Assembly (NCBI RefSeq): GCF_030813595.1
Contig: NZ_JAUSUH010000001.1
Span: 124,001 to 188,000, forward strand
Direction: 5' to 3'
Length of the DNA: 64,000 bases
Origin: Ancylobacter vacuolatus
GTDB taxonomy: Bacteria > Pseudomonadota > Alphaproteobacteria > Rhizobiales > Xanthobacteraceae
This document shows, in pieces, positions 1 to 64,000 of the stretch; position 1 is the first letter of the stretch, and each line of letters starts with the position of its first letter. Both the position numbers and the translations under genes were made by a program. The notes under the pieces were generated by a model, which was not told the DNA's origin, did not search any database, and worked only from the letters and a program-made list of their open reading frames with translations.

Positions 1-273
1 GACAATGTCGAGGTGCTGGTTGCCGATGGGCTGGAAGGCGCGCCCCAGCGCGCGCCCTTCGATCGTATCCTGCTCACCGCCGCGGTTGAGGAGGTGCCGC
101 CGGCGCTGTTCGAGCAACTGGCCATGGGCGGCATTCTCGTCGCCCCGGTCGGCCCGCCCGAGGGAACGCAGTTTATCATGCGCTACCGGCGCGGATTGCA
201 GGGGCTGGAGACGCGCGAACTCGGGCTGGTGCGGTTCGTTCCGATGCTGCCCGGTGTCGCAGTAGTGCTCTGA
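1..273 (+). CDS. pcm: Protein-L-isoaspartate O-methyltransferase, C-terminal part
   Basis: The window opens inside this gene; the first codon read is GAC and the frame runs to TGA at 271-273, giving 90 C-terminal residues. Stretches such as APFDRILLTAAVEEVP and LAMGGILVAPVGPP match the end of the PCMT fold, a Rossmann-like SAM-dependent enzyme that methylates isoaspartyl residues in aged proteins. The downstream NlpD-like gene fits the common surE-pcm-nlpD order. The N-terminal SAM-binding motif lies outside the window, so catalysis cannot be judged from here. Confidence 0.85.
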   Translation, partial: DNVEVLVADGLEGAPQRAPFDRILLTAAVEEVPPALFEQLAMGGILVAPVGPPEGTQFIMRYRRGLQGLETRELGLVRFVPMLPGVAVVL

Positions 274-381
274 GAATGCCGGGAATCCGCCATTTTTCCT
301 GACGTGTCGGGCCCGGCTTAAGCGGCTGTTTACCTGTACGACGCATTAATCTCCCCGAGTCCAGCGTTCGGGTGGGGTGCG

Positions 382-1641
382 ATGCGTAAATTTCTGACGG
401 CGTCCGGTAGCGGTCCCCTCATGCGGATTTCCTTCGTCGTTCTGACGGCGGGGGGAATGGCCGCGTGCAGCGCCGATTCCGCCCGGTTCAGCAGCAATCC
501 CAACTCAAATCCATTCGCATCGTCGCCGACCTATACCGGCTCGGTTGCCGCCGCCCCGACGGGCGCGGTGCAGAGCGCGCCGATGGGTGGCTCGTCCACG
601 GGTGGCGTGCCGCTGGCGCCGATCGGTCAGCAGACGGCGAGCGCCTACCCCGCGCCCGGCGCCGCACCGGCTCCCTATGGCGCCCAATCCCCCTACGGCG
701 CCCCCGCCTATGGCGCTCCGGTGGCGACTGCGCCCTATGGCGCGTCCGTCCAGCCGGCCCCCACGCAGGTTGCCGCGGCTCCGACGCATCTCTCCTCGCC
801 CGTCCCCGCCCAGCCGGGCTATGGCGGCACGCAGCCGCTTTATGGCAGCCAGCCGCAGCCTCTCGCCGCCGCCACGCCCGCCCCCGTCCGCACGCCGCAG
901 GTCGCGGCCTCCGGCGGCTCGCATGTGGTGGCACCCGGTGAGACGCTGAGCTCCATTGCCCGCAACAACGGTCTGACGCGCAGCGAACTGGCGAACGCCA
1001 ACGGCCTCGACTTCAACACCATGGTGCGGATCGGCCAGAAGCTGACCATTCCCGGCGCCGCCGGCGGGGCGGTGGTCGCCGCCGCGCCCAAGCCCGCAGT
1101 CGCCACCCCAGCGACGCCGAAGCCGACCCCGGTGGTCGCCACCGCGCCCGCGACACCAGCTGTCGCGCCGGTTGCCCAGGCGACAGCGGCCCCGAAGCCG
1201 CAGACCATCGCCGCCGTCAAGCCTTCCGAGACGCCGGATGAGATCCGCACCGCTGCCGCGGGCCCGCAGTTCCGCTGGCCGGTGCGCGGGCGCGTCATCT
1301 CGGGCTTCGGGCCCAAGCCCGGCGGTCAGCAGAATGAAGGCATCAACATCTCGGTGCCGGAAGGCACCTCGGTGAAGGCCGCCGAGGACGGCGTCGTCGC
1401 CTATGCCGGCAGCGAGCTGAAGGGCTATGGCAACTTGGTCCTCATCAAGCACGCCGATGGCTGGGTCACGGCCTATGCCAATAACAGCACGCTGGATGTG
1501 AAGAAGGGCGACACCGTCAAGCGCGGCCAGGTGATCGCCAAGGCCGGCCAGACCGGCAATGTCACCTCGCCGCAGCTGCATTTCGAGATCCGCAAGGGCT
1601 CGCAGCCGGTCGACCCCTCGCAATATCTCGCTGGTCTCTGA
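382..1641 (+). CDS. nlpD: NlpD-like LysM/M23 outer-membrane lipoprotein (degenerate LytM domain)
   Basis: Predicted lipoprotein of 419 residues. A hydrophobic signal is followed by the lipobox-like GMAAC with lipidation Cys at residue 29. A long Ala/Pro/Tyr-rich low-complexity region comes next, then a LysM peptidoglycan-binding domain (about 180-224) and an M23/LytM domain (about 296-415). Three of the four expected zinc ligands appear replaced: the HxxxD site reads NEGIN (about 318-322), and the HxH site reads QLH (about 398-400). This is the pattern of NlpD/EnvC-type activators of cell-wall amidases rather than active endopeptidases. Placement behind pcm supports the NlpD assignment. The inferred role is control of septal peptidoglycan hydrolysis during division. 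Confidence 0.85.
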   Translation: MRKFLTASGSGPLMRISFVVLTAGGMAACSADSARFSSNPNSNPFASSPTYTGSVAAAPTGAVQSAPMGGSSTGGVPLAPIGQQTASAYPAPGAAPAPYGAQSPYGAPAYGAPVATAPYGASVQPAPTQVAAAPTHLSSPVPAQPGYGGTQPLYGSQPQPLAAATPAPVRTPQVAASGGSHVVAPGETLSSIARNNGLTRSELANANGLDFNTMVRIGQKLTIPGAAGGAVVAAAPKPAVATPATPKPTPVVATAPATPAVAPVAQATAAPKPQTIAAVKPSETPDEIRTAAAGPQFRWPVRGRVISGFGPKPGGQQNEGINISVPEGTSVKAAEDGVVAYAGSELKGYGNLVLIKHADGWVTAYANNSTLDVKKGDTVKRGQVIAKAGQTGNVTSPQLHFEIRKGSQPVDPSQYLAGL

Positions 1642-1676
1642 CCGCCGCATTTCCTGGCGGGACCCGTTACCCCTTG

Positions 1677-1697
1677 GGCGGAGCCATGCGCTCCGCC
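1677..1697. terminator. Hairpin between convergent nlpD and DUF815 genes
   Basis: Seven-base inverted repeat GGCGGAG / CTCCGCC with a seven-base loop lies in the 93-bp gap between two convergent genes. A smaller CCGCC/GGCGG repeat sits just upstream near 1644-1660. There is no clear T-run on either side, so function as an intrinsic terminator is only suggested by position. Confidence 0.35.
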
Positions 1698-1734
1698 TCA
1701 CCCATCCGGCGCGACGTTAGGACCTTGGCGCCGG

Positions 1735-2631
1735 TCAGCGCGGGGCGGCCGGCGGTTCGGACAAGGACACGCCAAGCCGCCCCGCGACATCCTGCACATA
1801 TTGCCAGGCCGTGCGGCCCGAACGCGCCCCGCGCGTGGTCGACCATTCCAGCGCCTCCTGCCGCAGCGTCTCCGGCGCGATGGGGATGGCGAAATGGGCG
1901 ATGTAGCTGTCGATCATCGCGAGATAATCGTCCTGGCTGCATTTGTGGAAGCCCAGCCACAGACCGAAACGGTCGGAGAGCGAGACTTTCTCCTCCACCG
2001 CCTCGCCGGGATTGATCGCGGTCGAGCGCTCGTTCTCCACCATTTCGCGCGCCAATATGTGGCGCCGGTTGGAGGTGGCGTAGAAGATCACATTCTCCGG
2101 GCGCCCCTCAATGCCGCCTTCCAGCACGGCCTTCAGCGATTTGTACGAGGTGTCATCGGCGTCGAAGGACAGGTCGTCGCAGAAGATGACGAATCGGAAC
2201 GGGGCCGGCCGCACCAGGCTCATCAGCGCCGGCAGTGTCTCGATGTCCTCGCGATGGATCTCCACCAGTTTCAGCGGCGGCTTGCCGTCGCGCGCCATCT
2301 CGGCGTTGACCGAGGCATGGGCGGCCTTGACCAGCGAGCTCTTGCCCATGCCGCGCGCGCCCCACAGCAGGGCGTTGTTGGCCGGAAGGTCGCGGGCGAA
2401 GCGCAGGGTGTTGTCCATCAACAGGTCGCGGGTGCGCTCGATGCCCTTGAGAAGCTCCATCTCAACCCGGCTGACCCGCGGCACGGCTTCGAGCCGGCGC
2501 TCGTCGGCGTGCCAAATGAAGGCGTCCGCCTGGGTGAAGTCGGCAGTGGCAGCGCGGGCGGGGGCTAGGCGTTCGAGCGCGTCGGCGATGCGGGTGAGAA
2601 CGGCGCCGAGATCGGCCGGTGTGTGGGTCAT
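1735..2631 (-). CDS. DUF815 family AAA+-like ATPase
   Basis: ATPase of 298 residues from the DUF815 family. The P-loop GARGMGKSS is visible about one third in, and a Walker B-like run FVIFCDDLSFD follows. The family is broadly conserved in proteobacteria but has no settled function. I chose ATG at 2631 because GGTGGAGGAG lies just upstream; an in-frame GTG at 2646 would place that ribosome-binding site inside the coding sequence. The gene is divergent from yajC and convergent with nlpD. Its role is unknown; a loader or remodelling ATPase is only a guess from the fold. Confidence 0.85.
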   Translation of the reverse strand: MTHTPADLGAVLTRIADALERLAPARAATADFTQADAFIWHADERRLEAVPRVSRVEMELLKGIERTRDLLMDNTLRFARDLPANNALLWGARGMGKSSLVKAAHASVNAEMARDGKPPLKLVEIHREDIETLPALMSLVRPAPFRFVIFCDDLSFDADDTSYKSLKAVLEGGIEGRPENVIFYATSNRRHILAREMVENERSTAINPGEAVEEKVSLSDRFGLWLGFHKCSQDDYLAMIDSYIAHFAIPIAPETLRQEALEWSTTRGARSGRTAWQYVQDVAGRLGVSLSEPPAAPR

Positions 2632-2740
2632 GATGGGCTCCTCCACCTGCGGGAATAGCCATTGCGGCGGCGCGGGACAAGCGGAACCGTAACGCGTGGT
2701 ACGCCATAGCGCGGCTGTGACCCTCCTGCGGCCGACGGCG

Positions 2741-2769
2741 TTTGCATTCGGCGGGAGCGTCAGTATAGT
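2741..2769 (+). promoter_or_regulatory. Probable sigma-70 promoter of yajC-secDF
   Basis: TTTGCA at 2741-2746 and TATAGT at 2764-2769 are separated by 17 bases. The predicted start of transcription is near 2776, about 50 bases before yajC. It lies in the only intergenic region upstream of the operon, which is divergent from the DUF815 gene. Confidence 0.6.
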
Positions 2770-2825
2770 CCGCGCCGCTTCGCCGGGCCTTTCGCCCGCC
2801 TTCGATCGACGGACAAGGAACCGAC

Positions 2826-3167
2826 ATGTTGATTACGCCCGCCTATGCGCAGGCCGCCCCCATGGGCGGCGGTACCGACATGCTGATGTCGCTGCTGCCT
2901 TTCGTGCTGATCTTCGTGATCATGTATTTCCTGATTCTGCGCCCGCAGCAGAAGAAGGTGAAGGCGCACCAGGAAATGGTGAAGAGTGTCCGTCGCGGCG
3001 ACACCGTCGTCACCTCGGGCGGGCTGATCGGCAAGGTTGCCCGGGTGATCGACGACAGCGAGATCGAGCTGCAGGTGTCGGAGGGCGTGAAGATCCGCCA
3101 GCTGCGCAGCATGATCTCCGAGGTTCGCGCCAAGGGCGAGCCGGCCAAGGAAGATACCGAGTCCTGA
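2826..3167 (+). CDS. yajC: Preprotein translocase subunit YajC
   Basis: Small inner-membrane protein of 113 residues that associates with SecDF. One transmembrane segment (FVLIFVIMYFLILRPQQKK, residues about 26-44) ends in the characteristic RPQQKK, followed by a small cytoplasmic domain with GDTVVTSGGLIGKV. It is the first gene of the yajC-secD-secF operon; secD follows after about 50 bases. Length and order are normal for Alphaproteobacteria. Confidence 0.96.
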   Translation: MLITPAYAQAAPMGGGTDMLMSLLPFVLIFVIMYFLILRPQQKKVKAHQEMVKSVRRGDTVVTSGGLIGKVARVIDDSEIELQVSEGVKIRQLRSMISEVRAKGEPAKEDTES

Positions 3168-3216
3168 GCGCTGACCTCTTGCGGCCGTAACCGCTAGGGC
3201 GGCCGGAAGGAACCCC

Positions 3217-4815
3217 ATGCTTTACTTCTCGAAATGGAAGGCGTTCGCGATCCTGGCGGTCTCGGCCATCATCTGTTTGATGGCCGTGCCCAGCCTGCTG
3301 TCGCAATCCGCCTATGACAGCCTGCCCAGCTTCCTCCAGCGCAAGATCGTGCTGGGCCTCGACCTTCAGGGCGGGTCCTACATCGTCCTGCAGGTCGACG
3401 CCCAATCCGTGCGCAAGATCCGCCTTGAGCAATTGCGCGACGACGCGCGCCGCGTGCTGCGCGATGCCAAGATCGGCTATACCGGCCTCGCCATCCAGGG
3501 TGACGCGGTCGAGGTGCGGATCCGCGACGGCCAGGATGTCGAGGCGGCGCTGACCCAGTTGCGTACGCTGGCTCTGCCGATCGGCGGCGCCATGTCGACC
3601 GCCGGACAGCTCGACACCGATGTCTCGCGCGATGGCAACACCATCGCACTGGCGCCGACATCGGCCGGCGTCCAGTCGCGCACCATCCAGGCGGTGTCGC
3701 AGTCGATCGAGATCATCCGCAAGCGTATCGACCAGCTCGGCACCACCGAGCCTTCGATCCAGCGCCAGGGCGCTGACCGTATCCAGGTGCAGGTGCCTGG
3801 CTTGCAGGACCCCTCGCGCCTCAAGGCCCTTCTCGGCCAGACGGCGCAGCTGACCTTCCGCCTCGTCGACAACACGATGAGTCCGCAGCAGGCGCTGCAG
3901 GGCCGCGCGCCGGCCGGCACCGAGGTTCTCACCTCTCAGGGCAACCCGCCGGTTCCCTATCTGATCGAGCAGCGCGTGCTGGTCGCGGGCGAAGACCTCA
4001 CCGACGCGCAGCCGGGCTTCGACCCGACGACGCGCGAGCCGGTCGTCACCTTCCGCTTCAACACCAATGGCGCCCGCCGCTTCGCCGAGGCGACGCAGGC
4101 CAATGTCGGCCGGCCCTTCGCCATCATCCTCGACAACCACGTCATCTCGGCGCCAGTCATCCGCGAGCCGATCCTCGGCGGCTCTGGCCAGATCAGCGGC
4201 AATTTCACCGTGCAGGAAGCGAATGACCTCGCCATCCTGCTGCGTGCCGGTGCCCTGCCGGTGCCGCTGCAGGTGGTGGAGGAGCGCACGGTCGGGCCGG
4301 GCCTTGGCGCGGATTCGATCCGGGCAGGCCTCATCGCCTCGATCGTCGGCGCGACGCTGGTGGCGCTGTTCATGGTGGCGACCTACGGCCTGTTCGGCGT
4401 CATCGCCAATATCGCAGTGGCGATCAATGTCGGCATGATCTTCGGCCTGCTGGCCATGCTCGGGGCGACGCTGACCCTGCCTGGCATCGCCGGCGTGGTG
4501 CTCACGGTCGGCATCGCGGTGGATTCCAACGTGCTGATCTATGAACGCATCCGCGAGGAGGCGAGGGCAGGGCGTTCGGCGATTTCGGCCATCGATGCCG
4601 GCTTCTCCCGCGCGCTGGCGACGATCCTCGATTCCAACATCACCACCTTCATCGCGGCGGCGGTGCTGTTCTATGTCGGCTCCGGCCCGGTGCGTGGCTT
4701 CGCCATCACCTTCGGCATCGGCATCATGACCACCGTCTTCACCGCCTTCACGCTGACCCGCCTTATGGTGGCGCTGTGGGTGCGCTGGCAGCGCCCCCAG
4801 CGCGTGCCGATCTAA
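3217..4815 (+). CDS. secD: Protein translocase subunit SecD
   Basis: SecD (532 residues) uses the proton-motive force with SecF to finish export through SecYEG. There is an N-terminal transmembrane segment (about 8-28), the DLQGGSYIVLQV motif, a large periplasmic domain, and five C-terminal membrane segments (about 365-525) containing the family motif GIAVDSNVLIYERIREE. The stop is 17 bases before secF, so the two are almost certainly co-transcribed. Confidence 0.97.
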   Translation: MLYFSKWKAFAILAVSAIICLMAVPSLLSQSAYDSLPSFLQRKIVLGLDLQGGSYIVLQVDAQSVRKIRLEQLRDDARRVLRDAKIGYTGLAIQGDAVEVRIRDGQDVEAALTQLRTLALPIGGAMSTAGQLDTDVSRDGNTIALAPTSAGVQSRTIQAVSQSIEIIRKRIDQLGTTEPSIQRQGADRIQVQVPGLQDPSRLKALLGQTAQLTFRLVDNTMSPQQALQGRAPAGTEVLTSQGNPPVPYLIEQRVLVAGEDLTDAQPGFDPTTREPVVTFRFNTNGARRFAEATQANVGRPFAIILDNHVISAPVIREPILGGSGQISGNFTVQEANDLAILLRAGALPVPLQVVEERTVGPGLGADSIRAGLIASIVGATLVALFMVATYGLFGVIANIAVAINVGMIFGLLAMLGATLTLPGIAGVVLTVGIAVDSNVLIYERIREEARAGRSAISAIDAGFSRALATILDSNITTFIAAAVLFYVGSGPVRGFAITFGIGIMTTVFTAFTLTRLMVALWVRWQRPQRVPI

Positions 4816-4832
4816 GAAAGGCGAGCATTTCC

Positions 4833-5798
4833 ATGCGTCTGCTCCGCATCGTTCCGGACGACACGACTTTCGACTTCATCCGCTTCCGGCGGATCAGTTT
4901 CCCGATCTCGGCCCTGCTGTCGATCGTGGCGCTGGTGGCGTTCTTCACCATGGGCCTGAATTTCGGCATCGACTTCAAGGGCGGCACGCTGCTCGAAGTG
5001 CGCTACGCCAACAACACGCTGAACATCGGCGATGTCCGCTCCCGCCTGGAATCGCTCGATCTGGGCGAGGTGCAGATCCAGGAGATCGGCGGCGACGGCG
5101 AGGTGCTGATCCGCGTCGCTCAGCAGCCGGGTGGCGAGCAGGCCCAGCAGGTGGTGGTCGGCAAGGTGCGGGCGGCGCTCGGCGAGGGGGTCGAATACCG
5201 CCGCATCGAGGTGGTCGGCCCGCGTGTGTCGCAGGAACTGCTCAGCTACGGCATTGTCGGGCTGATGATGGCGGTGTTCTGCATCCTCATCTATCTGTGG
5301 TTCCGCTTCGAATGGCAGTTCGCGCTCGGCGCCTCGATCGCCAATTTCCACGACATCGTGCTCACCATCGGGTTCATGGCGATCTTCCAGATCGACTTCG
5401 ACCTGACCAGCGTCGCCGCCCTGCTCACCATTCTGGGCTACTCGCTGAACGACACCATCGTCATCTATGACCGCATCCGCGAAATGCTGCGGCGCTACAA
5501 GAAGATGCCGACGGAAGAACTGCTGAACGCCTCCATCAACTCCACCCTGTCGCGCTCGGTCATCACCCATGTGACGGTAACGCTGGCGCTGCTGGCGCTG
5601 GTGCTGTTCGGCGGCCGGGCGATCCACTCCTTCTCGGTGACGATGATGTTCGGCGTGGTGCTGGTGGGCACCTATACCTCTATCTTCATCGCCTCGCCGC
5701 TGCTGATCTATCTCGGCGTCTCGACCCGGGCGATGGCGGAGAAGGCGGAGAAGGAAGCCAAGAGCGCCAACTCCAAGGCGGAACGCCTCGCGCCGTGA
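4833..5798 (+). CDS. secF: Protein translocase subunit SecF
   Basis: SecF, 321 residues. The ATG at 4833 follows an AAGAAAGGCGAG ribosome-binding site, and the protein starts MRLLRIVPDDTTFDF; an upstream in-frame ATG at 4776 lies inside secD and would add an atypical N-terminus. The FGIDFKGGTLLEVRY motif, six membrane segments and GYSLNDTIVIYDRIRE are typical. It pairs with SecD in the membrane. The lysine/alanine-rich C-terminus is unremarkable. Confidence 0.97.
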   Translation: MRLLRIVPDDTTFDFIRFRRISFPISALLSIVALVAFFTMGLNFGIDFKGGTLLEVRYANNTLNIGDVRSRLESLDLGEVQIQEIGGDGEVLIRVAQQPGGEQAQQVVVGKVRAALGEGVEYRRIEVVGPRVSQELLSYGIVGLMMAVFCILIYLWFRFEWQFALGASIANFHDIVLTIGFMAIFQIDFDLTSVAALLTILGYSLNDTIVIYDRIREMLRRYKKMPTEELLNASINSTLSRSVITHVTVTLALLALVLFGGRAIHSFSVTMMFGVVLVGTYTSIFIASPLLIYLGVSTRAMAEKAEKEAKSANSKAERLAP

Positions 5799-5829
5799 GC
5801 GCGGGCGAGCCGAAGCGGGGGAGGGGCTG

Positions 5830-6207
5830 ATGGCGACGCCGGATGCCCATCTTCCTACTCAGGTGCCGATCGACGGCTATGCGCGCGGCGCGTTCCACTT
5901 CGCCGGCATGGCGTCGGCCGGCTCGATCCTGGCGCTGCCGTCCGGCATCCACGCCTGGGCGCCGCGCGTGCCTGATGAGATCGATGCGGACGCGCTGGCG
6001 CGGGTTCTCGCCGAGGCCGCAGGCATCGAACTCCTGCTGATCGGCACCGGCCCCGACCCCTGGCCGCTTCCCGACGCTTTGCGCTGGGCGCTGCGCGATG
6101 CCGGTGTCTCGGTCGATACCCTCCCTACCAGGTCAGCCGCCTCGACCTATAATGTGCTTCTGGCGGAGGGCCGTGCGGTCGCCGCCGCGCTGCTCGCGCT
6201 GCCCTGA
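5830..6207 (+). CDS. Mth938-like domain protein (DUF498, NDUFAF3-like)
   Basis: Protein of 125 residues with the Mth938-like fold: GYARGAFHFAGMASAGSILALP near the start, then ELLLIGTGPDPWPLP and a final STYNVLLAEGRAVAAALLA. The human relative NDUFAF3 is an assembly factor of mitochondrial complex I; bacterial members sit beside secDF and a phytoene-synthase-like gene, as here. It lies 31 bases after secF and 38 bases before the next gene, so is probably in the same operon. A role in respiratory-complex assembly is an inference. Confidence 0.85.
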   Translation: MATPDAHLPTQVPIDGYARGAFHFAGMASAGSILALPSGIHAWAPRVPDEIDADALARVLAEAAGIELLLIGTGPDPWPLPDALRWALRDAGVSVDTLPTRSAASTYNVLLAEGRAVAAALLALP

Positions 6208-6245
6208 CGCCGCGCCGCCCGTCGCCAAACTTCCGGACCGCAGAC

Positions 6246-7118
6246 ATGAGCCGGCCACGCCTGACCACGGACACGGACTATTGCGCGGCGCTGGTGCGCG
6301 ATCTCGATCGCGACCGCTATGTCGCCGATCTGTTCGCTCCGGCTGGGCGGCGCGGAGCGCTGTTCGCGCTACACGCCTTTAATGTCGAGGTGTCGCGGGT
6401 GCGCGAGGCGATCACCAATCCGCTGGCCGGCGAGGTGCGGCTGCACTGGTGGCGCGAATCTCTGGCCGGCGGCGCGCGCGGCGATGTGCAGGCCAATCCG
6501 GTGGCGGCAGCGCTGCTGGAGGCCATCGACACCCACTGCCTGCCGCGCGCGAGCCTGGAAGCGCTGCTGGAAGCCCGGCAGTTCGATCTCTATGACGACC
6601 CGATGCCGACGGTGAACGATCTCGAAGGCTATGCCGGCGAAACCTCCTCGGCGCTGATCCGCCTCGCCACGCTGGTACTGGCGCCGAAGGCCGGCACGGC
6701 CTCGGCGGAGGCGGCGGGCCATGCCGGGGTGGCCTATGCGGTCACGGGGCTGCTGCGGGCCTTTCCCGTCCATGCCCGGCGCGGCCAATGCTATCTGCCG
6801 CTCGATCTGCTCACCGCGCATAAGCTGACGCGCGAGGACGCGGTTTCGGGGAAGGCAGGCCCGGCGCTGTTGGAGGTGTTGGCCGTGCTGCGGGCACTGG
6901 CCCGCCGGCATTACGGTGCGGCAATGACGGCGCTGGCAGGTGTCGACCCGGCCGAATTGCCGGCCTTCCTGCCGCTGATGCTGGTGCCGGGCGATCTCGA
7001 AGCCATGGAGCGGCCGCACGACCCGTTCACGTCCGTCCCCGCGGCACCCGCGCTCGCGCGCCTGTGGCGACTCTGGCGCGGGGCGGCGGTGCTCAGAAAG
7101 GCCGTGAAGGCCCGCTGA
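6246..7118 (+). CDS. Squalene/phytoene synthase family protein (NDUFAF6-like)
   Basis: Protein of 290 residues with the all-helical squalene/phytoene synthase fold (ALFALHAFNVEVSRVREAI, GEVRLHWWRESL, then YAGETSSALIRLA). The first Asp-rich prenyl-diphosphate motif expected of true synthases (DDxxD-type) is absent: that position reads NVEVSRV. No carotenoid or hopanoid genes are nearby. The pattern fits the NDUFAF6-like branch, whose human member is a complex I assembly factor without known synthase activity. It ends 9 bases from the convergent kdsA. Confidence 0.8.
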   Translation: MSRPRLTTDTDYCAALVRDLDRDRYVADLFAPAGRRGALFALHAFNVEVSRVREAITNPLAGEVRLHWWRESLAGGARGDVQANPVAAALLEAIDTHCLPRASLEALLEARQFDLYDDPMPTVNDLEGYAGETSSALIRLATLVLAPKAGTASAEAAGHAGVAYAVTGLLRAFPVHARRGQCYLPLDLLTAHKLTREDAVSGKAGPALLEVLAVLRALARRHYGAAMTALAGVDPAELPAFLPLMLVPGDLEAMERPHDPFTSVPAAPALARLWRLWRGAAVLRKAVKAR

Positions 7119-7127
7119 GGCGCCGGG

Positions 7128-7976
7128 TCAGCCGGCGCGGTCCTTGGCGATCCGGTCGAAGGCCTGGAGGCGGGCGACAAGAGCCTCGAACTGGTTCAGC
7201 GGCACCATGTTGGGGCCGTCGGACGGGGCCTTGTCGGGATCGGGATGTGTCTCGATGAACACGCCGGCGACGCCGACCGCCACCGCCGCACGCGCCAGCA
7301 CCGGCACGAATTCGCGCTGGCCGCCGGAGGAGGTGCCCTGTCCGCCGGGCTGCTGCACCGAATGGGTGGCGTCGAAGATGACCGGCGCGCCTGTCGTCTC
7401 GGCCATGATGGGGAGCGCCCGCATGTCGGTGACGAGGGTGTTGTAGCCGAAGGAAACGCCCCGTTCCGTCACCAGTACGTTCGGATTGCCGCCCTCGATC
7501 AGCTTGGCGACGACGTTCTTCATGTCCCAGGGGGCGAGGAACTGCCCCTTCTTCACATTGACGACCCGCCCCGTGGTGGCGGCGGCGATGAGCAGGTCGG
7601 TCTGGCGGCAGAGGAAGGCGGGAATCTGCAGGACGTCGACCACCTCGCCGACCGGCGCGCACTGGTCGTTCTCATGCACATCGGTCAGCACCGGCATGCC
7701 GTAGCGCTCGCGAATCTCGGCGAAGACCGGCAGTGCGGCGGAAAGGCCCATGCCGCGCGCGCCCTTGATCGAGGTGCGATTCGCCTTGTCGAACGAGGCC
7801 TTGAACACCACGCCAACATTGAGCCGGGTGGCGATCTCCTTGATCGCGGCGGCGCATTCCAGCGCGTGGTTGCGGCTTTCCATCTGGCAGGGGCCGGCGA
7901 TCAGCGCCAGCGGCAGGTCATTGCCGAAGCGCACATTGCCGATGGAAACCACGGAATTGGCGCCTGAGCCGCTCAT
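7128..7976 (-). CDS. kdsA: 3-deoxy-8-phosphooctulonate synthase (Kdo-8-P synthase)
   Basis: KdsA, 282 residues, condenses phosphoenolpyruvate with arabinose-5-phosphate in Kdo synthesis for the lipopolysaccharide inner core. Visible motifs are [12 protein letters not shown] and [13 protein letters not shown] near the N-terminus and [13 protein letters not shown] in the middle. Cys30 in GPC occupies the position that distinguishes metal-dependent enzymes from the Asn-bearing metal-independent class, so this one is probably metal-dependent. kdsD lies directly upstream on the same strand, supplying the arabinose-5-phosphate substrate. Confidence 0.96.
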
Positions 7977-8004
7977 GAGATGTTCCTCGGGTAGGGCGCT
8001 GGGG

Positions 8005-9063
8005 TCAGACGACGCCGGCGCGCAGGATGTCGTGAATGTGGAGGATGCCGACCGGCTTGCCGTCCGCCACCGCGAAGACGACGGTGATCGGGATCGGGCG
8101 CCGGTTCATCAGCCCCAGCGCGGCGCTGGCGAGTTCCAGCGGATCGACCACGAAGGGCGAGGAGGTCATCACCTTCTCCACCGGCGTCACCAGAAGCTCG
8201 CCGCTCATATGGCGGCGCAGGTCGCCATCGGTGACGATGCCAGTAAGCCGGCCGGAACCGTCGACGACACCGCAGCAGCCGAAGCGCTTGCCGGTGATTT
8301 CGATCAGAACCTCGCTCATCGGCGTGCCGAGCCGCACCAGCGGCATTTCCGCCTCCTGGTGCATGATGTCGACCACTTTCAGCAGGCGCGCGCCGAGCTT
8401 GCCGCCGGGGTGGAACACGCGGAAATCGGAGGCCGAGAAGCCTCGGCGCTCCAGCAGCGCCACCGCCAGTGCGTCGCCAATGGCGAGCTGCATCAGGGTG
8501 GAGGTGGTGGGGGCGAGCCCGTTCGGGCAGGCCTCCTCGACGCGCGGCAGCACCAGCGCCACATTGGCGGCGCGGCCCAGCGTGCTCTCGGCGCTGGAGG
8601 TGATGGCGACCAGCGGCACGGCGAAGCGGCGCGCATAGTGCACGATATCACCGAGCTCGGCGGTCTCGCCCGACCAGGAGATGGCCAGCAGCACGTCGTC
8701 CGGCGTCACCATGCCGAGGTCGCCATGGCTGGCCTCGGCGGCGTGCAGGAACAGGGCCGGCGTACCTGTGGAGGCGAGGGTGGCGGCGAGCTTTCGTCCG
8801 ATATGGCCGCTCTTGCCCATGCCGGTCACGATGACGCGGCCGCGCGCGCCCTCGATGAGCCCGATGGCGGCTTCCACCGCGTCGCCGAGTTCAACTTCGA
8901 TCGCGGCGCAGAGCGCGGCCAGGCCCTTGGCCTCGATCGCCAGGGTGCGCAGCACCCGCTCGCGCAGTCGGTCGTCCCGCTGGGGCGCGGCTACGGCGGA
9001 GTTTGTCTGAGGCTGGGCGGTGCCCAAGGTGATGCTCCCTTGCTCATGGCTGCCGGGGCGCAT
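8005..9063 (-). CDS. kdsD: Arabinose-5-phosphate isomerase (KdsD/KpsF family)
   Basis: Protein of 352 residues from the ATG at 9063-9061. The SIS sugar-isomerase domain ([16 protein letters not shown], then [15 protein letters not shown]) is followed by two CBS domains ending near [22 protein letters not shown]. It converts ribulose-5-phosphate to arabinose-5-phosphate, the KdsA substrate, and lies 28 bases upstream of kdsA on the same strand. The start is uncertain: a TTG near 9027 has a better spaced AAGGGAG and would give about 340 residues, closer to the usual family length. Confidence 0.92.
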
Positions 9064-9220
9064 TGCGCCCGGCCGCCCTTCAGCGCCACGCAGCGCGTCA
9101 ATAAGCGCCAAACGCCCGCGATGCAATGGAGGAGCCCGCCGAGGACGAGCGGCCGATGCACGGAACCGCCGATACCAGCTGCACGTTGGGTGGCGCGGAT
9201 GGCCGCGACCAGAGGGCAGA

Positions 9221-10333
9221 ATGATGGATATGGGGCGCGGCATGGCCAGCGGCACAGGGGTCTCCGCAGGATCGACGGTCATTGAGAAGCGCAGTGAGTG
9301 GCTGTGGCGACGGCTCTCACAGGTCGCCATGGTCGCGATCGCCGTGGTGGTGGTCGGGGCGGCCCTGGTCGCCGCGCGCCCGGTGCTGGTTCCCATCGTT
9401 GCCGCCGTCATCATCGGCAGCGTGATCGGCCCGGCGATCGAGGGTCTGTCGCGCCGGGGCGTGCCGACCTGGCTCGGCTCACTGCTCATGGTCGTCGGCG
9501 TTGCCGCGCTTATCTATGGTCTCGCGGCGGCGATGGCCGCGCCGCTCGCCGACTGGACGGCGCGGGCGCCGGAGATCGGCGACACGCTGCGCGAGCGATT
9601 CGCCTCGCTGAAGCCGGCGATGCAGACCTTCGCCTCGGTATTCGAATCGATCCAGTCGATCGGCCGGGTGGCCGAGCCGCCCATGGTGGTGGAGGTGGCC
9701 GATTCGCAGATGCTGGGCAGCGTGGTGGCGCTGGTGACGCCGGTAATCGGCCAGCTCATCCTCTTTCTCGGCTCGCTGCTGTTTTTTCTCGCCGGCCGGG
9801 TGCAGATCAAGCGCCGGGTTGTGCAGGTGATGACGCCGCGCAAGACGCGGCTGGCGGCGCTGCGGGTTTTTCGCGAGATCGAGGAAAGGCTGGGCGCTTA
9901 TCTGATGACGGCGACCTTCATCAATATCGGCCTCGGCCTCGCCACCGTGCTGATGACCTGGGCGCTCGGCCTGCCCAATCCCCTGCTCTGGGGCGTGCTG
10001 GCGGGCGTGCTCAACTACGTGCCCTATGTAGGCCCGGCGATCACGACCCTGATTCTGGCCATGGCCGGCATCGTCTCCTTTCCCGGCCTGCTTCCGGGCC
10101 TGCTGCCGGCGGCGGCGTTTCTGGTCATCACCAGCATCGAGGGGCAGTTTCTGACGCCGCTGATCATCGGGCGGCGGGTGTCGCTCAATCCGTTTGCGGT
10201 GTTCCTGTCCATGGCCCTGTGGACCTGGCTATGGGGGCCGGCGGGAACCTTCCTGTCGGTTCCGTTGCTCATTGCCGCCATGGCGCTTGGCGACAGCCTT
10301 CTGACGAAAAGCCGGCCGCAGCTGCCGGGGTGA
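9221..10333 (+). CDS. AI-2E family (PerM-type) membrane permease
   Basis: Integral membrane protein of 370 residues in the AI-2E/PerM transporter family: two helices near residues 27-65, a soluble insert (about 90-150), and a C-terminal helix bundle with LGLPNPLLWGVLAGVLNYVPYVG and VSLNPFAVFLSMALWTWLWG. The ATG at 9221 follows AGAGGGCAG. The substrate is not predictable; members have been linked to autoinducer-2, sodium/proton or other small-molecule export. It is divergent from kdsD and apparently a single-gene unit. Confidence 0.88.
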   Translation: MMDMGRGMASGTGVSAGSTVIEKRSEWLWRRLSQVAMVAIAVVVVGAALVAARPVLVPIVAAVIIGSVIGPAIEGLSRRGVPTWLGSLLMVVGVAALIYGLAAAMAAPLADWTARAPEIGDTLRERFASLKPAMQTFASVFESIQSIGRVAEPPMVVEVADSQMLGSVVALVTPVIGQLILFLGSLLFFLAGRVQIKRRVVQVMTPRKTRLAALRVFREIEERLGAYLMTATFINIGLGLATVLMTWALGLPNPLLWGVLAGVLNYVPYVGPAITTLILAMAGIVSFPGLLPGLLPAAAFLVITSIEGQFLTPLIIGRRVSLNPFAVFLSMALWTWLWGPAGTFLSVPLLIAAMALGDSLLTKSRPQLPG

Positions 10334-10373
10334 GACTATTCACAGGCTGTTCACCGGCCGGACGCTGCTGCGC

Positions 10374-10401
10374 TTGACACCTGCGGGAGCGTGCCTTAAC
10401 A
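10374..10401 (+). promoter_or_regulatory. Probable promoter of tRNA-Asp
   Basis: TTGACA at 10374-10379 (perfect -35) and TTAACA at 10396-10401 are separated by 16 bases. The predicted start of transcription is about 38 bases before the mature 5' end of the tRNA. No other gene lies between. Confidence 0.6.
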
Positions 10402-10445
10402 CCCGGCCCACTCGCTGCGGGGCCCGGTGCTTCCGACCCGCGCAG

Positions 10446-10522
<77 letters not shown>

Positions 10523-10724
10523 TCCCTTGCGATGGGCCTGCCGGACGAGAACATTTTTCCCGGCTCACCCGCGTTTCACCTTTTTTGCAAGTCAGTCCGT
10601 CGCTGAACCCGCCTTCGTTTGCGGAGCCTGACGCGCGCAGCTGTGTTTCGACGCCGCCCCGGCTTTTACGCACGGCGTTCGGCTGATAGATTCGACGCTA
10701 GGCGTTGCGAGCGAGGTAGGGCGC

Positions 10725-10997
10725 ATGAAGAGAGCATTCCCGTCGGCCAGCCTTCTGGCCTCCGTGCTGCTGTTGGCGGGCGCTGGGGTGCCCGCGGTCG
10801 CCCAGGACGCAATGACCCCGCCGCCGGGGCAAGCCTCCCCCAGCCCCTTCATCAACAATCTCGGCCCCGATGCGCCGCAGCCGCAGACCGGCGAGCTGGT
10901 GCCGCTGCCCGGCCCGCCGCCGGAGGGCAAGGAGGCGGAGATCAAGCTGCCCGATTGCGCGCCGCCCAATTGCGGCACGCCGCAGATCATGGAATAG
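10725..10997 (+). CDS. Small secreted proline-rich protein, unknown function
   Basis: Ninety residues with a clear signal peptide (KR at the start, hydrophobic core LLASVLLLAGAGVP, probable cleavage after AVA at about residue 26). The mature part is Pro/Gly-rich and acidic, ending with two cysteines in DCAPPNCGTP that could form a disulfide. GAGGTAGGGCGC precedes the ATG. I recognise no family. It stands alone between tRNA-Asp and a symporter gene, probably as a periplasmic protein. Confidence 0.65.
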   Translation: MKRAFPSASLLASVLLLAGAGVPAVAQDAMTPPPGQASPSPFINNLGPDAPQPQTGELVPLPGPPPEGKEAEIKLPDCAPPNCGTPQIME

Positions 10998-11412
10998 CGC
11001 CGGCATCGCCGACGCCCTGTCCGATGCGCCCGGCTAGGGCAGGGGACACCTGACCGCAGGCGCTCCTGCGCGAGTCGCACATGCGCGCGGCCCGAGGTTC
11101 CGCTGATCGGCAAGCCCGACCCGGCCGGGCATCGGGCGCGCTCCCGGCGCCCGCTGATTCCCCGCTGTCCTGTCTCCCGCAGCCCATTCTTTGGCGGGAA
11201 GGCCCCGCTCCCGGCCGGCGGGAAGCCCCGGGTGGCGAGCCGGGGCCGCGTCTTTGACAAAAAAACACAGCATCGGGCGGCGATTGATGGTGTGACAATG
11301 ACATGACCGCTCGTGTAGCGTGGTAGCCACGTAATGGAGTATGTGCCGATCCGCAGGGTTCAACCGGATCGCATCGCTCTCCAAGATCTGATGGTGATTC
11401 AACGAGGCGGCC
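10998..11412. other. 415-bp intergenic region upstream of the symporter gene
   Basis: No ORF with a convincing start was found. TTTGACA near 11254 resembles a -35 element, but no good -10 lies 16-18 bases downstream. A GTGTGACAATGACATGACC stretch near 11291 is a second weak possibility. The region between about 11000 and 11250 is GC-rich with many short inverted repeats and no assignable function. Confidence 0.4.
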
Positions 11413-12831
11413 ATGGACACGATCATCGACTTCCTGAACACCATCTTCTGGGGATACGTGCTGATTTACGGCCTGCTGGCGGTGGGAATCTATTTCACCG
11501 TCCGGCTGAAATTCCTGCAGATCATCCACTTTCCCGAGATGATCCGTTCTGTGCTGGGGTCGAGCGAGACCGACCATGCCGGCATCACGCCGTTCCAGGC
11601 GCTCTGCACCAGCCTCGCCTCGCGTGTCGGCACCGGCAACATCGCCGGCGTGGCGGTCGCGCTTTATCTGGGCGGGCCGGGGGCGATCTTCTGGATGTGG
11701 GTGGTCGCCTCGCTCGGCATGGCCACCGCCTTTGCGGAAAGCACGCTGGCCCAGCTCTACAAGATCAAGGACGAGGACGGCCATTATCGCGGCGGCCCCG
11801 CCTTCTACATGGCCAAGGGACTCAAGGCGCCGTGGGCCGGGTCGATCTTCTCGGTGTGCCTGATCCTTTCCTTCGGCCTCATCTTCAATGCGGTGCAGGC
11901 CAATTCGATCGCGGACGCGATGGAAGGCGCCTTTGGCGCGCCCAAGCTCGCGACCGGGCTGGCCATCGCGGTTCTCACCGGCATCATCATCTTCGGCGGC
12001 ATCGCCGCTATCGCCCGGGTGGCCGAGATCGTCGTGCCCTTCATGGCGGCGGGCTATCTCGGCATGGCGCTCTTCGCCGTGGCGATGAACATCAGCGAAG
12101 TGCCCTCGATGTTCTCGCTGATCATCGCCAGCGCCTTCGGCTTCGCGCCGGCGGCCGGCGGCGTTGCCGGCTCGGTCGCGGCGGCCATGCTCAACGGGGT
12201 GAAGCGCGGGCTGTTCTCCAACGAGGCCGGCATGGGCTCGGCGCCGAACATCGCCGCCGCCGCCACGCCCGATCCGCATCATCCGGTGAGCCAGGGCTTC
12301 GTGCAGGCGCTGGGCGTGTTCATCGACACGATCCTCATCTGCACCGCGACCGCGTTCCTGATCCTGCTGTCCGGCCTGCTGGAGCCGGGTTCCGGCCTTA
12401 CCGGCACCCAATTGACCCAGGCGGCGATGACGCACCATATCGGCTGGGCGGGCACCTATTTTGTCGCCATCGCGATCTTCTTCTTCGCCTTCACCTCGAT
12501 CATCGGCAACTACTCCTATGCCGAGGGTGCGCTGGTCTATCTCGGCATTGGCAGCCATGCCGGGCTGGCGGTGCTGCGGCTGGCGGTCATGGTGATGGTG
12601 GTGTGGGGGGCGCACGAATCGGTGGCGACGGTGTTCAACGCCGCCGACGCCTCAATGGGGCTGATGGCGACGGTCAACCTCATCGCCATCGTGATGCTCT
12701 CAGGGCTCGTGTCGCGGCTGACGCGCGACTATCTGCAGCAGCGGCGGGCCGGCAAGAAGCCGCGCTTCACCGCCTCCTCCATGCCCGAACTCGCCGGCCA
12801 GATCGACGCCGACATCTGGAACCGGCCCTGA
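11413..12831 (+). CDS. Alanine/glycine:cation symporter (AGCS family)
   Basis: Transporter of 472 residues with about ten membrane segments. The family signature is visible near residues 58-100 (FQALCTSLASRVGTGNIAGV, then ALYLGGPGAIFWMWVVASLG), and SNEAGMGSAPNIAAAA follows near 270. AGCS proteins import alanine or glycine with sodium or protons. A run of long introns on both sides and a lone orientation suggest a single-gene unit. Which amino acid is carried cannot be told from sequence alone. Confidence 0.93.
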   Translation: MDTIIDFLNTIFWGYVLIYGLLAVGIYFTVRLKFLQIIHFPEMIRSVLGSSETDHAGITPFQALCTSLASRVGTGNIAGVAVALYLGGPGAIFWMWVVASLGMATAFAESTLAQLYKIKDEDGHYRGGPAFYMAKGLKAPWAGSIFSVCLILSFGLIFNAVQANSIADAMEGAFGAPKLATGLAIAVLTGIIIFGGIAAIARVAEIVVPFMAAGYLGMALFAVAMNISEVPSMFSLIIASAFGFAPAAGGVAGSVAAAMLNGVKRGLFSNEAGMGSAPNIAAAATPDPHHPVSQGFVQALGVFIDTILICTATAFLILLSGLLEPGSGLTGTQLTQAAMTHHIGWAGTYFVAIAIFFFAFTSIIGNYSYAEGALVYLGIGSHAGLAVLRLAVMVMVVWGAHESVATVFNAADASMGLMATVNLIAIVMLSGLVSRLTRDYLQQRRAGKKPRFTASSMPELAGQIDADIWNRP

Positions 12832-13324
12832 GCCGAGGGTGCCTGACGCAGTGGCTTCCGCCGACGGCAGGCGCTCCCGATTCTCACGGTGGGCGAATTG
12901 TCCCACCTGCGCCAGCGCTGCCGGCGAAGACAGGCCGGCCGGTCGTCTCCCACCCCGGCGTGACGCGCCCGGCGCAGGTCCGGCGCGCTGACGCCGGCAC
13001 TGCCTCGGCGCCCGCGTGTACCAAGCTCGCGAAGGCGTCCGGGCCGTCCGGCCCGTCGTATCCACGATACCCTTCACGTAACCCCGCCGATTGAGCGGCA
13101 AATTCTGTTGTTTGGCCAGATTTTACGGGCGTTTTCGGGGGGATGCGCCGGCGCGGGGTGGCGGCCTGCGCAAGGTGTGAATTCTGTATACCAGACCTGC
13201 GCGATTGCCGGCGGATGCCCTTGCCTCGGTTCGGGCGGTGCGATAAGCCTGCCGCGTGCTTTGAATATTTCGCAACTGCGATTGCACGACAGATGACCTA
13301 TCCTGGCCCGGGAGGATCCCATCC
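12832..13324. other. 493-bp intergenic region upstream of the nuo operon
   Basis: No convincing ORF. It should carry the nuo promoter. One candidate is TTGCCT near 13220 with ATAAGC 16 bases downstream, but the match is modest. The stretch from about 13085 to 13125 is relatively AT-rich. The sequence GGGAGGATCCCATCC just before nuoA supplies its ribosome-binding site. Confidence 0.35.
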
Positions 13325-13690
13325 ATGAGCAGCCTGCTTCAGGATTATCTGCCCGTCGTGATCTTTATCGGCGTGTCGGCATTCATCGGCATCGCCCTTC
13401 TGGTTGCGCCGTTTCTTGTCGCCTTCAGCCGGCCCGATCCGGAGAAGATGTCGGCTTATGAATGTGGCTTCAATGCGTTCGACGATGCGCGCATGAAGTT
13501 CGACGTCCGGTTCTATCTGGTCGCCATCTTGTTCATCATCTTCGATCTGGAAGTCGCCTTCCTGTTTCCCTGGGCGATCACATTCGGGGAGCTCGGCAAT
13601 TTCGGCTTCTGGTCCATGATGGTGTTCCTGTTCGTACTCACCATCGGTTTTGTCTACGAGTGGAAGAAGGGAGCGCTCGAATGGGATTGA
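13325..13690 (+). CDS. nuoA: NADH-quinone oxidoreductase subunit A
   Basis: NuoA, 121 residues, three membrane helices, with the conserved loop [21 protein letters not shown] between helices one and two (Cys in AYECG). It helps form the quinone channel at the junction of the membrane and peripheral arms of complex I. First gene of the operon, overlapping nuoB by 10 bases, which implies translational coupling. Confidence 0.97.
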
Positions 13691-14259
13691 GCGCGCATAG
13701 CCCTCTCGTCGCCCCGGCGGCCAAGGGTATCATCGACCCCAATACCGGCCGTCCGATCGGCGCCACCGACCCGTTCTTCGTCGAGGTGAATGCCGAGCTC
13801 GCCGACAAGGGCTTCCTCGTTACCGCGACGGATGACCTCATCAACTGGGCCCGCACCGGCTCGCTGATGTGGATGACCTTCGGCCTCGCCTGCTGCGCGG
13901 TCGAGATGATGCAGACCTCGATGCCGCGCTACGATGTGGAGCGGTTCGGCTTCGCGCCGCGCGCCTCTCCGCGCCAGTCCGACGTCATGATCGTCGCCGG
14001 CACGCTGACCAACAAGATGGCGCCGGCGCTGCGCAAGGTCTACGACCAGATGCCGGAGCCGCGCTACGTCATCTCCATGGGCTCCTGCGCCAATGGCGGC
14101 GGCTACTACCATTATTCCTATTCGGTCGTGCGCGGCTGTGACCGCATCGTGCCGGTGGACATCTACATTCCCGGCTGCCCGCCGACCGCAGAGGCCCTGC
14201 TGTACGGGGTGCTGCTGCTGCAGAAGAAGATCCGCCGCACCGGGACGATCGAGCGCTGA
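13681..14259 (+). CDS. nuoB: NADH-quinone oxidoreductase subunit B
   Basis: NuoB, 192 residues, carries the terminal [4Fe-4S] cluster N2 that passes electrons to quinone. The ligands are Cys71 and Cys72 ([10 protein letters not shown]), Cys136 (MGSCANGG) and Cys166 ([10 protein letters not shown]), all present. The ATG at 13681 lies inside the last codons of nuoA. Peripheral-arm subunit at the membrane interface with NuoD. Confidence 0.97.
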
Positions 14260-14273
14260 GGGTTCGAGGCGAT

Positions 14274-14888
14274 ATGGACGAGACGCTGAAAGAGCTGGGC
14301 GCGCATGTGAAGGAATCGCTTCCCGACGCGGTCGAGGAAGTGATTATGTCCTATGGCGAGCTGACGCTGGTGGCGTCGGCGGCCGAGGTCATCAAGGTGC
14401 TGACCTTCCTGCGCGACGACCCGTCCTGCCGCTTTGTGAGCTTCATCGACATTTGCGGCGTCGACTGGCCGCAGCGCGAGAAGCGCTTCGACGTGGTCTA
14501 CCACCTGCTGTCGCCGACGCTGAACGCCCGCATCCGCATCAAGGTCGAGACCGACGAGACGACACCGGTCGCCTCGGCCACCTCCGTGTTCGCCGGCGCC
14601 TTCTGGTTCGAGCGCGAGGCGTTCGACATGTACGGCATCCTGTTCTCCGGACATCCCGAACTCCGCCGCATCCTCACCGATTACGGCTTTGACGGCTATC
14701 CGCTGCGCAAGGACTTCCCGACCACCGGCCTTGTCGAGGTTCGCTATGACGACGAACGCAAGCGCGTGGTCTACGAGCCGGTGAAGCTGGCGCAGGAATT
14801 CCGCAGCTTCGACTTTCTCTCGCCATGGGAGGGGCCGGACTACGTGCTCCCCGGCGACGAGAAGGCAACCACCCCGAAGGCGGGCTGA
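14274..14888 (+). CDS. nuoC: NADH-quinone oxidoreductase subunit C
   Basis: NuoC, 204 residues, the 30-kDa-type subunit, separate from NuoD here (fused in Escherichia coli). The family signature is seen in [20 protein letters not shown] followed by [20 protein letters not shown]. It packs against NuoD in the connecting module. The stop is 15 bases before nuoD. Confidence 0.97.
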
Positions 14889-14903
14889 GGTGAGGTCCGA
14901 GCG

Positions 14904-16103
14904 ATGAACGCACCCGGCAAGATCGACCCCAACGTCCGCAACTTCCAGATCAATTTCGGCCCGCAGCATCCGGCGGCGCACGGCGTGCTGCGCCTTATCC
15001 TGGAACTCGACGGCGAAATCGTCGAGCGCGTCGACCCGCATATCGGCCTGCTGCATCGCGGCACCGAGAAGCTGATCGAGGCCAAGACCTATCTGCAGGC
15101 GGTGCCCTATTTCGACCGGCTCGACTATGTCGCGCCGATGAATCAGGAGCACGCCTTCTGCCTGGCGATCGAGCGCATGCTCGACATCACCGTGCCCAAG
15201 CGCGGCCAGCTGATCCGGGTGCTCTATTCCGAGATCGGCCGCATCCTCTCCCACATGCTGAACGTGACCACGCAGGCGCTCGACGTCGGCGCGCTCACCC
15301 CGCCGCTGTGGGGCTTCGAGGAACGCGAAAAGCTGATGATGTTCTATGAGCGAGCCTCCGGCTCGCGCATGCACGCGGCCTATTTCCGGCCCGGCGGCGT
15401 CCATCAGGACCTGCCGCGCGCGCTGGTCGAGGACATTCTCGCCTGGACGCACACCTTCCCCGGCTTCATGGACGATCTGGAAGGCCTGCTCACCGACAAC
15501 CGCATCTTCAAGCAGCGCAATGTCGATATCGGCATCGTCAGCCTGGAAGACGCCTGGGCGTGGGGCTTCTCGGGAGTGATGGTGCGCGGCTCGGGCGCGG
15601 CGTGGGACCTGCGCAAGTCGCAGCCCTATGAGTGCTATGACGAGCTGGAATTCGACATTCCGATCGGCAAGAACTGCGACAATTACGACCGCTACTGCAT
15701 CCGCATGGAAGAGATGCGGCAGTCGGCGCAGATCATGCGCCAGTGCTGCGAGCGGCTGCTGAAGGAAGCGGGCCCGGTCTCTGCGGTCGACAACAAGATC
15801 GTGCCGCCCAAGCGCGGCGAGATGAAGCGCTCGATGGAAGCGCTTATCCATCATTTCAAGCTCTACACGGAAGGCTTCCACGTTCCCGCCGGCGAGGTCT
15901 ACGCCGCCGTGGAGGCCCCCAAGGGTGAGTTCGGCGTCTATCTCGTCGCCGACGGCACCAACAAGCCCTATCGCTGCAAGATCCGCGCACCCGGCTTCGC
16001 GCATCTTCAGGCGATGGATTTCCTGTGCCGCGGCTACATGCTCGCGGACATTTCGGCGATCCTCGGATCGCTGGATATCGTGTTCGGTGAAGTGGACCGC
16101 TGA
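14904..16103 (+). CDS. nuoD: NADH-quinone oxidoreductase subunit D
   Basis: NuoD, 399 residues, the 49-kDa quinone-binding subunit. [13 protein letters not shown] (residues about 18-30) holds the conserved His of the quinone site; [14 protein letters not shown] and the C-terminal DIVFGEVDR are family hallmarks. It forms the quinone cavity with NuoB and NuoH. Confidence 0.98.
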
Positions 16104-16139
16104 TCCCTCGGGGACGCGGTTCGATCGGAAGGGTACGGC

Positions 16140-17018
16140 ATGTCTGTCCGTAGGCTTGCTCCAAAAGAGGTTCAGCCCGAGAGCTTCGCGTTCACGGTGG
16201 AGAATCTCGCTTGGGCCGAGAAGACCATCGCGAAGTTTCCGCCCGGCCGGCAGGCCAGCGCGGTGATTCCGCTGCTCATGCGCGCGCAGGAGCAGGCGGG
16301 CGGCTGGGTCTCGGAACCGGCGATGCGCTATGTCGGCGAGATGCTCGGCATGGCGCCGATCCGCGTCTACGAGGTCGCCACCTTCTACACCCAGTTCCAG
16401 CTCCAGCCGGTCGGCAAGCGCGCCCATATCCAGGTGTGCGGCACCACGCCCTGCATGCTGCGCGGGGCGGGCGATCTGATCAAGGTGTGCAAGAGCCGGA
16501 TCCATGAGGAGCCGTTCCACCTTTCCGCCAGCGGCGATCTGTCGTGGGAAGAGGTGGAATGCGCTGGCACCTGCGTGAACGCGCCGATGATCCAGGTGTG
16601 GAAGGACGTCTATGAGGACCTGACGCCGGCGGATCTGGAGAAGATCCTCGACGCGTTCGAGCGCGGCGAACACCCCGCTCCCGGTCCGCAGAACGGCCGC
16701 CACACCTCCGCGCCCGTCACCGGGCTGCGGGTGCTGACGGCACCGGAACTGTTCGACGGCTCGATGGTCGGGCAGGGCGCCGGGCTGGCGCTCGCCCGCG
16801 AGGCGCTCGCCGCCAAGGCCAAGGGCGAAGCGGCTCCCGATGCGCCGCCGCCGGCCGCTGCGGCCGCCGCGCCGCCGCCCCCGCCCAAGAGCGACCCGGC
16901 TCCCGCCACTGCCCCCGCCGCCAAGGCGGTTGTGGCGGCTGGCGAGGCCGACAAGGAGAAGCCGAAGAAGCCCGTCGCCCCGCCGCCCGGCAAGGCGACG
17001 GACCCTAAGGCGGAATGA
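16140..17018 (+). CDS. nuoE: NADH-quinone oxidoreductase subunit E with a Pro/Ala-rich tail
   Basis: NuoE, 292 residues. The thioredoxin-like [2Fe-2S] domain (first ~170 residues) binds cluster N1a through [11 protein letters not shown] and [11 protein letters not shown]. After about residue 180 comes a long tail rich in Ala, Pro and Lys, including [17 protein letters not shown], which is low complexity and likely disordered. Typical NuoE is about 160-220 residues, so the tail is an addition, though extended tails occur in related bacteria. Part of the NADH-oxidising module with NuoF and NuoG. Confidence 0.95.
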
Positions 17019-17028
17019 GGAGCGAACC

Positions 17029-18330
17029 ATGCTTGCCGACAAGGATCGCATCTTCACCAATATCTACGGCCACCATGACTGGGGGCTGCAGGGCGCGCTG
17101 AAGCGCGGCTCGTGGGACGGCACCAAGCTGTTCCTCGATGCCGGCCGGGATTTCATCATCGAGCATATGAAGGCCTCGGGCCTGCGCGGGCGCGGTGGCG
17201 CCGGCTTCCCGACCGGCCTCAAATGGTCGTTCATGCCCAAGAACAACGATGGGCGCCCGCACTACCTCGTCGTCAATGCCGACGAATCCGAGCCTGGCAC
17301 CTGTAAGGATCGCGAGATCCTGCGCCACGACCCGCACCATCTGGTCGAGGGCTGCCTGATCGCCGGCTTCGCCATGGGCGCGCACACGGCCTACATCTAT
17401 GTGCGCGGCGAGTTCATCCAGGAGCGCGAGCACCTCCAGGCGGCGGTCGACCAGGCCTATGAGGCCCGGCTGATCGGCAAGAACAACGTGCATGGCTGGG
17501 ACATGGACATCTATGTCCACCATGGCGCCGGCGCCTATATCTGCGGCGAGGAAACCGCGCTGCTGGAAAGCCTGGAGGGCAAGAAGGGCCAGCCCCGGCT
17601 GAAGCCGCCTTTCCCGGCCAATGTCGGCCTCTATGGCTGCCCGACGACGGTGAACAACGTCGAATCCATCGCCGTCGCCCCCACCATCCTGCGGCGCGGG
17701 GCGGCGTGGTTCTCCTCCATCGGACGCGCGAACAATGTCGGCACCAAGCTGTTCGGCATCTCCGGCCATGTGAACACGCCCTGCATCGTCGAAGAGGCGA
17801 TGAGCATCCCGTTCAAGGAACTGATCGACAAGCATGGCGGCGGCGTGCGCGGCGGCTGGGACAACCTGCTTGCCATCATCCCCGGCGGCGCCTCCTGCCC
17901 GATCATCCCGGCCGACCAGTGCGCCGACCTGATCATGGATTTTGACGGCTGCCGGGCGGTGAAGTCGAGCTTCGGCACGGCTGGCGTGCTGGTCATGGAC
18001 AAGTCCACCGACGTGGTTAAGGCCATCGCCCGCATCTCCTATTTCTTCCGGCATGAGAGCTGCGGCCAGTGCACGCCCTGCCGCGAGGGCACGGGCTGGA
18101 TGTGGCGCGTGCTCGACCGCATGGTCGAGGGCCGGGCCCAGAAGCGCGAGATCGACCTGCTGCTGCAGGTCACGACCCAGGTCGAGGGCCACACCATCTG
18201 TGCGCTCGGCGACGCGGCGGCGTGGCCGGTGCAGGGCCTGATCCGGCATTTCCGTCCGGAGATCGAAAGGCGGATCGACCAGTATTCGGCGAACCCGCAT
18301 TCCGACCCGGTGCCGGTGGCGGCGGAGTGA
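17029..18330 (+). CDS. nuoF: NADH-quinone oxidoreductase subunit F
   Basis: NuoF, 433 residues, oxidises NADH with FMN and the N3 [4Fe-4S] cluster. [13 protein letters not shown] (about 60-72) is the FMN/NADH site, [19 protein letters not shown] the second nucleotide motif, and [14 protein letters not shown] near 345-358 with a later Cys in [12 protein letters not shown] gives the cluster ligands. The ATG at 17029 follows a GGAGCGAACC leader. The stop shares its last base with the ATG of the next ORF, so the two are translationally coupled. Confidence 0.97.
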
Positions 18331-18641
18331 TGGCGATGGAGCTTCGCAAAACTGTCGAACTGATTGATGCGAACGATGTCAATCTCTCCGGGTCGGTGTT
18401 TGTCGACGTCAATCTTTCGGGCTCGCGCTTCGATGACGTGAACATGTCGGGCTGGTCGGTGAAGAACGTCAATTTTTCGGGGCTCATGTTGGAGTGCGCG
18501 AACGTGTCCGGCGCACGCATTACGCATGCCGACCTGGTCGGCGTTTCGATTGCAGATTGTCGGCTCGACGGCATGCGGATCGATGGGGTTCTCGTGACGG
18601 ACATGCTGGCGGCGTATCGCGCAGCGAACGGGGCGAACTGA
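18330..18641 (+). CDS. Pentapeptide-repeat protein encoded inside the nuo operon
   Basis: Predicted protein of 103 residues, starting in TGATG so that its ATG overlaps the nuoF stop by one base; its own TGA overlaps the nuoG ATG at 18641 by one base. From about residue 16 the sequence follows a strict ten-residue period (two pentapeptides), for example [50 protein letters not shown]. This predicts a short right-handed beta-helix of about two coils. There is no signal peptide or membrane segment. A second in-frame ATG at 18336 is possible. The function is unknown; placement and coupling between subunits F and G suggest a link to the NADH module. Confidence 0.85.
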
Positions 18642-20719
18642 TGGCCAAGATCATCGTCGACGACATCGAGCTGGATGTTCCGCCGGAGTTCACGCTGCTC
18701 CAGGCCTGCGAGGCGGCGGGCGCGGAAATCCCGCGCTTCTGCTTCCATGAGCGGCTGTCCATCGCCGGCAATTGCCGCATGTGCCTCGTCGAGGTGAAGG
18801 GCGGTCCCCCCAAGCCCACCGCCAGCTGCGCGATGAATGTGCGCGACCTGCGCCCCGGCCCGAATGGCGAGCCGCCTGTCGTGCTCACCAAGAGCCCGAT
18901 GGTGAAGAAGGCGCGCGAAGGGGTGATGGAGTTCCTGCTCATCAACCACCCGCTCGACTGCCCGATCTGCGACCAGGGCGGCGAATGCGACCTTCAGGAT
19001 CAGGCCATGGCCTATGGCGTGGACACGTCCCGCTATGCCGAGAACAAGCGCGCGGTCGAAGACAAGTATATCGGCCCGCTGATCAAGACCTCGATGACGC
19101 GGTGCATCCAGTGCACCCGCTGCGTGCGATTCACCACCGAGGTGGCGGGCGTGGCCGAGCTCGGCGCCATCGGGCGCGGCGAGGATATGGAGATCACCAC
19201 CTATCTTGAGGCGGCGCTCTCCTCCGAGCTGCAGGGCAATGTCGCCGATCTCTGCCCGGTCGGCGCGCTGACCCAGCGTCCCTATGCCTATCACGCCCGC
19301 CCCTGGGAGCTGTCGAAGACCGAATCCATCGACGTGATGGATGCGGTCGGTTCCAATATCCGCGTCGACACGCGCGGCCGCGAGGTCATGCGCGTCCTGC
19401 CGCGCCTCAATGAAGACGTGAACGAGGAGTGGATCTCCGACAAGACCCGCTACATCTGGGACGGTCTGAAGACCCAGCGCCTCGACCGCCCCTATGTGCG
19501 CGTCGGCGGCAAGCTGCAGCAGGCGAGCTGGCCGCAGGCCTTCGCCGCCATCGCCGAGAAGGTGAAGGGCGTGCCCGGCACCCGCATTGGCGGGCTCATC
19601 GGCGACCTCGCCTCGGTGGAAGAGGCGTTCGCGCTGAAGGCGCTGCTCAGCGCGCTCGGCTCGGCCAACATCGATTGCCGGCAGGACGGGGCGAAGCTCG
19701 ACCCCGCGCTCGGTCGCGCCAGCTATCTGTTCAACGCCACCATTGCCGGCATCGAGCAGGCGGATGCGCTGCTGATCATCGGCTCCAACCCGCGCCTTGA
19801 AGCGAGCGTGCTCAATGCCCGCATCCGCAAGCGCTGGCTGCAGGGAGGCTTCCCGATCGGCCTGATCGGCGAGGCGGTCGACCTGACCTACCCCTATGAC
19901 TATCTCGGCGCCGGTTCCGACACGCTGGCCGACCTGCTCGCCAGTGGCAGCTTCGCCGAAACGCTGAAGGGCGCCAAGCGGCCGCTGATCCTGATCGGGC
20001 AGGGCGCTCTCGCCCGTCCCGACGGCGCGGCGGTTCTGGCGCTGGCGGCCCGCGTGGCGGACGCCGTCGGTGCCGTGGTGGAAGGCTGGAACGGCTTCTC
20101 CGTGCTGCACACGGCCGCTTCCCGCGTCGGCTCGCTCGATATCGGCGCGGTGCCGGGCGAGGGCGGGCTTGACGCGGTGGCGATGACCAATGCCGGCGGA
20201 GCCGACGTGCTGTTCGCGCTCGGCGCCGACGAGATCGACATCGCCCCTGGCGCCTTCGTGGTCTATCTCGGCACCCATGGCGATCGCGGTGCTCATCGCG
20301 CCGACGTGATCCTGCCGGGCGCCGCCTATACCGAGAAGTCGGGCACCTATGTGAACACGGAAGGGCGGGCGCAGATCGCCAACCGCGCCGCCTTCCCGCC
20401 TGGCGAGGCGCGCGAGGACTGGGCGGTGCTGCGCGCGCTGTCCGATGTCGTCGGCCATCGCCTGCCCTTCGACAGCCTGGCGCAGCTGCGCGCGGCGCTC
20501 TATGCGGCGCACCCGCATCTGGCCCGGCTCGATCATGTGGCGCCGGCGGACCCGGCGGCCGTGGCCGCGCTGGCCGCGTCCGGTGGCTCGCCGGCGAGCG
20601 GGCCGTTCCGCGGCGTCGTTACCGATTTCTATCTCACCAATCCGATCGCACGCGCCTCCGCCGTGATGGCTGAATGCTCCGCGCTCGCGTCCAGCCGCCA
20701 CGCGGCGGCGGCCGAGTGA
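18641..20719 (+). CDS. nuoG: NADH-quinone oxidoreductase subunit G
   Basis: NuoG, 692 residues. [2Fe-2S] ligands are Cys34, 45, 48 and 63; the N5 cluster ligands are His103, Cys107, Cys110 and Cys116; and Cys155, 158, 161 and 205 (CIQCTRC then LCPVGAL) bind N4. A molybdopterin-oxidoreductase-like domain follows from about 220, without obvious cofactor. The start at 18641 gives a normal ferredoxin-type N-terminus. Completes the NADH module with NuoE and NuoF. Confidence 0.97.
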
Positions 20720-20732
20720 GGGGAGGGAGCAC

Positions 20733-21767
20733 ATGACCGAAACAAGCTGGTTCGACACGCTGATACAGGTGCTCATCATCGTCGCCCAGAGCCTCGCGCT
20801 GCTGGTTGGCCTGCTGATCATCGTCGCCTATGTGCTGCTGGCCGACCGCAAGATCTGGGCGGCGGTGCAGCTGCGGCGCGGCCCCAACGTGGTCGGGCCG
20901 TTCGGCCTGTTCCAGTCCTTCGCCGACCTGCTCAAATTCGTGCTGAAAGAGCCGGTGATCCCGGACGGCGCCAATAAGGGCGTGTTTCTGCTGGCGCCCT
21001 TCGTCACCTGCCTGCTGGCGCTGGCCGCTTGGGCGGTGGTGCCGATCGACGCTGGCTGGGTGGTGGCCGACATCAATGTCGGCGTGCTCTACATCTTCGC
21101 CATTTCTTCGCTCGGCGTGTACGGCACCATCATGGCCGGCTGGGCGTCGAACTCGAAGTACCCCTTCCTGTCGGCGCTGCGCGCGGCAGCGCAGATGGTG
21201 TCCTACGAGGTTTCGATCGGCTTCGTCATCGTCACCGTGCTGCTCTGCGCCGGCTCGCTGAACCTGACCGCCATCGTCGAGGCGCAGAACACGCAATGGG
21301 GCATTCTCGGCTGGTACTGGCTGCCGCTGTTCCCGATGTTCGTGATCTTCTTCATCTCGGCGCTGGCCGAGACCAACCGCCCACCCTTCGATCTGGGCGA
21401 AGCGGAATCGGAGCTGGTCGCCGGCTTCATGGTGGAGTACGGCTCCACCCCGTACATGATGTTCATGCTCGGCGAGTATGTGGCGATCATGACCATGTGC
21501 GCGCTGACCACCATCCTGTTCATGGGCGGCTGGCTGCCGCCGGTGCCGGTGGCGCCGTTCACCTGGGTGCCGGGCATCATCTGGTTCCTGCTCAAGGTGC
21601 TGCTGGTGTTCTTCATGTTCGCCATGGTGAAGGCGATGGTTCCGCGCTACCGCTACGACCAGCTCATGCGCCTCGGCTGGAAGGTGTTCCTGCCGATCTC
21701 GCTGGCGATGGTGGTGATCGTGGCCTCCGTGCTCCACTTCAGCGGCCTGTCGGCGGCGGGGGGATGA
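20733..21767 (+). CDS. nuoH: NADH-quinone oxidoreductase subunit H
   Basis: NuoH, 344 residues, eight or nine membrane helices, forming the quinone chamber and first proton path. Signatures seen are [20 protein letters not shown] and [20 protein letters not shown], plus [14 protein letters not shown] near the C-terminus. GGGAGGGAGC precedes the ATG. Confidence 0.98.
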
Positions 21768-21768
21768 G

Positions 21769-22032
21769 ATGGATGAGGGCACGCTCCAGGCCCTGATGGA
21801 AGCGTCCGCCGTCGGTTGGGCGGGGGCGGCTGCGGGTGCGATTTTCGGCGCACTCGAATGGTTCATTCTGCCGGGGGTCGTCGAAACGTCGATCCGTGGT
21901 TCCAAGGAGGCCCGCAAGCTGAATCCTGACCAGCTGGCGGGAGTGATTTCGTGGTGGAAGACCGTGATCCGTGTCTTTGCCGTTTCGATGCCGCTGGTGG
22001 GCTTCGGCCTTGCCGCGGCCATGGCCGATTGA
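21769..22032 (+). CDS. Small two-helix membrane protein inside the nuo operon
   Basis: Predicted protein of 87 residues whose ATG lies one base after the nuoH stop. Two hydrophobic segments are apparent, about residues 14-36 ([20 protein letters not shown]) and 66-85 ([20 protein letters not shown]), separated by a charged loop [15 protein letters not shown]. It ends 10 bases before nuoI. No known complex I subunit matches it to my knowledge, and I recognise no family. Tight packing between nuoH and nuoI suggests co-translation and possible association with the membrane arm. Confidence 0.8.
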
Positions 22033-22042
22033 GGAGAGCGAC

Positions 22043-22531
22043 ATGAGATTGGATCTGGCCGCACGCCAGCTGCTGCTCACCGAGTTCGTCTCGGCGTTCT
22101 TCCTGGCGATGCGCTATTTCTTCAAGCCGAAGGCGACGATCAACTATCCCTTCGAGAAGAACCCGGTGTCGCCGCGCTTTCGGGGCGAGCATGCGCTGCG
22201 CCGCTATCCCAACGGGGAAGAGCGCTGCATCGCCTGCAAGCTGTGCGAGGCGATCTGCCCGGCGCAGGCCATCACCATCGAGGCCGGCCCGCGCCGCAAT
22301 GACGGCACCCGCCGCACCACCCGTTACGACATCGACATGGTGAAGTGCATCTATTGCGGCTTCTGCCAGGAAGCCTGCCCGGTCGATGCCATCGTCGAGG
22401 GGCCGAATTTCGAATTCGCCACCGAGACGCGCGAAGAACTGTACTACGACAAGGCCAAGCTGCTCGCGAATGGCGACCGCTGGGAGCGCGAGATCGCGCG
22501 CAACATGGCGCTGGACGCGCCGTACCGTTGA
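22043..22531 (+). CDS. nuoI: NADH-quinone oxidoreductase subunit I
   Basis: NuoI, 162 residues, ferredoxin-like subunit with two [4Fe-4S] clusters (N6a, N6b). Both CxxCxxCxxxCP motifs are intact: [12 protein letters not shown] and [12 protein letters not shown]. The start at 22043 is preceded by GAGGAGAGCG. It ends with [10 protein letters not shown], the usual alphaproteobacterial C-terminus. Confidence 0.98.
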
Positions 22532-22640
22532 GCGCGCAGGGGGCTGGGAACGTGAAGACCGAAACGATACGGGCCGCCAAGGCCCTTCGCGCCGCGACCG
22601 CCGGGATGGCGGGCGCCGGTTTGACTGGGGGGTGCCGGGC

Positions 22641-23246
22641 ATGAGCCTCGCCGCGCTGTTCTTCTATCTCTTCGCCGGGGTCGCCGTGGCCTCGGCCTTC
22701 ATGGTCATCTCGTCGCGGAACCCGGTCCATTCGGTGCTGTTCCTGATCCTGACCTTCGTCAACGCGTCGGGCCTGTTCATCCTGATCGGCGCCGAGTACA
22801 TCGCGATGCTGCTCATCGTGGTCTATGTCGGCGCGGTGGCGGTGCTGTTCCTGTTCGTGGTGATGATGCTCGACGTCGATTTCGTCGAGCTGCGCCAGGG
22901 CTTCCTGCAATATCTGCCGGTCGGCGTGCTGGTGGGGATGGTCTTCCTCGCCGAGCTGGTGCTGGTGGTCGGCTCCTGGACCTTCGGCGCGGGTGTCACC
23001 GGCGCTGTCACCTCGGCCGCGCCCGAGGTGTCGAACGCCGTGGCGATCGGCCGGGTGCTGTACACGGACTATGTCTATTTCTTCCAGGCGGCGGGCTTCA
23101 TCCTGCTGGTCGCCATGATCGGTGCCATCGTGCTGACGCTCCGCCACAAGGAGAACGTCAAGCGCCAGAGCATCCCGGTCCAGAATGCGCGCACCAAGGC
23201 GATGGCGATCGACGTCGTCAAGGTGCCTTCCGGCAAGGGGCTCTGA
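22641..23246 (+). CDS. nuoJ: NADH-quinone oxidoreductase subunit J
   Basis: NuoJ, 201 residues, five membrane helices. ISSRNPVHSVLFLILTFVN near the start and AEYIAMLLIVVYVGAVAVLF in the third helix (the pi-bulge helix of complex I) are diagnostic. The gap from nuoI is 109 bases, the longest inside the operon. I chose ATG 22641 over upstream starts that lie within nuoI in another frame. Confidence 0.96.
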   Translation: MSLAALFFYLFAGVAVASAFMVISSRNPVHSVLFLILTFVNASGLFILIGAEYIAMLLIVVYVGAVAVLFLFVVMMLDVDFVELRQGFLQYLPVGVLVGMVFLAELVLVVGSWTFGAGVTGAVTSAAPEVSNAVAIGRVLYTDYVYFFQAAGFILLVAMIGAIVLTLRHKENVKRQSIPVQNARTKAMAIDVVKVPSGKGL

Positions 23247-23249
23247 GCC

Positions 23250-23558
23250 ATGGCGATCGGCCTTCCGCACTATCTGACCGTCGCGGCGATCCTGTTCACG
23301 CTCGGCACGCTCGGCATCTTCCTCAACCGGAAGAACGTCATCGTCATCCTGATGTCGGTGGAGCTCATCCTGCTGGCGGTGAACATCAACCTCGTCGCCT
23401 TCTCGATTTTCCTCGGCAACATCGTCGGACAGGTCTTTGCCCTGTTCGTCCTGACGGTCGCCGCCGCCGAGGCCGCCATCGGTCTCGCCATCCTCGTGGT
23501 GTTCTACCGCAATCGCGGGTCGATCGCCGTCGAGGACATCAACACCATGAAGGGCTGA
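23250..23558 (+). CDS. nuoK: NADH-quinone oxidoreductase subunit K
   Basis: NuoK, 102 residues, three membrane helices with the two conserved glutamates: in [18 protein letters not shown] (helix 2) and in [15 protein letters not shown]. It links NuoJ and NuoN in the proton path. Starts three bases after nuoJ. Confidence 0.98.
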
Positions 23559-23568
23559 GCGGGCATTC

Positions 23569-25500
23569 ATGTACCAGGCGATCGTATTTCTCCCCCTCGT
23601 CGGCTTCCTCATCGCCGGCCTGTTCGGCCGGCTGATCGGCGCACGCGCCTCGGAGCTGGTCACGACCGGGCTGCTCGTCATCTCCGCCTTCTTCGCGTGG
23701 ATCGTGTTCTTCCAGACCGCCTTTGGCGGCCATGATGGCACTGTCGAGCTGTTCACCTGGATGGCGTCGGGCAAGCTCGACGTCACCTGGGCGATCCGCG
23801 TCGACACGCTCACCGCTGTCATGCTGATCCTCGTGACCACGGTGTCCTCACTCGTGCACCTGTACTCCATGGGGTACATGCACGAGGACCCGAGCCGGCC
23901 GCGCTTCTTCGCCTATCTCTCGCTGTTCACCTTCGCCATGCTGATGCTGGTGACCAGCGACAACCTCGTGCAGCTGTTCTTCGGCTGGGAGGGGGTGGGC
24001 CTGGCGTCCTATCTGCTGATCGGCTTCTGGTACGACAAGCCGTCGGCCTGCGCGGCGGCTATGAAGGCCTTCATCGTCAACCGCGTCGGGGATTTCGGCT
24101 TCGCGCTCGGCATCTTCGCCATCTACCTGATGACCGGCTCGGTCGCCTTCGAGCAGGTCTTCGCCGCCGCTCCCTCGCTGATGGACAAGAACATCCTGTT
24201 CCTCGGCCATGAGTGGCACGCGCCGACGGTGATCTGCCTGCTGCTGTTCATTGGCGCCATGGGCAAGTCGGCGCAGCTCGGCCTGCACACCTGGCTGCCG
24301 GACGCGATGGAAGGCCCGACCCCGGTCTCCGCCCTCATTCACGCCGCGACCATGGTGACGGCCGGCGTGTTCATGGTGGCGCGCATGTCGCCGCTGTTCG
24401 AACTGTCCCCGATCGCGCTCAACGTCGTGCTGTTCGTCGGCGCCTCCACCGCCTTCTTCGCGGCGACGATCGGCTGCGTGCAGAACGACATCAAGCGGGT
24501 GATCGCCTATTCCACCTGCTCGCAGCTCGGCTACATGTTCACCGCGCTGGGCACCGGCGCCTATTCGGTGGGCGTGTTCCACCTGCTGACGCACGGCTTC
24601 TTCAAGGCGCTGCTGTTCCTGGCGGCCGGCTCGGTCATCACCGCGATGCACCATGAGCAGGACATGCGCCACATGGGCGGCCTGTGGCGGAAGATTCCGT
24701 TCACCTACGCCACCATGCTGATCGGCGGCCTGGCGCTGACGGGCTTCCCCTTCACGTCAGGCTATTTCTCCAAGGACGCGATCATCGAGACCGCCTTTGT
24801 CAGCCACAGCCCCTTCGCCACCTATGCCTGGGTGATGACGGTGGCGGCGGCGGCGCTCACCGCCTTCTACACCTGGCGGCAGATGTTCATGACCTTCCAC
24901 GGCAAGACGCGCGCGGACCACCACACCTTCGACCATGCGCATGAATCGCCGCTGACCATGCTGATCCCGCTGGGCGTGCTTTCATTCGGCGCGCTCTTCG
25001 CCGGCATGATCCTCTACCCCTATTTCGTCGGGCACGATGTGGATCACTTCTTCCGGGAGTCGATCTTCATGGCCTCGGACAACAAGATCCTCGAAGAGAT
25101 GCACCACATCCCCTTCTGGGCGAAATGGGCCCCGACGGTGATGATGGCGATCGGCTTTGCCTTCGCCTACTGGATGTACATCGCCAACACCGCTGTTCCC
25201 AAGGCGCTCGCGAAGCAGAACGACGTGCTGTACCGCTTCTTGCTCAACAAGTGGTATTTCGACGAGCTCTATGACTTCCTGTTCGTCCGGCCGACCCTGT
25301 GGCTCGGCAACTTCCTGTGGAAGCAGGGCGACGTGCGGGTCATTGACGGCTACGGCCCGAACGGCGTCTCAGCCCGCGTCATCGACGTGACCAACCGCGT
25401 CGTACGCCTGCAGACCGGCTATCTCTACCACTATGCGTTCGTGATGCTGGTGGGTGTCGCAGCCTTCATCACCTGGTTCATGTTCGGGGGCGCGCACTGA
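23569..25500 (+). CDS. nuoL: NADH-quinone oxidoreductase subunit L
   Basis: NuoL, 643 residues, the distal antiporter-like proton pump with the long lateral helix at its C-terminus. [19 protein letters not shown] and [20 protein letters not shown] hold the key Glu/Lys elements; the repeat family typical of Mrp antiporters is evident. The TGA overlaps the nuoM ATG by one base. Confidence 0.98.
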
Positions 25501-27014
25501 TGTACGACTGGCCCATTCTCTCCGTCGTCACCTTCCTGCCGCTGGTCGGCGCGCTGCTGATCGTGCTGATGATCCGCGGCGACGACGAGGTGGCCAAGCG
25601 CAACGCCCGCTGGGTGGCGCTGTGGGCGACCCTTGTCACCTTCGTCATCTCGCTGCTGCTGCTGTTCGGCTTCGACCCGTCGAATCCGGACTTCCAGTTC
25701 GTCGAGTACCAGGCCTGGCTCGGCGATGTCGCTGCCTACCGGATGGGCGTCGACGGCATTTCGCTGCCCTTCGTGCTGCTGACCACGCTCTTGATGCCGA
25801 TGTGCATTCTCGCGAGCTGGGACGCGATCCAGCACCGCGTGAAGGAGTACATGATCTGCTTCCTGGTGCTCGAAACACTGATGATCGGCACCTTCTCCGT
25901 CCTCGACCTGCTGCTGTTCTACTTCTTCTTCGAAGGCGGCCTGATCCCGATGTTCCTCATCATCGGCATCTGGGGGCATGGGCGTAAGGTCTACGCCGCG
26001 TTCAAGTTCTTCCTCTACACGCTGGCCGGCTCGGTGCTGATGATGCTCGCCATCATGGCCATTTACTGGCAGGCGGGCACCACCGACATCGCCGTGCTGC
26101 TGAAGCATGATTTCCCGGAGGGCATGCAGTACTGGCTCTGGATCGCCTTCTTCGCCTCCTTCGCGGTGAAGATGCCGATGTGGCCGGTGCATACCTGGCT
26201 GCCCGACGCGCATGTCGAGGCGCCGACGGCGGGTTCGGTGATCCTGGCGGCGATCATGCTGAAGATGGGCGGCTACGGCCTGCTGCGCTTCTCGCTGCCC
26301 ATGTTCCCCGACGCCTCGGCCTATTTCGCGCCCTTCGTCTTCACCCTCTCGGTGATCGCGATAATCTACACCTCTCTGGTCGCGCTGCGGCAGGAGGACA
26401 TGAAGAAGCTGATCGCCTATTCCTCCATCGCCCATATGGGCTATGTGACGATGGGCATCTTCACCCTGACCCAGGAAGGCATCCAGGGGGCGGTGTTCCA
26501 GATGGTCAGCCACGGCTTCGTGTCGGGCGCGCTGTTCCTGTGTGTGGGCGTGCTCTATGACCGCATGCACACCCGCGAGATCGCGGCCTATGGCGGCCTC
26601 GTCTTCCGCATGCCGGTCTACGCCACGCTGTTCATGGTGTTCACCATGGCCAATGTCGGCCTGCCGGGCACGTCGGGCTTCATCGGCGAGTTCCTGACCC
26701 TGCTGGCCGCCTTCGGGCGCAATACCTGGGTGGCCTTCCTCGCCACAACAGGCGTCATCCTTTCCGCCGCCTATGCGCTCTGGCTCTACCGCCGGGTCGT
26801 ATTCGGCGCGCTGGAGAAGGAAAGCCTGAAGAACATCCGGGACGTGAACCCGCGCGAACTGGCCACGCTCGTTCCGCTGCTGTTCCTCACCATCCTGTTC
26901 GGCGTCTGGCCGCAGCCGATCCTCGACGCCTGCAATGTCGCGGTGAACGCGATCGTCGCGCGCGCTGATGTTGCGGCCGGCGCCATCAAGGCCGCCGCGC
27001 TGGTGCTGCCTTGA
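25500..27014 (+). CDS. nuoM: NADH-quinone oxidoreductase subunit M
   Basis: NuoM, 504 residues, second antiporter-like subunit: [18 protein letters not shown] carries the essential Glu and [20 protein letters not shown] the broken helix with conserved Pro. Translationally coupled to nuoL through the shared base at 25500. Followed by nuoN after 31 bases. Confidence 0.98.
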
Positions 27015-27045
27015 TCCGACACATGACCATCGCGGAGCCCGTTCA

Positions 27046-28473
27046 ATGACCCTCACCCTCGCCGCGCTCGGCCCCGCGCTGCCCGAACTGCTGCTGGCCT
27101 TCTCCGCCCTGGCGCTGCTGATGTTCGGCGCCTTCGTCGGCCCGAAGTCGACCGATACGGTGAACGGGCTGGCGCTGGCCGCCCTGTTCGCGGCGCTGGT
27201 GCTGGTCCTGCTGGGCCCGACCGACGCCACGCTGTTCAACGGCGCGTTCCATGTCGACGCCTTCGGCCGCTTCATGAAGGTGCTGGCGCTGCTCGGCGCG
27301 GGCGGCACGCTGGCGATGTCGGTGGACTGGCTGAAGGCGGAGAAGCAGGATCGCTTCGAATACCCGATCCTGGTGCTGCTCTCCACGCTTGGCATGATGA
27401 TGCTGATCTCGGCCGGCGACCTGATCGCGCTCTATATGGGCCTCGAACTGATGAGCCTGGCGCTCTATGTGATCGCGGCCAATAACCGCGATTCCGTGCG
27501 CTCCACCGAGGCCGGCCTGAAGTATTTCGTGCTCGGCGCGCTGTCCTCCGGCATGCTGCTCTACGGCGCCTCGCTGATCTACGGCTTCACCGGCTCGGTG
27601 AATTTCGCCCAGATTGCAGAGGCCGCCCGCGAGCCCTCGCTGGGGCTGATCTTCGGCATCGTCTTCATGTTCGCCGGCCTGTGCTTCAAGGTGTCGGCCG
27701 TGCCGTTCCACATGTGGACGCCGGATGTCTATGAAGGCGCCCCGGCGCCGGTGACGGCGTTCTTCGCCTCGGCGCCGAAAGTGGCGGCGATGGCGGTGTT
27801 CGTGCGCTTCGCCATGGAGGCGCTGCCCAACGTTACCCACCAGTGGCAGCAGATCATCGTCTTCGTCTCCATCGCCTCAATGGCGCTGGGCTCGTTTGGC
27901 GCCATCGGCCAGCGCAATTTCAAGCGCCTGATGGCCTATTCCTCGATCGGCCATATGGGATTCGCGCTGGTCGGCCTCGCCGCCGGCACCGAGCAGGGCG
28001 TCCAGGGCGTGCTGGTCTACATGGCCATCTATATGGCGATGACGCTCGGCACCTTCGCCTGCATCCTGTCGATGCGGCGCAAGGACGGCATGGTCGAGAC
28101 CTATGACGATCTGGCCGGCCTCGCCCACACCAGCCCGGTGAAGGCATTCATGCTAGCGGTGCTGATGTTCTCGCTGGCCGGCATTCCGCCGCTGGCCGGG
28201 TTCCTGGCCAAGTACTACGTGTTCCTTGCCGCCATCGAGTCCGGGCTGTATGCGCTCGCCGTCATCGGCGTGCTCACGAGCGTGGTCGGCGCGTTCTACT
28301 ATCTGCGCATCGTCAAGATCATGTATTTCGACGAGCCGGCGGCGCCCTTCGAGCCGATGCGCTCGGAGCCGCGGGTGGTGCTTGCCGTGTCCGGCACCTT
28401 CACCCTGCTGTTCTTCCTCTACCCGGCGCCGCTGATCACGGCGGCGGCTGTGGCGGCCCGGGCGCTCTTCTGA
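27046..28473 (+). CDS. nuoN: NADH-quinone oxidoreductase subunit N
   Basis: NuoN, 475 residues, third antiporter-like pump. [20 protein letters not shown] and [20 protein letters not shown] are family motifs. The ATG at 27046 gives [14 protein letters not shown]; upstream in-frame codons lie inside the nuoM tail. It is the last nuo gene, with birA starting two bases after its stop, so transcription likely continues. Confidence 0.97.
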
Positions 28474-28475
28474 GA

Positions 28476-29234
28476 ATGGCGCCCACGCCGGTCGCCACGC
28501 CGGTCGTCCGTTTCGATACGGTCGGTTCGACCAATGAGGCCGCGCTCGCCCGGGCGGGCGGCGGCCTGGCTCCGTGCTGGTTCGTCGCCGTGCGACAGAC
28601 CGGCGGGCGCGGCCGGCGCGGCCGGCCCTGGGCCTCGGAACCCGGCAATCTCTATGCCTCGCTGCTGCTGGTGGATGCCGGCCCGGTGGCGCGCCAGCCG
28701 GAGCTGTGCTTCGTCGCCGCTCTGGCACTTTATGATGCCGTGCGCGCCGTTACCGGCATCGACCCCTTGCGCATCGGCCTGAAATGGCCGAACGACGTGA
28801 TGATCGACGGTGCGAAGCTCGCCGGCATCCTGCTTGAGGGGGCCGTGCCGCCGGGTGGCCGGGCGGCGACGGTGATTGGCTTCGGGGTCAATTGCGCGCA
28901 CCATCCGTCCGACACGCCCTATCCGACGACGGATCTGGCCGCATCAGGCTATCCGACCGACCCGCCCGCCCTGCTCGCCGCGCTTGACGCGGCGATGGGC
29001 GAGTGGCTTGCCGAATGGGAGCGCGGCGCGGGATTTGCCCGTATCCGCGACGCTTGGCTGCGCCGGGCGACCGGCCTTGGCAAGGCCGTGACCGCGAGGC
29101 TTGGCAGCCGCGAGGTCGAGGGAGTATTCGAGGCACTCGACTTCTCGGGTGCCATGGTGCTGCGCCGTACCGACGGCGTGCGCGAGACGATCAGCGCCGG
29201 CGACGTGTTTCCCACGTCCGCCGCGCCAGTGTGA
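28476..29234 (+). CDS. birA: Biotin--[acetyl-CoA-carboxylase] ligase
   Basis: Biotin protein ligase, 252 residues, that biotinylates the carrier of acetyl-CoA carboxylase through biotinyl-AMP. GRGRRGRPWASEPGNLY holds the biotin/ATP-binding loop and GLKWPNDVMIDGAKLAGIL the catalytic Lys region. The N-terminal DNA-binding domain of bifunctional BirA is absent, so it is a class I ligase and not a repressor. Two bases separate it from nuoN. Confidence 0.95.
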   Translation: MAPTPVATPVVRFDTVGSTNEAALARAGGGLAPCWFVAVRQTGGRGRRGRPWASEPGNLYASLLLVDAGPVARQPELCFVAALALYDAVRAVTGIDPLRIGLKWPNDVMIDGAKLAGILLEGAVPPGGRAATVIGFGVNCAHHPSDTPYPTTDLAASGYPTDPPALLAALDAAMGEWLAEWERGAGFARIRDAWLRRATGLGKAVTARLGSREVEGVFEALDFSGAMVLRRTDGVRETISAGDVFPTSAAPV

Positions 29235-29245
29235 AAGGCAGGAAT

Positions 29246-30934
29246 GTGAGCAAGTGGCCGGAAGAACTGGTCTTCGCTCCCCTTGGAGGGGTCGGCGAGA
29301 TCGGTATGAATCTCGGGCTGTATGGTCTGGGGCCACGCAACCGGCGCAAATGGCTCGCGGTCGATCTCGGCATCTCCTTCGCTCCGCCGGAAGTGCCCGG
29401 CATCGATCTGATCATGCCCGATATCGCCTTCCTCGAACGCGAGGCGGAGGCGGGCAACCTCGTCGGTCTTGTCATCACGCACGGGCACGAGGACCATATC
29501 GGGGCGCTGGTCGACCTGTGGCCGCGCCTGGGCTGTACGGTCTACACCACGCCCTTCACCCACGCGCTGGCCGAGGCGCGGCGCCTGGGCGAGCCGGGGG
29601 CGCCGAAGATCCCCTTCCACATCGTCCCCACCGGCGGGCGCACCAACATCGGCCCGTTCGATGTCGAGTTCGTACCGGTGGCGCATTCGATTCCCGACAG
29701 CCACGCCCTCGCCATCCGCACGCCGCTGGGCATGGTCGTGCATACGGGCGACTGGAAGATCGACCCGACCCCGGTGGTCGGCAACGTCACTGATCCCGTG
29801 CGCTTCTCCGCGCTGGGCGATGAGGGCGTGCGGGCGGTCATCTGCGATTCCACCAATGCCATTCGTGACGGTATTTCGCCGTCGGAAGTCGATGTGCAGA
29901 AGGTGCTCACCGAGATGATCGGTGCCGCGCCGAACCGGGTGGCGGTGACGACCTTCGCCTCCAATGTGGCGCGCATCCGCTCCATCGCCGAGGCGGCGAT
30001 GAAGAACGGCCGCGAGGTCGTGCTGGTCGGGCGGGCCATGGAGCGGGTGATCGGGGTGGCGCGCGAGCAGCACATGCTTGACGGCCTGCCGCCCTTCCGG
30101 TCCGCCGACGCCTATGGCTTCCTGCCGCGGGACAAGGTGGTGGCCATCCTCACCGGCAGCCAGGGCGAGCCGCGCGCGGCGCTGGCACGCATCGCCGATG
30201 ACGACCATCCCGAGATCGCGCTGTCGCCGGGCGATCACGTGATCTTCTCCTCGCGCACCATCCCCGGCAATGAGCGGCCGGTGAACCGCATCATCAATGC
30301 GCTGATCCTGCAGGGGGTGAAGGTCATCACCGACCGCGACGGGCTCGTGCACGTCTCCGGCCATCCGCGTCGCGGCGAGATGGAGCAGATGTACCAATGG
30401 CTGCGCCCGCAGGTCGCGGTGCCGGTGCATGGCGAGCCGCTGCACCTGCACGAGCATGCCGAGTTGGCCCGCCGCATGGGCGTGCGCGAGGTGATCCGCC
30501 TGGTCGATGGCGATGTGGTGCGCCTGATCAGCGCCGATCCCTCGCTCGGCGCCGAGGTGATCGAGGAGATCCATTCCGGCAAGCTCTACAAGGACGGCCA
30601 GGTGCTGGTCGGTGCCGACGACCCGGCGATTGCCGAGCGCCGGCGGCTGTCCTTCAGCGGGCTGGTCTCGGTGGCCATCGCCATGTCGTCCAAGGGCGAC
30701 GTGGTGGGCGACCCGATGATCGACCTGTCCGGCCTGCCGCGCCTCGGCCTGGGCGGCACCCCGCTCGACGAGGTGGTGGAGGACGCGGTGCTGAACTGCC
30801 TTGACGGCCTGCCCAAGGGCCGCCGGCGCGATCCGGACGCCGTTGCGGAATCGGTCACGCGGGCGGTGCGTGGCCAGATCAACGCCGCCTGGGGCAAGAA
30901 GCCGCTCTGCCATGTGCTTGTCATCACGGTATGA
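29246..30934 (+). CDS. rnj: Ribonuclease J
   Basis: RNase J, 562 residues, with 5'-3' exo- and endonuclease activity in mRNA and rRNA processing. The metallo-beta-lactamase motif VITHGHEDHIGAL (about residues 74-86), the beta-CASP region and a C-terminal domain are all present. GTG at 29246 is the chosen start: AAAGGCAGGA lies upstream and the protein begins VSKWPEELVFAPLGGVGEIG. The order nuoN-birA-rnj is common in Rhizobiales. Confidence 0.95.
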   Translation: MSKWPEELVFAPLGGVGEIGMNLGLYGLGPRNRRKWLAVDLGISFAPPEVPGIDLIMPDIAFLEREAEAGNLVGLVITHGHEDHIGALVDLWPRLGCTVYTTPFTHALAEARRLGEPGAPKIPFHIVPTGGRTNIGPFDVEFVPVAHSIPDSHALAIRTPLGMVVHTGDWKIDPTPVVGNVTDPVRFSALGDEGVRAVICDSTNAIRDGISPSEVDVQKVLTEMIGAAPNRVAVTTFASNVARIRSIAEAAMKNGREVVLVGRAMERVIGVAREQHMLDGLPPFRSADAYGFLPRDKVVAILTGSQGEPRAALARIADDDHPEIALSPGDHVIFSSRTIPGNERPVNRIINALILQGVKVITDRDGLVHVSGHPRRGEMEQMYQWLRPQVAVPVHGEPLHLHEHAELARRMGVREVIRLVDGDVVRLISADPSLGAEVIEEIHSGKLYKDGQVLVGADDPAIAERRRLSFSGLVSVAIAMSSKGDVVGDPMIDLSGLPRLGLGGTPLDEVVEDAVLNCLDGLPKGRRRDPDAVAESVTRAVRGQINAAWGKKPLCHVLVITV

Positions 30935-31063
30935 AGACCCGGCCGGGAGCGCGCATGCGCGGCCAGTGAGAGACTGACGCGCGGCGTGCGTACTCCCTTA
31001 GTACCGCAGCTTGACGCCTCGGGATCTCTCTCCCGGGGCGGGCTGAACGGGGAGGGGACTTGC

Positions 31064-31468
31064 ATGATCGGCCGTCTGAACCATGTCGCCATCGCCGTGC
31101 CGGACCTGGAGGCGGCGATCGCGACCTATCGCGACACGCTGGGCGGCGAGGTGTCCGGCGTCACACCGCAGGCTGAGCATGGCGTGAACACCGTGTTCGT
31201 CACCTTGCCGAACACCAAGATCGAACTGCTCGGGGCGCTGGGCGAGAACTCGCCGATCGCGAAGTTCCTTGAACGCAATCCCGAAGGCGGCATCCATCAT
31301 CTGTGCTACGAGGTCGACGACATCCTCGCCGCCCGTGACCGGCTGCTGGCGGCGGGGGCGCGGGTGCTGGGCTCGGGCGAGCCGCGCCTCGGCGCGCATG
31401 GAAAGCCGGTGCTTTTCCTGCACCCGAAGGATTTTCTCGGCACGCTGGTCGAGCTGGAACAGGCGTGA
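31064..31468 (+). CDS. mce: Methylmalonyl-CoA epimerase
   Basis: VOC-fold protein of 134 residues: LNHVAIAVPDLEAAIATYRD at the start, EGGIHHLCYEVDDI in the middle and FLHPKDFLGTLVELEQ at the end supply the metal ligands (His, His, Glu). It interconverts the two methylmalonyl-CoA epimers in propionyl-CoA breakdown. GGGGAGGGGAC precedes the ATG at 31064. The mutase genes are not in the window. Confidence 0.93.
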   Translation: MIGRLNHVAIAVPDLEAAIATYRDTLGGEVSGVTPQAEHGVNTVFVTLPNTKIELLGALGENSPIAKFLERNPEGGIHHLCYEVDDILAARDRLLAAGARVLGSGEPRLGAHGKPVLFLHPKDFLGTLVELEQA

Positions 31469-31477
31469 GGAAGCACC

Positions 31478-31753
31478 ATGGGCGTCGGTACCTATATCGC
31501 GATCTATTTCATTGTCTGGTGGGTGGTGATCTTCGCCGTGCTGCCCTTCGGCGTGCGCTCCCAGCATGAGGACGGCACCGTCACCGACGGCACGGAGCCG
31601 GGCGCCCCGCAGCGGCCGCTGCTTCTGCGCAAGGCGCTGGTGACCACGGTGGTGGCGGCATTCATCGTGCTGCTTTTCGCCTGGCTGGTGGAAACCGAGC
31701 GGCTGCGCCTCGACATGTTCCCCATGCCGTTCCATGTCGATGGGCTGAAATAG
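31478..31753 (+). CDS. DUF1467 family small membrane protein
   Basis: Protein of 91 residues with two membrane segments (about 5-24, IAIYFIVWWVVIFAVLPFGV; and 50-68, ALVTTVVAAFIVLLFAWLV). RSQHEDGTVTDGTEPGAP lies between them. It belongs to the DUF1467 family found between mce and proS in Rhizobiales; function unknown. It starts 10 bases after mce. Confidence 0.85.
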   Translation: MGVGTYIAIYFIVWWVVIFAVLPFGVRSQHEDGTVTDGTEPGAPQRPLLLRKALVTTVVAAFIVLLFAWLVETERLRLDMFPMPFHVDGLK

Positions 31754-31808
31754 CCCGCTCCGCGGCGGTGTCACCGCGCCTGCGGCCCAATTTTATGGAA
31801 ATCGAGGC

Positions 31809-31838
31809 AAAAAAAGAGGCGGGACCTAGGTCCCGCCT
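31809..31838 (-). terminator. Strong intrinsic terminator read on the minus strand
   Basis: A perfect 22-base palindrome at 31817-31838 (half-site AGGCGGGACCT) is followed, on the minus strand, by C and seven T residues (31815-31809). This is a textbook intrinsic terminator for leftward transcription. On the plus strand it is followed only by TTCCTTGT, so it would terminate the nuo-to-DUF1467 transcript less well. No annotated minus-strand gene ends here, which implies an unrecognised transcript. Confidence 0.75.
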
Positions 31839-31974
31839 TCCTTGTCTGGCCGCCCGCACCTGATTCTGCGCCGTTTCGACGTCTGCCAGGGGGCTTTCTT
31901 AGCCGTCATTCCTCCCGAGACCTGGACCGATCTGCTCGCTTTGGAAGCGTTCAGCGGACCTCTTTCTAGAGGCC
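31810..31974 (-). ncRNA. Candidate small RNA or short mRNA between the DUF1467 gene and proS
   Basis: The unit is framed by a promoter-like element at 31981-32008 and the terminator at 31809-31838, giving a transcript of about 165 bases. Predicted hairpins, read 5'-3', are GGCCTC/GAGGTC, CGCTT/AAGCG and GGCT/AGCC, then the terminator. It also contains a 27-codon ORF (ATG 31909-31907 to TAG 31828-31826) encoding a basic peptide with the core SKRRRIRCGRP. GGGAGGA stands directly against this ATG, too close for ideal initiation. The TAG lies in the terminator loop. I cannot tell whether it acts as RNA or as a peptide; I do not recognise the family. Confidence 0.4.
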
Positions 31975-31980
31975 GGCACC

Positions 31981-32008
31981 ATAAAGCAGAAAATACGGCC
32001 TTGTCATC
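31981..32008 (-). promoter_or_regulatory. Promoter-like element for the minus-strand transcript
   Basis: On the minus strand, GATGAC (32008-32003) and CTTTAT (31986-31981) are 16 bases apart. Compared with the alphaproteobacterial consensus CTTGAC/CTATAT they match four and five of six bases. The predicted start is near 31974. Confidence 0.4.
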
Positions 32009-32203
32009 CTTGCGTCGCAATAGAGCCATGGTGCATTGCAACAGAAATGGGCGCGTCACCCCGCAATCGCCCTAAACACAGGCAGTCTGCGCCGCTCCGG
32101 TGCGCGGGGCATGCTCTAGGGCTTGTCTTTTGTTGGACGATCCGGTTTCACTCCGCCATCGCCGCCGCGCTGCCGATCCCGGCCGAATCGTGAGTTTCCG
32201 CTG

Positions 32204-33526
32204 ATGCGCCTGTCCCGCTACTTCCTTCCCATCCTCCGCGAAGTCCCGAAGGAAGCGGAAATCGTCTCGCACCGCCTCATGCTGCGCGCCGGCATGGTGC
32301 GCCAGGAGGGCGCCGGCATCTATGCGTGGCTGCCGCTGGGCAAGCGCGTGCTGGACAAGATCTGCAACGTCATCCGCGAGGAGCAGAACCGTTCCGGCGC
32401 CATCGAGATCATGATGCCGACCATCCAGTCGGCCGATCTCTGGCGCGAGAGCGGGCGCTATGACGACTATGGCAAGGAGATGCTCCGCATCAAGGACCGG
32501 CACGAGCGCGACATGCTGTTCGGCCCGACCAATGAGGAGATGCTCACCGAGATCGTCCGCGCCTATGTGAAGTCCTACAAGGATTTGCCGCTGAACCTCT
32601 ACCACATCCAGTGGAAGTTCCGCGACGAGGTGCGCCCGCGCTTCGGCGTCATGCGTTCGCGCGAATTCCTGATGAAGGACGCCTATTCGATCGACCTCGA
32701 TTTCGAGAACGCGGTCGTCGCCTATAACCGCATGTTCGTGGCGTATCTGCGCACCTTCGCCCGGCTGGGGTTGAAGGCGATTCCGATGGTGGCCGATACC
32801 GGCCCGATCGGCGGCAATCACAGCCATGAATTCATCATCCTCGCCTCGACCGGCGAGAGCCAGGTGTTCTGCCATTCCGACTATCTCGGCATGGACACGC
32901 CGGAAGAGGGCGTGGACTTCCAGGACCCGGCCGCGCTGCAAGACATCGTGAACCGCTGGACCAGCCTTTATGCGGCCACGGAAGAGAAGCATGACGAAGC
33001 GGCGTTCGCGGCGATTCCCGACGAGCAGCAGGTGTCGGCGCGCGGCATCGAGGTGGGTCACATCTTCTATTTCGGCACCAAATATTCCGAGCCGATGGGC
33101 GCCAAGGTGACGGGCCCCGATGGCGTGGAGACGCCCGTTCACATGGGCTCTTACGGCATCGGTCCCTCGCGTCTGGTCGCGGCCATCATCGAGGCCTCGC
33201 ATGACGAAAACGGCATCATCTGGCCGGAAGCGATCGCGCCGTTCCGTGTTGGCCTCTTGAACCTCAAGGTCGGCGATGCGGCGACCGACGAGGCCTGCGA
33301 GGCGATCTATGCCGAGCTGACCGCGCGCAATGTCGACGTGCTGTACGACGACACGGCCGAGCGGCCCGGCTCGAAATTCGCTACCGCCGACCTGATCGGC
33401 CTTCCCTGGCAGATCATCGTCGGCCCCAAGGGGCTGGCGGCCGGCACGGTGGAACTCAAGCGGCGGGCGGATGGCACGCGCGAGACGCTGACCATCGCGG
33501 CGGCGCTGGAGCGGATCATCGGTTGA
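32204..33526 (+). CDS. proS: Prolyl-tRNA synthetase, short alphaproteobacterial type
   Basis: ProRS, 440 residues. Class II motifs include [20 protein letters not shown] (motif 1 region) and [21 protein letters not shown] (motif 2), with [15 protein letters not shown] as motif 3. The editing domain found between motifs 2 and 3 in the long bacterial type is absent, as usual in Alphaproteobacteria, so a separate ProX-like deacylase would be needed for editing. The ATG at 32204 gives [19 protein letters not shown], the standard N-terminus. Confidence 0.96.
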
Positions 33527-33575
33527 TCTCAGGACGCGCGCGGCCAATCAGGGCCGGGCGAGGGGCGGAGCAGGC

Positions 33576-34910
33576 ATGGCAGCCAAGAGCGCAGCGCGTC
33601 GGGTAAAGGCAGCAAAGGCACAGTCCGCGACGGCGCAGGCCGGCGAGGAGCCGACCGGTTCGAAGCCGTTCAGCGCCTTCGAGTGGATGCTGTCGCTGCG
33701 CTATCTCCGGGCCCGCCGCAAGGAGGGCTTCATCTCGGTCATCGCCGGCTTCTCCTTCCTCGGCATCATGCTCGGCGTGGCGACGCTCATCATCGTCATG
33801 GCTGTGATGAACGGCTTCCGCACCGAGCTTCTGTCCAAGATCCTCGGGCTGAACGGCCACATGCTGGTGCAGCCGATCGACGGCCCGCTCACCGATTATG
33901 ACGCGGTGGCCAAGCGCATTGCCGGCGTGCCGGGCGTGACGCTGGCGGTGCCGCTCGTGGAGGGGCAGGCGCTGGCCTCCTCGGCGTTCAATGCCGGCGG
34001 CGTGCTGGTGCGCGGCCTCTCCGAGGCCAGCCTGCGGGCGCTCCCGGCCATCGGTTCCAACATCCGCGCGGGCACGCTGGAGGGCTTCGACGAGGGCTCC
34101 GGCATCGCCATCGGCAAGCGCCTTGCCGACCAGCTCTCGCTGCAGGCGGGCGACAACCTGACCCTTGTCGCGCCGCGTGGCGCGGTGACGCCGATGGGCA
34201 CGACGCCGCGGATCAAGGTCTACAAGATCGCGGCGGTGTTCGAGATCGGCATGTCGGAATATGACAGCGCCTTCGTCTTCATGCCGCTGGCGGAAAGCCA
34301 AGCCTACTTCAACAAGGATGGCGACGTGACCGCCATCGAGGTCTATGTCGACAATCCCGACAATGTGGAGCGCTACCGTCCCTTGGTGCAGGCAGCGGCG
34401 GAGCGGCCGATCTACATCGTCGACTGGCGCCAGCGAAACGCCACCTTCTTCAACGCGCTGCAGGTGGAGCGGAACGTGATGTTCCTGATCCTGACGCTGA
34501 TCGTGGTGGTGGCCGCCTTCAACATCGTCTCGGGCCTCAACATGCTGGTGAAGGACAAGGGCCGCGACATCGGCATCTTGCGCACCATGGGGGCGACGCG
34601 CGGGGCGATCATGCGGGTCTTCCTCGTCACCGGCGCCGCCATCGGCGTGGTAGGCACGCTGGCGGGTTTCCTGCTCGGCCTGCTGGTATGTCTCAATGTC
34701 GAGGAAATCCGCCAGTTCATCTCCTGGATCACCGCGACCGAGCTGTTCTCGCCCGAGCTGTATTATCTCAGCCGCCTGCCGGCCGAGCTGAACGCCGGCG
34801 AAACCGCGACCGTGGTTCTGATGGCGCTCATCCTCTCCCTTCTCGCTCCGCTCTACCCGTCCTGGCGCGCCGCGCGCCTTGATCCGGTGGAAGCGCTGCG
34901 CTACGAATAG
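33576..34910 (+). CDS. lolC: Lipoprotein-releasing ABC transporter permease (LolC/E family)
   Basis: Permease of 444 residues with four membrane segments (about 48-70, and three near 300-430) and a large periplasmic domain. [20 protein letters not shown] and the end [20 protein letters not shown] are hallmarks. With LolD it releases lipoproteins from the inner membrane for transfer to the carrier LolA. Only one permease is present, so a homodimer (LolF-like) is likely. Ten bases separate it from lolD. Confidence 0.94.
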
Positions 34911-34920
34911 GAGGGACGCC

Positions 34921-35628
34921 ATGTCGACCTCATCCGCGACCATTCCCCCGCGCGCCGCTCTCCACCTCGAAGGCGTCGAGCGCCGCTATGTCCAGGGCGA
35001 GGGCACGCTGGAAATCCTGCGCGGCGCCGACTTCACCGTGCTGGAAGGCCAGTCAGTAGCGCTCGTGGCGCCGTCCGGCACCGGCAAGTCGACGCTTCTG
35101 CACATTGCCGGCCTGCTGGAGCACCAGGACGCCGGCGAAGTGTTCATCGGCGGCACCGCCACGGCCGGGCTGGCCGATGCCGAGCGCACCCGCATCCGCC
35201 GCACCGGGGTCGGCTTCGTCTACCAGTTCCATCATCTCCTGCCGGAGTTCTCGGCGCAGGAAAATGTGATGTTACCGCAGATGATCCGTGGCCTGTCGCG
35301 CCGCGAGGCGGGGTCGCGGGCGAAGGAGCTGCTGAGCTATCTCGGCCTCGCCAAGCGGCTTGAGCATCGTCCCGGCGAGCTTTCCGGCGGCGAGCAGCAG
35401 CGCGTCGCCATTGCCCGTGCGGTCGCCAATGCCCCGCGCGTGCTGCTGGCCGATGAGCCCACAGGCAATCTCGACCCGCACACCGCCGACCATGTCTTCC
35501 ATGCCCTGTCGCAACTGGTGGAAGCCACGGGCCTCGCGGCTGTCATTGCCACCCATAATCTCGAACTCGCTTCCCGCATGCACCGCCGCGTCACGCTGCG
35601 GGAGGGCAAGGTGGTTGAACTCGCCTGA
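34921..35628 (+). CDS. lolD: Lipoprotein-releasing ABC transporter ATPase
   Basis: LolD, 235 residues. Walker [10 protein letters not shown], signature [14 protein letters not shown] and Walker [13 protein letters not shown] are intact. It powers LolC/E-mediated lipoprotein extraction. The ATG at 34921 follows GGAGGGACGCC; an earlier in-frame start would overlap lolC. Confidence 0.95.
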
Positions 35629-35715
35629 GGCGCGGGCCTGAAGGGCTGGCACGGGGCGCATGCGATTCGGTCTGGATGCCTCCAGCGCTGTTTTCGTTTC
35701 GTCAACCATGAACTG

Positions 35716-35730
35716 GAACGAAAAGAGAAC
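35716..35730. promoter_or_regulatory. LexA (SOS) operator, reverse orientation
   Basis: GAAC-N7-GAAC with spacer GAAAAGA is an exact reverse-complement match to the alphaproteobacterial SOS box GTTC-N7-GTTC. It lies 60 bases upstream of the small ORF at 35790 and 46 bases from a second box at 35762-35776. Confidence 0.75.
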
Positions 35731-35761
35731 ATGGGTTGATTGCGGGGATAAGCGCGGTCAT

Positions 35762-35776
35762 GTTCTCTCTATGTTC
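35762..35776. promoter_or_regulatory. LexA (SOS) operator overlapping the start region of the small membrane peptide gene
   Basis: GTTC-N7-GTTC with spacer TCTCTAT is an exact match to the alphaproteobacterial LexA operator. CTCTAT at 35767-35772 inside it resembles a -10 element (five of six bases against CTATAT), so LexA bound here should block transcription. It ends 13 bases before the ATG. Confidence 0.8.
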
Positions 35777-35789
35777 TGGGGAGGTCGAC

Positions 35790-35888
35790 ATGATCCGTGT
35801 TCTTGTTCAAGAAACCGCCGCTCTCGCGTCCATCGCTCTTTTCGTCGCCATGATTGGCTTGTGGGCTGGGGTCATCACCGGGGTGTGA
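35790..35888 (+). CDS. SOS-controlled small single-pass membrane peptide (SidA-like)
   Basis: A 32-codon ORF beginning ATGATCCGT, with GGGGAGG five bases before the ATG. The peptide starts MIRVLVQE and then runs hydrophobic (AALASIALFVAMIGLWAGVI, residues about 9-29), predicting a single membrane helix. Two exact LexA operators lie 14 and 60 bases upstream, so damage induction is expected. Caulobacter SidA, a 29-residue SOS-induced inner-membrane inhibitor of cell division, has the same features. Identity with SidA is inferred from size, topology and regulation, not from alignment. The neighbouring genes are lolD and dnaE. Confidence 0.75.
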   Translation: MIRVLVQETAALASIALFVAMIGLWAGVITGV

Positions 35889-35915
35889 AGCCCCGGCTTG
35901 ACGCTTGAGGCCTCT

Positions 35916-35980
35916 GCCTGAGGCATGAGCGTCTGCGACGCTCAGCCTGAGGCATGAAGGCTAGAGCCTTCAGCCTGAGG
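35916..35980 (+). repeat. Tandem hairpin repeats between the SOS peptide gene and dnaE
   Basis: Two tandem units of 29 and 28 bases (35916-35944 and 35945-35972) begin with GCCTGAGGCATGA, and a partial third begins GCCTGAGG. Each ends in an eight-base-pair hairpin with different sequence but kept pairing: TGAGCGTC/GACGCTCA (35926-35944) and TGAAGGCT/AGCCTTCA (35955... to 35972). A short AAGCC/GGCTT hairpin directly follows the peptide stop (35888-35899). The changed stems with kept pairing suggest RNA structure. A transcript-ending or dnaE-leader role is possible; no T-run is present. Confidence 0.7.
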
Positions 35981-36066
35981 ACAGCGGGGAGGGCGCCCCC
36001 GCAAGGGTGGACGCCGCCGCCAGGGGCGCCCACCATGTCGGGCTTCGAGTCGCGGGAGGATTAGAG

Positions 36067-39000
36067 ATGGCGCAGGCTGATGTCGGATTCGTGCATCTGC
36101 ATGTCCATTCCTCCTTCTCCCTGCTGGAGGGCGCGCTCAACATCGGCAAGCTGGCCGATCTCGCCAAGAAGGACCGCCAGCCGGCGATCGCGCTGACCGA
36201 CACCGGCAATCTGTTCGGCGCGCTGGAATTCTCCGAGAAGATGGCGGCCAGCGGCATCCAGCCGATTCTCGGCTGCGCCGTCGCGGTGGATTTTCCCGGC
36301 CCGGCCCCGCGCGGCCCCGCCAGCCTGGAGCGCCCGCGCATCGTCCTGCTCGCCGCCAGCGAGGAGGGCTGGAAGAACCTGATGGAGCTGGTATCTCGCT
36401 CCTTCCTCGACACCGCCTCCGACGGCGCCCCCCACATCAAGGCCGACTGGCTGGAGGGGCGCGCCTCTGGTCTCATTGCACTGACTGGCGGTCCCTTCGG
36501 TCCGATCGACCGCGCGCTGGCGGCCGGCAGCGCCGACCATGCAGAGCAACGGCTCGCCGCGCTCCGGGACCTGTTCGGCGACCGGCTTTATGTGGAAATT
36601 CAACGCCACGGGCTCGCCGAGGAGCGCCGCGTCGAGCCGGCGCTGATTGAGCTCGCCTACCGGCTCGACCTGCCTCTGGTCGCCACCAACGAGCCCTTCT
36701 TCGCCGCCCAGGATGACTATGAAGCCCATGATGCCCTGATTTGCATCGCCGAAGGCCGGCTGGTGGCGGAGGCCGACCGCCGGCAGCTGACCCCGGATCA
36801 TCGTTTCCGCACCCGTGCCGAGATGGCGGCACTGTTTGCCGATCTCCCGGAAGCCCTTGCCAATACCGTAGAAATCGCCCAGCGCTGCGCCTACCGCCCG
36901 CGCACGGTCAAGCCGATCCTGCCGCGTTTCACCCTTGACCGCGACGAGGCGGAGGAGTTGCGCCTGCAGGCGGAGGAGGGGCTGCGCAACCGTCTGGCGG
37001 TCCATGGCGCCACGCCGGGCTTGAGCGAGAAGGACTATGAGGACCGGCTGGCCTTCGAGCTCAGCATCATCGAAAAGATGAAGTTTCCCGGCTACTTCCT
37101 CATCGTGTCGGACTTCATCAAATGGGCGAAGGCGCAGGGCATCCCGGTGGGGCCGGGCCGTGGCTCCGGCGCCGGCTCGCTGGTCGCCTATTCGCTCACC
37201 ATCACCGATCTCGACCCGCTGCGCTTCGGCCTCCTGTTCGAACGCTTCCTGAATCCCGAGCGCGTGTCGATGCCGGACTTCGATATCGACTTCTGCCAGG
37301 AGCGTCGCGATGAGGTGATCCGCTACGTGCAGCAGCGCTATGGGCGCGACCAGGTGGCGCAGATCATCACTTTCGGCACCTTGCAGGCGCGCGGCGTGCT
37401 GCGCGATGTCGGCCGGGTGCTGGAAATGCCCTATGGCCAGGTCGACAAGCTGTGCAAGCTGGTGCCGCAGAATCCGGCCAATCCGGTGACACTGAAGCAG
37501 GCAATTACGGACGAGCCGCGCCTGCAGGGCGAGAGCGACGCCAACCCGGTGGTGAAGCGCGCCTTCGACATCGCCACCCGGCTGGAGGGCCTCAACCGCC
37601 ACGCCTCGACCCACGCCGCCGGCATCGTCATCGGCGACCGGCCGCTCTCCCAGCTGGTGCCGCTCTACCGAGACCCGCGCTCGGACATGCCCGTCACCCA
37701 GTACAATATGAAATGGGTCGAGCAGGCGGGCCTGGTGAAGTTCGACTTCCTCGGCCTGAAAACCCTCACCGTCCTCCAAACAGCCGTGCGCCTCGTCGCC
37801 CAGCGCGGCATCACGCTCGACCTGTCGACGATCCCGCTGGACGACAAGAAGACCTATGACATGCTGACCCGTGGCGAGACGGTCGGCGTGTTCCAGGTGG
37901 AAAGCGCCGGCATGCGGCGCGCCCTGGTCGACATGAAGCCTGACCGGCTGGAGGACATCATCGCGCTCGTCGCCCTGTACCGTCCGGGCCCGATGGCGAA
38001 TATCCCGGTCTATTGCGCGGTCAAGAACGGGCAGGAGAAGGCCGCCTATGCCCACCCGGCGCTGGAAGCCAGCCTGAAGGAGACCTACGGCGTCATCATC
38101 TACCAGGAACAGGTGATGCAGATCGCCCAGACCCTGTCGGGCTATTCGCTCGGCGAAGCCGACATGCTGCGGCGCGCCATGGGCAAGAAGATCCGCGCCG
38201 AGATGGACCAGCAGCGCGCGCGCTTCGTCGATGGTGCGGTTGAGCGCGGGGTGCCGAAGGCCAAGGCGTCGGAGATCTTCGACCTGCTCGCCAAGTTTGC
38301 CGATTACGGCTTCAACAAGAGCCACGCGGCGGCCTATGCGCTGGTCTCCTATCAGACCGCCTATATGAAGGCGAACTACCCCACCGAGTTTATGGCCGCC
38401 TCCATGACACTGGACATGGGCAACACCGACAAGCTGGCCGAATTTCGCCAGGAATCGCAACGTCTCGGCATCGAGGTGGTCCCGCCTTCGGTGAACCTCT
38501 CGGGGCGCGAATTTGCGGTGAAGGATGGGCGCATCCTCTACGCGCTCGCCGCCATCAAGGGCGTCGGCGGCCATTCGGTGGAGGCGATCGTCGAGGCGCG
38601 TGGCGGGCGAACCTTCGCCAGCCTTGCCGACTTCGCCTCGCGCATTAACGCTAAGGCGCTGAACAAGCGGACGATGGAGAGCCTGGTCAGCGCCGGCGCC
38701 TTCGACGCGGTGGAGAAGAACCGCGCCCGGGCGCAGGCGGCGATTGATTCCATTCTCGCCCACGCCGCCTCGGTCGGGGCGGAGGTGGCCTCGGGTCAGG
38801 GCAATATGTTCGGCGGGCCTTCGGTCGCGGCGGAACTGCCGATTCCCAATGCCGCACCCTGGCTCCCGGCCGAGAAGCTGCAGCGTGAATATGACGCTAT
38901 CGGCTTCTTCCTTACCGGCCACCCGCTCGATGATTACGGCAAGGCGCTGGACCGGCTGCGGGTGCAGCGCTGGACCGACTTCACCCGCTCGGTCCGCGCC

Positions 39001-39501
39001 GGCTCCATGGCCGGGCGCCTCGCCGCCACGGTGGTGAGCCGGCAGGAGCGGCGCACCAAGAGCGGAAACAAGATGGGTATCGTTGGCCTTTCTGACCCTT
39101 CCGGCCAGTTCGAGGCGGTGCTGTTCTCGGAAGCGCTGGCGCAGTACCGCGAATTGCTGGAACCCGGCAAGGCGCTGCTGCTGCAGGTCTCGGCCGAATT
39201 GCAGGGCGAGGATGTGCGCGCCCGCATCCAGACGGTGGAGCCGCTCGATCAGGCCGCGTCGAAGATGCAAAAGGGCATGCGCGTCTTCCTTCGCTCGCCC
39301 GAGCCGCTGGAAAGCGTGGCCACCCGGCTCGGCTCGCTCGGTGGCGGGCGCGGCGATGGTGAAGTGTCGCTGGTGCTGCTGCTGGGCGAGCGTGGCGATA
39401 CCGAGGTCGAGGTAAAGCTGCCCGGCCGCTTCAGCCTGTCGCCGCAGATCGCCGGCGCGCTGAAGGCGGTTCCCGGCGTCGAAATGGTCGAGATGGCGTA
39501 G
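36067..39501 (+). CDS. dnaE: DNA polymerase III subunit alpha
   Basis: Replicative polymerase, 1144 residues. The PHP domain starts at [14 protein letters not shown] (about residue 10); catalytic acidic residues sit in [36 protein letters not shown] and [20 protein letters not shown] are family motifs. A C-terminal OB fold is seen near 970-1060 ([19 protein letters not shown]). The ATG at 36067 follows CGGGAGGATTAGAG. The gene stands alone behind the SOS peptide region. This is the primary DnaE type, not the ImuC/DnaE2 mutasome form. Confidence 0.97.
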   Translation: [1144 protein letters not shown]

Positions 39502-39747
39502 CGCCCGGTCGGTGCGACCGTCACCGCAACGGATGCCGGGCGGCGCGGTATCCGCGCAGGCCAGCTGCCGGGCGCAGGCCGGCGAACGGCCGACGGGGCG
39601 TATCGCCAATCTGCCAGAGCACGTATCACCATTCATCCTGAGGGCGCCGGCTGCCATGCGCCGGCCGTAAGCTGCGCCGTGTTCATTGGCGGCCCGAGAC
39701 GCTGCGGCGCCGCTCAACCCGCGCGCGCAGCGGCCCGCCGGATTCGA
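39502..39747. other. GC-rich intergenic region downstream of dnaE
   Basis: I see no ORF, RNA gene or clear terminator in the first 245 bases after dnaE. Base composition is normal for the genome here; it falls sharply only after about 39830. Confidence 0.3.
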
Positions 39748-39753
39748 TTGACA
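39748..39753 (+). promoter_or_regulatory. Isolated TTGACA element upstream of the AT-rich region
   Basis: A perfect -35-like TTGACA stands 78 bases before the 47-codon ORF at 39831. No good -10 hexamer lies 16-18 bases downstream (GTCACT is the best), so the promoter assignment is weak. Confidence 0.25.
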
Positions 39754-39830
39754 CACCTGTGCGCGGGGACGTCACTGTCGCGTTGCCGGCCGGCATGCGG
39801 ACGCCTGATCGCCATCCTCAGGGAGATCGG

Positions 39831-39974
39831 ATGAACCGGGAAACGGTAATCAACTCAGAGTTGAGCTTGGTTGCGCTTAGCATATCCGGGAGACGCCATG
39901 TGTTTCTCTCTATTTCTAAATCATTTCCGTACGGTTTCATGATGCCATTGGCGGCGTTTTTGCTTGATCTTTGA
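39831..39974 (+). CDS. Possible small ORF upstream of the sulfotransferase gene
   Basis: A 47-codon ORF beginning MNRETVINSELSLVAL, with AGGGAG five bases before the ATG. It contains no obvious signal peptide, though the C-terminal part (YGFMMPLAAFLLDL) is hydrophobic. It ends seven bases before the sulfotransferase ATG. The local base composition is strikingly AT-rich (around 45% G+C by eye), unlike flanking genes. No family is recognised. It may be a leader peptide, a short acquired gene, or no gene at all. Confidence 0.35.
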   Translation: MNRETVINSELSLVALSISGRRHVFLSISKSFPYGFMMPLAAFLLDL

Positions 39975-39981
39975 AGAATAA

Positions 39982-40890
39982 ATGCCTCTTTGCCGGAGAA
40001 GGTCACGAGGGGCAATCACGGCGGTGGTACTCGAGGGTTCTGAAAAGCGGCGGGCAATTCTGGTCCTGGGCATGCACAGGAGCGGCACGTCGGCACTCAC
40101 GCGGACGGTCAATCTCCTGGGAGCCGCGACTCCGCAGACATTGATGGGCGCCACGTCGGGGAACCTGCGCGGGCACTGGGAATCGAAGCCGATCGTCGAC
40201 TTGAATGACGAAATTCTCGCGGCCTGCGGGCACCGCTGGTATTCGCGCCGGCGTATTACGGTCTCGCCGATCGACGTGGTGCGTGCCAATGGCATGTGGC
40301 AACGGCTGCGCGATACACTGGATAGCGAATTTGAAAGCGCCTCGACGGTGGTCCTGAAGGACCCGCGCATCAGCCGTCTGGTTCCCCTCTACCGTGAGGC
40401 GCTGACCGAGGCAGGCTATGCCGTTGAGGCTGTGCTCACGCTGCGCAACCCGCTGGAGGTCGCCGAGTCGCTGGCGCGCCGCGACGACATGGAACCGCGC
40501 CGGGCGCTGGGCCTGTGGATGCGCTACACTCTGGATGCCGAGCGCGGCACGCGCGGACTGCCCCGCGCCCTGGTCGTCTACGACGCCCTGCTCGAGGACT
40601 GGCGCGGCACGACGGGACGGATGAAGCGCCAACTCGGCGGCCAATGGCCAGAGGTGACGCCAGAGATTGCCGCGACGATCGACGAGTTCCTGACCCCGAC
40701 GCTGCGTCATCACACGATCGAGGTGCCCAGGGGCGGGCTCGGGCGTGCGGCGATTTCCGGCCTCCTCTATCGCGACATGGCCCGCGCCCTGATCGATTCC
40801 CCTTCGTCGACGCCGGGATTGCTGTCTTCCACCCTGGCCGAGTGGAGCCTGCTTGCCAGCCGTTCCACCGGTGGCCTGGTGGCGGCGTAG
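39982..40890 (+). CDS. Sulfotransferase family protein
   Basis: Protein of 302 residues in the sulfotransferase superfamily. ILVLGMHRSGTSALTR (about 25-41) is the 5'-phosphosulfate loop for PAPS, and TVVLKDPRISRLVPLYREAL (about 115-135) the 3'-phosphate motif. The acceptor is not predictable; relatives near polysaccharide loci act on glycans. No such locus is here: it stands between dnaE and rpsB. The start is uncertain because no good ribosome-binding site precedes ATG 39982; GTG 40024 is an alternative. Confidence 0.8.
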   Translation: MPLCRRRSRGAITAVVLEGSEKRRAILVLGMHRSGTSALTRTVNLLGAATPQTLMGATSGNLRGHWESKPIVDLNDEILAACGHRWYSRRRITVSPIDVVRANGMWQRLRDTLDSEFESASTVVLKDPRISRLVPLYREALTEAGYAVEAVLTLRNPLEVAESLARRDDMEPRRALGLWMRYTLDAERGTRGLPRALVVYDALLEDWRGTTGRMKRQLGGQWPEVTPEIAATIDEFLTPTLRHHTIEVPRGGLGRAAISGLLYRDMARALIDSPSSTPGLLSSTLAEWSLLASRSTGGLVAA

Positions 40891-40898
40891 GCGCGGAC

Positions 40899-40927
40899 TT
40901 GCCACATGGATCGCACTCCCCTATAAG
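40899..40927 (+). promoter_or_regulatory. Promoter of rpsB-tsf
   Basis: TTGCCA at 40899-40904 and TATAAG at 40922-40927 are 17 bases apart. The predicted start near 40934 leaves a 5' leader of about 134 bases containing a GTCAC/GTGAC hairpin near 40970-40982, which could serve in control by ribosomal protein S2. Confidence 0.7.
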
Positions 40928-41067
40928 CCGCGCCATTCCGCACGCGGACTCGCGGCCGGAAGCCCATTGTCACGACGTGACGCGGGCTCCAGCGCCGCTC
41001 CGGTGCCGTAAGCCGAATTCCTCGGCACGGCCATGTCCGCGGAGGCCCAACCGGACGAGAGACGACA

Positions 41068-42066
41068 ATGGCGCTCCCTGACTACACCATGCGCCAGCTC
41101 CTGGAAGCTGGCGTGCATTTCGGGCATCAGTCCCACCGCTGGAACCCGAAGATGGCCCCGTTCATCTTCGGCACCCGCAACAACATTCACATTCTCGACC
41201 TGGCCCAGACCGTGCCGGCGCTCCACCGCGCCCTGCAGGCCGTGTCCGACACCGTGGCCCGTGGCGGCCGCGTTCTGTTCGTCGGCACCAAGCGCCAGGC
41301 GGCTGATGCCGTGGCCGATGCTGCCAAGCGCTCGGCACAGTACTATGTGAACTCCCGCTGGCTCGGCGGCATGCTGACCAACTGGAAGACCATTTCCCAC
41401 TCCATCGCCCGCCTGAAGAAGCTCGAAGAGCTGCTCGCGGCCGGCGAGGGTGTTGGCTACACCAAGAAGGAGCGCCTGACGCTCCAGCGCGAGAAGGAAA
41501 AGCTCGATCGCGCGCTTGGTGGCATTCGTGACATGGGCGGCATCCCCGACCTGCTGTTCGTCATCGACACCAACAAGGAAGACCTGGCGGTCGCCGAGGC
41601 CCGCCGCCTTGGCATTCCGGTCGCGGCCATCCTCGACACCAATTGCGATCCCGACGGCATCGCCTTCCCGGTTCCCGGCAATGACGACGCCGGTCGCGCC
41701 ATCAACCTCTATTGCGATCTCGTCGCCCGTGCCGCCATTGACGGCATTGGCCGCTCCCATGGCGATCTCGGCATCGACATTGGCGCTTCCGAGGCTCCGA
41801 TGGTTGAGGACCTGCCGGCCGAGACCGCCTGGACCAGCCTGGAATCGCTGTCGGGGCCGCGTGGCATTGCCGACGACCTGAAGAAGCTGACGGGCGTTTC
41901 CCCCGCGATCGAGAAGCAGCTGACCGACCTCGGCATCTTCCATTTCTGGCAGATCGCCGCGCTCAACGCTGACGACGCTCACCGTCTCGGCGAAGAAGTC
42001 GGCCTGCCGGGTCGTGTCGATGGCTGGGTGGCGCAGGCCAAGGAGCTGACCGCCGAGGTCGAGTGA
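41068..42066 (+). CDS. rpsB: 30S ribosomal protein S2 with C-terminal extension
   Basis: S2, 332 residues. [20 protein letters not shown] at the start and [13 protein letters not shown] are diagnostic. Residues after about 230 form an extension absent from Escherichia coli S2 (about 240 residues). It ends in a helix-hairpin-helix-like segment, [20 protein letters not shown] then [20 protein letters not shown]. Extended S2 occurs in related Rhizobiales. First gene of rpsB-tsf. Confidence 0.96.
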
Positions 42067-42189
42067 CCCCGGCGTCCGCTTCGCAACGGCGTCACATTTC
42101 GGCGCCAAGCATTGTATCGCACGGCCGGCCCGGATTCCTTCCGGCCGGCCGTGTCGTCGATTGACACAGAGATCGTTGAGGAACGGAAC

Positions 42190-43113
42190 ATGGCCAACAT
42201 CACCGCGGGCATGGTGAAGGAGCTGCGCGAGAAGACCGGCGCCGGCATGATGGACTGCAAGGCCGCGCTGACCGAGGTTGACGGCGACATCGAGGCCGCC
42301 ATCGACTGGCTGCGCAAGAAGGGCCTCGCCAAGGCCGCCAAGAAGGCCGGGCGCGTCGCCGCCGAGGGCCTTATCGGCCTCGCCGTGTCGGGAACGACGG
42401 GCGTTGTCGTCGAAGTGAATTCCGAGACCGACTTCGTCGCCCGCAACGAGCAGTTCCAGCAGCTGGTGCGCGACATTGCCGCCGTGGCGCTCGGCGCCGA
42501 GGACGATGTCGAGGCGTTGAAGGCGGCTGCCTACCCGGCCGGCGCCACCGTCGCCGACGCCATCAACACCGCCGTCGCCACGATCGGCGAGCATATGAAC
42601 CTGCGCCGCTCCAAGAAGCTCTCCGTCTCGGCGGGCGTCATCGGCTCCTATGTCCATGGGTCGGTCGGCGAGGGCCTCGGCAAGATCGGCGTGCTGGTCG
42701 CGCTCGAGTCGGAAGGCAAGGCGGAAGAACTCGCCGCGCTCGGCCGCCAGATTGCGATGCATGTCGCCGCGGCCAACCCGCAGGCGCTCGATTCGTCCAG
42801 CATCGCCGAGGACGTGATCGCGCGCGAGAAGGGCGTTCTCGCCGAGAAGGCCAAGGCCTCCGGCAAGCCCGACAATGTGGTCGAGAAGATCGTCGAGAGC
42901 GGCCTGAAGACCTATTTCAAGGAAGTCACGCTGGTTGAGCAGGCTTTCATCCATGACCCGTCGAAGACGGTCGCCCAGGCGGTGAAGGAAAGCGAAGGCA
43001 AGGTCGGCGCGCCGATCAAACTCGTCGGCTTCGTCCGCTTCGGCCTTGGCGAGGGTGTCGAGAAGCAGGAAAGCGATTTCGCCGCCGAAGTCGCTGCAGC
43101 CGCCGGCGTCTGA
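42190..43113 (+). CDS. tsf: Elongation factor Ts
   Basis: EF-Ts, 307 residues, the nucleotide exchange factor for EF-Tu. [21 protein letters not shown] at the start and [17 protein letters not shown] near 80 are the two signatures. GAGGAACGGAAC precedes the ATG at 42190. It lies 123 bases downstream of rpsB, in the usual order. Confidence 0.97.
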
Positions 43114-43136
43114 GCGCGATCTTACGTTGATAAGTC

Positions 43137-43171
43137 ACGCCGGGCCGCCCATGGGCAGTCCGGCGTGTTTT
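43137..43171 (+). terminator. Intrinsic terminator after tsf
   Basis: A hairpin ACGCCGG/CCGGCGT (43137-43143 with 43160-43166), with inner pairing GCCC/GGGC, is followed by GTTTT. It is placed 24 bases after tsf and before pyrH. Confidence 0.65.
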
Positions 43172-43214
43172 ACTGTGCGCGCCGTCGCGAGTCGCGCCAA
43201 TCCAGAGGTGCCCC

Positions 43215-43946
43215 ATGTCGATCCCTCAGCCGCACGGCGCCCTCTATGGGCGGGTCTTGGTCAAGGTTTCCGGTGAGGCGTTGATGGGGAACGAGGCGTT
43301 CGGGCTGCACTGGCCGACCATCGAGAACATCGCCCAGGATCTCGTCGAAGCGCGTGCCACGGGGGCGGAGATTGCCGTGGTGGTGGGCGGCGGCAACATC
43401 CTGCGCGGCGCAAGCGTGGCAGGGCAGGGGCTCGATCGCGCCACCGCCGACCATATGGGCATGCTGGCGACGGTGATGAACGCGCTTGCGCTGGAGAAGG
43501 CGGTCGAGAAGGCCGGCGTTCCCGCCCGTACACTCTCTGCCATTCCCATGCCGACCATCTGCGAGCCCTACGCCCGGCAGACCGCCTCGCGCCACCTGGC
43601 GCGCGGGCGTATCGTGCTGCTGGCCGGCGGCACCGGCAATCCCTATTTCACCACCGATACCGGCGCCGTGCTGCGCGCCGCCGAGCTTGAATGCGACGCG
43701 GTGATGAAGGCGACCAATGTCGACGGCGTCTACACGGCCGATCCCAAGCGGGACCCATCGGCGCAGCGCTATGACCGCCTCACCCATGATGAAGCGCTGG
43801 CTAAGGACCTGAAGGTCATGGATGCTGCTGCCTTCGCGCTGGCGCGGGAAGCCAAGCTGCCGATCGTCGTCTTCTCCATCCGGGAGCCCGGGGCCATTGC
43901 CGCCGCTCTCCGTGGCGAGGGTCGCGCGACGACGGTGGCGCCCTAG
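43215..43946 (+). CDS. pyrH: UMP kinase
   Basis: PyrH, 243 residues, of the amino-acid-kinase fold, phosphorylates UMP to [21 protein letters not shown] (about 11-28), [14 protein letters not shown] and [16 protein letters not shown] are conserved. AGAGGTG precedes the ATG. It lies between tsf and frr as in most Proteobacteria. Confidence 0.97.
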
Positions 43947-44090
43947 CTTTTCCGAGCGAATGGCGCCGGCGCTATCCGCACGGCAGGTGTGGTTGTCGCG
44001 TAAGGCTTGCCACGGGCGCGTTTAGGTTGGATAAGCCGCCAACCGGCGCCCGTCGGCCGCGTGCCGGCTGATGTATGAATGAGGTTCGTG

Positions 44091-44654
44091 ATGAGCACTG
44101 GTCCGATTGACATTGCCGATATCAAGCGTCGCATGCAGGGCGCGATTTCCGTTCTGAAGACCGAGCTTTCGGGCCTGCGCACCGGCCGAGCCTCGGCCAG
44201 TCTGCTGGAGCCGATCCAGGTCAATGCCTATGGCAGCAACATGCCGCTCAACCAGGTCGCGTCGGTAAACGTGCCGGAGCCGCGGCTGCTGTCGGTTCAG
44301 GTGTGGGACCGGGGCATGGTGGCGGCGGTCGAGAAGGCCATCCGCGACTCCAATCTGGGCCTCAACCCCCAGACCGAAGGGCAGGTTCTACGCGTGCGCA
44401 TTCCCGAGCTGACGCAGGATCGCCGTCAGGAACTGGTCAAGGTGGCGCATAAATATTCCGAGGCCGCGCGCGTCTCCGTGCGCCATGTGCGGCGCGACGG
44501 ACTCGACACCATCAAGAAGGCGGAAAAGGACGGCGAGATGAGTTCCGACGACCTGGACCGGCTCGCCGAGCAGGTCCAGAAGGCGACGGACCAGTTCATT
44601 GCCGAGATCGACCAGGTCGTTGCCGCGAAGGAAAAGGAAATCCTCGCGGTCTAG
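44091..44654 (+). CDS. frr: Ribosome recycling factor
   Basis: RRF, 187 residues, splits post-termination ribosomes with [23 protein letters not shown] and [20 protein letters not shown] are the family motifs. I chose ATG 44091 over the in-frame ATG at 44079, since it gives the usual length. Both have weak ribosome-binding sites. Confidence 0.96.
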
Positions 44655-44677
44655 TCGGCGGGCGCCAGGGGGGCACC

Positions 44678-45463
44678 GTGAACATTGCAAGGCGTGGCGA
44701 GGCCTCAGGTGCCGCCATCGAGACCGTTGGGAGCGAGGCAAACTCGCTGTGCCCGGTGCCGCGCCACGTCGCCATTATCATGGACGGCAATGGACGTTGG
44801 GCGAAGAGCCAGGGCCTGCCGCGTTTCGAGGGGCACCGGCGCGGGGCCGAGGCCGTTCGCCGCGCCGTCGCCGACGCCAAGGATCTCGGCATCGAGGCGT
44901 TGACTCTCTACAGCTTTTCCAGCGAAAACTGGTCACGTCCGGAGCGTGAGATCGGCGAGCTGATGGGGCTGCTCAAGCGCTTCATTCGCTCCGACCTCAA
45001 GGATCTTCACGCCAAGAATGTGCGCCTGCGTATCATCGGCGAAGGTCATCCCACCGATGGCGAAGTTCAGGCGATGTTCGACGAGGCGCAGGCGCTCACC
45101 CGGGACAATACCGGGGTGCGGCTGACGGTGGCGTTCAATTATGGCTCGCGCGGCGAGATCGCCCGTGCGGCGCAGGCGCTCGCGCGGCAGGTAGCGGCAG
45201 GCGAGATTTGCGCTGAGGACATCACCACTGAGCGCTTTTCTGAGGCGCTCGACACGGCGGGGCTGCCGCCGCTCGATCTGATGATCCGCACCAGCGGCGA
45301 GCAGCGTCTGTCGAATTTCCTGCTTTGGCAGGCCGCCTATGCCGAGCTGGTGTTCCTGCCGGTCTTCTGGCCGGACTTCAATCGGAGCTGGCTGGAGCAA
45401 GCGCTTGGTGAGTACCGCCGGCGCGAGCGCCGCTTCGGCGGCGTCGACGCCGGGGAAAGCTGA
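44678..45463 (+). CDS. uppS: Isoprenyl transferase (undecaprenyl diphosphate synthase)
   Basis: Cis-prenyltransferase, 261 residues, that makes the lipid carrier for peptidoglycan and O-antigen. HVAIIMDGNGRWAKSQGLPR (about 28-47) holds the catalytic Asp, and MIRTSGEQRLSNFLLWQAAY the second conserved region. It starts with GTG at 44678, after AGGGGGGCACC. The order frr-uppS-cdsA is standard. Confidence 0.96.
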   Translation: MNIARRGEASGAAIETVGSEANSLCPVPRHVAIIMDGNGRWAKSQGLPRFEGHRRGAEAVRRAVADAKDLGIEALTLYSFSSENWSRPEREIGELMGLLKRFIRSDLKDLHAKNVRLRIIGEGHPTDGEVQAMFDEAQALTRDNTGVRLTVAFNYGSRGEIARAAQALARQVAAGEICAEDITTERFSEALDTAGLPPLDLMIRTSGEQRLSNFLLWQAAYAELVFLPVFWPDFNRSWLEQALGEYRRRERRFGGVDAGES

Positions 45464-45467
45464 GCCG

Positions 45468-46289
45468 TTGCGTATTGGAGAGGATTTCCTGCCGCGCCTG
45501 GGCTCGGCGCTGGTGCTCGGGCCGTTCGTCATACTGGTGGCGGTGGTCGGCGGCTGGGCGTTCAGTACCCTTCTTGCGCTTGCCGCCGTCATACTGCTTT
45601 GGGAATGGCTGCGAATGATCGGGGCCAAACCGCGCACGCCGCTGCTGGTCATTGGCAGCGCGGCGCTGGTGGCGGCGATTCTGCTGCTCGCCATCCGCCC
45701 GCCTCCGGCTGCTATCGGCATCGTGGTTTTGGGGGCAATTACCGCAGCCCTCGTGGCTCGCTCCAATCGGGAGCGGCGGACCTGGGCGCCGTTCGGGGTG
45801 ATCTATGCCGGCGGGCTGGCGCTGCCCACCCTCATCCTGCGCGATGATGGTTCATTCGGGCTGGTGAGCCTGGTGTGGCTTCTGGCCGTGGTCTGGTCGA
45901 CCGACATCGCCGCCTATTTCTGCGGCCGCCTCATTGGCGGTCCTAAGCTCTGGCCGCGCGTCAGCCCCAACAAGACCTGGGCCGGCTCGCTCGGCGGGGC
46001 GTTCTTCGGGATGCTGGCGGGCATGGCCACACTGTCTTTGGCCGGTGTCGAGACCGCCTTGCTGGCGGCGCCGGTGGCGCTGCTGGCCAGCTTTGCCAGT
46101 CAGGGCGGCGACCTGTTCGAATCGGCGATGAAGCGACGTTTCCAGGTGAAGGATTCCAGCCGCCTGATTCCCGGCCATGGCGGGCTGATGGACCGGCTCG
46201 ACGGTTTTATCGCGGCGGCGGCGCTGGCGCTGCTGATCGGCTTGATACGGGCCCCCGACGCGCCGGCCCGCGGGTTTCTGCTGTGGTGA
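45468..46289 (+). CDS. cdsA: Phosphatidate cytidylyltransferase
   Basis: CdsA, 273 residues, makes CDP-diacylglycerol for phospholipid synthesis. There are several membrane helices, SPNKTWAGSLGG, and the CDP-alcohol signature in SAMKRRFQVKDSSRLIPGHG followed by GLMDRLD. The likely start is TTG at 45468, four bases after the uppS stop and behind GGGGAAAG, so translation is probably coupled. In related genomes dxr follows; here it does not. Confidence 0.93.
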   Translation: MRIGEDFLPRLGSALVLGPFVILVAVVGGWAFSTLLALAAVILLWEWLRMIGAKPRTPLLVIGSAALVAAILLLAIRPPPAAIGIVVLGAITAALVARSNRERRTWAPFGVIYAGGLALPTLILRDDGSFGLVSLVWLLAVVWSTDIAAYFCGRLIGGPKLWPRVSPNKTWAGSLGGAFFGMLAGMATLSLAGVETALLAAPVALLASFASQGGDLFESAMKRRFQVKDSSRLIPGHGGLMDRLDGFIAAAALALLIGLIRAPDAPARGFLLW

Positions 46290-46434
46290 TCCCCGCCGAT
46301 GCCGCCCGGTCAGCCGCGCCGTGCGTGCATCGCCGAATTTCAGGTATCGCGCCGCATTTTGCTCACCTTCGCCTTAAACGCTGCTTATGGAACAAGAGGC
46401 GCGCCCGTCGGCGTGCGTGTCTGGGAAATCGCTG

Positions 46435-47580
46435 ATGGAACTTCTTGCCTCGATGGGCGGCAATGCGAGCTGGCTGCTCGGCTATGTCGTGCCGTTCCTG
46501 TTCGTGCTGACGATCGTCGTGTTCTTCCACGAACTGGGCCATTTCTGGGTGGCGCGGCGGGCCGGGGTGAAGGTGGTGGCGTTCTCGATCGGCTTCGGCC
46601 CCGAGATCGTCGGCTTCAATGACCGGCATGGCACCCGCTGGAAGCTCTCGGCAATTCCCCTCGGCGGCTACGTCAAGTTCCTCGGCGACGAGAACGCGGC
46701 GAGCGCGCCCGACCGCGGCGCCATCGCCCATATGAGCGAGAGCGACCGCCGCGAGAGTTTCTTCCACAAATCTGTCGGCGCCCGGGCGGCGATCGTGGCG
46801 GCGGGGCCGATCGCCAATTTCATCCTGGCGATCGTCATCTTTGCCGGCTTGTTCATGACGGTGGGCCGGCAGGTGACGACCCCACAGGTCGACGCGGTGC
46901 AGGCCGGCAGCGCCGCCGAGCGCGCCGGCTTCCAGCCCAGCGACGTGATCCTCGCCATCAATGGCGATCCCATCGATTCGTTCGGCGACATGCAGCGCAT
47001 CGTCAGCGCCAATGCCGGCGAGGCGCTCGCCATCGAGGTCGAGCGCGGCGGGCAGCGACTCACCCTTGAGGCCACCCCGGACCTGCGCGAAGTCACCGAC
47101 ACTTTCGGTAATGTCCATCGCATCGGTGTGCTCGGTATCTCCCGCGACACCGGGGGAGGGCAGGTCCGCACCGAGCGATTCGGCCCGATCGAGGCCGTGA
47201 CCCAGGCGACGACCGAAGTGTGGTTCATCGTCGACCGTACGTTCAGCTATCTCGGCGGTGTTGTGACGGGGCGCGAGCGGGCCGACCAGCTGGGTGGGCC
47301 GATCCGGATCGCCCAGGTGTCCGGGCAGGTCGCGACCTTCGGAATCGCCGCTTTGCTGCAACTTGCCGCCGTTCTGTCGGTGTCGATCGGACTTCTTAAC
47401 CTCTTTCCGGTACCGCTTCTGGATGGCGGACATCTGCTTTTCTATGGCATCGAGGCGCTGCGCGGCCGACCGCTCAGCGAACGGGCCCAGGAGGTGGGTT
47501 TCCGCATCGGTCTGGCGCTTGTCCTGATGCTGATGCTGTTTGCGACGTGGAACGATATTCTCAACATATCAAAATCTTGA
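46435..47580 (+). CDS. rseP: RIP metalloprotease RseP
   Basis: Site-2 protease, 381 residues. The zinc site FFHELGHFWVARRAGV (HExxH) lies near the start, a PDZ domain near 130-210, and LFPVPLLDGGHLLFYGIEAL provides the second zinc motif. It cleaves anti-sigma factors and remnant signal peptides in the membrane. I chose ATG 46435 (MELLASMG) over ATG 46387, since the former follows GGAAATCG and gives the family length. Confidence 0.94.
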   Translation: MELLASMGGNASWLLGYVVPFLFVLTIVVFFHELGHFWVARRAGVKVVAFSIGFGPEIVGFNDRHGTRWKLSAIPLGGYVKFLGDENAASAPDRGAIAHMSESDRRESFFHKSVGARAAIVAAGPIANFILAIVIFAGLFMTVGRQVTTPQVDAVQAGSAAERAGFQPSDVILAINGDPIDSFGDMQRIVSANAGEALAIEVERGGQRLTLEATPDLREVTDTFGNVHRIGVLGISRDTGGGQVRTERFGPIEAVTQATTEVWFIVDRTFSYLGGVVTGRERADQLGGPIRIAQVSGQVATFGIAALLQLAAVLSVSIGLLNLFPVPLLDGGHLLFYGIEALRGRPLSERAQEVGFRIGLALVLMLMLFATWNDILNISKS

Positions 47581-47768
47581 GCTGGATTCAGGACGGCGTT
47601 GCCGAGGCGCCACGCCGTCCGGAAAAGGCACTGAAAGCGGCAGGTCCGGTTTGCAGGCTCTGGAAAAGTCTGTATCAAACGGAGTGCAGGGTGAGGAGTG
47701 TCGCCGGGTGTGCGCCTAGAGGTGTGCAGTCGGACGTCTCCCAGAACAACGGTAAGGTTGCGCACCAA

Positions 47769-50195
47769 ATGGCTCGTTCCCGGTTCGTGAGTAGATTGGC
47801 CTCGGTTGTCGGCTTTGCCCTTCTGGTGGCGGTCGGCAGTGTGTCGGGTGCCGTCATGGCGCCTGGAGTGGCCATGGCTCAGTCGGCGAATTCAATTGTG
47901 GTCGAGGGGAATCAGCGCGTCGATGCCGATACCATCCGCTCCTATTTCCAGCCCGCTCCCGGCCAGTCGCTGACACCCGCCAAGATCGACGAGGCGCTCA
48001 AGTCGCTTTACGCCACGGGCCTTTTCTCCGACGTCACGATCAGCAACCGCGGTGGGCGGATGGTCGTTACTGTCGTCGAGAATCAGGTGATCAACCGCGT
48101 TGCCTTCGAGGGCAACAAGAAGGTCAAGGACGACCAGCTGGCGCTGGAGGTTCAGTCCAAGGCTCGCAGCCCGCTCTCCAAGACGACGGTGCAGGCCGAC
48201 ACGCAGCGCATCATCGACGTCTATCATCGCGCTGGTCGCTACGACGTGCGCGTCGAGCCGAAGATCATCGAGCGGGGCCAGGGTCGTGTCGATCTGGTGT
48301 TCGAGATCACCGAAGGCGACAAGCTGGGTGTGGCCGAGATCAAGTTTGTCGGCAACAAGGCCTATTCGGAATACAAGCTGAAGGAAGAGGTCACGACCAC
48401 GGAGACCAACTGGCTCTCCTGGCTGAAGAACACCGACATTTATGACGTCGACCGCATCAATACCGACCAGGAACTGCTGCGCCGCTTTTACCTGAAGCAT
48501 GGCTATGCCGATTTCCGCATCATCTCGGTGACGGCCGATCTCGACCGGGCGCGCGACGGCTTCATCCTGACCTATGTGATTGAGGAAGGCCCGCAGTATC
48601 GCATCGGCACGGTCGATGTGGTCAGTGGGATCAAGGATGTCTCGATCAACGATCTGCGTGGCGCCCTGCGCGTCGCGCCCGGCCAGGTCTACAATGCCGA
48701 GCTGGTGGAGAAGTCGGTCGAGAACGCCACGATCGAAGTCTCGAAGTCGGGCTATGCCTTCGCTCAGATCCGTCCGCGCGGCGACCGCAATGTCGAAGCG
48801 CGCACCATCTCGCTGGTCTTCGCTGTCGAGGAAGGCCCGCGCGTCTATGTCGAGCGCATCGAGATCCGCGGCAATGTCCGTACCCGCGACTGGGTTATCC
48901 GCCGCGAGTTCGATTTCGCCGAAGGTGATGCCTATAACCGCGTGATGGTGGACCGCGCCGAGCGTCGCCTGCGCAATCTCGGTTACTTCAAGGAAGTGAA
49001 GATCACCAACGAGCCGGGCACCGCGCCCGACCGCATCATCCTTGTGGTGACGGTTGAGGATCAGCCCACCGGTGAGTTCTCGGTCTCGGGCGGCTATTCG
49101 ACCTCGGACGGCTTCATCGGCGAAGTGGCGATCTCGGAGAAGAACTTCCTCGGGCGCGGGCAGTATGTCCGCCTCGCCGGCCAGCTCGGCGAGAACGTGC
49201 AGGGCGCCGATTTCAGCTTCACCGAGCCCTATTTCCTCGATTATCGCATCGCCGCCGGCTTCGACCTGTTCTGGAAGACGACCAATGCCACCAGCTACAG
49301 CCAGTACGACACGGAGTCGGCAGGCGGCACACTGCGTATCGCCCTGCCGTTGACCGACGAGCTGACGCTGGGCCTGCGCTACATGCTGTCGCAGAAGGAA
49401 ATCTCAGTCAGCATCACGGACGAGGTCTACAACAACATTTCGTGGGCCCTGCTCGAGATCAACAATGAGTCAATTGTTACCTCGGCGGTCGGCTACACCC
49501 TGTCCTACAACATGCTGGACGATAACCGTAACCCGTCCAACGGCTACCTGATCGAACTGAAGCAGGACTTCGCCGGTCTCGGCGGCGACACGACCTATGT
49601 CCGCACCACCTTCGACACCCGTTTCTACACCCCGATCGTCGGCGACTTCGTGCTGCTGCTGCGTGGCCAGGTCGGCAATGTGGCCGGGTGGGGTAATGAG
49701 GACCTGCGGATCACGGACAATTTCTTCAAGGGTCCTGACCTCGTTCGCGGCTTCGCGCCGAACGGCATCGGTCCGCGCGATCTGGCCTCGGGCGCCTATG
49801 GCCAGGACATGGATGCGCTCGGTGGCACGATGTACTGGGGTACCTCGGCGGAAGTTCAGTTTCCGCTCTCCTTCCTGCCCAAGGATTTCGGCCTGAAGGC
49901 GGCGGTGTTTGCCGATGCCGGATCGCTCTGGGACTATCAGGGCAACACCACCTTCCCGAACATTCCGAACTGGGACAAGAACTTGGTGGATTGCAGTGCG
50001 ATTGCCGGCTCTTCGACAAAGGGCCTTCAGAATGTCTGCGTCGCCGACAGCGACAGCATCCGGTCCTCGGTCGGTGTCAGCTTGATCTGGCAGTCGCCCT
50101 TCGGTCCGCTGCGCTTCGACTATGCCTGGGCTCTGTCGAAGGAATGGTATGACGAGGTGCAGCAGTTCCGCTTCAGCGGCGGCACCCGCTTCTGA
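47769..50195 (+). CDS. bamA: Outer membrane protein assembly factor BamA
   Basis: BamA, 808 residues, the core of the beta-barrel assembly machine. A signal peptide (VGFALLVAVGSVSGAVMAPG, cleavage near AMA-QS) is followed by five POTRA domains (about 40-440; first one begins NSIVVEGNQRVDADTIRSYF) and a 16-stranded barrel whose last strand ends in RFSGGTRF, with the terminal aromatic. DLVRGFAPNGIGPRD is the conserved VRGF loop. The start at 47769 was chosen for the signal peptide; upstream in-frame codons add a non-signal segment. Confidence 0.96.
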   Translation: MARSRFVSRLASVVGFALLVAVGSVSGAVMAPGVAMAQSANSIVVEGNQRVDADTIRSYFQPAPGQSLTPAKIDEALKSLYATGLFSDVTISNRGGRMVVTVVENQVINRVAFEGNKKVKDDQLALEVQSKARSPLSKTTVQADTQRIIDVYHRAGRYDVRVEPKIIERGQGRVDLVFEITEGDKLGVAEIKFVGNKAYSEYKLKEEVTTTETNWLSWLKNTDIYDVDRINTDQELLRRFYLKHGYADFRIISVTADLDRARDGFILTYVIEEGPQYRIGTVDVVSGIKDVSINDLRGALRVAPGQVYNAELVEKSVENATIEVSKSGYAFAQIRPRGDRNVEARTISLVFAVEEGPRVYVERIEIRGNVRTRDWVIRREFDFAEGDAYNRVMVDRAERRLRNLGYFKEVKITNEPGTAPDRIILVVTVEDQPTGEFSVSGGYSTSDGFIGEVAISEKNFLGRGQYVRLAGQLGENVQGADFSFTEPYFLDYRIAAGFDLFWKTTNATSYSQYDTESAGGTLRIALPLTDELTLGLRYMLSQKEISVSITDEVYNNISWALLEINNESIVTSAVGYTLSYNMLDDNRNPSNGYLIELKQDFAGLGGDTTYVRTTFDTRFYTPIVGDFVLLLRGQVGNVAGWGNEDLRITDNFFKGPDLVRGFAPNGIGPRDLASGAYGQDMDALGGTMYWGTSAEVQFPLSFLPKDFGLKAAVFADAGSLWDYQGNTTFPNIPNWDKNLVDCSAIAGSSTKGLQNVCVADSDSIRSSVGVSLIWQSPFGPLRFDYAWALSKEWYDEVQQFRFSGGTRF

Positions 50196-50283
50196 TAAGC
50201 TCCACCCCATTATGCAGCACGGCGGTCCGGTCATCCGGGCCGCTTGTGCGTTTGGGTAACGGCACGGCAGTCGACAGGCGGCG

Positions 50284-51372
50284 ATGAACGATCCCTTCTT
50301 CCATTTGGCGCCGGTGCCGCTGACGCTGGCCGAGATTGCCGCGCTTCTCGGTACGTCGGCGAGCGAGGCTGTCGCCGGCGCGCCGTCGGTGCGGATTTCC
50401 GGCGTGGCCTCGCTCGAGGAGGCCGGCCCCGCCGATCTCGCCTTCATGGACGGCGCCCGCCATGTGCCGGCGCTGCGCGACACCCGTGCCGGCGCGTGCC
50501 TCGTCACTGATCGCTTTGCCGAACATGTGCCGGAAGGCACGGTGGCGCTCTGCGTTGCCAAGCCGCACGCGGCCTTTGTCACGGTTGCCCGCCAGCTCCA
50601 TGCGGCAAGCCTGCGCCCGGGTTCGATGTTCGGCCATGTCGGCATCGCCGCCGGGGCCGTGGTGCATCCGCAGGCGCGGATCGAAGCGGAGGTGACGGTT
50701 GACCCGGGCGTTGTGATTGGTGCCGGGGCTGAAATCGGCAGCGGAACTGTGGTCGCCGCCGGTGCGGTGATCGGGCCGGGCGTTCGCATCGGGCGTCATT
50801 GCTCGATCGGCGCCGGGGTAACTCTGCAGCACGCGCTGCTCGGCGACCGGGTCATCGTCCATCCGGGCGCGCGGATCGGGCAGGACGGTTTCGGCTATGT
50901 CGGCAGCGCCCGGGGCCACGCCAAGATTCCGCAGCTCGCCCGGGTGATCCTGCAGGACGATGTGGAGATCGGCGCCTCGACGACGATTGACCGCGGCGGG
51001 CTGCGCGACACGGTGATCGGCGAGGGCACCAAGATCGACAATCTGGTGCAGATCGCGCACAACGTGGTCATCGGTCGCCACTGCATCATCGTCTCGCAGA
51101 CCGGCATCGCCGGCAGCGCGACGCTAGGGGATTTCGTGATGTTGGGCGGGCAGGTCGGGGTCATCGGACATGTCCGCGTCGGCGACGGCGCGCGTATCGC
51201 CGCCACCAGCAATGTGAAGGATGACGTGCCGCCCGGTGCCGAATGGGGCGGTTCGCCGGCGAAGCCGATGCGCGACTGGTTCCGCGAGGTGATGGCGCTG
51301 CAGCGGCTAGGGCGTGGCGAGGGAACAAGTTCTGGCCAGCGCGGCGTCGCCGGCGAACAACAGGGACAGTAG
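50284..51372 (+). CDS. lpxD: UDP-3-O-acylglucosamine N-acyltransferase
   Basis: LpxD, 362 residues, third step of lipid A synthesis. An N-terminal uridine-binding domain (about 1-100) is followed by left-handed beta-helix hexapeptide repeats; [20 protein letters not shown] is the conserved catalytic-His region. Unlike in many bacteria, no skp/ompH lies between bamA and lpxD. fabZ starts after three bases. Confidence 0.96.
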
Positions 51373-51375
51373 GGG

Positions 51376-51864
51376 ATGGACGTGCAGGAGCAAGCCGCAG
51401 TTGAACCCACGGCGCTGGGTGCCGCCGATATTCAGCGTATCCTGGCGACGCTTCCCCACCGCTATCCATTCCTCATGGTCGACCGCATCGTCGGCATTGA
51501 AGGTGACAGGAAGGCGGTGGGGATCAAGAACGTCTCGGCCAATGAGCCGCATTTCCAGGGCCATTTCCCGGACAATCCGGTCATGCCCGGCGTACTCATC
51601 CTTGAGGGCATGGCGCAGACCGCCGGCACCATCTGCCTGCTGGACCGGCCTGAGGATGGTGCGCCCTCGCTGGTCTATTTCATGACCATCGACAAGGCCA
51701 AGTTCCGTAAGCCGGTGCTGCCGGGCGACGTGCTTGAGTATCACATGACCCAGATGACCAAGCGGCGGAACATGTGGTGGTTCCGTGGTGAGGCCAAGGT
51801 GGACGGGCAGATCGTCGCCGAGGCGGAAGTGGGCGCGATGATCGCCCGCGGGGAACGTAAATGA
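51376..51864 (+). CDS. fabZ: 3-hydroxyacyl-[acyl-carrier-protein] dehydratase FabZ
   Basis: FabZ, 162 residues, hot-dog-fold dehydratase of fatty acid elongation. [20 protein letters not shown] holds the catalytic His, and [19 protein letters not shown] the catalytic Glu. Its product pool feeds both membrane lipid and lipid A synthesis. The stop overlaps the lpxA start in ATGA. Confidence 0.97.
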
Positions 51865-52694
51865 ACGAAGCCGAGGCGAAGATCGACCCGCTGGCGCGTG
51901 TCGAGGCGGGTGCCGTTCTGGGCGCCGGCGTCGAGATCGGGCCGTTCTGCACCGTGGGGCCGCACGTGGTGCTGGGAGCCGGAGTCAAGCTGATCTCGCA
52001 TGTCGCGATAGGCGGGCACACCACCATCGGCGAGGGTTCGACGATCTATCCCTTCGCCTCGCTCGGCTTCGCGCCGCAGTCACTCGGCTACAAGGGCGAG
52101 CCGACGCGGCTGGTGATCGGCCGCAACTGCACCGTCCGCGAGCATGCGACGATGAACACCGGCACCGCTGGCGGGCACCAGGAGACGGTTGTCGGCGACA
52201 ATTGCCTGTTCATGGTGAACAGCCATGTGGCGCATGACTGCATCGTCGGCAACAATGTCATCTTCGCCAACAACGCGACGCTGGCCGGCCATGTGAGCGT
52301 GGGAAACAACGTCTTCCTCGGCGGCATGGCGGCGGTACATCAGTTCGTCCGCATCGGCGACAATGCGATTGTCGGCGGCCTGTGCGGGCTGCAGCACGAT
52401 CTCATTCCGTTCGGCGCCATGATCTATGGCCGCAGCGGACTCGGTGGGCTGAACATTATCGGCATGAAGCGCCGTGGCCTCGGCCGGCCGCAGATCCACG
52501 CGCTGCGCGCGGCCTATCGCGAGCTGTTCTATTCCGGCGGCACGCTGGGCGAGCGCGCCGCGCGCGTGGCTGAGCGCTATGCCGACGACGCCAACGTCAT
52601 GCATGTCGTCGATTTCGTACGCAATGGCGGCAAGCGCCGCCTGACCGTGCCCGAGGATACGGCCGACCATGTCGCCGAACCCGACGCCGCCTGA
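51861..52694 (+). CDS. lpxA: UDP-N-acetylglucosamine acyltransferase
   Basis: LpxA, 277 residues, first step of lipid A synthesis. Hexapeptide repeats fill the first two thirds; [20 protein letters not shown] includes the catalytic His, and the C-terminal helical domain follows ([20 protein letters not shown]). It overlaps fabZ by 4 bases and lpxI by 26 bases. Confidence 0.97.
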
Positions 52695-53571
52695 GGCGCC
52701 GTCCTCGACGGGGGATTCCACCGAAGGCCCACTGGCCATCATCTGCGGCGGTGGGGCCTTTCCCCTCGCTGTGGCCGAGGGCGCGCGGCGGGCCGGGCGG
52801 CAGGTTGTCCTGTTCCCGGTGCGTGGCTTTGCCGATGCTTCCTTCGAGGCTTGGCCGCATGCCTGGATCTCGCTCGGCCGCTTCGGTTTCCTCAAGAGCG
52901 AGCTGCGCCGCCGGGGCTGCCGTGACGTCGTCTTCATCGGCAATGTGCTGCGCCCGCGTATTCGCGATCTCCGGCTCGACTGGGCGACGCTGCGGCTGCT
53001 GCCGCGTGCCGTTGCCCTGCTGCGCGGCGGCGATGACTATCTGCTCACCGGCCTTGGCCGGCTGATGGAGGAATCGGGCTTCCGCCTCGTTGGCGCGCAT
53101 GAGGCGGCGCCGGAAATCCTTATGCCCGCCGGACAGCTCGGCACTGTGGCGCCCGATGCCGCCGCGCGCGAGGATATCGCCCGCGGTCGCGCTGCGCTGG
53201 CGGTGATGGGCCCGCTCGACATCGGCCAGGGGCTGGTAGTGATGAACCGTCATGTCGTCGCGGTGGAGGCGGCCGAGGGTACCGATCTCATGCTCGCCCG
53301 TGTCGCCGAGCTGCGGGGCAATGGCCGCATCAAGATGCCGGCGCGTTGCGGGGTGCTGGTCAAGCGCCCGAAGGAGGGGCAGGATCTGCGAATTGATCTT
53401 CCCTCCTTCGGCGTCCGCACGGTGGAAGGGGCGGCCCGGGCCGGGTTGGCGGGCATCGCGCTGGAGGCCGGCGGCGTCATCGTCGCCGATAGCGCCGCGC
53501 TGATCCGGCTTGCCGACCGGGAGGGCCTGTTCATCCTCGGCGTCGAGCGCGAGGGGACGCAGGGGGCATGA
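52669..53571 (+). CDS. lpxI: UDP-2,3-diacylglucosamine diphosphatase LpxI
   Basis: LpxI (DUF1009), 300 residues, replaces LpxH in Alphaproteobacteria to make lipid X from UDP-diacylglucosamine. PLAIICGGGAFPLAVAEGAR near the start and TDLMLARVAELRGNGRIKMP near 205 are family features. The ATG lies within the end of lpxA, and the stop overlaps lpxB in ATGA; translational coupling is likely. The first ~18 residues are low complexity, so a later start is possible. Confidence 0.93.
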   Translation: MSPNPTPPEAPSSTGDSTEGPLAIICGGGAFPLAVAEGARRAGRQVVLFPVRGFADASFEAWPHAWISLGRFGFLKSELRRRGCRDVVFIGNVLRPRIRDLRLDWATLRLLPRAVALLRGGDDYLLTGLGRLMEESGFRLVGAHEAAPEILMPAGQLGTVAPDAAAREDIARGRAALAVMGPLDIGQGLVVMNRHVVAVEAAEGTDLMLARVAELRGNGRIKMPARCGVLVKRPKEGQDLRIDLPSFGVRTVEGAARAGLAGIALEAGGVIVADSAALIRLADREGLFILGVEREGTQGA

Positions 53572-54746
53572 GCGACCCGGCTCCGCTCGACATATTCATC
53601 GTCGCCGGCGAGGAATCGGGCGATGTGCTGGGTGCCGGGTTGATGGCGGAGCTGAAGGTGCTCCATGCCGGCGGGGTGCGCTTTCGCGGCGTCGGCGGCG
53701 CCCGCATGCAGGCGCAGGGGCTGGTGCCGCTCTTCCCCATGGAAGACATCACCGCGATGGGCTTTGCACAGGTGATCGGCGGCCTGCCGCGCATCCTGCG
53801 GCGCATGAGCGAGACGGCACAGGCGATCATCGCCCAGCTGCCGGATATAGTGGTGATGGTTGACGCGCCCGATTTCACCCATCGCGTCGCCCGCAAGGTG
53901 CGGGCGCGCCTGCCGAAGCTGCCGATCGTCAAATATGTCGCCCCCACCGTCTGGGTGTGGCGGCCGGGGCGCGCCAAGGCTATGGCGCCGGACTTCGACC
54001 GGGTGCTGGCGCTGCTACCCTTCGAGCCCGAGGCAATGCACACGCTGGGCGGGCCGCTGACCACCTATGTCGGCCACCCCTTGCTGGGTGAACTGGCCAC
54101 GCTCCGGCCGTCTGCCGAAGAGGCGGCCCGGCGCGCGGCGGCGCCGCCGGTTCTGCTGGTGCTGCCCGGCAGCCGGCGGGCGGAACTGGCGCGCCTCGGG
54201 GCCACCTTTGGCGAGGTGCTGGCGCGGCTCACGGCCGAGGTGCCGGATGTCGAGCTGGTGCTGCCGACCCTGCCGGGCCGGCGGGCGCAGGTGGAAGAGA
54301 TGGTCGGGTCCTGGCCGGTCAAGCCCCGCATTATTGTCGAGGATGAGGAGAAGCGGGCCGCCTTCCGGGTGGCGCGGGCGGCGCTCGCCGCTTCCGGCAC
54401 GGTGACGCTGGAACTGGCGCTCGCCGGTGTCCCGACCGTGGCGGCCTATCGGGTGCCATGGCTGGAAGGGCGCATCGCGCCCTTCTTCATCCGGGTGAAG
54501 ACGGCGATCCTGCCCAATCTCATCCTCGATGAGCCGGCCATGCCGGAATATCTGCAATGGCACATCGACCCTCCCGCGATGGCGGAGCAACTGGCGCGGC
54601 TGATCGCTGGAGGGGCGGAGCGGGAGGCACAGCTTTCCGCCTTCGCTCGGCTCGACGCGGTCATGGGCGAGGGCGGCGATCCGCCGAGCCGACGGGCGGC
54701 GCGGGCGGTGCTGGAGACGCTGGCACAGCGCCGCGCCGTGAACTGA
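53568..54746 (+). CDS. lpxB: Lipid-A-disaccharide synthase
   Basis: LpxB, 392 residues, a GT19 glycosyltransferase joining lipid X with UDP-diacylglucosamine. DIFIVAGEESGDVLGAGLMA at the start and VGHPLLGELATL in the middle are conserved, with the nucleotide-binding region in ASGTVTLELALAGVP. Last gene of the lipid A cluster, ending before a bidirectional terminator. Confidence 0.96.
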   Translation: MSDPAPLDIFIVAGEESGDVLGAGLMAELKVLHAGGVRFRGVGGARMQAQGLVPLFPMEDITAMGFAQVIGGLPRILRRMSETAQAIIAQLPDIVVMVDAPDFTHRVARKVRARLPKLPIVKYVAPTVWVWRPGRAKAMAPDFDRVLALLPFEPEAMHTLGGPLTTYVGHPLLGELATLRPSAEEAARRAAAPPVLLVLPGSRRAELARLGATFGEVLARLTAEVPDVELVLPTLPGRRAQVEEMVGSWPVKPRIIVEDEEKRAAFRVARAALAASGTVTLELALAGVPTVAAYRVPWLEGRIAPFFIRVKTAILPNLILDEPAMPEYLQWHIDPPAMAEQLARLIAGGAEREAQLSAFARLDAVMGEGGDPPSRRAARAVLETLAQRRAVN

Positions 54747-54770
54747 GCCCGAGCGATCACTCGCAACAAA

Positions 54771-54803
54771 AAACCCCGCCTTCCAATTCGGAGGACGGGG
54801 TTT
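54771..54803. terminator. Bidirectional terminator between lpxB and gltA
   Basis: A hairpin with eight base pairs AAACCCCG/CGGGGTTT, an inner CCTTC/GGAGG pairing with one bulge, and a loop near CAATTC. A-rich sequence precedes it (AACAAAAAA), giving a T-run for leftward transcription, and GTTT follows on the plus strand. It lies between convergent genes, as expected. Confidence 0.75.
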
Positions 54804-54846
54804 CGAGTTTCAGACCATCAGCATGCAGTCATCGCGGGCATCGCGA

Positions 54847-56154
54847 TCACTTGCGGCGGGCGATCGGCACGTAGTCGCGCTGGGTGGCGCCGGTGTAGAG
54901 CTGGCGCGGACGACCGATGCGCTGGCTCGGATCCTCGATCATTTCCTTCCACTGGCCGATCCAGCCCACGGTGCGGGCGAGGGCGAACAGCACGGTGAAC
55001 ATGGAGGTGGGGAAGCCAAGGGCGCGCAGCGTGATGCCCGAATAGAAGTCGATATTCGGGTACAGCTTGCGCTCGACGAAATACTCGTCCTGCAGCGCGA
55101 TGCGCTCCAGCTCGATGGCGATGTCGAGCAGCGGGTCGTCCTTAATGCCGAGCTCGCCCAGCACTTCGTGGCAGGTGCGCTGCATGATCTTGGCGCGCGG
55201 ATCGTAGTTCTTGTAGACGCGATGGCCAAAGCCCATCAGGCGGAACGGGTCGTTCTTGTCCTTGGCGCGGTTGATGAATTCCGGAATGCGGTCCACCGAG
55301 CCGATCTCGCCGAGCATCTTCAGCGCGGCCTCGTTGGCGCCGCCGTGGGCGGGGCCCCACAGGCAGGCAATGCCGGCGGCGATACAGGCGAAGGGATTGG
55401 CACCCGACGAGCCGGCGAGGCGAACGGTCGAGGTCGAGGCATTCTGCTCGTGGTCGGCGTGCAGGATGAAGATGCGGTCAATGGCGCGCGAGAGGATCGG
55501 GTTGACCTTGTATTCCTCGCAGGGCACCGAGAAGCACATGCGCAGGAAGTTCGAGGCGTAGTCGAGATCGTTCTTCGGGTACACGAAGGGCTGGCCGATC
55601 GAGTATTTATAGGCCATCGCCGCCAGCGTCGGGATCTTCGCGATCATCCGGATCGAGGCGATCATGCGCTGCTGCGGATCGGAGATGTCGGTGCTGTCGT
55701 GGTAGAAGGCCGACAGCGCCCCAACGGAGGCCACCAGCACCGACATCGGGTGCGCGTCGCGACGGAAGCCGTGGAAGAAGCGGCTCATCTGCTCATGCAC
55801 CATGGTGTGGCGCGTGACGCGGTAGTCGAAATCGGCCTTCTGGGCGGCGGTCGGCAGTTCCCCGTAGAGCAGTAGGTAGCAGGTTTCGAGGAAGTCGCTT
55901 TCGGCCAGCTGTTCGATCGGGTAGCCGCGATAGAGCAGGACGCCCTCGTCGCCGTCGATATAGGTGATCTGGCTTTCGCAGGAAGCGGTGGAGGTGAAGC
56001 CGGGATCGTAGGTGAACTTGCCAGTCTGGCTGTAGAGCTTGGCGATGTCGATGACATCCGGCCCTATCGTGCCGTTCAGGATAGGAAGCTCCCAGCTTTC
56101 ATCGCCAATGGTGAGCGTGGCGGATTTTGGCGCGTTGCTTTGGCTGGCGTCCAT
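54847..56154 (-). CDS. gltA: Citrate synthase
   Basis: Type II citrate synthase, 435 residues, condenses oxaloacetate and acetyl-CoA. Catalytic His regions are seen in [20 protein letters not shown] and [15 protein letters not shown], with [19 protein letters not shown] near 310-330. The start ATG at 56154 is preceded by AGGGAGACC; longer in-frame starts extend into the leader. It is convergent with lpxB. Confidence 0.97.
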
Positions 56155-56391
56155 GCGGGGTCTCCCTGAACCTTGAGAACCGGATCTGAAACGGATCGCG
56201 TCTTTTGCGGGGGCCGCGCCTGCCTTGCGGCAATGTGCAGCGGAGACAGGGGATGTCCCACGGCGGCCCATGGACAAAGTCGTAGCGGTTTCGATCCGCC
56301 CTCGCAAGCGCAGCGAAACCGCTCCCGCATTGCGGCCGAGCCCCGGGGGCGCGCGTTTTCGGGCGCCCCCCGATCGCGGCGGAAAGCGGCG

Positions 56392-57828
56392 TCAGGCTGA
56401 CGTCGCGGCACCTGTCTGGTCGGCAATGCGGGCGAGCGATTCCTCCCGGCCGAGCACCGCGAGAACGTCGAAGATGCCGGGCGAGGTGGTCTTGCCGGTC
56501 ACGGCCGCGCGCAGCGGCTGGGCCAGCATGCCCAGCTTCACGCCTTGCGCTTCCGCCACTGCACGTACTGCCGCCTCGGTCTCCGCCGCGTTCCATTCGC
56601 TCACGCAAGCGAGCTGTCCGGCAGCGGCCGCCAGCAGCCGGCGGGCGTCCTCGGTGAGCAGGGCATGCGCCTTTTCTTCCAGGGGAAGCGGGCGCATCCG
56701 CCAGATATAGGCTGAGCTTTCAATGAGTTCGAGCAGCGTCTTGGCGCGCTCCTTAAGCCCCGGCATGGCGGTGAGCAGCTGGGCGCGACGCTCTGGCGTC
56801 AGCGCGGCGGCGATCGTGCCGCCGTCGGGAATATGCGGAAGCAGCGCGTCGATGGCCTCGATCAGCTCGGCGTCGGGGGTCGAGCGGATATACAGGCCGT
56901 TGATGTTCTCCAGCTTGGCGAAGTCGAAGCGTGCCGCCGAGCGGCCGACCCGGTCGAGGTCGAACAGGCGGGTCATCTCCTCGGTCGAGAAGATTTCCTG
57001 ATCGCCATGGCTCCAGCCGAGGCGCACGAGGTAGTTGCGCAGTGCGGCAGGCAGGTAGCCCATGGCGCGATAGGCATCGACGCCGAGCGCGCCGTGGCGC
57101 TTGGAGAGCTTGGCGCCGTCCGGCCCGTGGATCAGCGGGATGTGCGCCATCTTCGGCACCCCCCAGCCTAGCGCATGGTAGATCTGCGTCTGGCGCGCAG
57201 CATTGGTGAGGTGATCGTCGCCCCGGATGATGTGGGTGACGTTCATGTCGTGGTCGTCTACTACCACCGAGAGCATATAGGTCGGGGTACCATCGGAGCG
57301 CAGCAGGACGAGGTCGTCGAGGTCCTTGTTGGGAATCACCACCCGGCCCTGCACGAGGTCCTCGATGACGGTCTCGCCCTCGGTCGGCGCCTTCAGGCGG
57401 AACACCGGCTTGCGGTCGGCCGGCGCCTCCGCCGGGTCGCGGTCGCGCCAGCGCCCATCATAGCGCGGCGGGCGCCCTTCCTTGCGGGCGGTCTCGCGCA
57501 TCTCCTCAAGCTCCGCCGCGCTGGCGTAGCAGGGATAGGCGCGGCCGGCCGCGATCATCTGCTCCACCGCCTGGCGGTGCCGTTCGGCCCGGGCGAACTG
57601 GTAGATCACATCGCCGGACCAGTCGATGCCGAGCCATTTCAGCCCGTCGATGATGGCGTCGATCGCCTCCGGGGTGGAGCGCTGGCGGTCGGTGTCCTCG
57701 ATGCGGAGCAGCATCGTGCCGCCCTTGGCGCGGGCATAGAGCCAATTGAACAGCGCGGTGCGGGCGCCGCCAATGTGCAGGAAGCCGGTGGGCGAGGGGG
57801 CGAAGCGGGTAACGACGGTCTCGGACAT
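56392..57828 (-). CDS. gltX: Glutamyl-tRNA synthetase
   Basis: Class I synthetase, 478 residues. [20 protein letters not shown] contains the HIGH-type motif, and [14 protein letters not shown] the KMSKS-type motif. GGAAGAGAT precedes the ATG at 57828. The gene is divergent from comEC and about 240 bases upstream of gltA. Confidence 0.97.
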
Positions 57829-58010
57829 ATCTCTTCCGTCTGCGCCGGAGGGACGGCGGCGAAGCATGGCGGGCGCGGAGCGTGCGTGTACCATAGGTGT
57901 GCGACGCGGGAAAAGCGGGCCTTCCGTCAGGTGCGGTTCGCCTCGGCCGCCGAGTCTCGGTACCACGCAGAAGGGCAGGGCAGAAACACGCGCGCAAGGG
58001 GCATCGGGGG

Positions 58011-60395
58011 ATGCATGTGCCGCCGCATCAGGGACCGAGAGACGCGCCGCGCCAGCGCGCGCGGGCGGCCGTGGTCGGCGAGGGGCAGGCGAGGCGGCAC
58101 CCGACCCACTGGCGCCTGCCGGGCCTGTCTTTGGCGGGACTCTGGCAGGGCGTGGCGACGGCGCTGGAGCGCGAGCTCGACGACCGGCGCGGCTTCCTGT
58201 TCCTGCCGATCGGTTTTGCCGCCGGGGCCGCACTGTATTTCGCCGCGCCGCAGGAGCCGCTGCCCTATGCCGGCTTTGTGCCGGCCCTCGCTTTTGCCGG
58301 GCTTGCCGTGCTGGCGCGGGCGAGGCCTTTCGCCTTCCACCTTATGGCGCTTCTCGCCGTGCTCGCCGCCGGTTTCGCGGTGGCGGCGCTGCAGGTGCAG
58401 CTCATGGCGCATCCGGTGCTGGGCCGGACGCTGAATGCGGTCGAGGTGCGCGGCTATGTCGAGGCGGCGGAACTGCGGCCGCGCGGCAGCCGCATCACGC
58501 TTGCCGTCACCGGCATGGAGCGCGCCGGGGTGGAGATGCCGCAGCGGGTGCGCGTCACCCTCGCCGGCCGGCAGCCCCCGGCAGTGGGCAGCCATGTGAC
58601 GCTGCGCGCTACGTTCGGGCCCCCGCCCGGGCCGTCCTACCCCGGCGGCTTCGATTTCGGGCGGGCGATCTGGCTGGATGGCATCGGGGCCACCGGCTAT
58701 GCGCTCGGCCGGCCGCAGCTGAGCCCGGCCTCCACGCCGCCGCCGCCGGGGCTGGCGCTGACCACCTGGCTCGACGGCACGCGGCGCGCCATAGCGGCAC
58801 GCATCCGCGCGGCGCTGCCGGGGGAGGAGGGGGGCGTTGCTATCGCCCTCGTCACCGGGCTGCGCGACGCGGTGCCGGAATCGATTGAGGAGAGCATGCG
58901 GATCTCCGGTCTCTCGCACGTGCTGTCGATCTCCGGCCTGCACATGGCGCTGGTGGCGAGCTCCGTGTTCTTCCTGGCGCGGGCGCTGCTGGCGCTGGTG
59001 CCGGACCTTGCGCTCTACCGGCCGATCAAGGCCTGGGCGGCGCTGCCCGCCATGCTGTCGGCCAGTTTCTACCTCCTGCTCTCCGGCGCCGAAGTGCCGA
59101 CCCAGCGCGCCTATGTGATGACGTTGCTGGTGCTGGCCGGGATCGTGCTCGGCCGGCCGGCGCTGACCGTGCGGACGCTGGCTGTGGCGGCGCTGGTGCT
59201 GCTGGCACTATCGCCCCGGGCAGTGCTCGATCCCGGGGCACAGATGTCGTTCGCCGCCACGCTCGGGCTGATTGGGGCCTATGAGCGCTTCGCCTTCCTC
59301 ATCACCCAGCCCTCGGCGAAGGCGGGGCGCTGGCTCGGGCTGCCGGGACGCTATATCGCGGCGCTGGTGCTGGCGTCGCTGGCGGCGGGCCTGACGACGG
59401 CGCCCTATGCCGCCTATCACTTCCAGCGCCTGGCGCCGCTGAGCCTGGTGGCCAATCTCGGCGCTATGCCGGTGGTGTCGTTCGTGGTCATGCCGGCGGG
59501 GCTCGCCGGCTCGATCCTGATGCCGTTTGGCTGGGACGACCCGGCCTGGCGACTGATGGGCTGGGGCCTCGCCCGCATGAGCGACATTTCCGACCTGGTC
59601 GCGGCGCTGCCCGGCGCCGATCGCGGCGTGCCGGCCATGCCCATGGCGAGCCTGGTGCTGTTCAGCCTCGGATTGATGGTGCTGTGCCTCGCCCGCACGA
59701 GGCTGGTCCTTCTCGCGCCGCTGCTGGCGCTCGCTGGCTTCGTCATGGCGGCGACGGCGCCGCGCCCCGACCTGCTGGTCGATGCCGAGGCGCGCACGGT
59801 GGCGGTGCGCGGCGGGGATGGCGCTCTCGCCTTCATGGGCGACCGCGATGCAGGGGTGGGCGGGCGCTTCGCGGTCGAGCAATGGCTGAGCGCGGATGGG
59901 CAGCGGCCGCGATTCGGCACGGGGGACCTCACCAAAGCTGCGGCCTGCGATCGGCTCGGCTGCACGCTTCCCCTGCCCGATGGGCGGCTCGTGGTGGTGT
60001 CGCGCGACCGGGATTCGCTGGAAGATGATTGCCGCCTGGCGGCAGTGCTGGTGACACCCTTCGCGCCGCCTCTCGACTGCGCGGCGACTGTGATCTATCG
60101 CGACGCCCGCACGGCTATCGGCGGGGTGGCCGGCACCCTGATGCCGGATGGCAGCCTTGCTCTCGCCAGCGCTCGCCCGGCTCAGGGAACGCGGCCCTGG
60201 GAACCGAAAGCCCCGCGCCCGCCACCTTCCGGAGCAGAGCGAGCCGGAGGTGCCCGCGCCTCGCCTGGGAGCAAAATCGCATCAAAGCCGGCCGCTGCGC
60301 CGGCGCCAACAACCTCCGGCCCCGCCGAGGCGACCGGCGCGCCACCCTTGTCCTCGCCCGAGACGGCGCCGCCTGCCGACGACGATCCTCAGTAG
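58011..60395 (+). CDS. comEC: ComEC/Rec2 family membrane protein without a metallo-beta-lactamase domain
   Basis: Membrane protein of 794 residues. An N-terminal DUF4131-type region (about 60-210) is followed by the competence domain of about eight helices (residues 270-560), with [20 protein letters not shown] as a family signature. The C-terminal part (about 580-700) resembles a degenerate tail, [15 protein letters not shown], then a Pro/Ala-rich end. The HxHxDH motif of a metallo-beta-lactamase domain is not visible. DNA uptake is the known role of the family; whether this strain is competent is unknown. ATG 58011 was chosen for GGGG at -8. Confidence 0.86.
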
Positions 60396-61084
60396 CGCCG
60401 GAAGAGCCCGACCAGCTTGCCTTGGATGCGGACCCGGTCCGGGCCGAAAATGCGCGTCTCATAGGCCGGGTTGGCGGCCTCAAGCGCCACCGAGGCGCCC
60501 TTGCGGCGCAGGCGCTTCAGCGTGGCTTCCTCGTCATCGATCAGCGCGACGACGATTTCGCCCGTGCTGGCGGCGTCGCATTTGCGGATGAGCGCCAGAT
60601 CGCCATCGAGAATGCCGGCCTCGATCATCGAATCGCCGCGGACTTCCAGCGCGTAATGCTCGCCGCCCGACAGCATTTCCGGCGGCATGCCGATGGTGTG
60701 GTCGCGCGACTGGATGGCGGAAATCGGCGTGCCGGCGGCTATGCGGCCCATGACCGGGATCGATACGACGCGGCGGTCGCCATCATCGTCCGAGGAGGGG
60801 CGCACCTTGCCGAGATTGCCCTCGATGACATTGGGGGAGAAGCTGCGGACAGGCTTCGTGGGCTGCGCGTCCTCCGGCAGGCGGACCACTTCCAGCGCGC
60901 GCGCCCGGTTTGGCAGGCGGCGGATGAAACCGCGCTCTTCCAGTGCCGTGATCAGCCGGTGAATGCCCGACTTCGAGCGCAGGTCGAGCGCCTCCTTCAT
61001 TTCCTCGAAAGAAGGCGGCACGCCGTCCTGCTGGAGGCGTTCATTGATGAACAGGAGCAGCTCATGCTGTTTGCGGGTGAGCAT
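60389..61084 (-). CDS. lexA: LexA repressor
   Basis: LexA, 231 residues, from ATG 61084 (an in-frame TTG lies just upstream). A winged-helix domain (first ~70) precedes the self-cleavage peptidase domain: the scissile Ala-Gly is in [12 protein letters not shown] (117-118), the catalytic Ser is Ser152 in RGDSMIEAG, and the Lys is Lys190 in EATLKRLR. RecA-stimulated cleavage frees SOS genes. Its 3' end overlaps the convergent comEC by 7 bases. Its own operator lies at 61146-61160, and matching boxes control the peptide gene near 35790. Confidence 0.97.
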
Positions 61085-61119
61085 CAAGAGAACCCCGTCT
61101 GCCGGCCGATGCCGAAACG

Positions 61120-61134
61120 AAACAAATCACGAAC
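61120..61134. promoter_or_regulatory. Degenerate second LexA operator
   Basis: AAAC-N7-GAAC, one base from GAAC-N7-GAAC (the reverse complement of the SOS box). It lies between the lexA promoter and the lexA start, 26 bases from the exact box. Confidence 0.35.
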
Positions 61135-61136
61135 AA

Positions 61137-61165
61137 AGACTAGCCGTTCTTATTGTGTTCCACAA
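61137..61165 (-). promoter_or_regulatory. Promoter of lexA
   Basis: On the minus strand, TTGTGG (61165-61160) and TAGTCT (61142-61137) are 17 bases apart. The exact LexA operator fills most of the spacer, consistent with autorepression. Confidence 0.5.
61146..61160. promoter_or_regulatory. LexA (SOS) operator of lexA
   Basis: GTTC-N7-GTTC with spacer TTATTGT, an exact match to the alphaproteobacterial consensus, 62 bases upstream of the lexA start. It serves as an internal control for the boxes at 35716 and 35762. Confidence 0.85.
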
Positions 61166-61309
61166 TGGGTAAAGGGAGCCTAAACGGCGGCTGGCCCGCC
61201 ACAATCACGCTGGCAGTGGCGAATGGTGTGCGCCTGGAGCGGTGGGCGGGCGGCCAAGGCGGCGCAATTTGCCGCCGTTGCGGCAGGCCAGCCAGATCAC
61301 AGAGCGCGG

Positions 61310-62023
61310 TCAAAGCGTCTGGGCGTATTGCTCATAGGCGTCGTGGACGATCGCGATATGGTGGCGCATGGCTGTGGCGGCGCCGTCGCGATCGCCGCGC
61401 AGGATGGCGGTGGTCACCCGGTCATGTTCGGCATGCGAGAGCGCCAGCCGCCCCAGCGCGCGGAACTGGGCTCGGCGGAAAGGCGAGAGCCGGCGTCGCG
61501 TGCCCAGCGTCAGCTCGATCAGATAGTCATTGTGGCTGCCGGCATAGATCGAGGTGTGGAATTGCTCATTGGCCTCGCGATAGGCCGCAAAGTCGCCCAG
61601 TCGCATCAGCTCGCCCATGCCGGCATGCAGACGCTCCAGCTGCTGGCGCTCCGGCGGCGTCATATTGAGCGCACTAATTCCGGCGCAGAGCGCTTCCAGC
61701 TCGGCCATCACCTCGAACATGTTCTGCAGCCGGGCGACGCTCGGGCGCGCCACCACGGCGCCGCGATGCGGGCGGGCATCCACCAGGCCCGAGGCGGCCA
61801 GCTCGCGCAGCGCCTCGCGCACGGGTGTGCGCGACACGCCGAAGCGGGCGGCGAGCGCGGTCTCGTCCAGTGCCGTGCCGGGCGGAAGCGTGCCGCGGGT
61901 GATCTCGTCGGCCAACTGCAGGCGCAGCTCCTCGGCCCGCGTCACGCGCAAAGGTCGCGCGCCATTGGTGCGGGTGCCGGTGGTTGGCCGATCAAGGGGC
62001 AGGCGGACGGGTAGCACCGACAT
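61310..62023 (-). CDS. GntR family transcriptional regulator (FadR/FCD subfamily)
   Basis: Regulator of 237 residues. The winged-helix domain (about 27-90) contains LDETALAARFGVSRTPVREA and LRELAASGLVDARPHRGAVV. The FCD effector domain (about 100-225) follows, with AYREANEQFHTSIYAGSHND and SHAEHDRVTTAILRGDRDGA giving typical metal-binding His. FCD regulators respond to small carboxylates. The neighbouring HpxZ-like gene on the same strand may be its target; this is inference only. The effector is unknown. Confidence 0.88.
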   Translation of the reverse strand: MSVLPVRLPLDRPTTGTRTNGARPLRVTRAEELRLQLADEITRGTLPPGTALDETALAARFGVSRTPVREALRELAASGLVDARPHRGAVVARPSVARLQNMFEVMAELEALCAGISALNMTPPERQQLERLHAGMGELMRLGDFAAYREANEQFHTSIYAGSHNDYLIELTLGTRRRLSPFRRAQFRALGRLALSHAEHDRVTTAILRGDRDGAATAMRHHIAIVHDAYEQYAQTL

Positions 62024-62107
62024 GGGCAAACACACGACAGATAGGCGCGCCCGAATGCCGGGCAGCGGCTCGCATCTTTAGCCGTCGCAACGGGCTTCAC
62101 CAAGAGC

Positions 62108-62488
62108 TCAGAGAGGATCGTCGATCACGCTGACATGGGCGGCGGCGACCTTCCAGCCCTCCGGCGTCCGCATCCAGGTCTGCATCTGCCGGCCGACGCG
62201 CCCCGCTGCGCGCCGAAACAGGGTGGAGGCTACTGCCATGTCGCGGCCATAGGTGGTGATGACCGTGCCTTCCAATGTGCGCTCCAGCCCGGCGGGCGCG
62301 CGCGCGGCGCGAAAGGCACGGATCGCCTCGATGCCATAGAGGTTCTCGCCGCCGCCATAGCGGATGGTGCGGGCATCGTCCCAGAACAGCGCGTCGAGTT
62401 CGGCGACATCATTGCCGACCAGCGCCCGCTCATAGCGCTCGAAGGCGGCGCGGACCTCGGCCACCACTTCGGGAAGATCGATGTCCAT
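62108..62488 (-). CDS. hpxZ: HpxZ-like protein (SnoaL/NTF2 fold)
   Basis: Protein of 126 residues resembling the HpxZ/AtzH (DUF3225) family. ALVGNDVAELDALFWDDART and RYGGGENLYGIEAIRAFRAA are characteristic. HpxZ is associated with oxalurate/ureide catabolism, and AtzH with an allophanate-type pathway, usually next to an amidase. No amidase or other hpx gene lies in the window. The start ATG at 62488 gives the family length; a longer upstream frame overlaps moeA. Function here is uncertain. Confidence 0.7.
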   Translation of the reverse strand: MDIDLPEVVAEVRAAFERYERALVGNDVAELDALFWDDARTIRYGGGENLYGIEAIRAFRAARAPAGLERTLEGTVITTYGRDMAVASTLFRRAAGRVGRQMQTWMRTPEGWKVAAAHVSVIDDPL

Positions 62489-62544
62489 GCGCGGCCCCTG
62501 ATTTGCTGGCGAAGGCCTGAGCACACAGGCGCGCGGTGGCGGCG

Positions 62545-63765
62545 TCAATCCTCCAGCCGCAGAATCTCGCACATCTCGCCAGCCTCGGCCGCCGGGGCGT
62601 GCGGGCGGCGGACGAGCAGAACGTCGGCGCGGGCGAGGTTGTGCAGCATGGAACTGTCCTGCACCTGCAGCGCCCGCACCAGCGGCACCCCCTCGGCATG
62701 GCCGACGATTTCCGCCCGCTGGAAATCCATACGCTGCTCGTTCGCCTTCACATCGACCGCGAGGCGGGCGAGCTCCAGTTCGGGACGGGCCGGCACTGCC
62801 AGTCCCTGCAGCGCCTTGATGAGCGGCACCAGGAACAGCAGCGCGCAGACATGCGCCGAAACGGGGTTACCGGGAAGCCCGAGAACCTGCGTGTGCGTCG
62901 CGGCGGAGCGGCCGAACATCAGCGGCTTGCCGGGACGCAGCGCGATCTTGTGGACCGCGAGCGCGACACCCTGGGCGGTTAGCGCGGGGGCGATCAGGTC
63001 ATGGTCGCCGACCGAAGCGCCGCCCGTGGTCACCAGCACGTCGAAGCCGCCATCGAGCGCGGCGCGCACGCCCGCCTGCGTCGCCTCCATCGTGTCGGGC
63101 AGAATGCCGAGATCCGTCACCTCGGCCCCGGCGGCGAGGGCCAGCGCAGCGACCGAATAGAGATTGGAGACGATGACCTGATGCGGGCTTGCCCCCGCGC
63201 CCGGGCGCACCAGCTCGTCGCCGGTGGAGAGCAGGGCGACGCGCGGGCGGCTCACCACGCTTACCGTGTCGACATCGCCGGCCGCGACCAGCGCGAGGTC
63301 GCGGGCCCGAAGCCGGTGGCCCGGCGCCAGCAGCGTCTCGCCGGCGGCGAAGTCGCCACCCGCGCGGCGGATATGGCGGCCTTGGGTCGCCGCCTCGGTG
63401 AGAGTGATGGCGGTGCCGTCGCGGAGCGTGTCTTCCTGGATGATGATGGCGTCGGCGCCCTCCGGCAGCACGGCGCCGGTGAAGATCCGGACCGTGGTGC
63501 CGGGCTCGACGCGGCCGGCAAAGGGACGACCGGCGGCGGATTCGCCAATGAGTTCAAGGGTGGTGGGCACGCTCGATGCGTCCTGCGCCCGGACGGCGTA
63601 GCCATCCATGGCGGAAACGTCGGCGCCTGGCGTGGTGCGGCGGGCGATGACCGGTGCGGCCAGCACGCGGCCGGCGGCTTCCGCCAGTGCGACCGGTTCG
63701 GCACTGAGCGGGGCGGCGGTGGAGAGCAGGAGGGCCAGCGCCTCCTCGACCGGCATCAGCGCCAT
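62545..63765 (-). CDS. moeA: Molybdopterin molybdenumtransferase
   Basis: MoeA, 406 residues, inserts molybdate into adenylated molybdopterin. DVSAMDGYAVRAQDASSVP (near 60), then RVALLSTGDELVRPGAGASP and DVLVTTGGASVGDHDLIAP are family motifs. GGAGAAAGCC precedes the ATG at 63765. moaC ends 10 bases upstream on the same strand, so the two form an operon. Confidence 0.95.
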   Translation of the reverse strand: MALMPVEEALALLLSTAAPLSAEPVALAEAAGRVLAAPVIARRTTPGADVSAMDGYAVRAQDASSVPTTLELIGESAAGRPFAGRVEPGTTVRIFTGAVLPEGADAIIIQEDTLRDGTAITLTEAATQGRHIRRAGGDFAAGETLLAPGHRLRARDLALVAAGDVDTVSVVSRPRVALLSTGDELVRPGAGASPHQVIVSNLYSVAALALAAGAEVTDLGILPDTMEATQAGVRAALDGGFDVLVTTGGASVGDHDLIAPALTAQGVALAVHKIALRPGKPLMFGRSAATHTQVLGLPGNPVSAHVCALLFLVPLIKALQGLAVPARPELELARLAVDVKANEQRMDFQRAEIVGHAEGVPLVRALQVQDSSMLHNLARADVLLVRRPHAPAAEAGEMCEILRLED

Positions 63766-63775
63766 GGCTTTCTCC

Positions 63776-64000
63776 TCAGTCCGCCCGCCAATGCCCTGAT
63801 CGGCCACCATTTTTTTCGAGCAGCCGCACGTTGCCGATCCGCATGCCGCGATCGACCGCCTTCGCCATGTCGTAAATGGTGAGGCAGGCGACGGTGACGG
63901 CTGTCAGGGCTTCCATCTCGACGCCAGTCTGGCCGCTGGTGCGGACAGTGGCGTGGACGATGAGGCCAGTGAGAGCAGGGTCGGGCGTGATGTCGACCGC
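63776..64000 (-). CDS. moaC: Cyclic pyranopterin monophosphate synthase MoaC, C-terminal part
   Basis: The frame from 64000 to the TGA at 63778-63776 encodes 74 C-terminal residues: [20 protein letters not shown], then [20 protein letters not shown] and LEKNGGRSG, all matching MoaC. It acts early in molybdopterin synthesis, forming cyclic pyranopterin monophosphate with MoaA. The N-terminus is outside the window. Confidence 0.9.

Follow-up and report, generated by a model that had tools for sequence, protein, structure and literature searches.

The 32-codon open reading frame that separates lolD from dnaE in Ancylobacter vacuolatus, preceded by two LexA-type operators, raises a double question: is so short a frame a gene at all and, if it is, does it encode a division inhibitor comparable to SidA of Caulobacter? 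The window examined, a stretch of 64,000 nucleotides, carries in this region, all on the + strand, lolC/E, lolD, two successive LexA boxes, a Shine-Dalgarno sequence, the 32-codon ORF and dnaE. The upstream neighbor lolD (34921-35628, start set at ATG) matches NCBIfam TIGR02211 at 2.1e-72 with 243 bits, under the curated cut-off of 307.75, and the downstream neighbor dnaE (36067-39501), encoding the DNA polymerase III alpha subunit, scores 1508.7 bits with NCBIfam NF004226 for a cut-off of 1002. Operator 1 (35716-35730) is an exact GTTCN7GTTC on the - strand, where it reads GTTCTCTTTTCGTTC, the + strand being GAACGAAAAGAGAAC. Operator 2 (35762-35776, +), also exact, is GTTCTCTCTATGTTC and ends one base 5' of the Shine-Dalgarno sequence GGGGAGG (35778-35784, +, by direct reading), which is followed by the 5-base spacer TCGAC and the ATG at 35790. 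The ORF (35790-35888, stop included, +) encodes MIRVLVQETAALASIALFVAMIGLWAGVITGV, a predicted SidA-like single-pass membrane peptide in which direct reading of the sequence reveals a single hydrophobic stretch, its insertion in the membrane being predicted. The original prediction had described the 32-codon frame, the GGGGAGG five bases before the ATG, the single hydrophobic helix and the two exact LexA operators, and each of these elements was found exactly as described. A terminator-like hairpin is located between both boxes (35737-35760), and a search of 35600-36100 for a sigma-70 consensus promoter found none.

The assignment of these operators to LexA can be examined within the same window. 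The Caulobacter LexA consensus is GTTCN7GTTC according to PMC4211646. The lexA gene of this genome was located on the - strand (matched part 60395-61084, start ATG at 61084, N-terminus read; TIGR00498, 6.3e-53, over cut-off), and an exact GTTCN7GTTC operator (61146-61160, +) is found about 60 bp upstream of it, which supports this sequence as the LexA motif of the Ancylobacter genome. The window contains six exact sites for 1.13 expected, a number reached in 1 of 100 shuffles; two precede the peptide start, one precedes lexA, those at 18677 and 45065 fall within long ORFs, and the last one is at 26871. Since operator 2 ends a single base before GGGGAGG, LexA bound there would probably extend as far as the region where the ORF starts.

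On the basis of comparative sequence data, the 32-codon ORF is a real gene, its conservation arguing against chance. A search of 61 genomes detected the peptide in 28 of the 29 other genomes of the same genus (E <= 2.7e-8), the sole exception, where it was not found, being G021 (91% complete), and also in five of the seven genomes from other genera of the window's family (E <= 0.0023). At least two exact boxes are present within 150 bp of the ATG in all 29 same-genus loci, the window genome included, at positions -74 and -28 in 17 of them; GGAGG is present in 25. In the same loci, lolD is found within 1.5 kb upstream in 29/29 and dnaE within 1.5 kb downstream in 28/29, L006 being the exception. 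The original prediction had also asked if the ORF, the box and the lolD-ORF-dnaE order persist in relatives, and their conservation was observed both in the genus and beyond it. Selection was estimated from these 29 loci, whose pairs are not independent: pN/pS is 0.30 in frame, compared with 1.02 and 4.6 for the two remaining forward frames, and the changes by codon position are 156/47/339. A spurious ORF was rejected on the basis of this in-frame ratio and of the conservation across the genus. Near-identical named loci belong mostly to Ancylobacter, with some other labels (e.g. Bosea sp. 117), and Bradyrhizobium comes next.

The survey was extended to the whole class Alphaproteobacteria with DNA taken upstream of dnaE from 180 loci, each family contributing one or a few, first across the class and then across the order; L166 was left out of the counts because its dnaE was not located, leaving 179 loci and 119 families. 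In many families, a hydrophobic peptide preceded by an exact box was observed upstream of dnaE, which provided 47 seeds of 24-47 residues. When the profile built from these seeds was compared with all 6,112 six-frame ORFs, seeds included, members were obtained at E <= 0.025 and the next ORF at 2.6. When the families were withheld one at a time, 47/47 seeds took first place in their locus and 39/47 reached E < 0.1; membership is less certain for the eight that do not when held out (L075, L095, L155, L173, L066, L202, L126 and L100). A member peptide is present in 67/179 dnaE 5' regions and 38/119 families, in a sample that is phylogenetically non-independent and includes three loci of family f89 selected because they match SidA. 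These families represent 28/50 of those in the window's order and 10/69 of those outside it, and no member was found at dnaE in the remaining 81 of the 119 surveyed.

In the 600 bp upstream of dnaE, 61/67 member loci carry an exact box vs 7/112 non-member loci (Fisher p 1.4e-32), an association that is partly circular since the 47 seeds were picked by eye near LexA boxes; shuffles preserving only the single-base composition predict 2.6 boxed loci in all. Less circular are the leave-one-family-out test, a profile built from SidA only, described below, and a place-blind search of whole genomes, which uses an alignment of the same seeds. This last search, at E <= 0.01, returned 23 matches in 22 of the 385 genomes of the class, and dnaE is found just downstream in 21 of the 23; of the remaining two, L282 lies at a contig end and L290 is a 366-residue frame. 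Among 80 of 255 confirmed stretches, an exact box occurs within 150 bp upstream in 80/80, dnaE within 1.5 kb downstream in 78/80 and lolD within 1.5 kb in 21/80; the two exceptions for dnaE are L375, which stops at a contig edge, and L327, where it is absent within 1.5 kb. The place just upstream of dnaE is probably ancestral and mostly retained. Among 68 members, profile position 7 is acidic (D/E) in 93%, position 17 is Phe in 82% and position 24 is Trp in 66%, the family motif being a charged or polar helix entry [RKEQ][DE], then A-A-[LF]-x-[SA], a mid-helix Phe and, often, a Trp seven residues on. Nothing convincing was obtained outside the class when 200 genomes from the phylum were searched, an unspecified share of them from outside the class; the only match there, G747 (E 0.009), was rejected as it lies inside a 225-residue frame. 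The plasmid and phage record collections yielded no peptide match; two IMG/VR contigs (L401, L402), where the hit is antisense to a phage ORF and lacks a box, were set aside as probable chance.

The frequent proximity of dnaE suggests another reading of the locus: dnaE would be the gene under LexA-box control, and the short ORF would be a leader peptide or have arisen by accident. The ORF and its boxes indeed lie about 180-350 bp upstream of dnaE, which is their common neighbor across families. The selection acting on the ORF at the amino-acid level (pN/pS 0.30) goes against this reading, and so do the loci where peptide and dnaE are separated. In three genomes of family f24 (G487, G521 and G551; loci L396, L397 and L398), the peptide and two boxes are followed by a different gene, and dnaE is absent within the 5 kb read; upstream of the peptide, lolD lies at about 0.3 kb in G521 (L398), and in G487 and G551 the end of lolD is about 2.2 kb away. 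The dnaE gene of G487, found on a separate contig, lacks an exact upstream box (L207). In G461, the peptide and its box lie together about 2.5 kb from dnaE, with two long opposite-strand ORFs between (L399), and the 5' region of dnaE itself contains no exact box (L228). In the two genomes where both places were read, G487 and G461, the boxes thus stay with the peptide, which speaks against their serving dnaE, and the assignment of the boxes to dnaE was rejected. Hairpins located between the ORF and dnaE in the window also count against it, and control of dnaE is considered highly improbable. These hairpins (35886-36010) are GC-rich and back-to-back, with a fold z-score of -3.4 and perfect 8-bp arms at 35926/35937 and 35955/35965, and could separate the transcripts of the peptide and of dnaE.

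The relationship of the peptide with SidA itself was addressed using curated and dedicated profiles. The nearest curated family is NCBIfam NF033228 (div_inhib_SidA, equivalog), the top match of the window peptide, at E 0.04; its 13.9 bits do not reach the cut-off of 35 and are too low for the NCBIfam SidA name. A whole-genome search with this model at E <= 1 gave no match in the window's genome. Over the 385 class genomes, 135 match at E <= 1, some of which led to the loci examined further (L031, L032 and L036), and only G416, a member of family f89, is over the cut-off. The cut-off is passed in 37/60 f89 genomes and, among 14 named control genomes, by Caulobacter vibrioides alone, so that f89 is presumably Caulobacteraceae and is taken as such here. 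The model is narrow: 9 of the 46 f89 genomes matching at E <= 0.01 stay under its cut-off, and it matches only 4/39 rows of the family at E <= 1.

With a profile built from 26 SidA peptides (24 distinct), the window ORF ranks first of 5,992 non-f89 ORFs (E 0.0058) and the top 22 are all dnaE-upstream family members, many members past these first 22 ranking low, down to 3,455 of 5,992. The profile-profile comparison of SidA with the family gives a probability of 96.0% in local and 79.7% in global mode, over 28 ungapped columns. The family profile deprived of all peptides of f1, the window's family, retrieves the window ORF at E 1e-9, and the profile deprived of f89 retrieves three peptides of that family (E 2.3e-5, 1.3e-3 and 5.4e-4). 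Peptides of about 30 residues hold little information and their hydrophobic composition inflates similarity scores; across 300 shuffles of either kind, no score came up to that of the window ORF or of the three f89 peptides. Genomic position agrees with these scores. The SidA gene of G416 sits between lolD and dnaE and, in over-cut-off SidA loci, dnaE is directly downstream in 30/30, an exact box is close upstream in 22/30 and lolD is within 1.5 kb in 10/30. As judged from these sequence comparisons, the window ORF is homologous to Caulobacter SidA, more than a functional look-alike, and is its probable orthologue. The original prediction, which had proposed a functional counterpart of SidA, is supported by these tests, and they go further, to homology and a shared place upstream of dnaE.

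Small hydrophobic peptides under SOS control are also known as toxins, TisB of E. coli being one of them, and the ORF could accordingly encode an SOS-induced toxin of the TisB/DinQ kind acting on the membrane itself, not on the divisome. Size, hydrophobic helix and LexA-type control are all similar. Pfam includes a TisB model. No Pfam family matches the window peptide at E <= 1, the acidic residue, the Phe and the Trp recur frequently among family members, and the peptide has both homology and place in common with SidA; to our knowledge, no SidA-like motif or dnaE linkage is known for TisB or DinQ. A toxin of this type, which differs by its toxicity on membrane functions, is thus regarded as unlikely here. 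DinQ of E. coli is comparable as an SOS-regulated small hydrophobic peptide, according to PMC3567139.

The window ORF is consequently interpreted as a syntenic homologue of SidA and, with good confidence on these sequence grounds, as an SOS-induced inhibitor of the FtsW/FtsI/FtsN complex. From operators, ribosome-binding site, selection, SidA homology and shared locus, all obtained from the sequence, we infer damage induction, membrane insertion and division block. In the undamaged cell, LexA bound to the two operators before the start would keep the gene off. Upon DNA damage, LexA would be cleaved and the gene of the peptide switched on. The 32-residue peptide would then insert in the inner membrane as a single helix and, by analogy with SidA, hold the late divisome (FtsW, FtsI, FtsN) inactive, so that septation would wait for repair. 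FtsW(A31K) suppresses SidA and not DidA. In FtsW of the window's genome, A31 and F145 are conserved and residue 246 is Ser, not Ala, with a numbering deduced from f89 FtsW; this match lends slight support, since FtsW is conserved anyway.

Another possibility is that the peptide shares the ancestry of SidA and fulfills a different SOS role in the envelope, for instance on Lol transport or on another membrane enzyme. The frequent proximity of lolD (29/29 same-genus loci; within 1.5 kb in 21 of the 80 named loci) can be cited in its favor, together with the large divergence from SidA and the fact that function tests are confined to Caulobacter. For SidA itself, however, lolD is within 1.5 kb in only 10/30 loci, dnaE being there in 30/30, and the conservation of A31 and F145 points to FtsW, though this protein is conserved anyway. 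Such a role appears very unlikely, and inhibition of the divisome is retained as the preferred function.

YneA, SosA and ChiZ of other phyla are longer than the SidA-like peptide and are not known to be related to it. According to PMC13396833 and PMC6851548 they are DNA-damage-induced membrane inhibitors of late division, which the window peptide would be as well. DidA of Caulobacter is likewise, in PMC4211646, a damage-induced single-pass inhibitor of the late divisome; it differs by its 71 residues, its SOS-independent expression and its binding to FtsN. SidA of Caulobacter, also described in PMC4211646, remains the closest system, with 29 residues vs 32 here, one hydrophobic helix in each, LexA boxes upstream (exact in 22/30 SidA loci), a gene directly upstream of dnaE and profiles aligning over their 28 ungapped columns. 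The window peptide differs from it by its score under the NCBIfam cut-off (13.9 of 35 bits), by FVAM where f89 SidA has mostly FVWM, by the presence of Trp25 and by a longer tail.

The breadth of this SidA-like family looks new, and its unexpected width is the main interest of the locus. No report of SidA outside Caulobacter was found in the literature searched; the paper said to have defined SidA, by Modell et al. in 2011, may already mention homologues. The family provides a concrete gene to test in many bacteria, including plant symbionts, that can be found by its locus upstream of dnaE, its motif and its operator. The natural sequence variation from 38 families could also serve to map the way in which such a small peptide might block FtsW.

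Fifteen additional copies of the peptide gene were retrieved, nine in the window's genus and six in other genera. The six copies from other genera are dnaE-linked and boxed, whereas the nine same-genus copies (L291, L292, L295, L299, L300, L302-L305) are diverged, with no exact box nearby and no dnaE in the stretch read. In five of these loci (L291, L295, L299, L300 and L302), the neighbors include ProQ, RHH_4, a Cro/CI-type HTH protein and DUF5131 (phrog_2045), as well as a LexA DNA-binding domain and a phage-type sliding clamp. The gene at 4018-4380 (+) of L302 encodes a protein of 121 residues that contains a LexA DNA-binding domain and could be a separate repressor. The surroundings of these five loci look like prophage early regions, and the box-less second copies are possibly phage-borne division inhibitors. 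It seems rather likely, on the whole, that the SidA checkpoint, rather than being peculiar to Caulobacter, is an ancient system of Alphaproteobacteria: a peptide induced by the SOS response and directed at FtsW, its gene mostly still beside dnaE in dozens of families including Bradyrhizobium and unnoticed because it is so short, with box-less copies taken up by prophages, which might thereby time the arrest of host division themselves.

Two minor observations were made at dnaE loci. Seven dnaE regions (L153, L190, L217, L112, L124, L144 and L149) have an exact box and no peptide detected by the profile; some of them may hold more diverged members, and a hydrophobic 56-residue frame is present in L144. 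Finally, genome G033 displays two dnaE-linked copies of the peptide gene (L293 and L294) on short contigs, a situation that may result from the assembly or from a mixture of strains.
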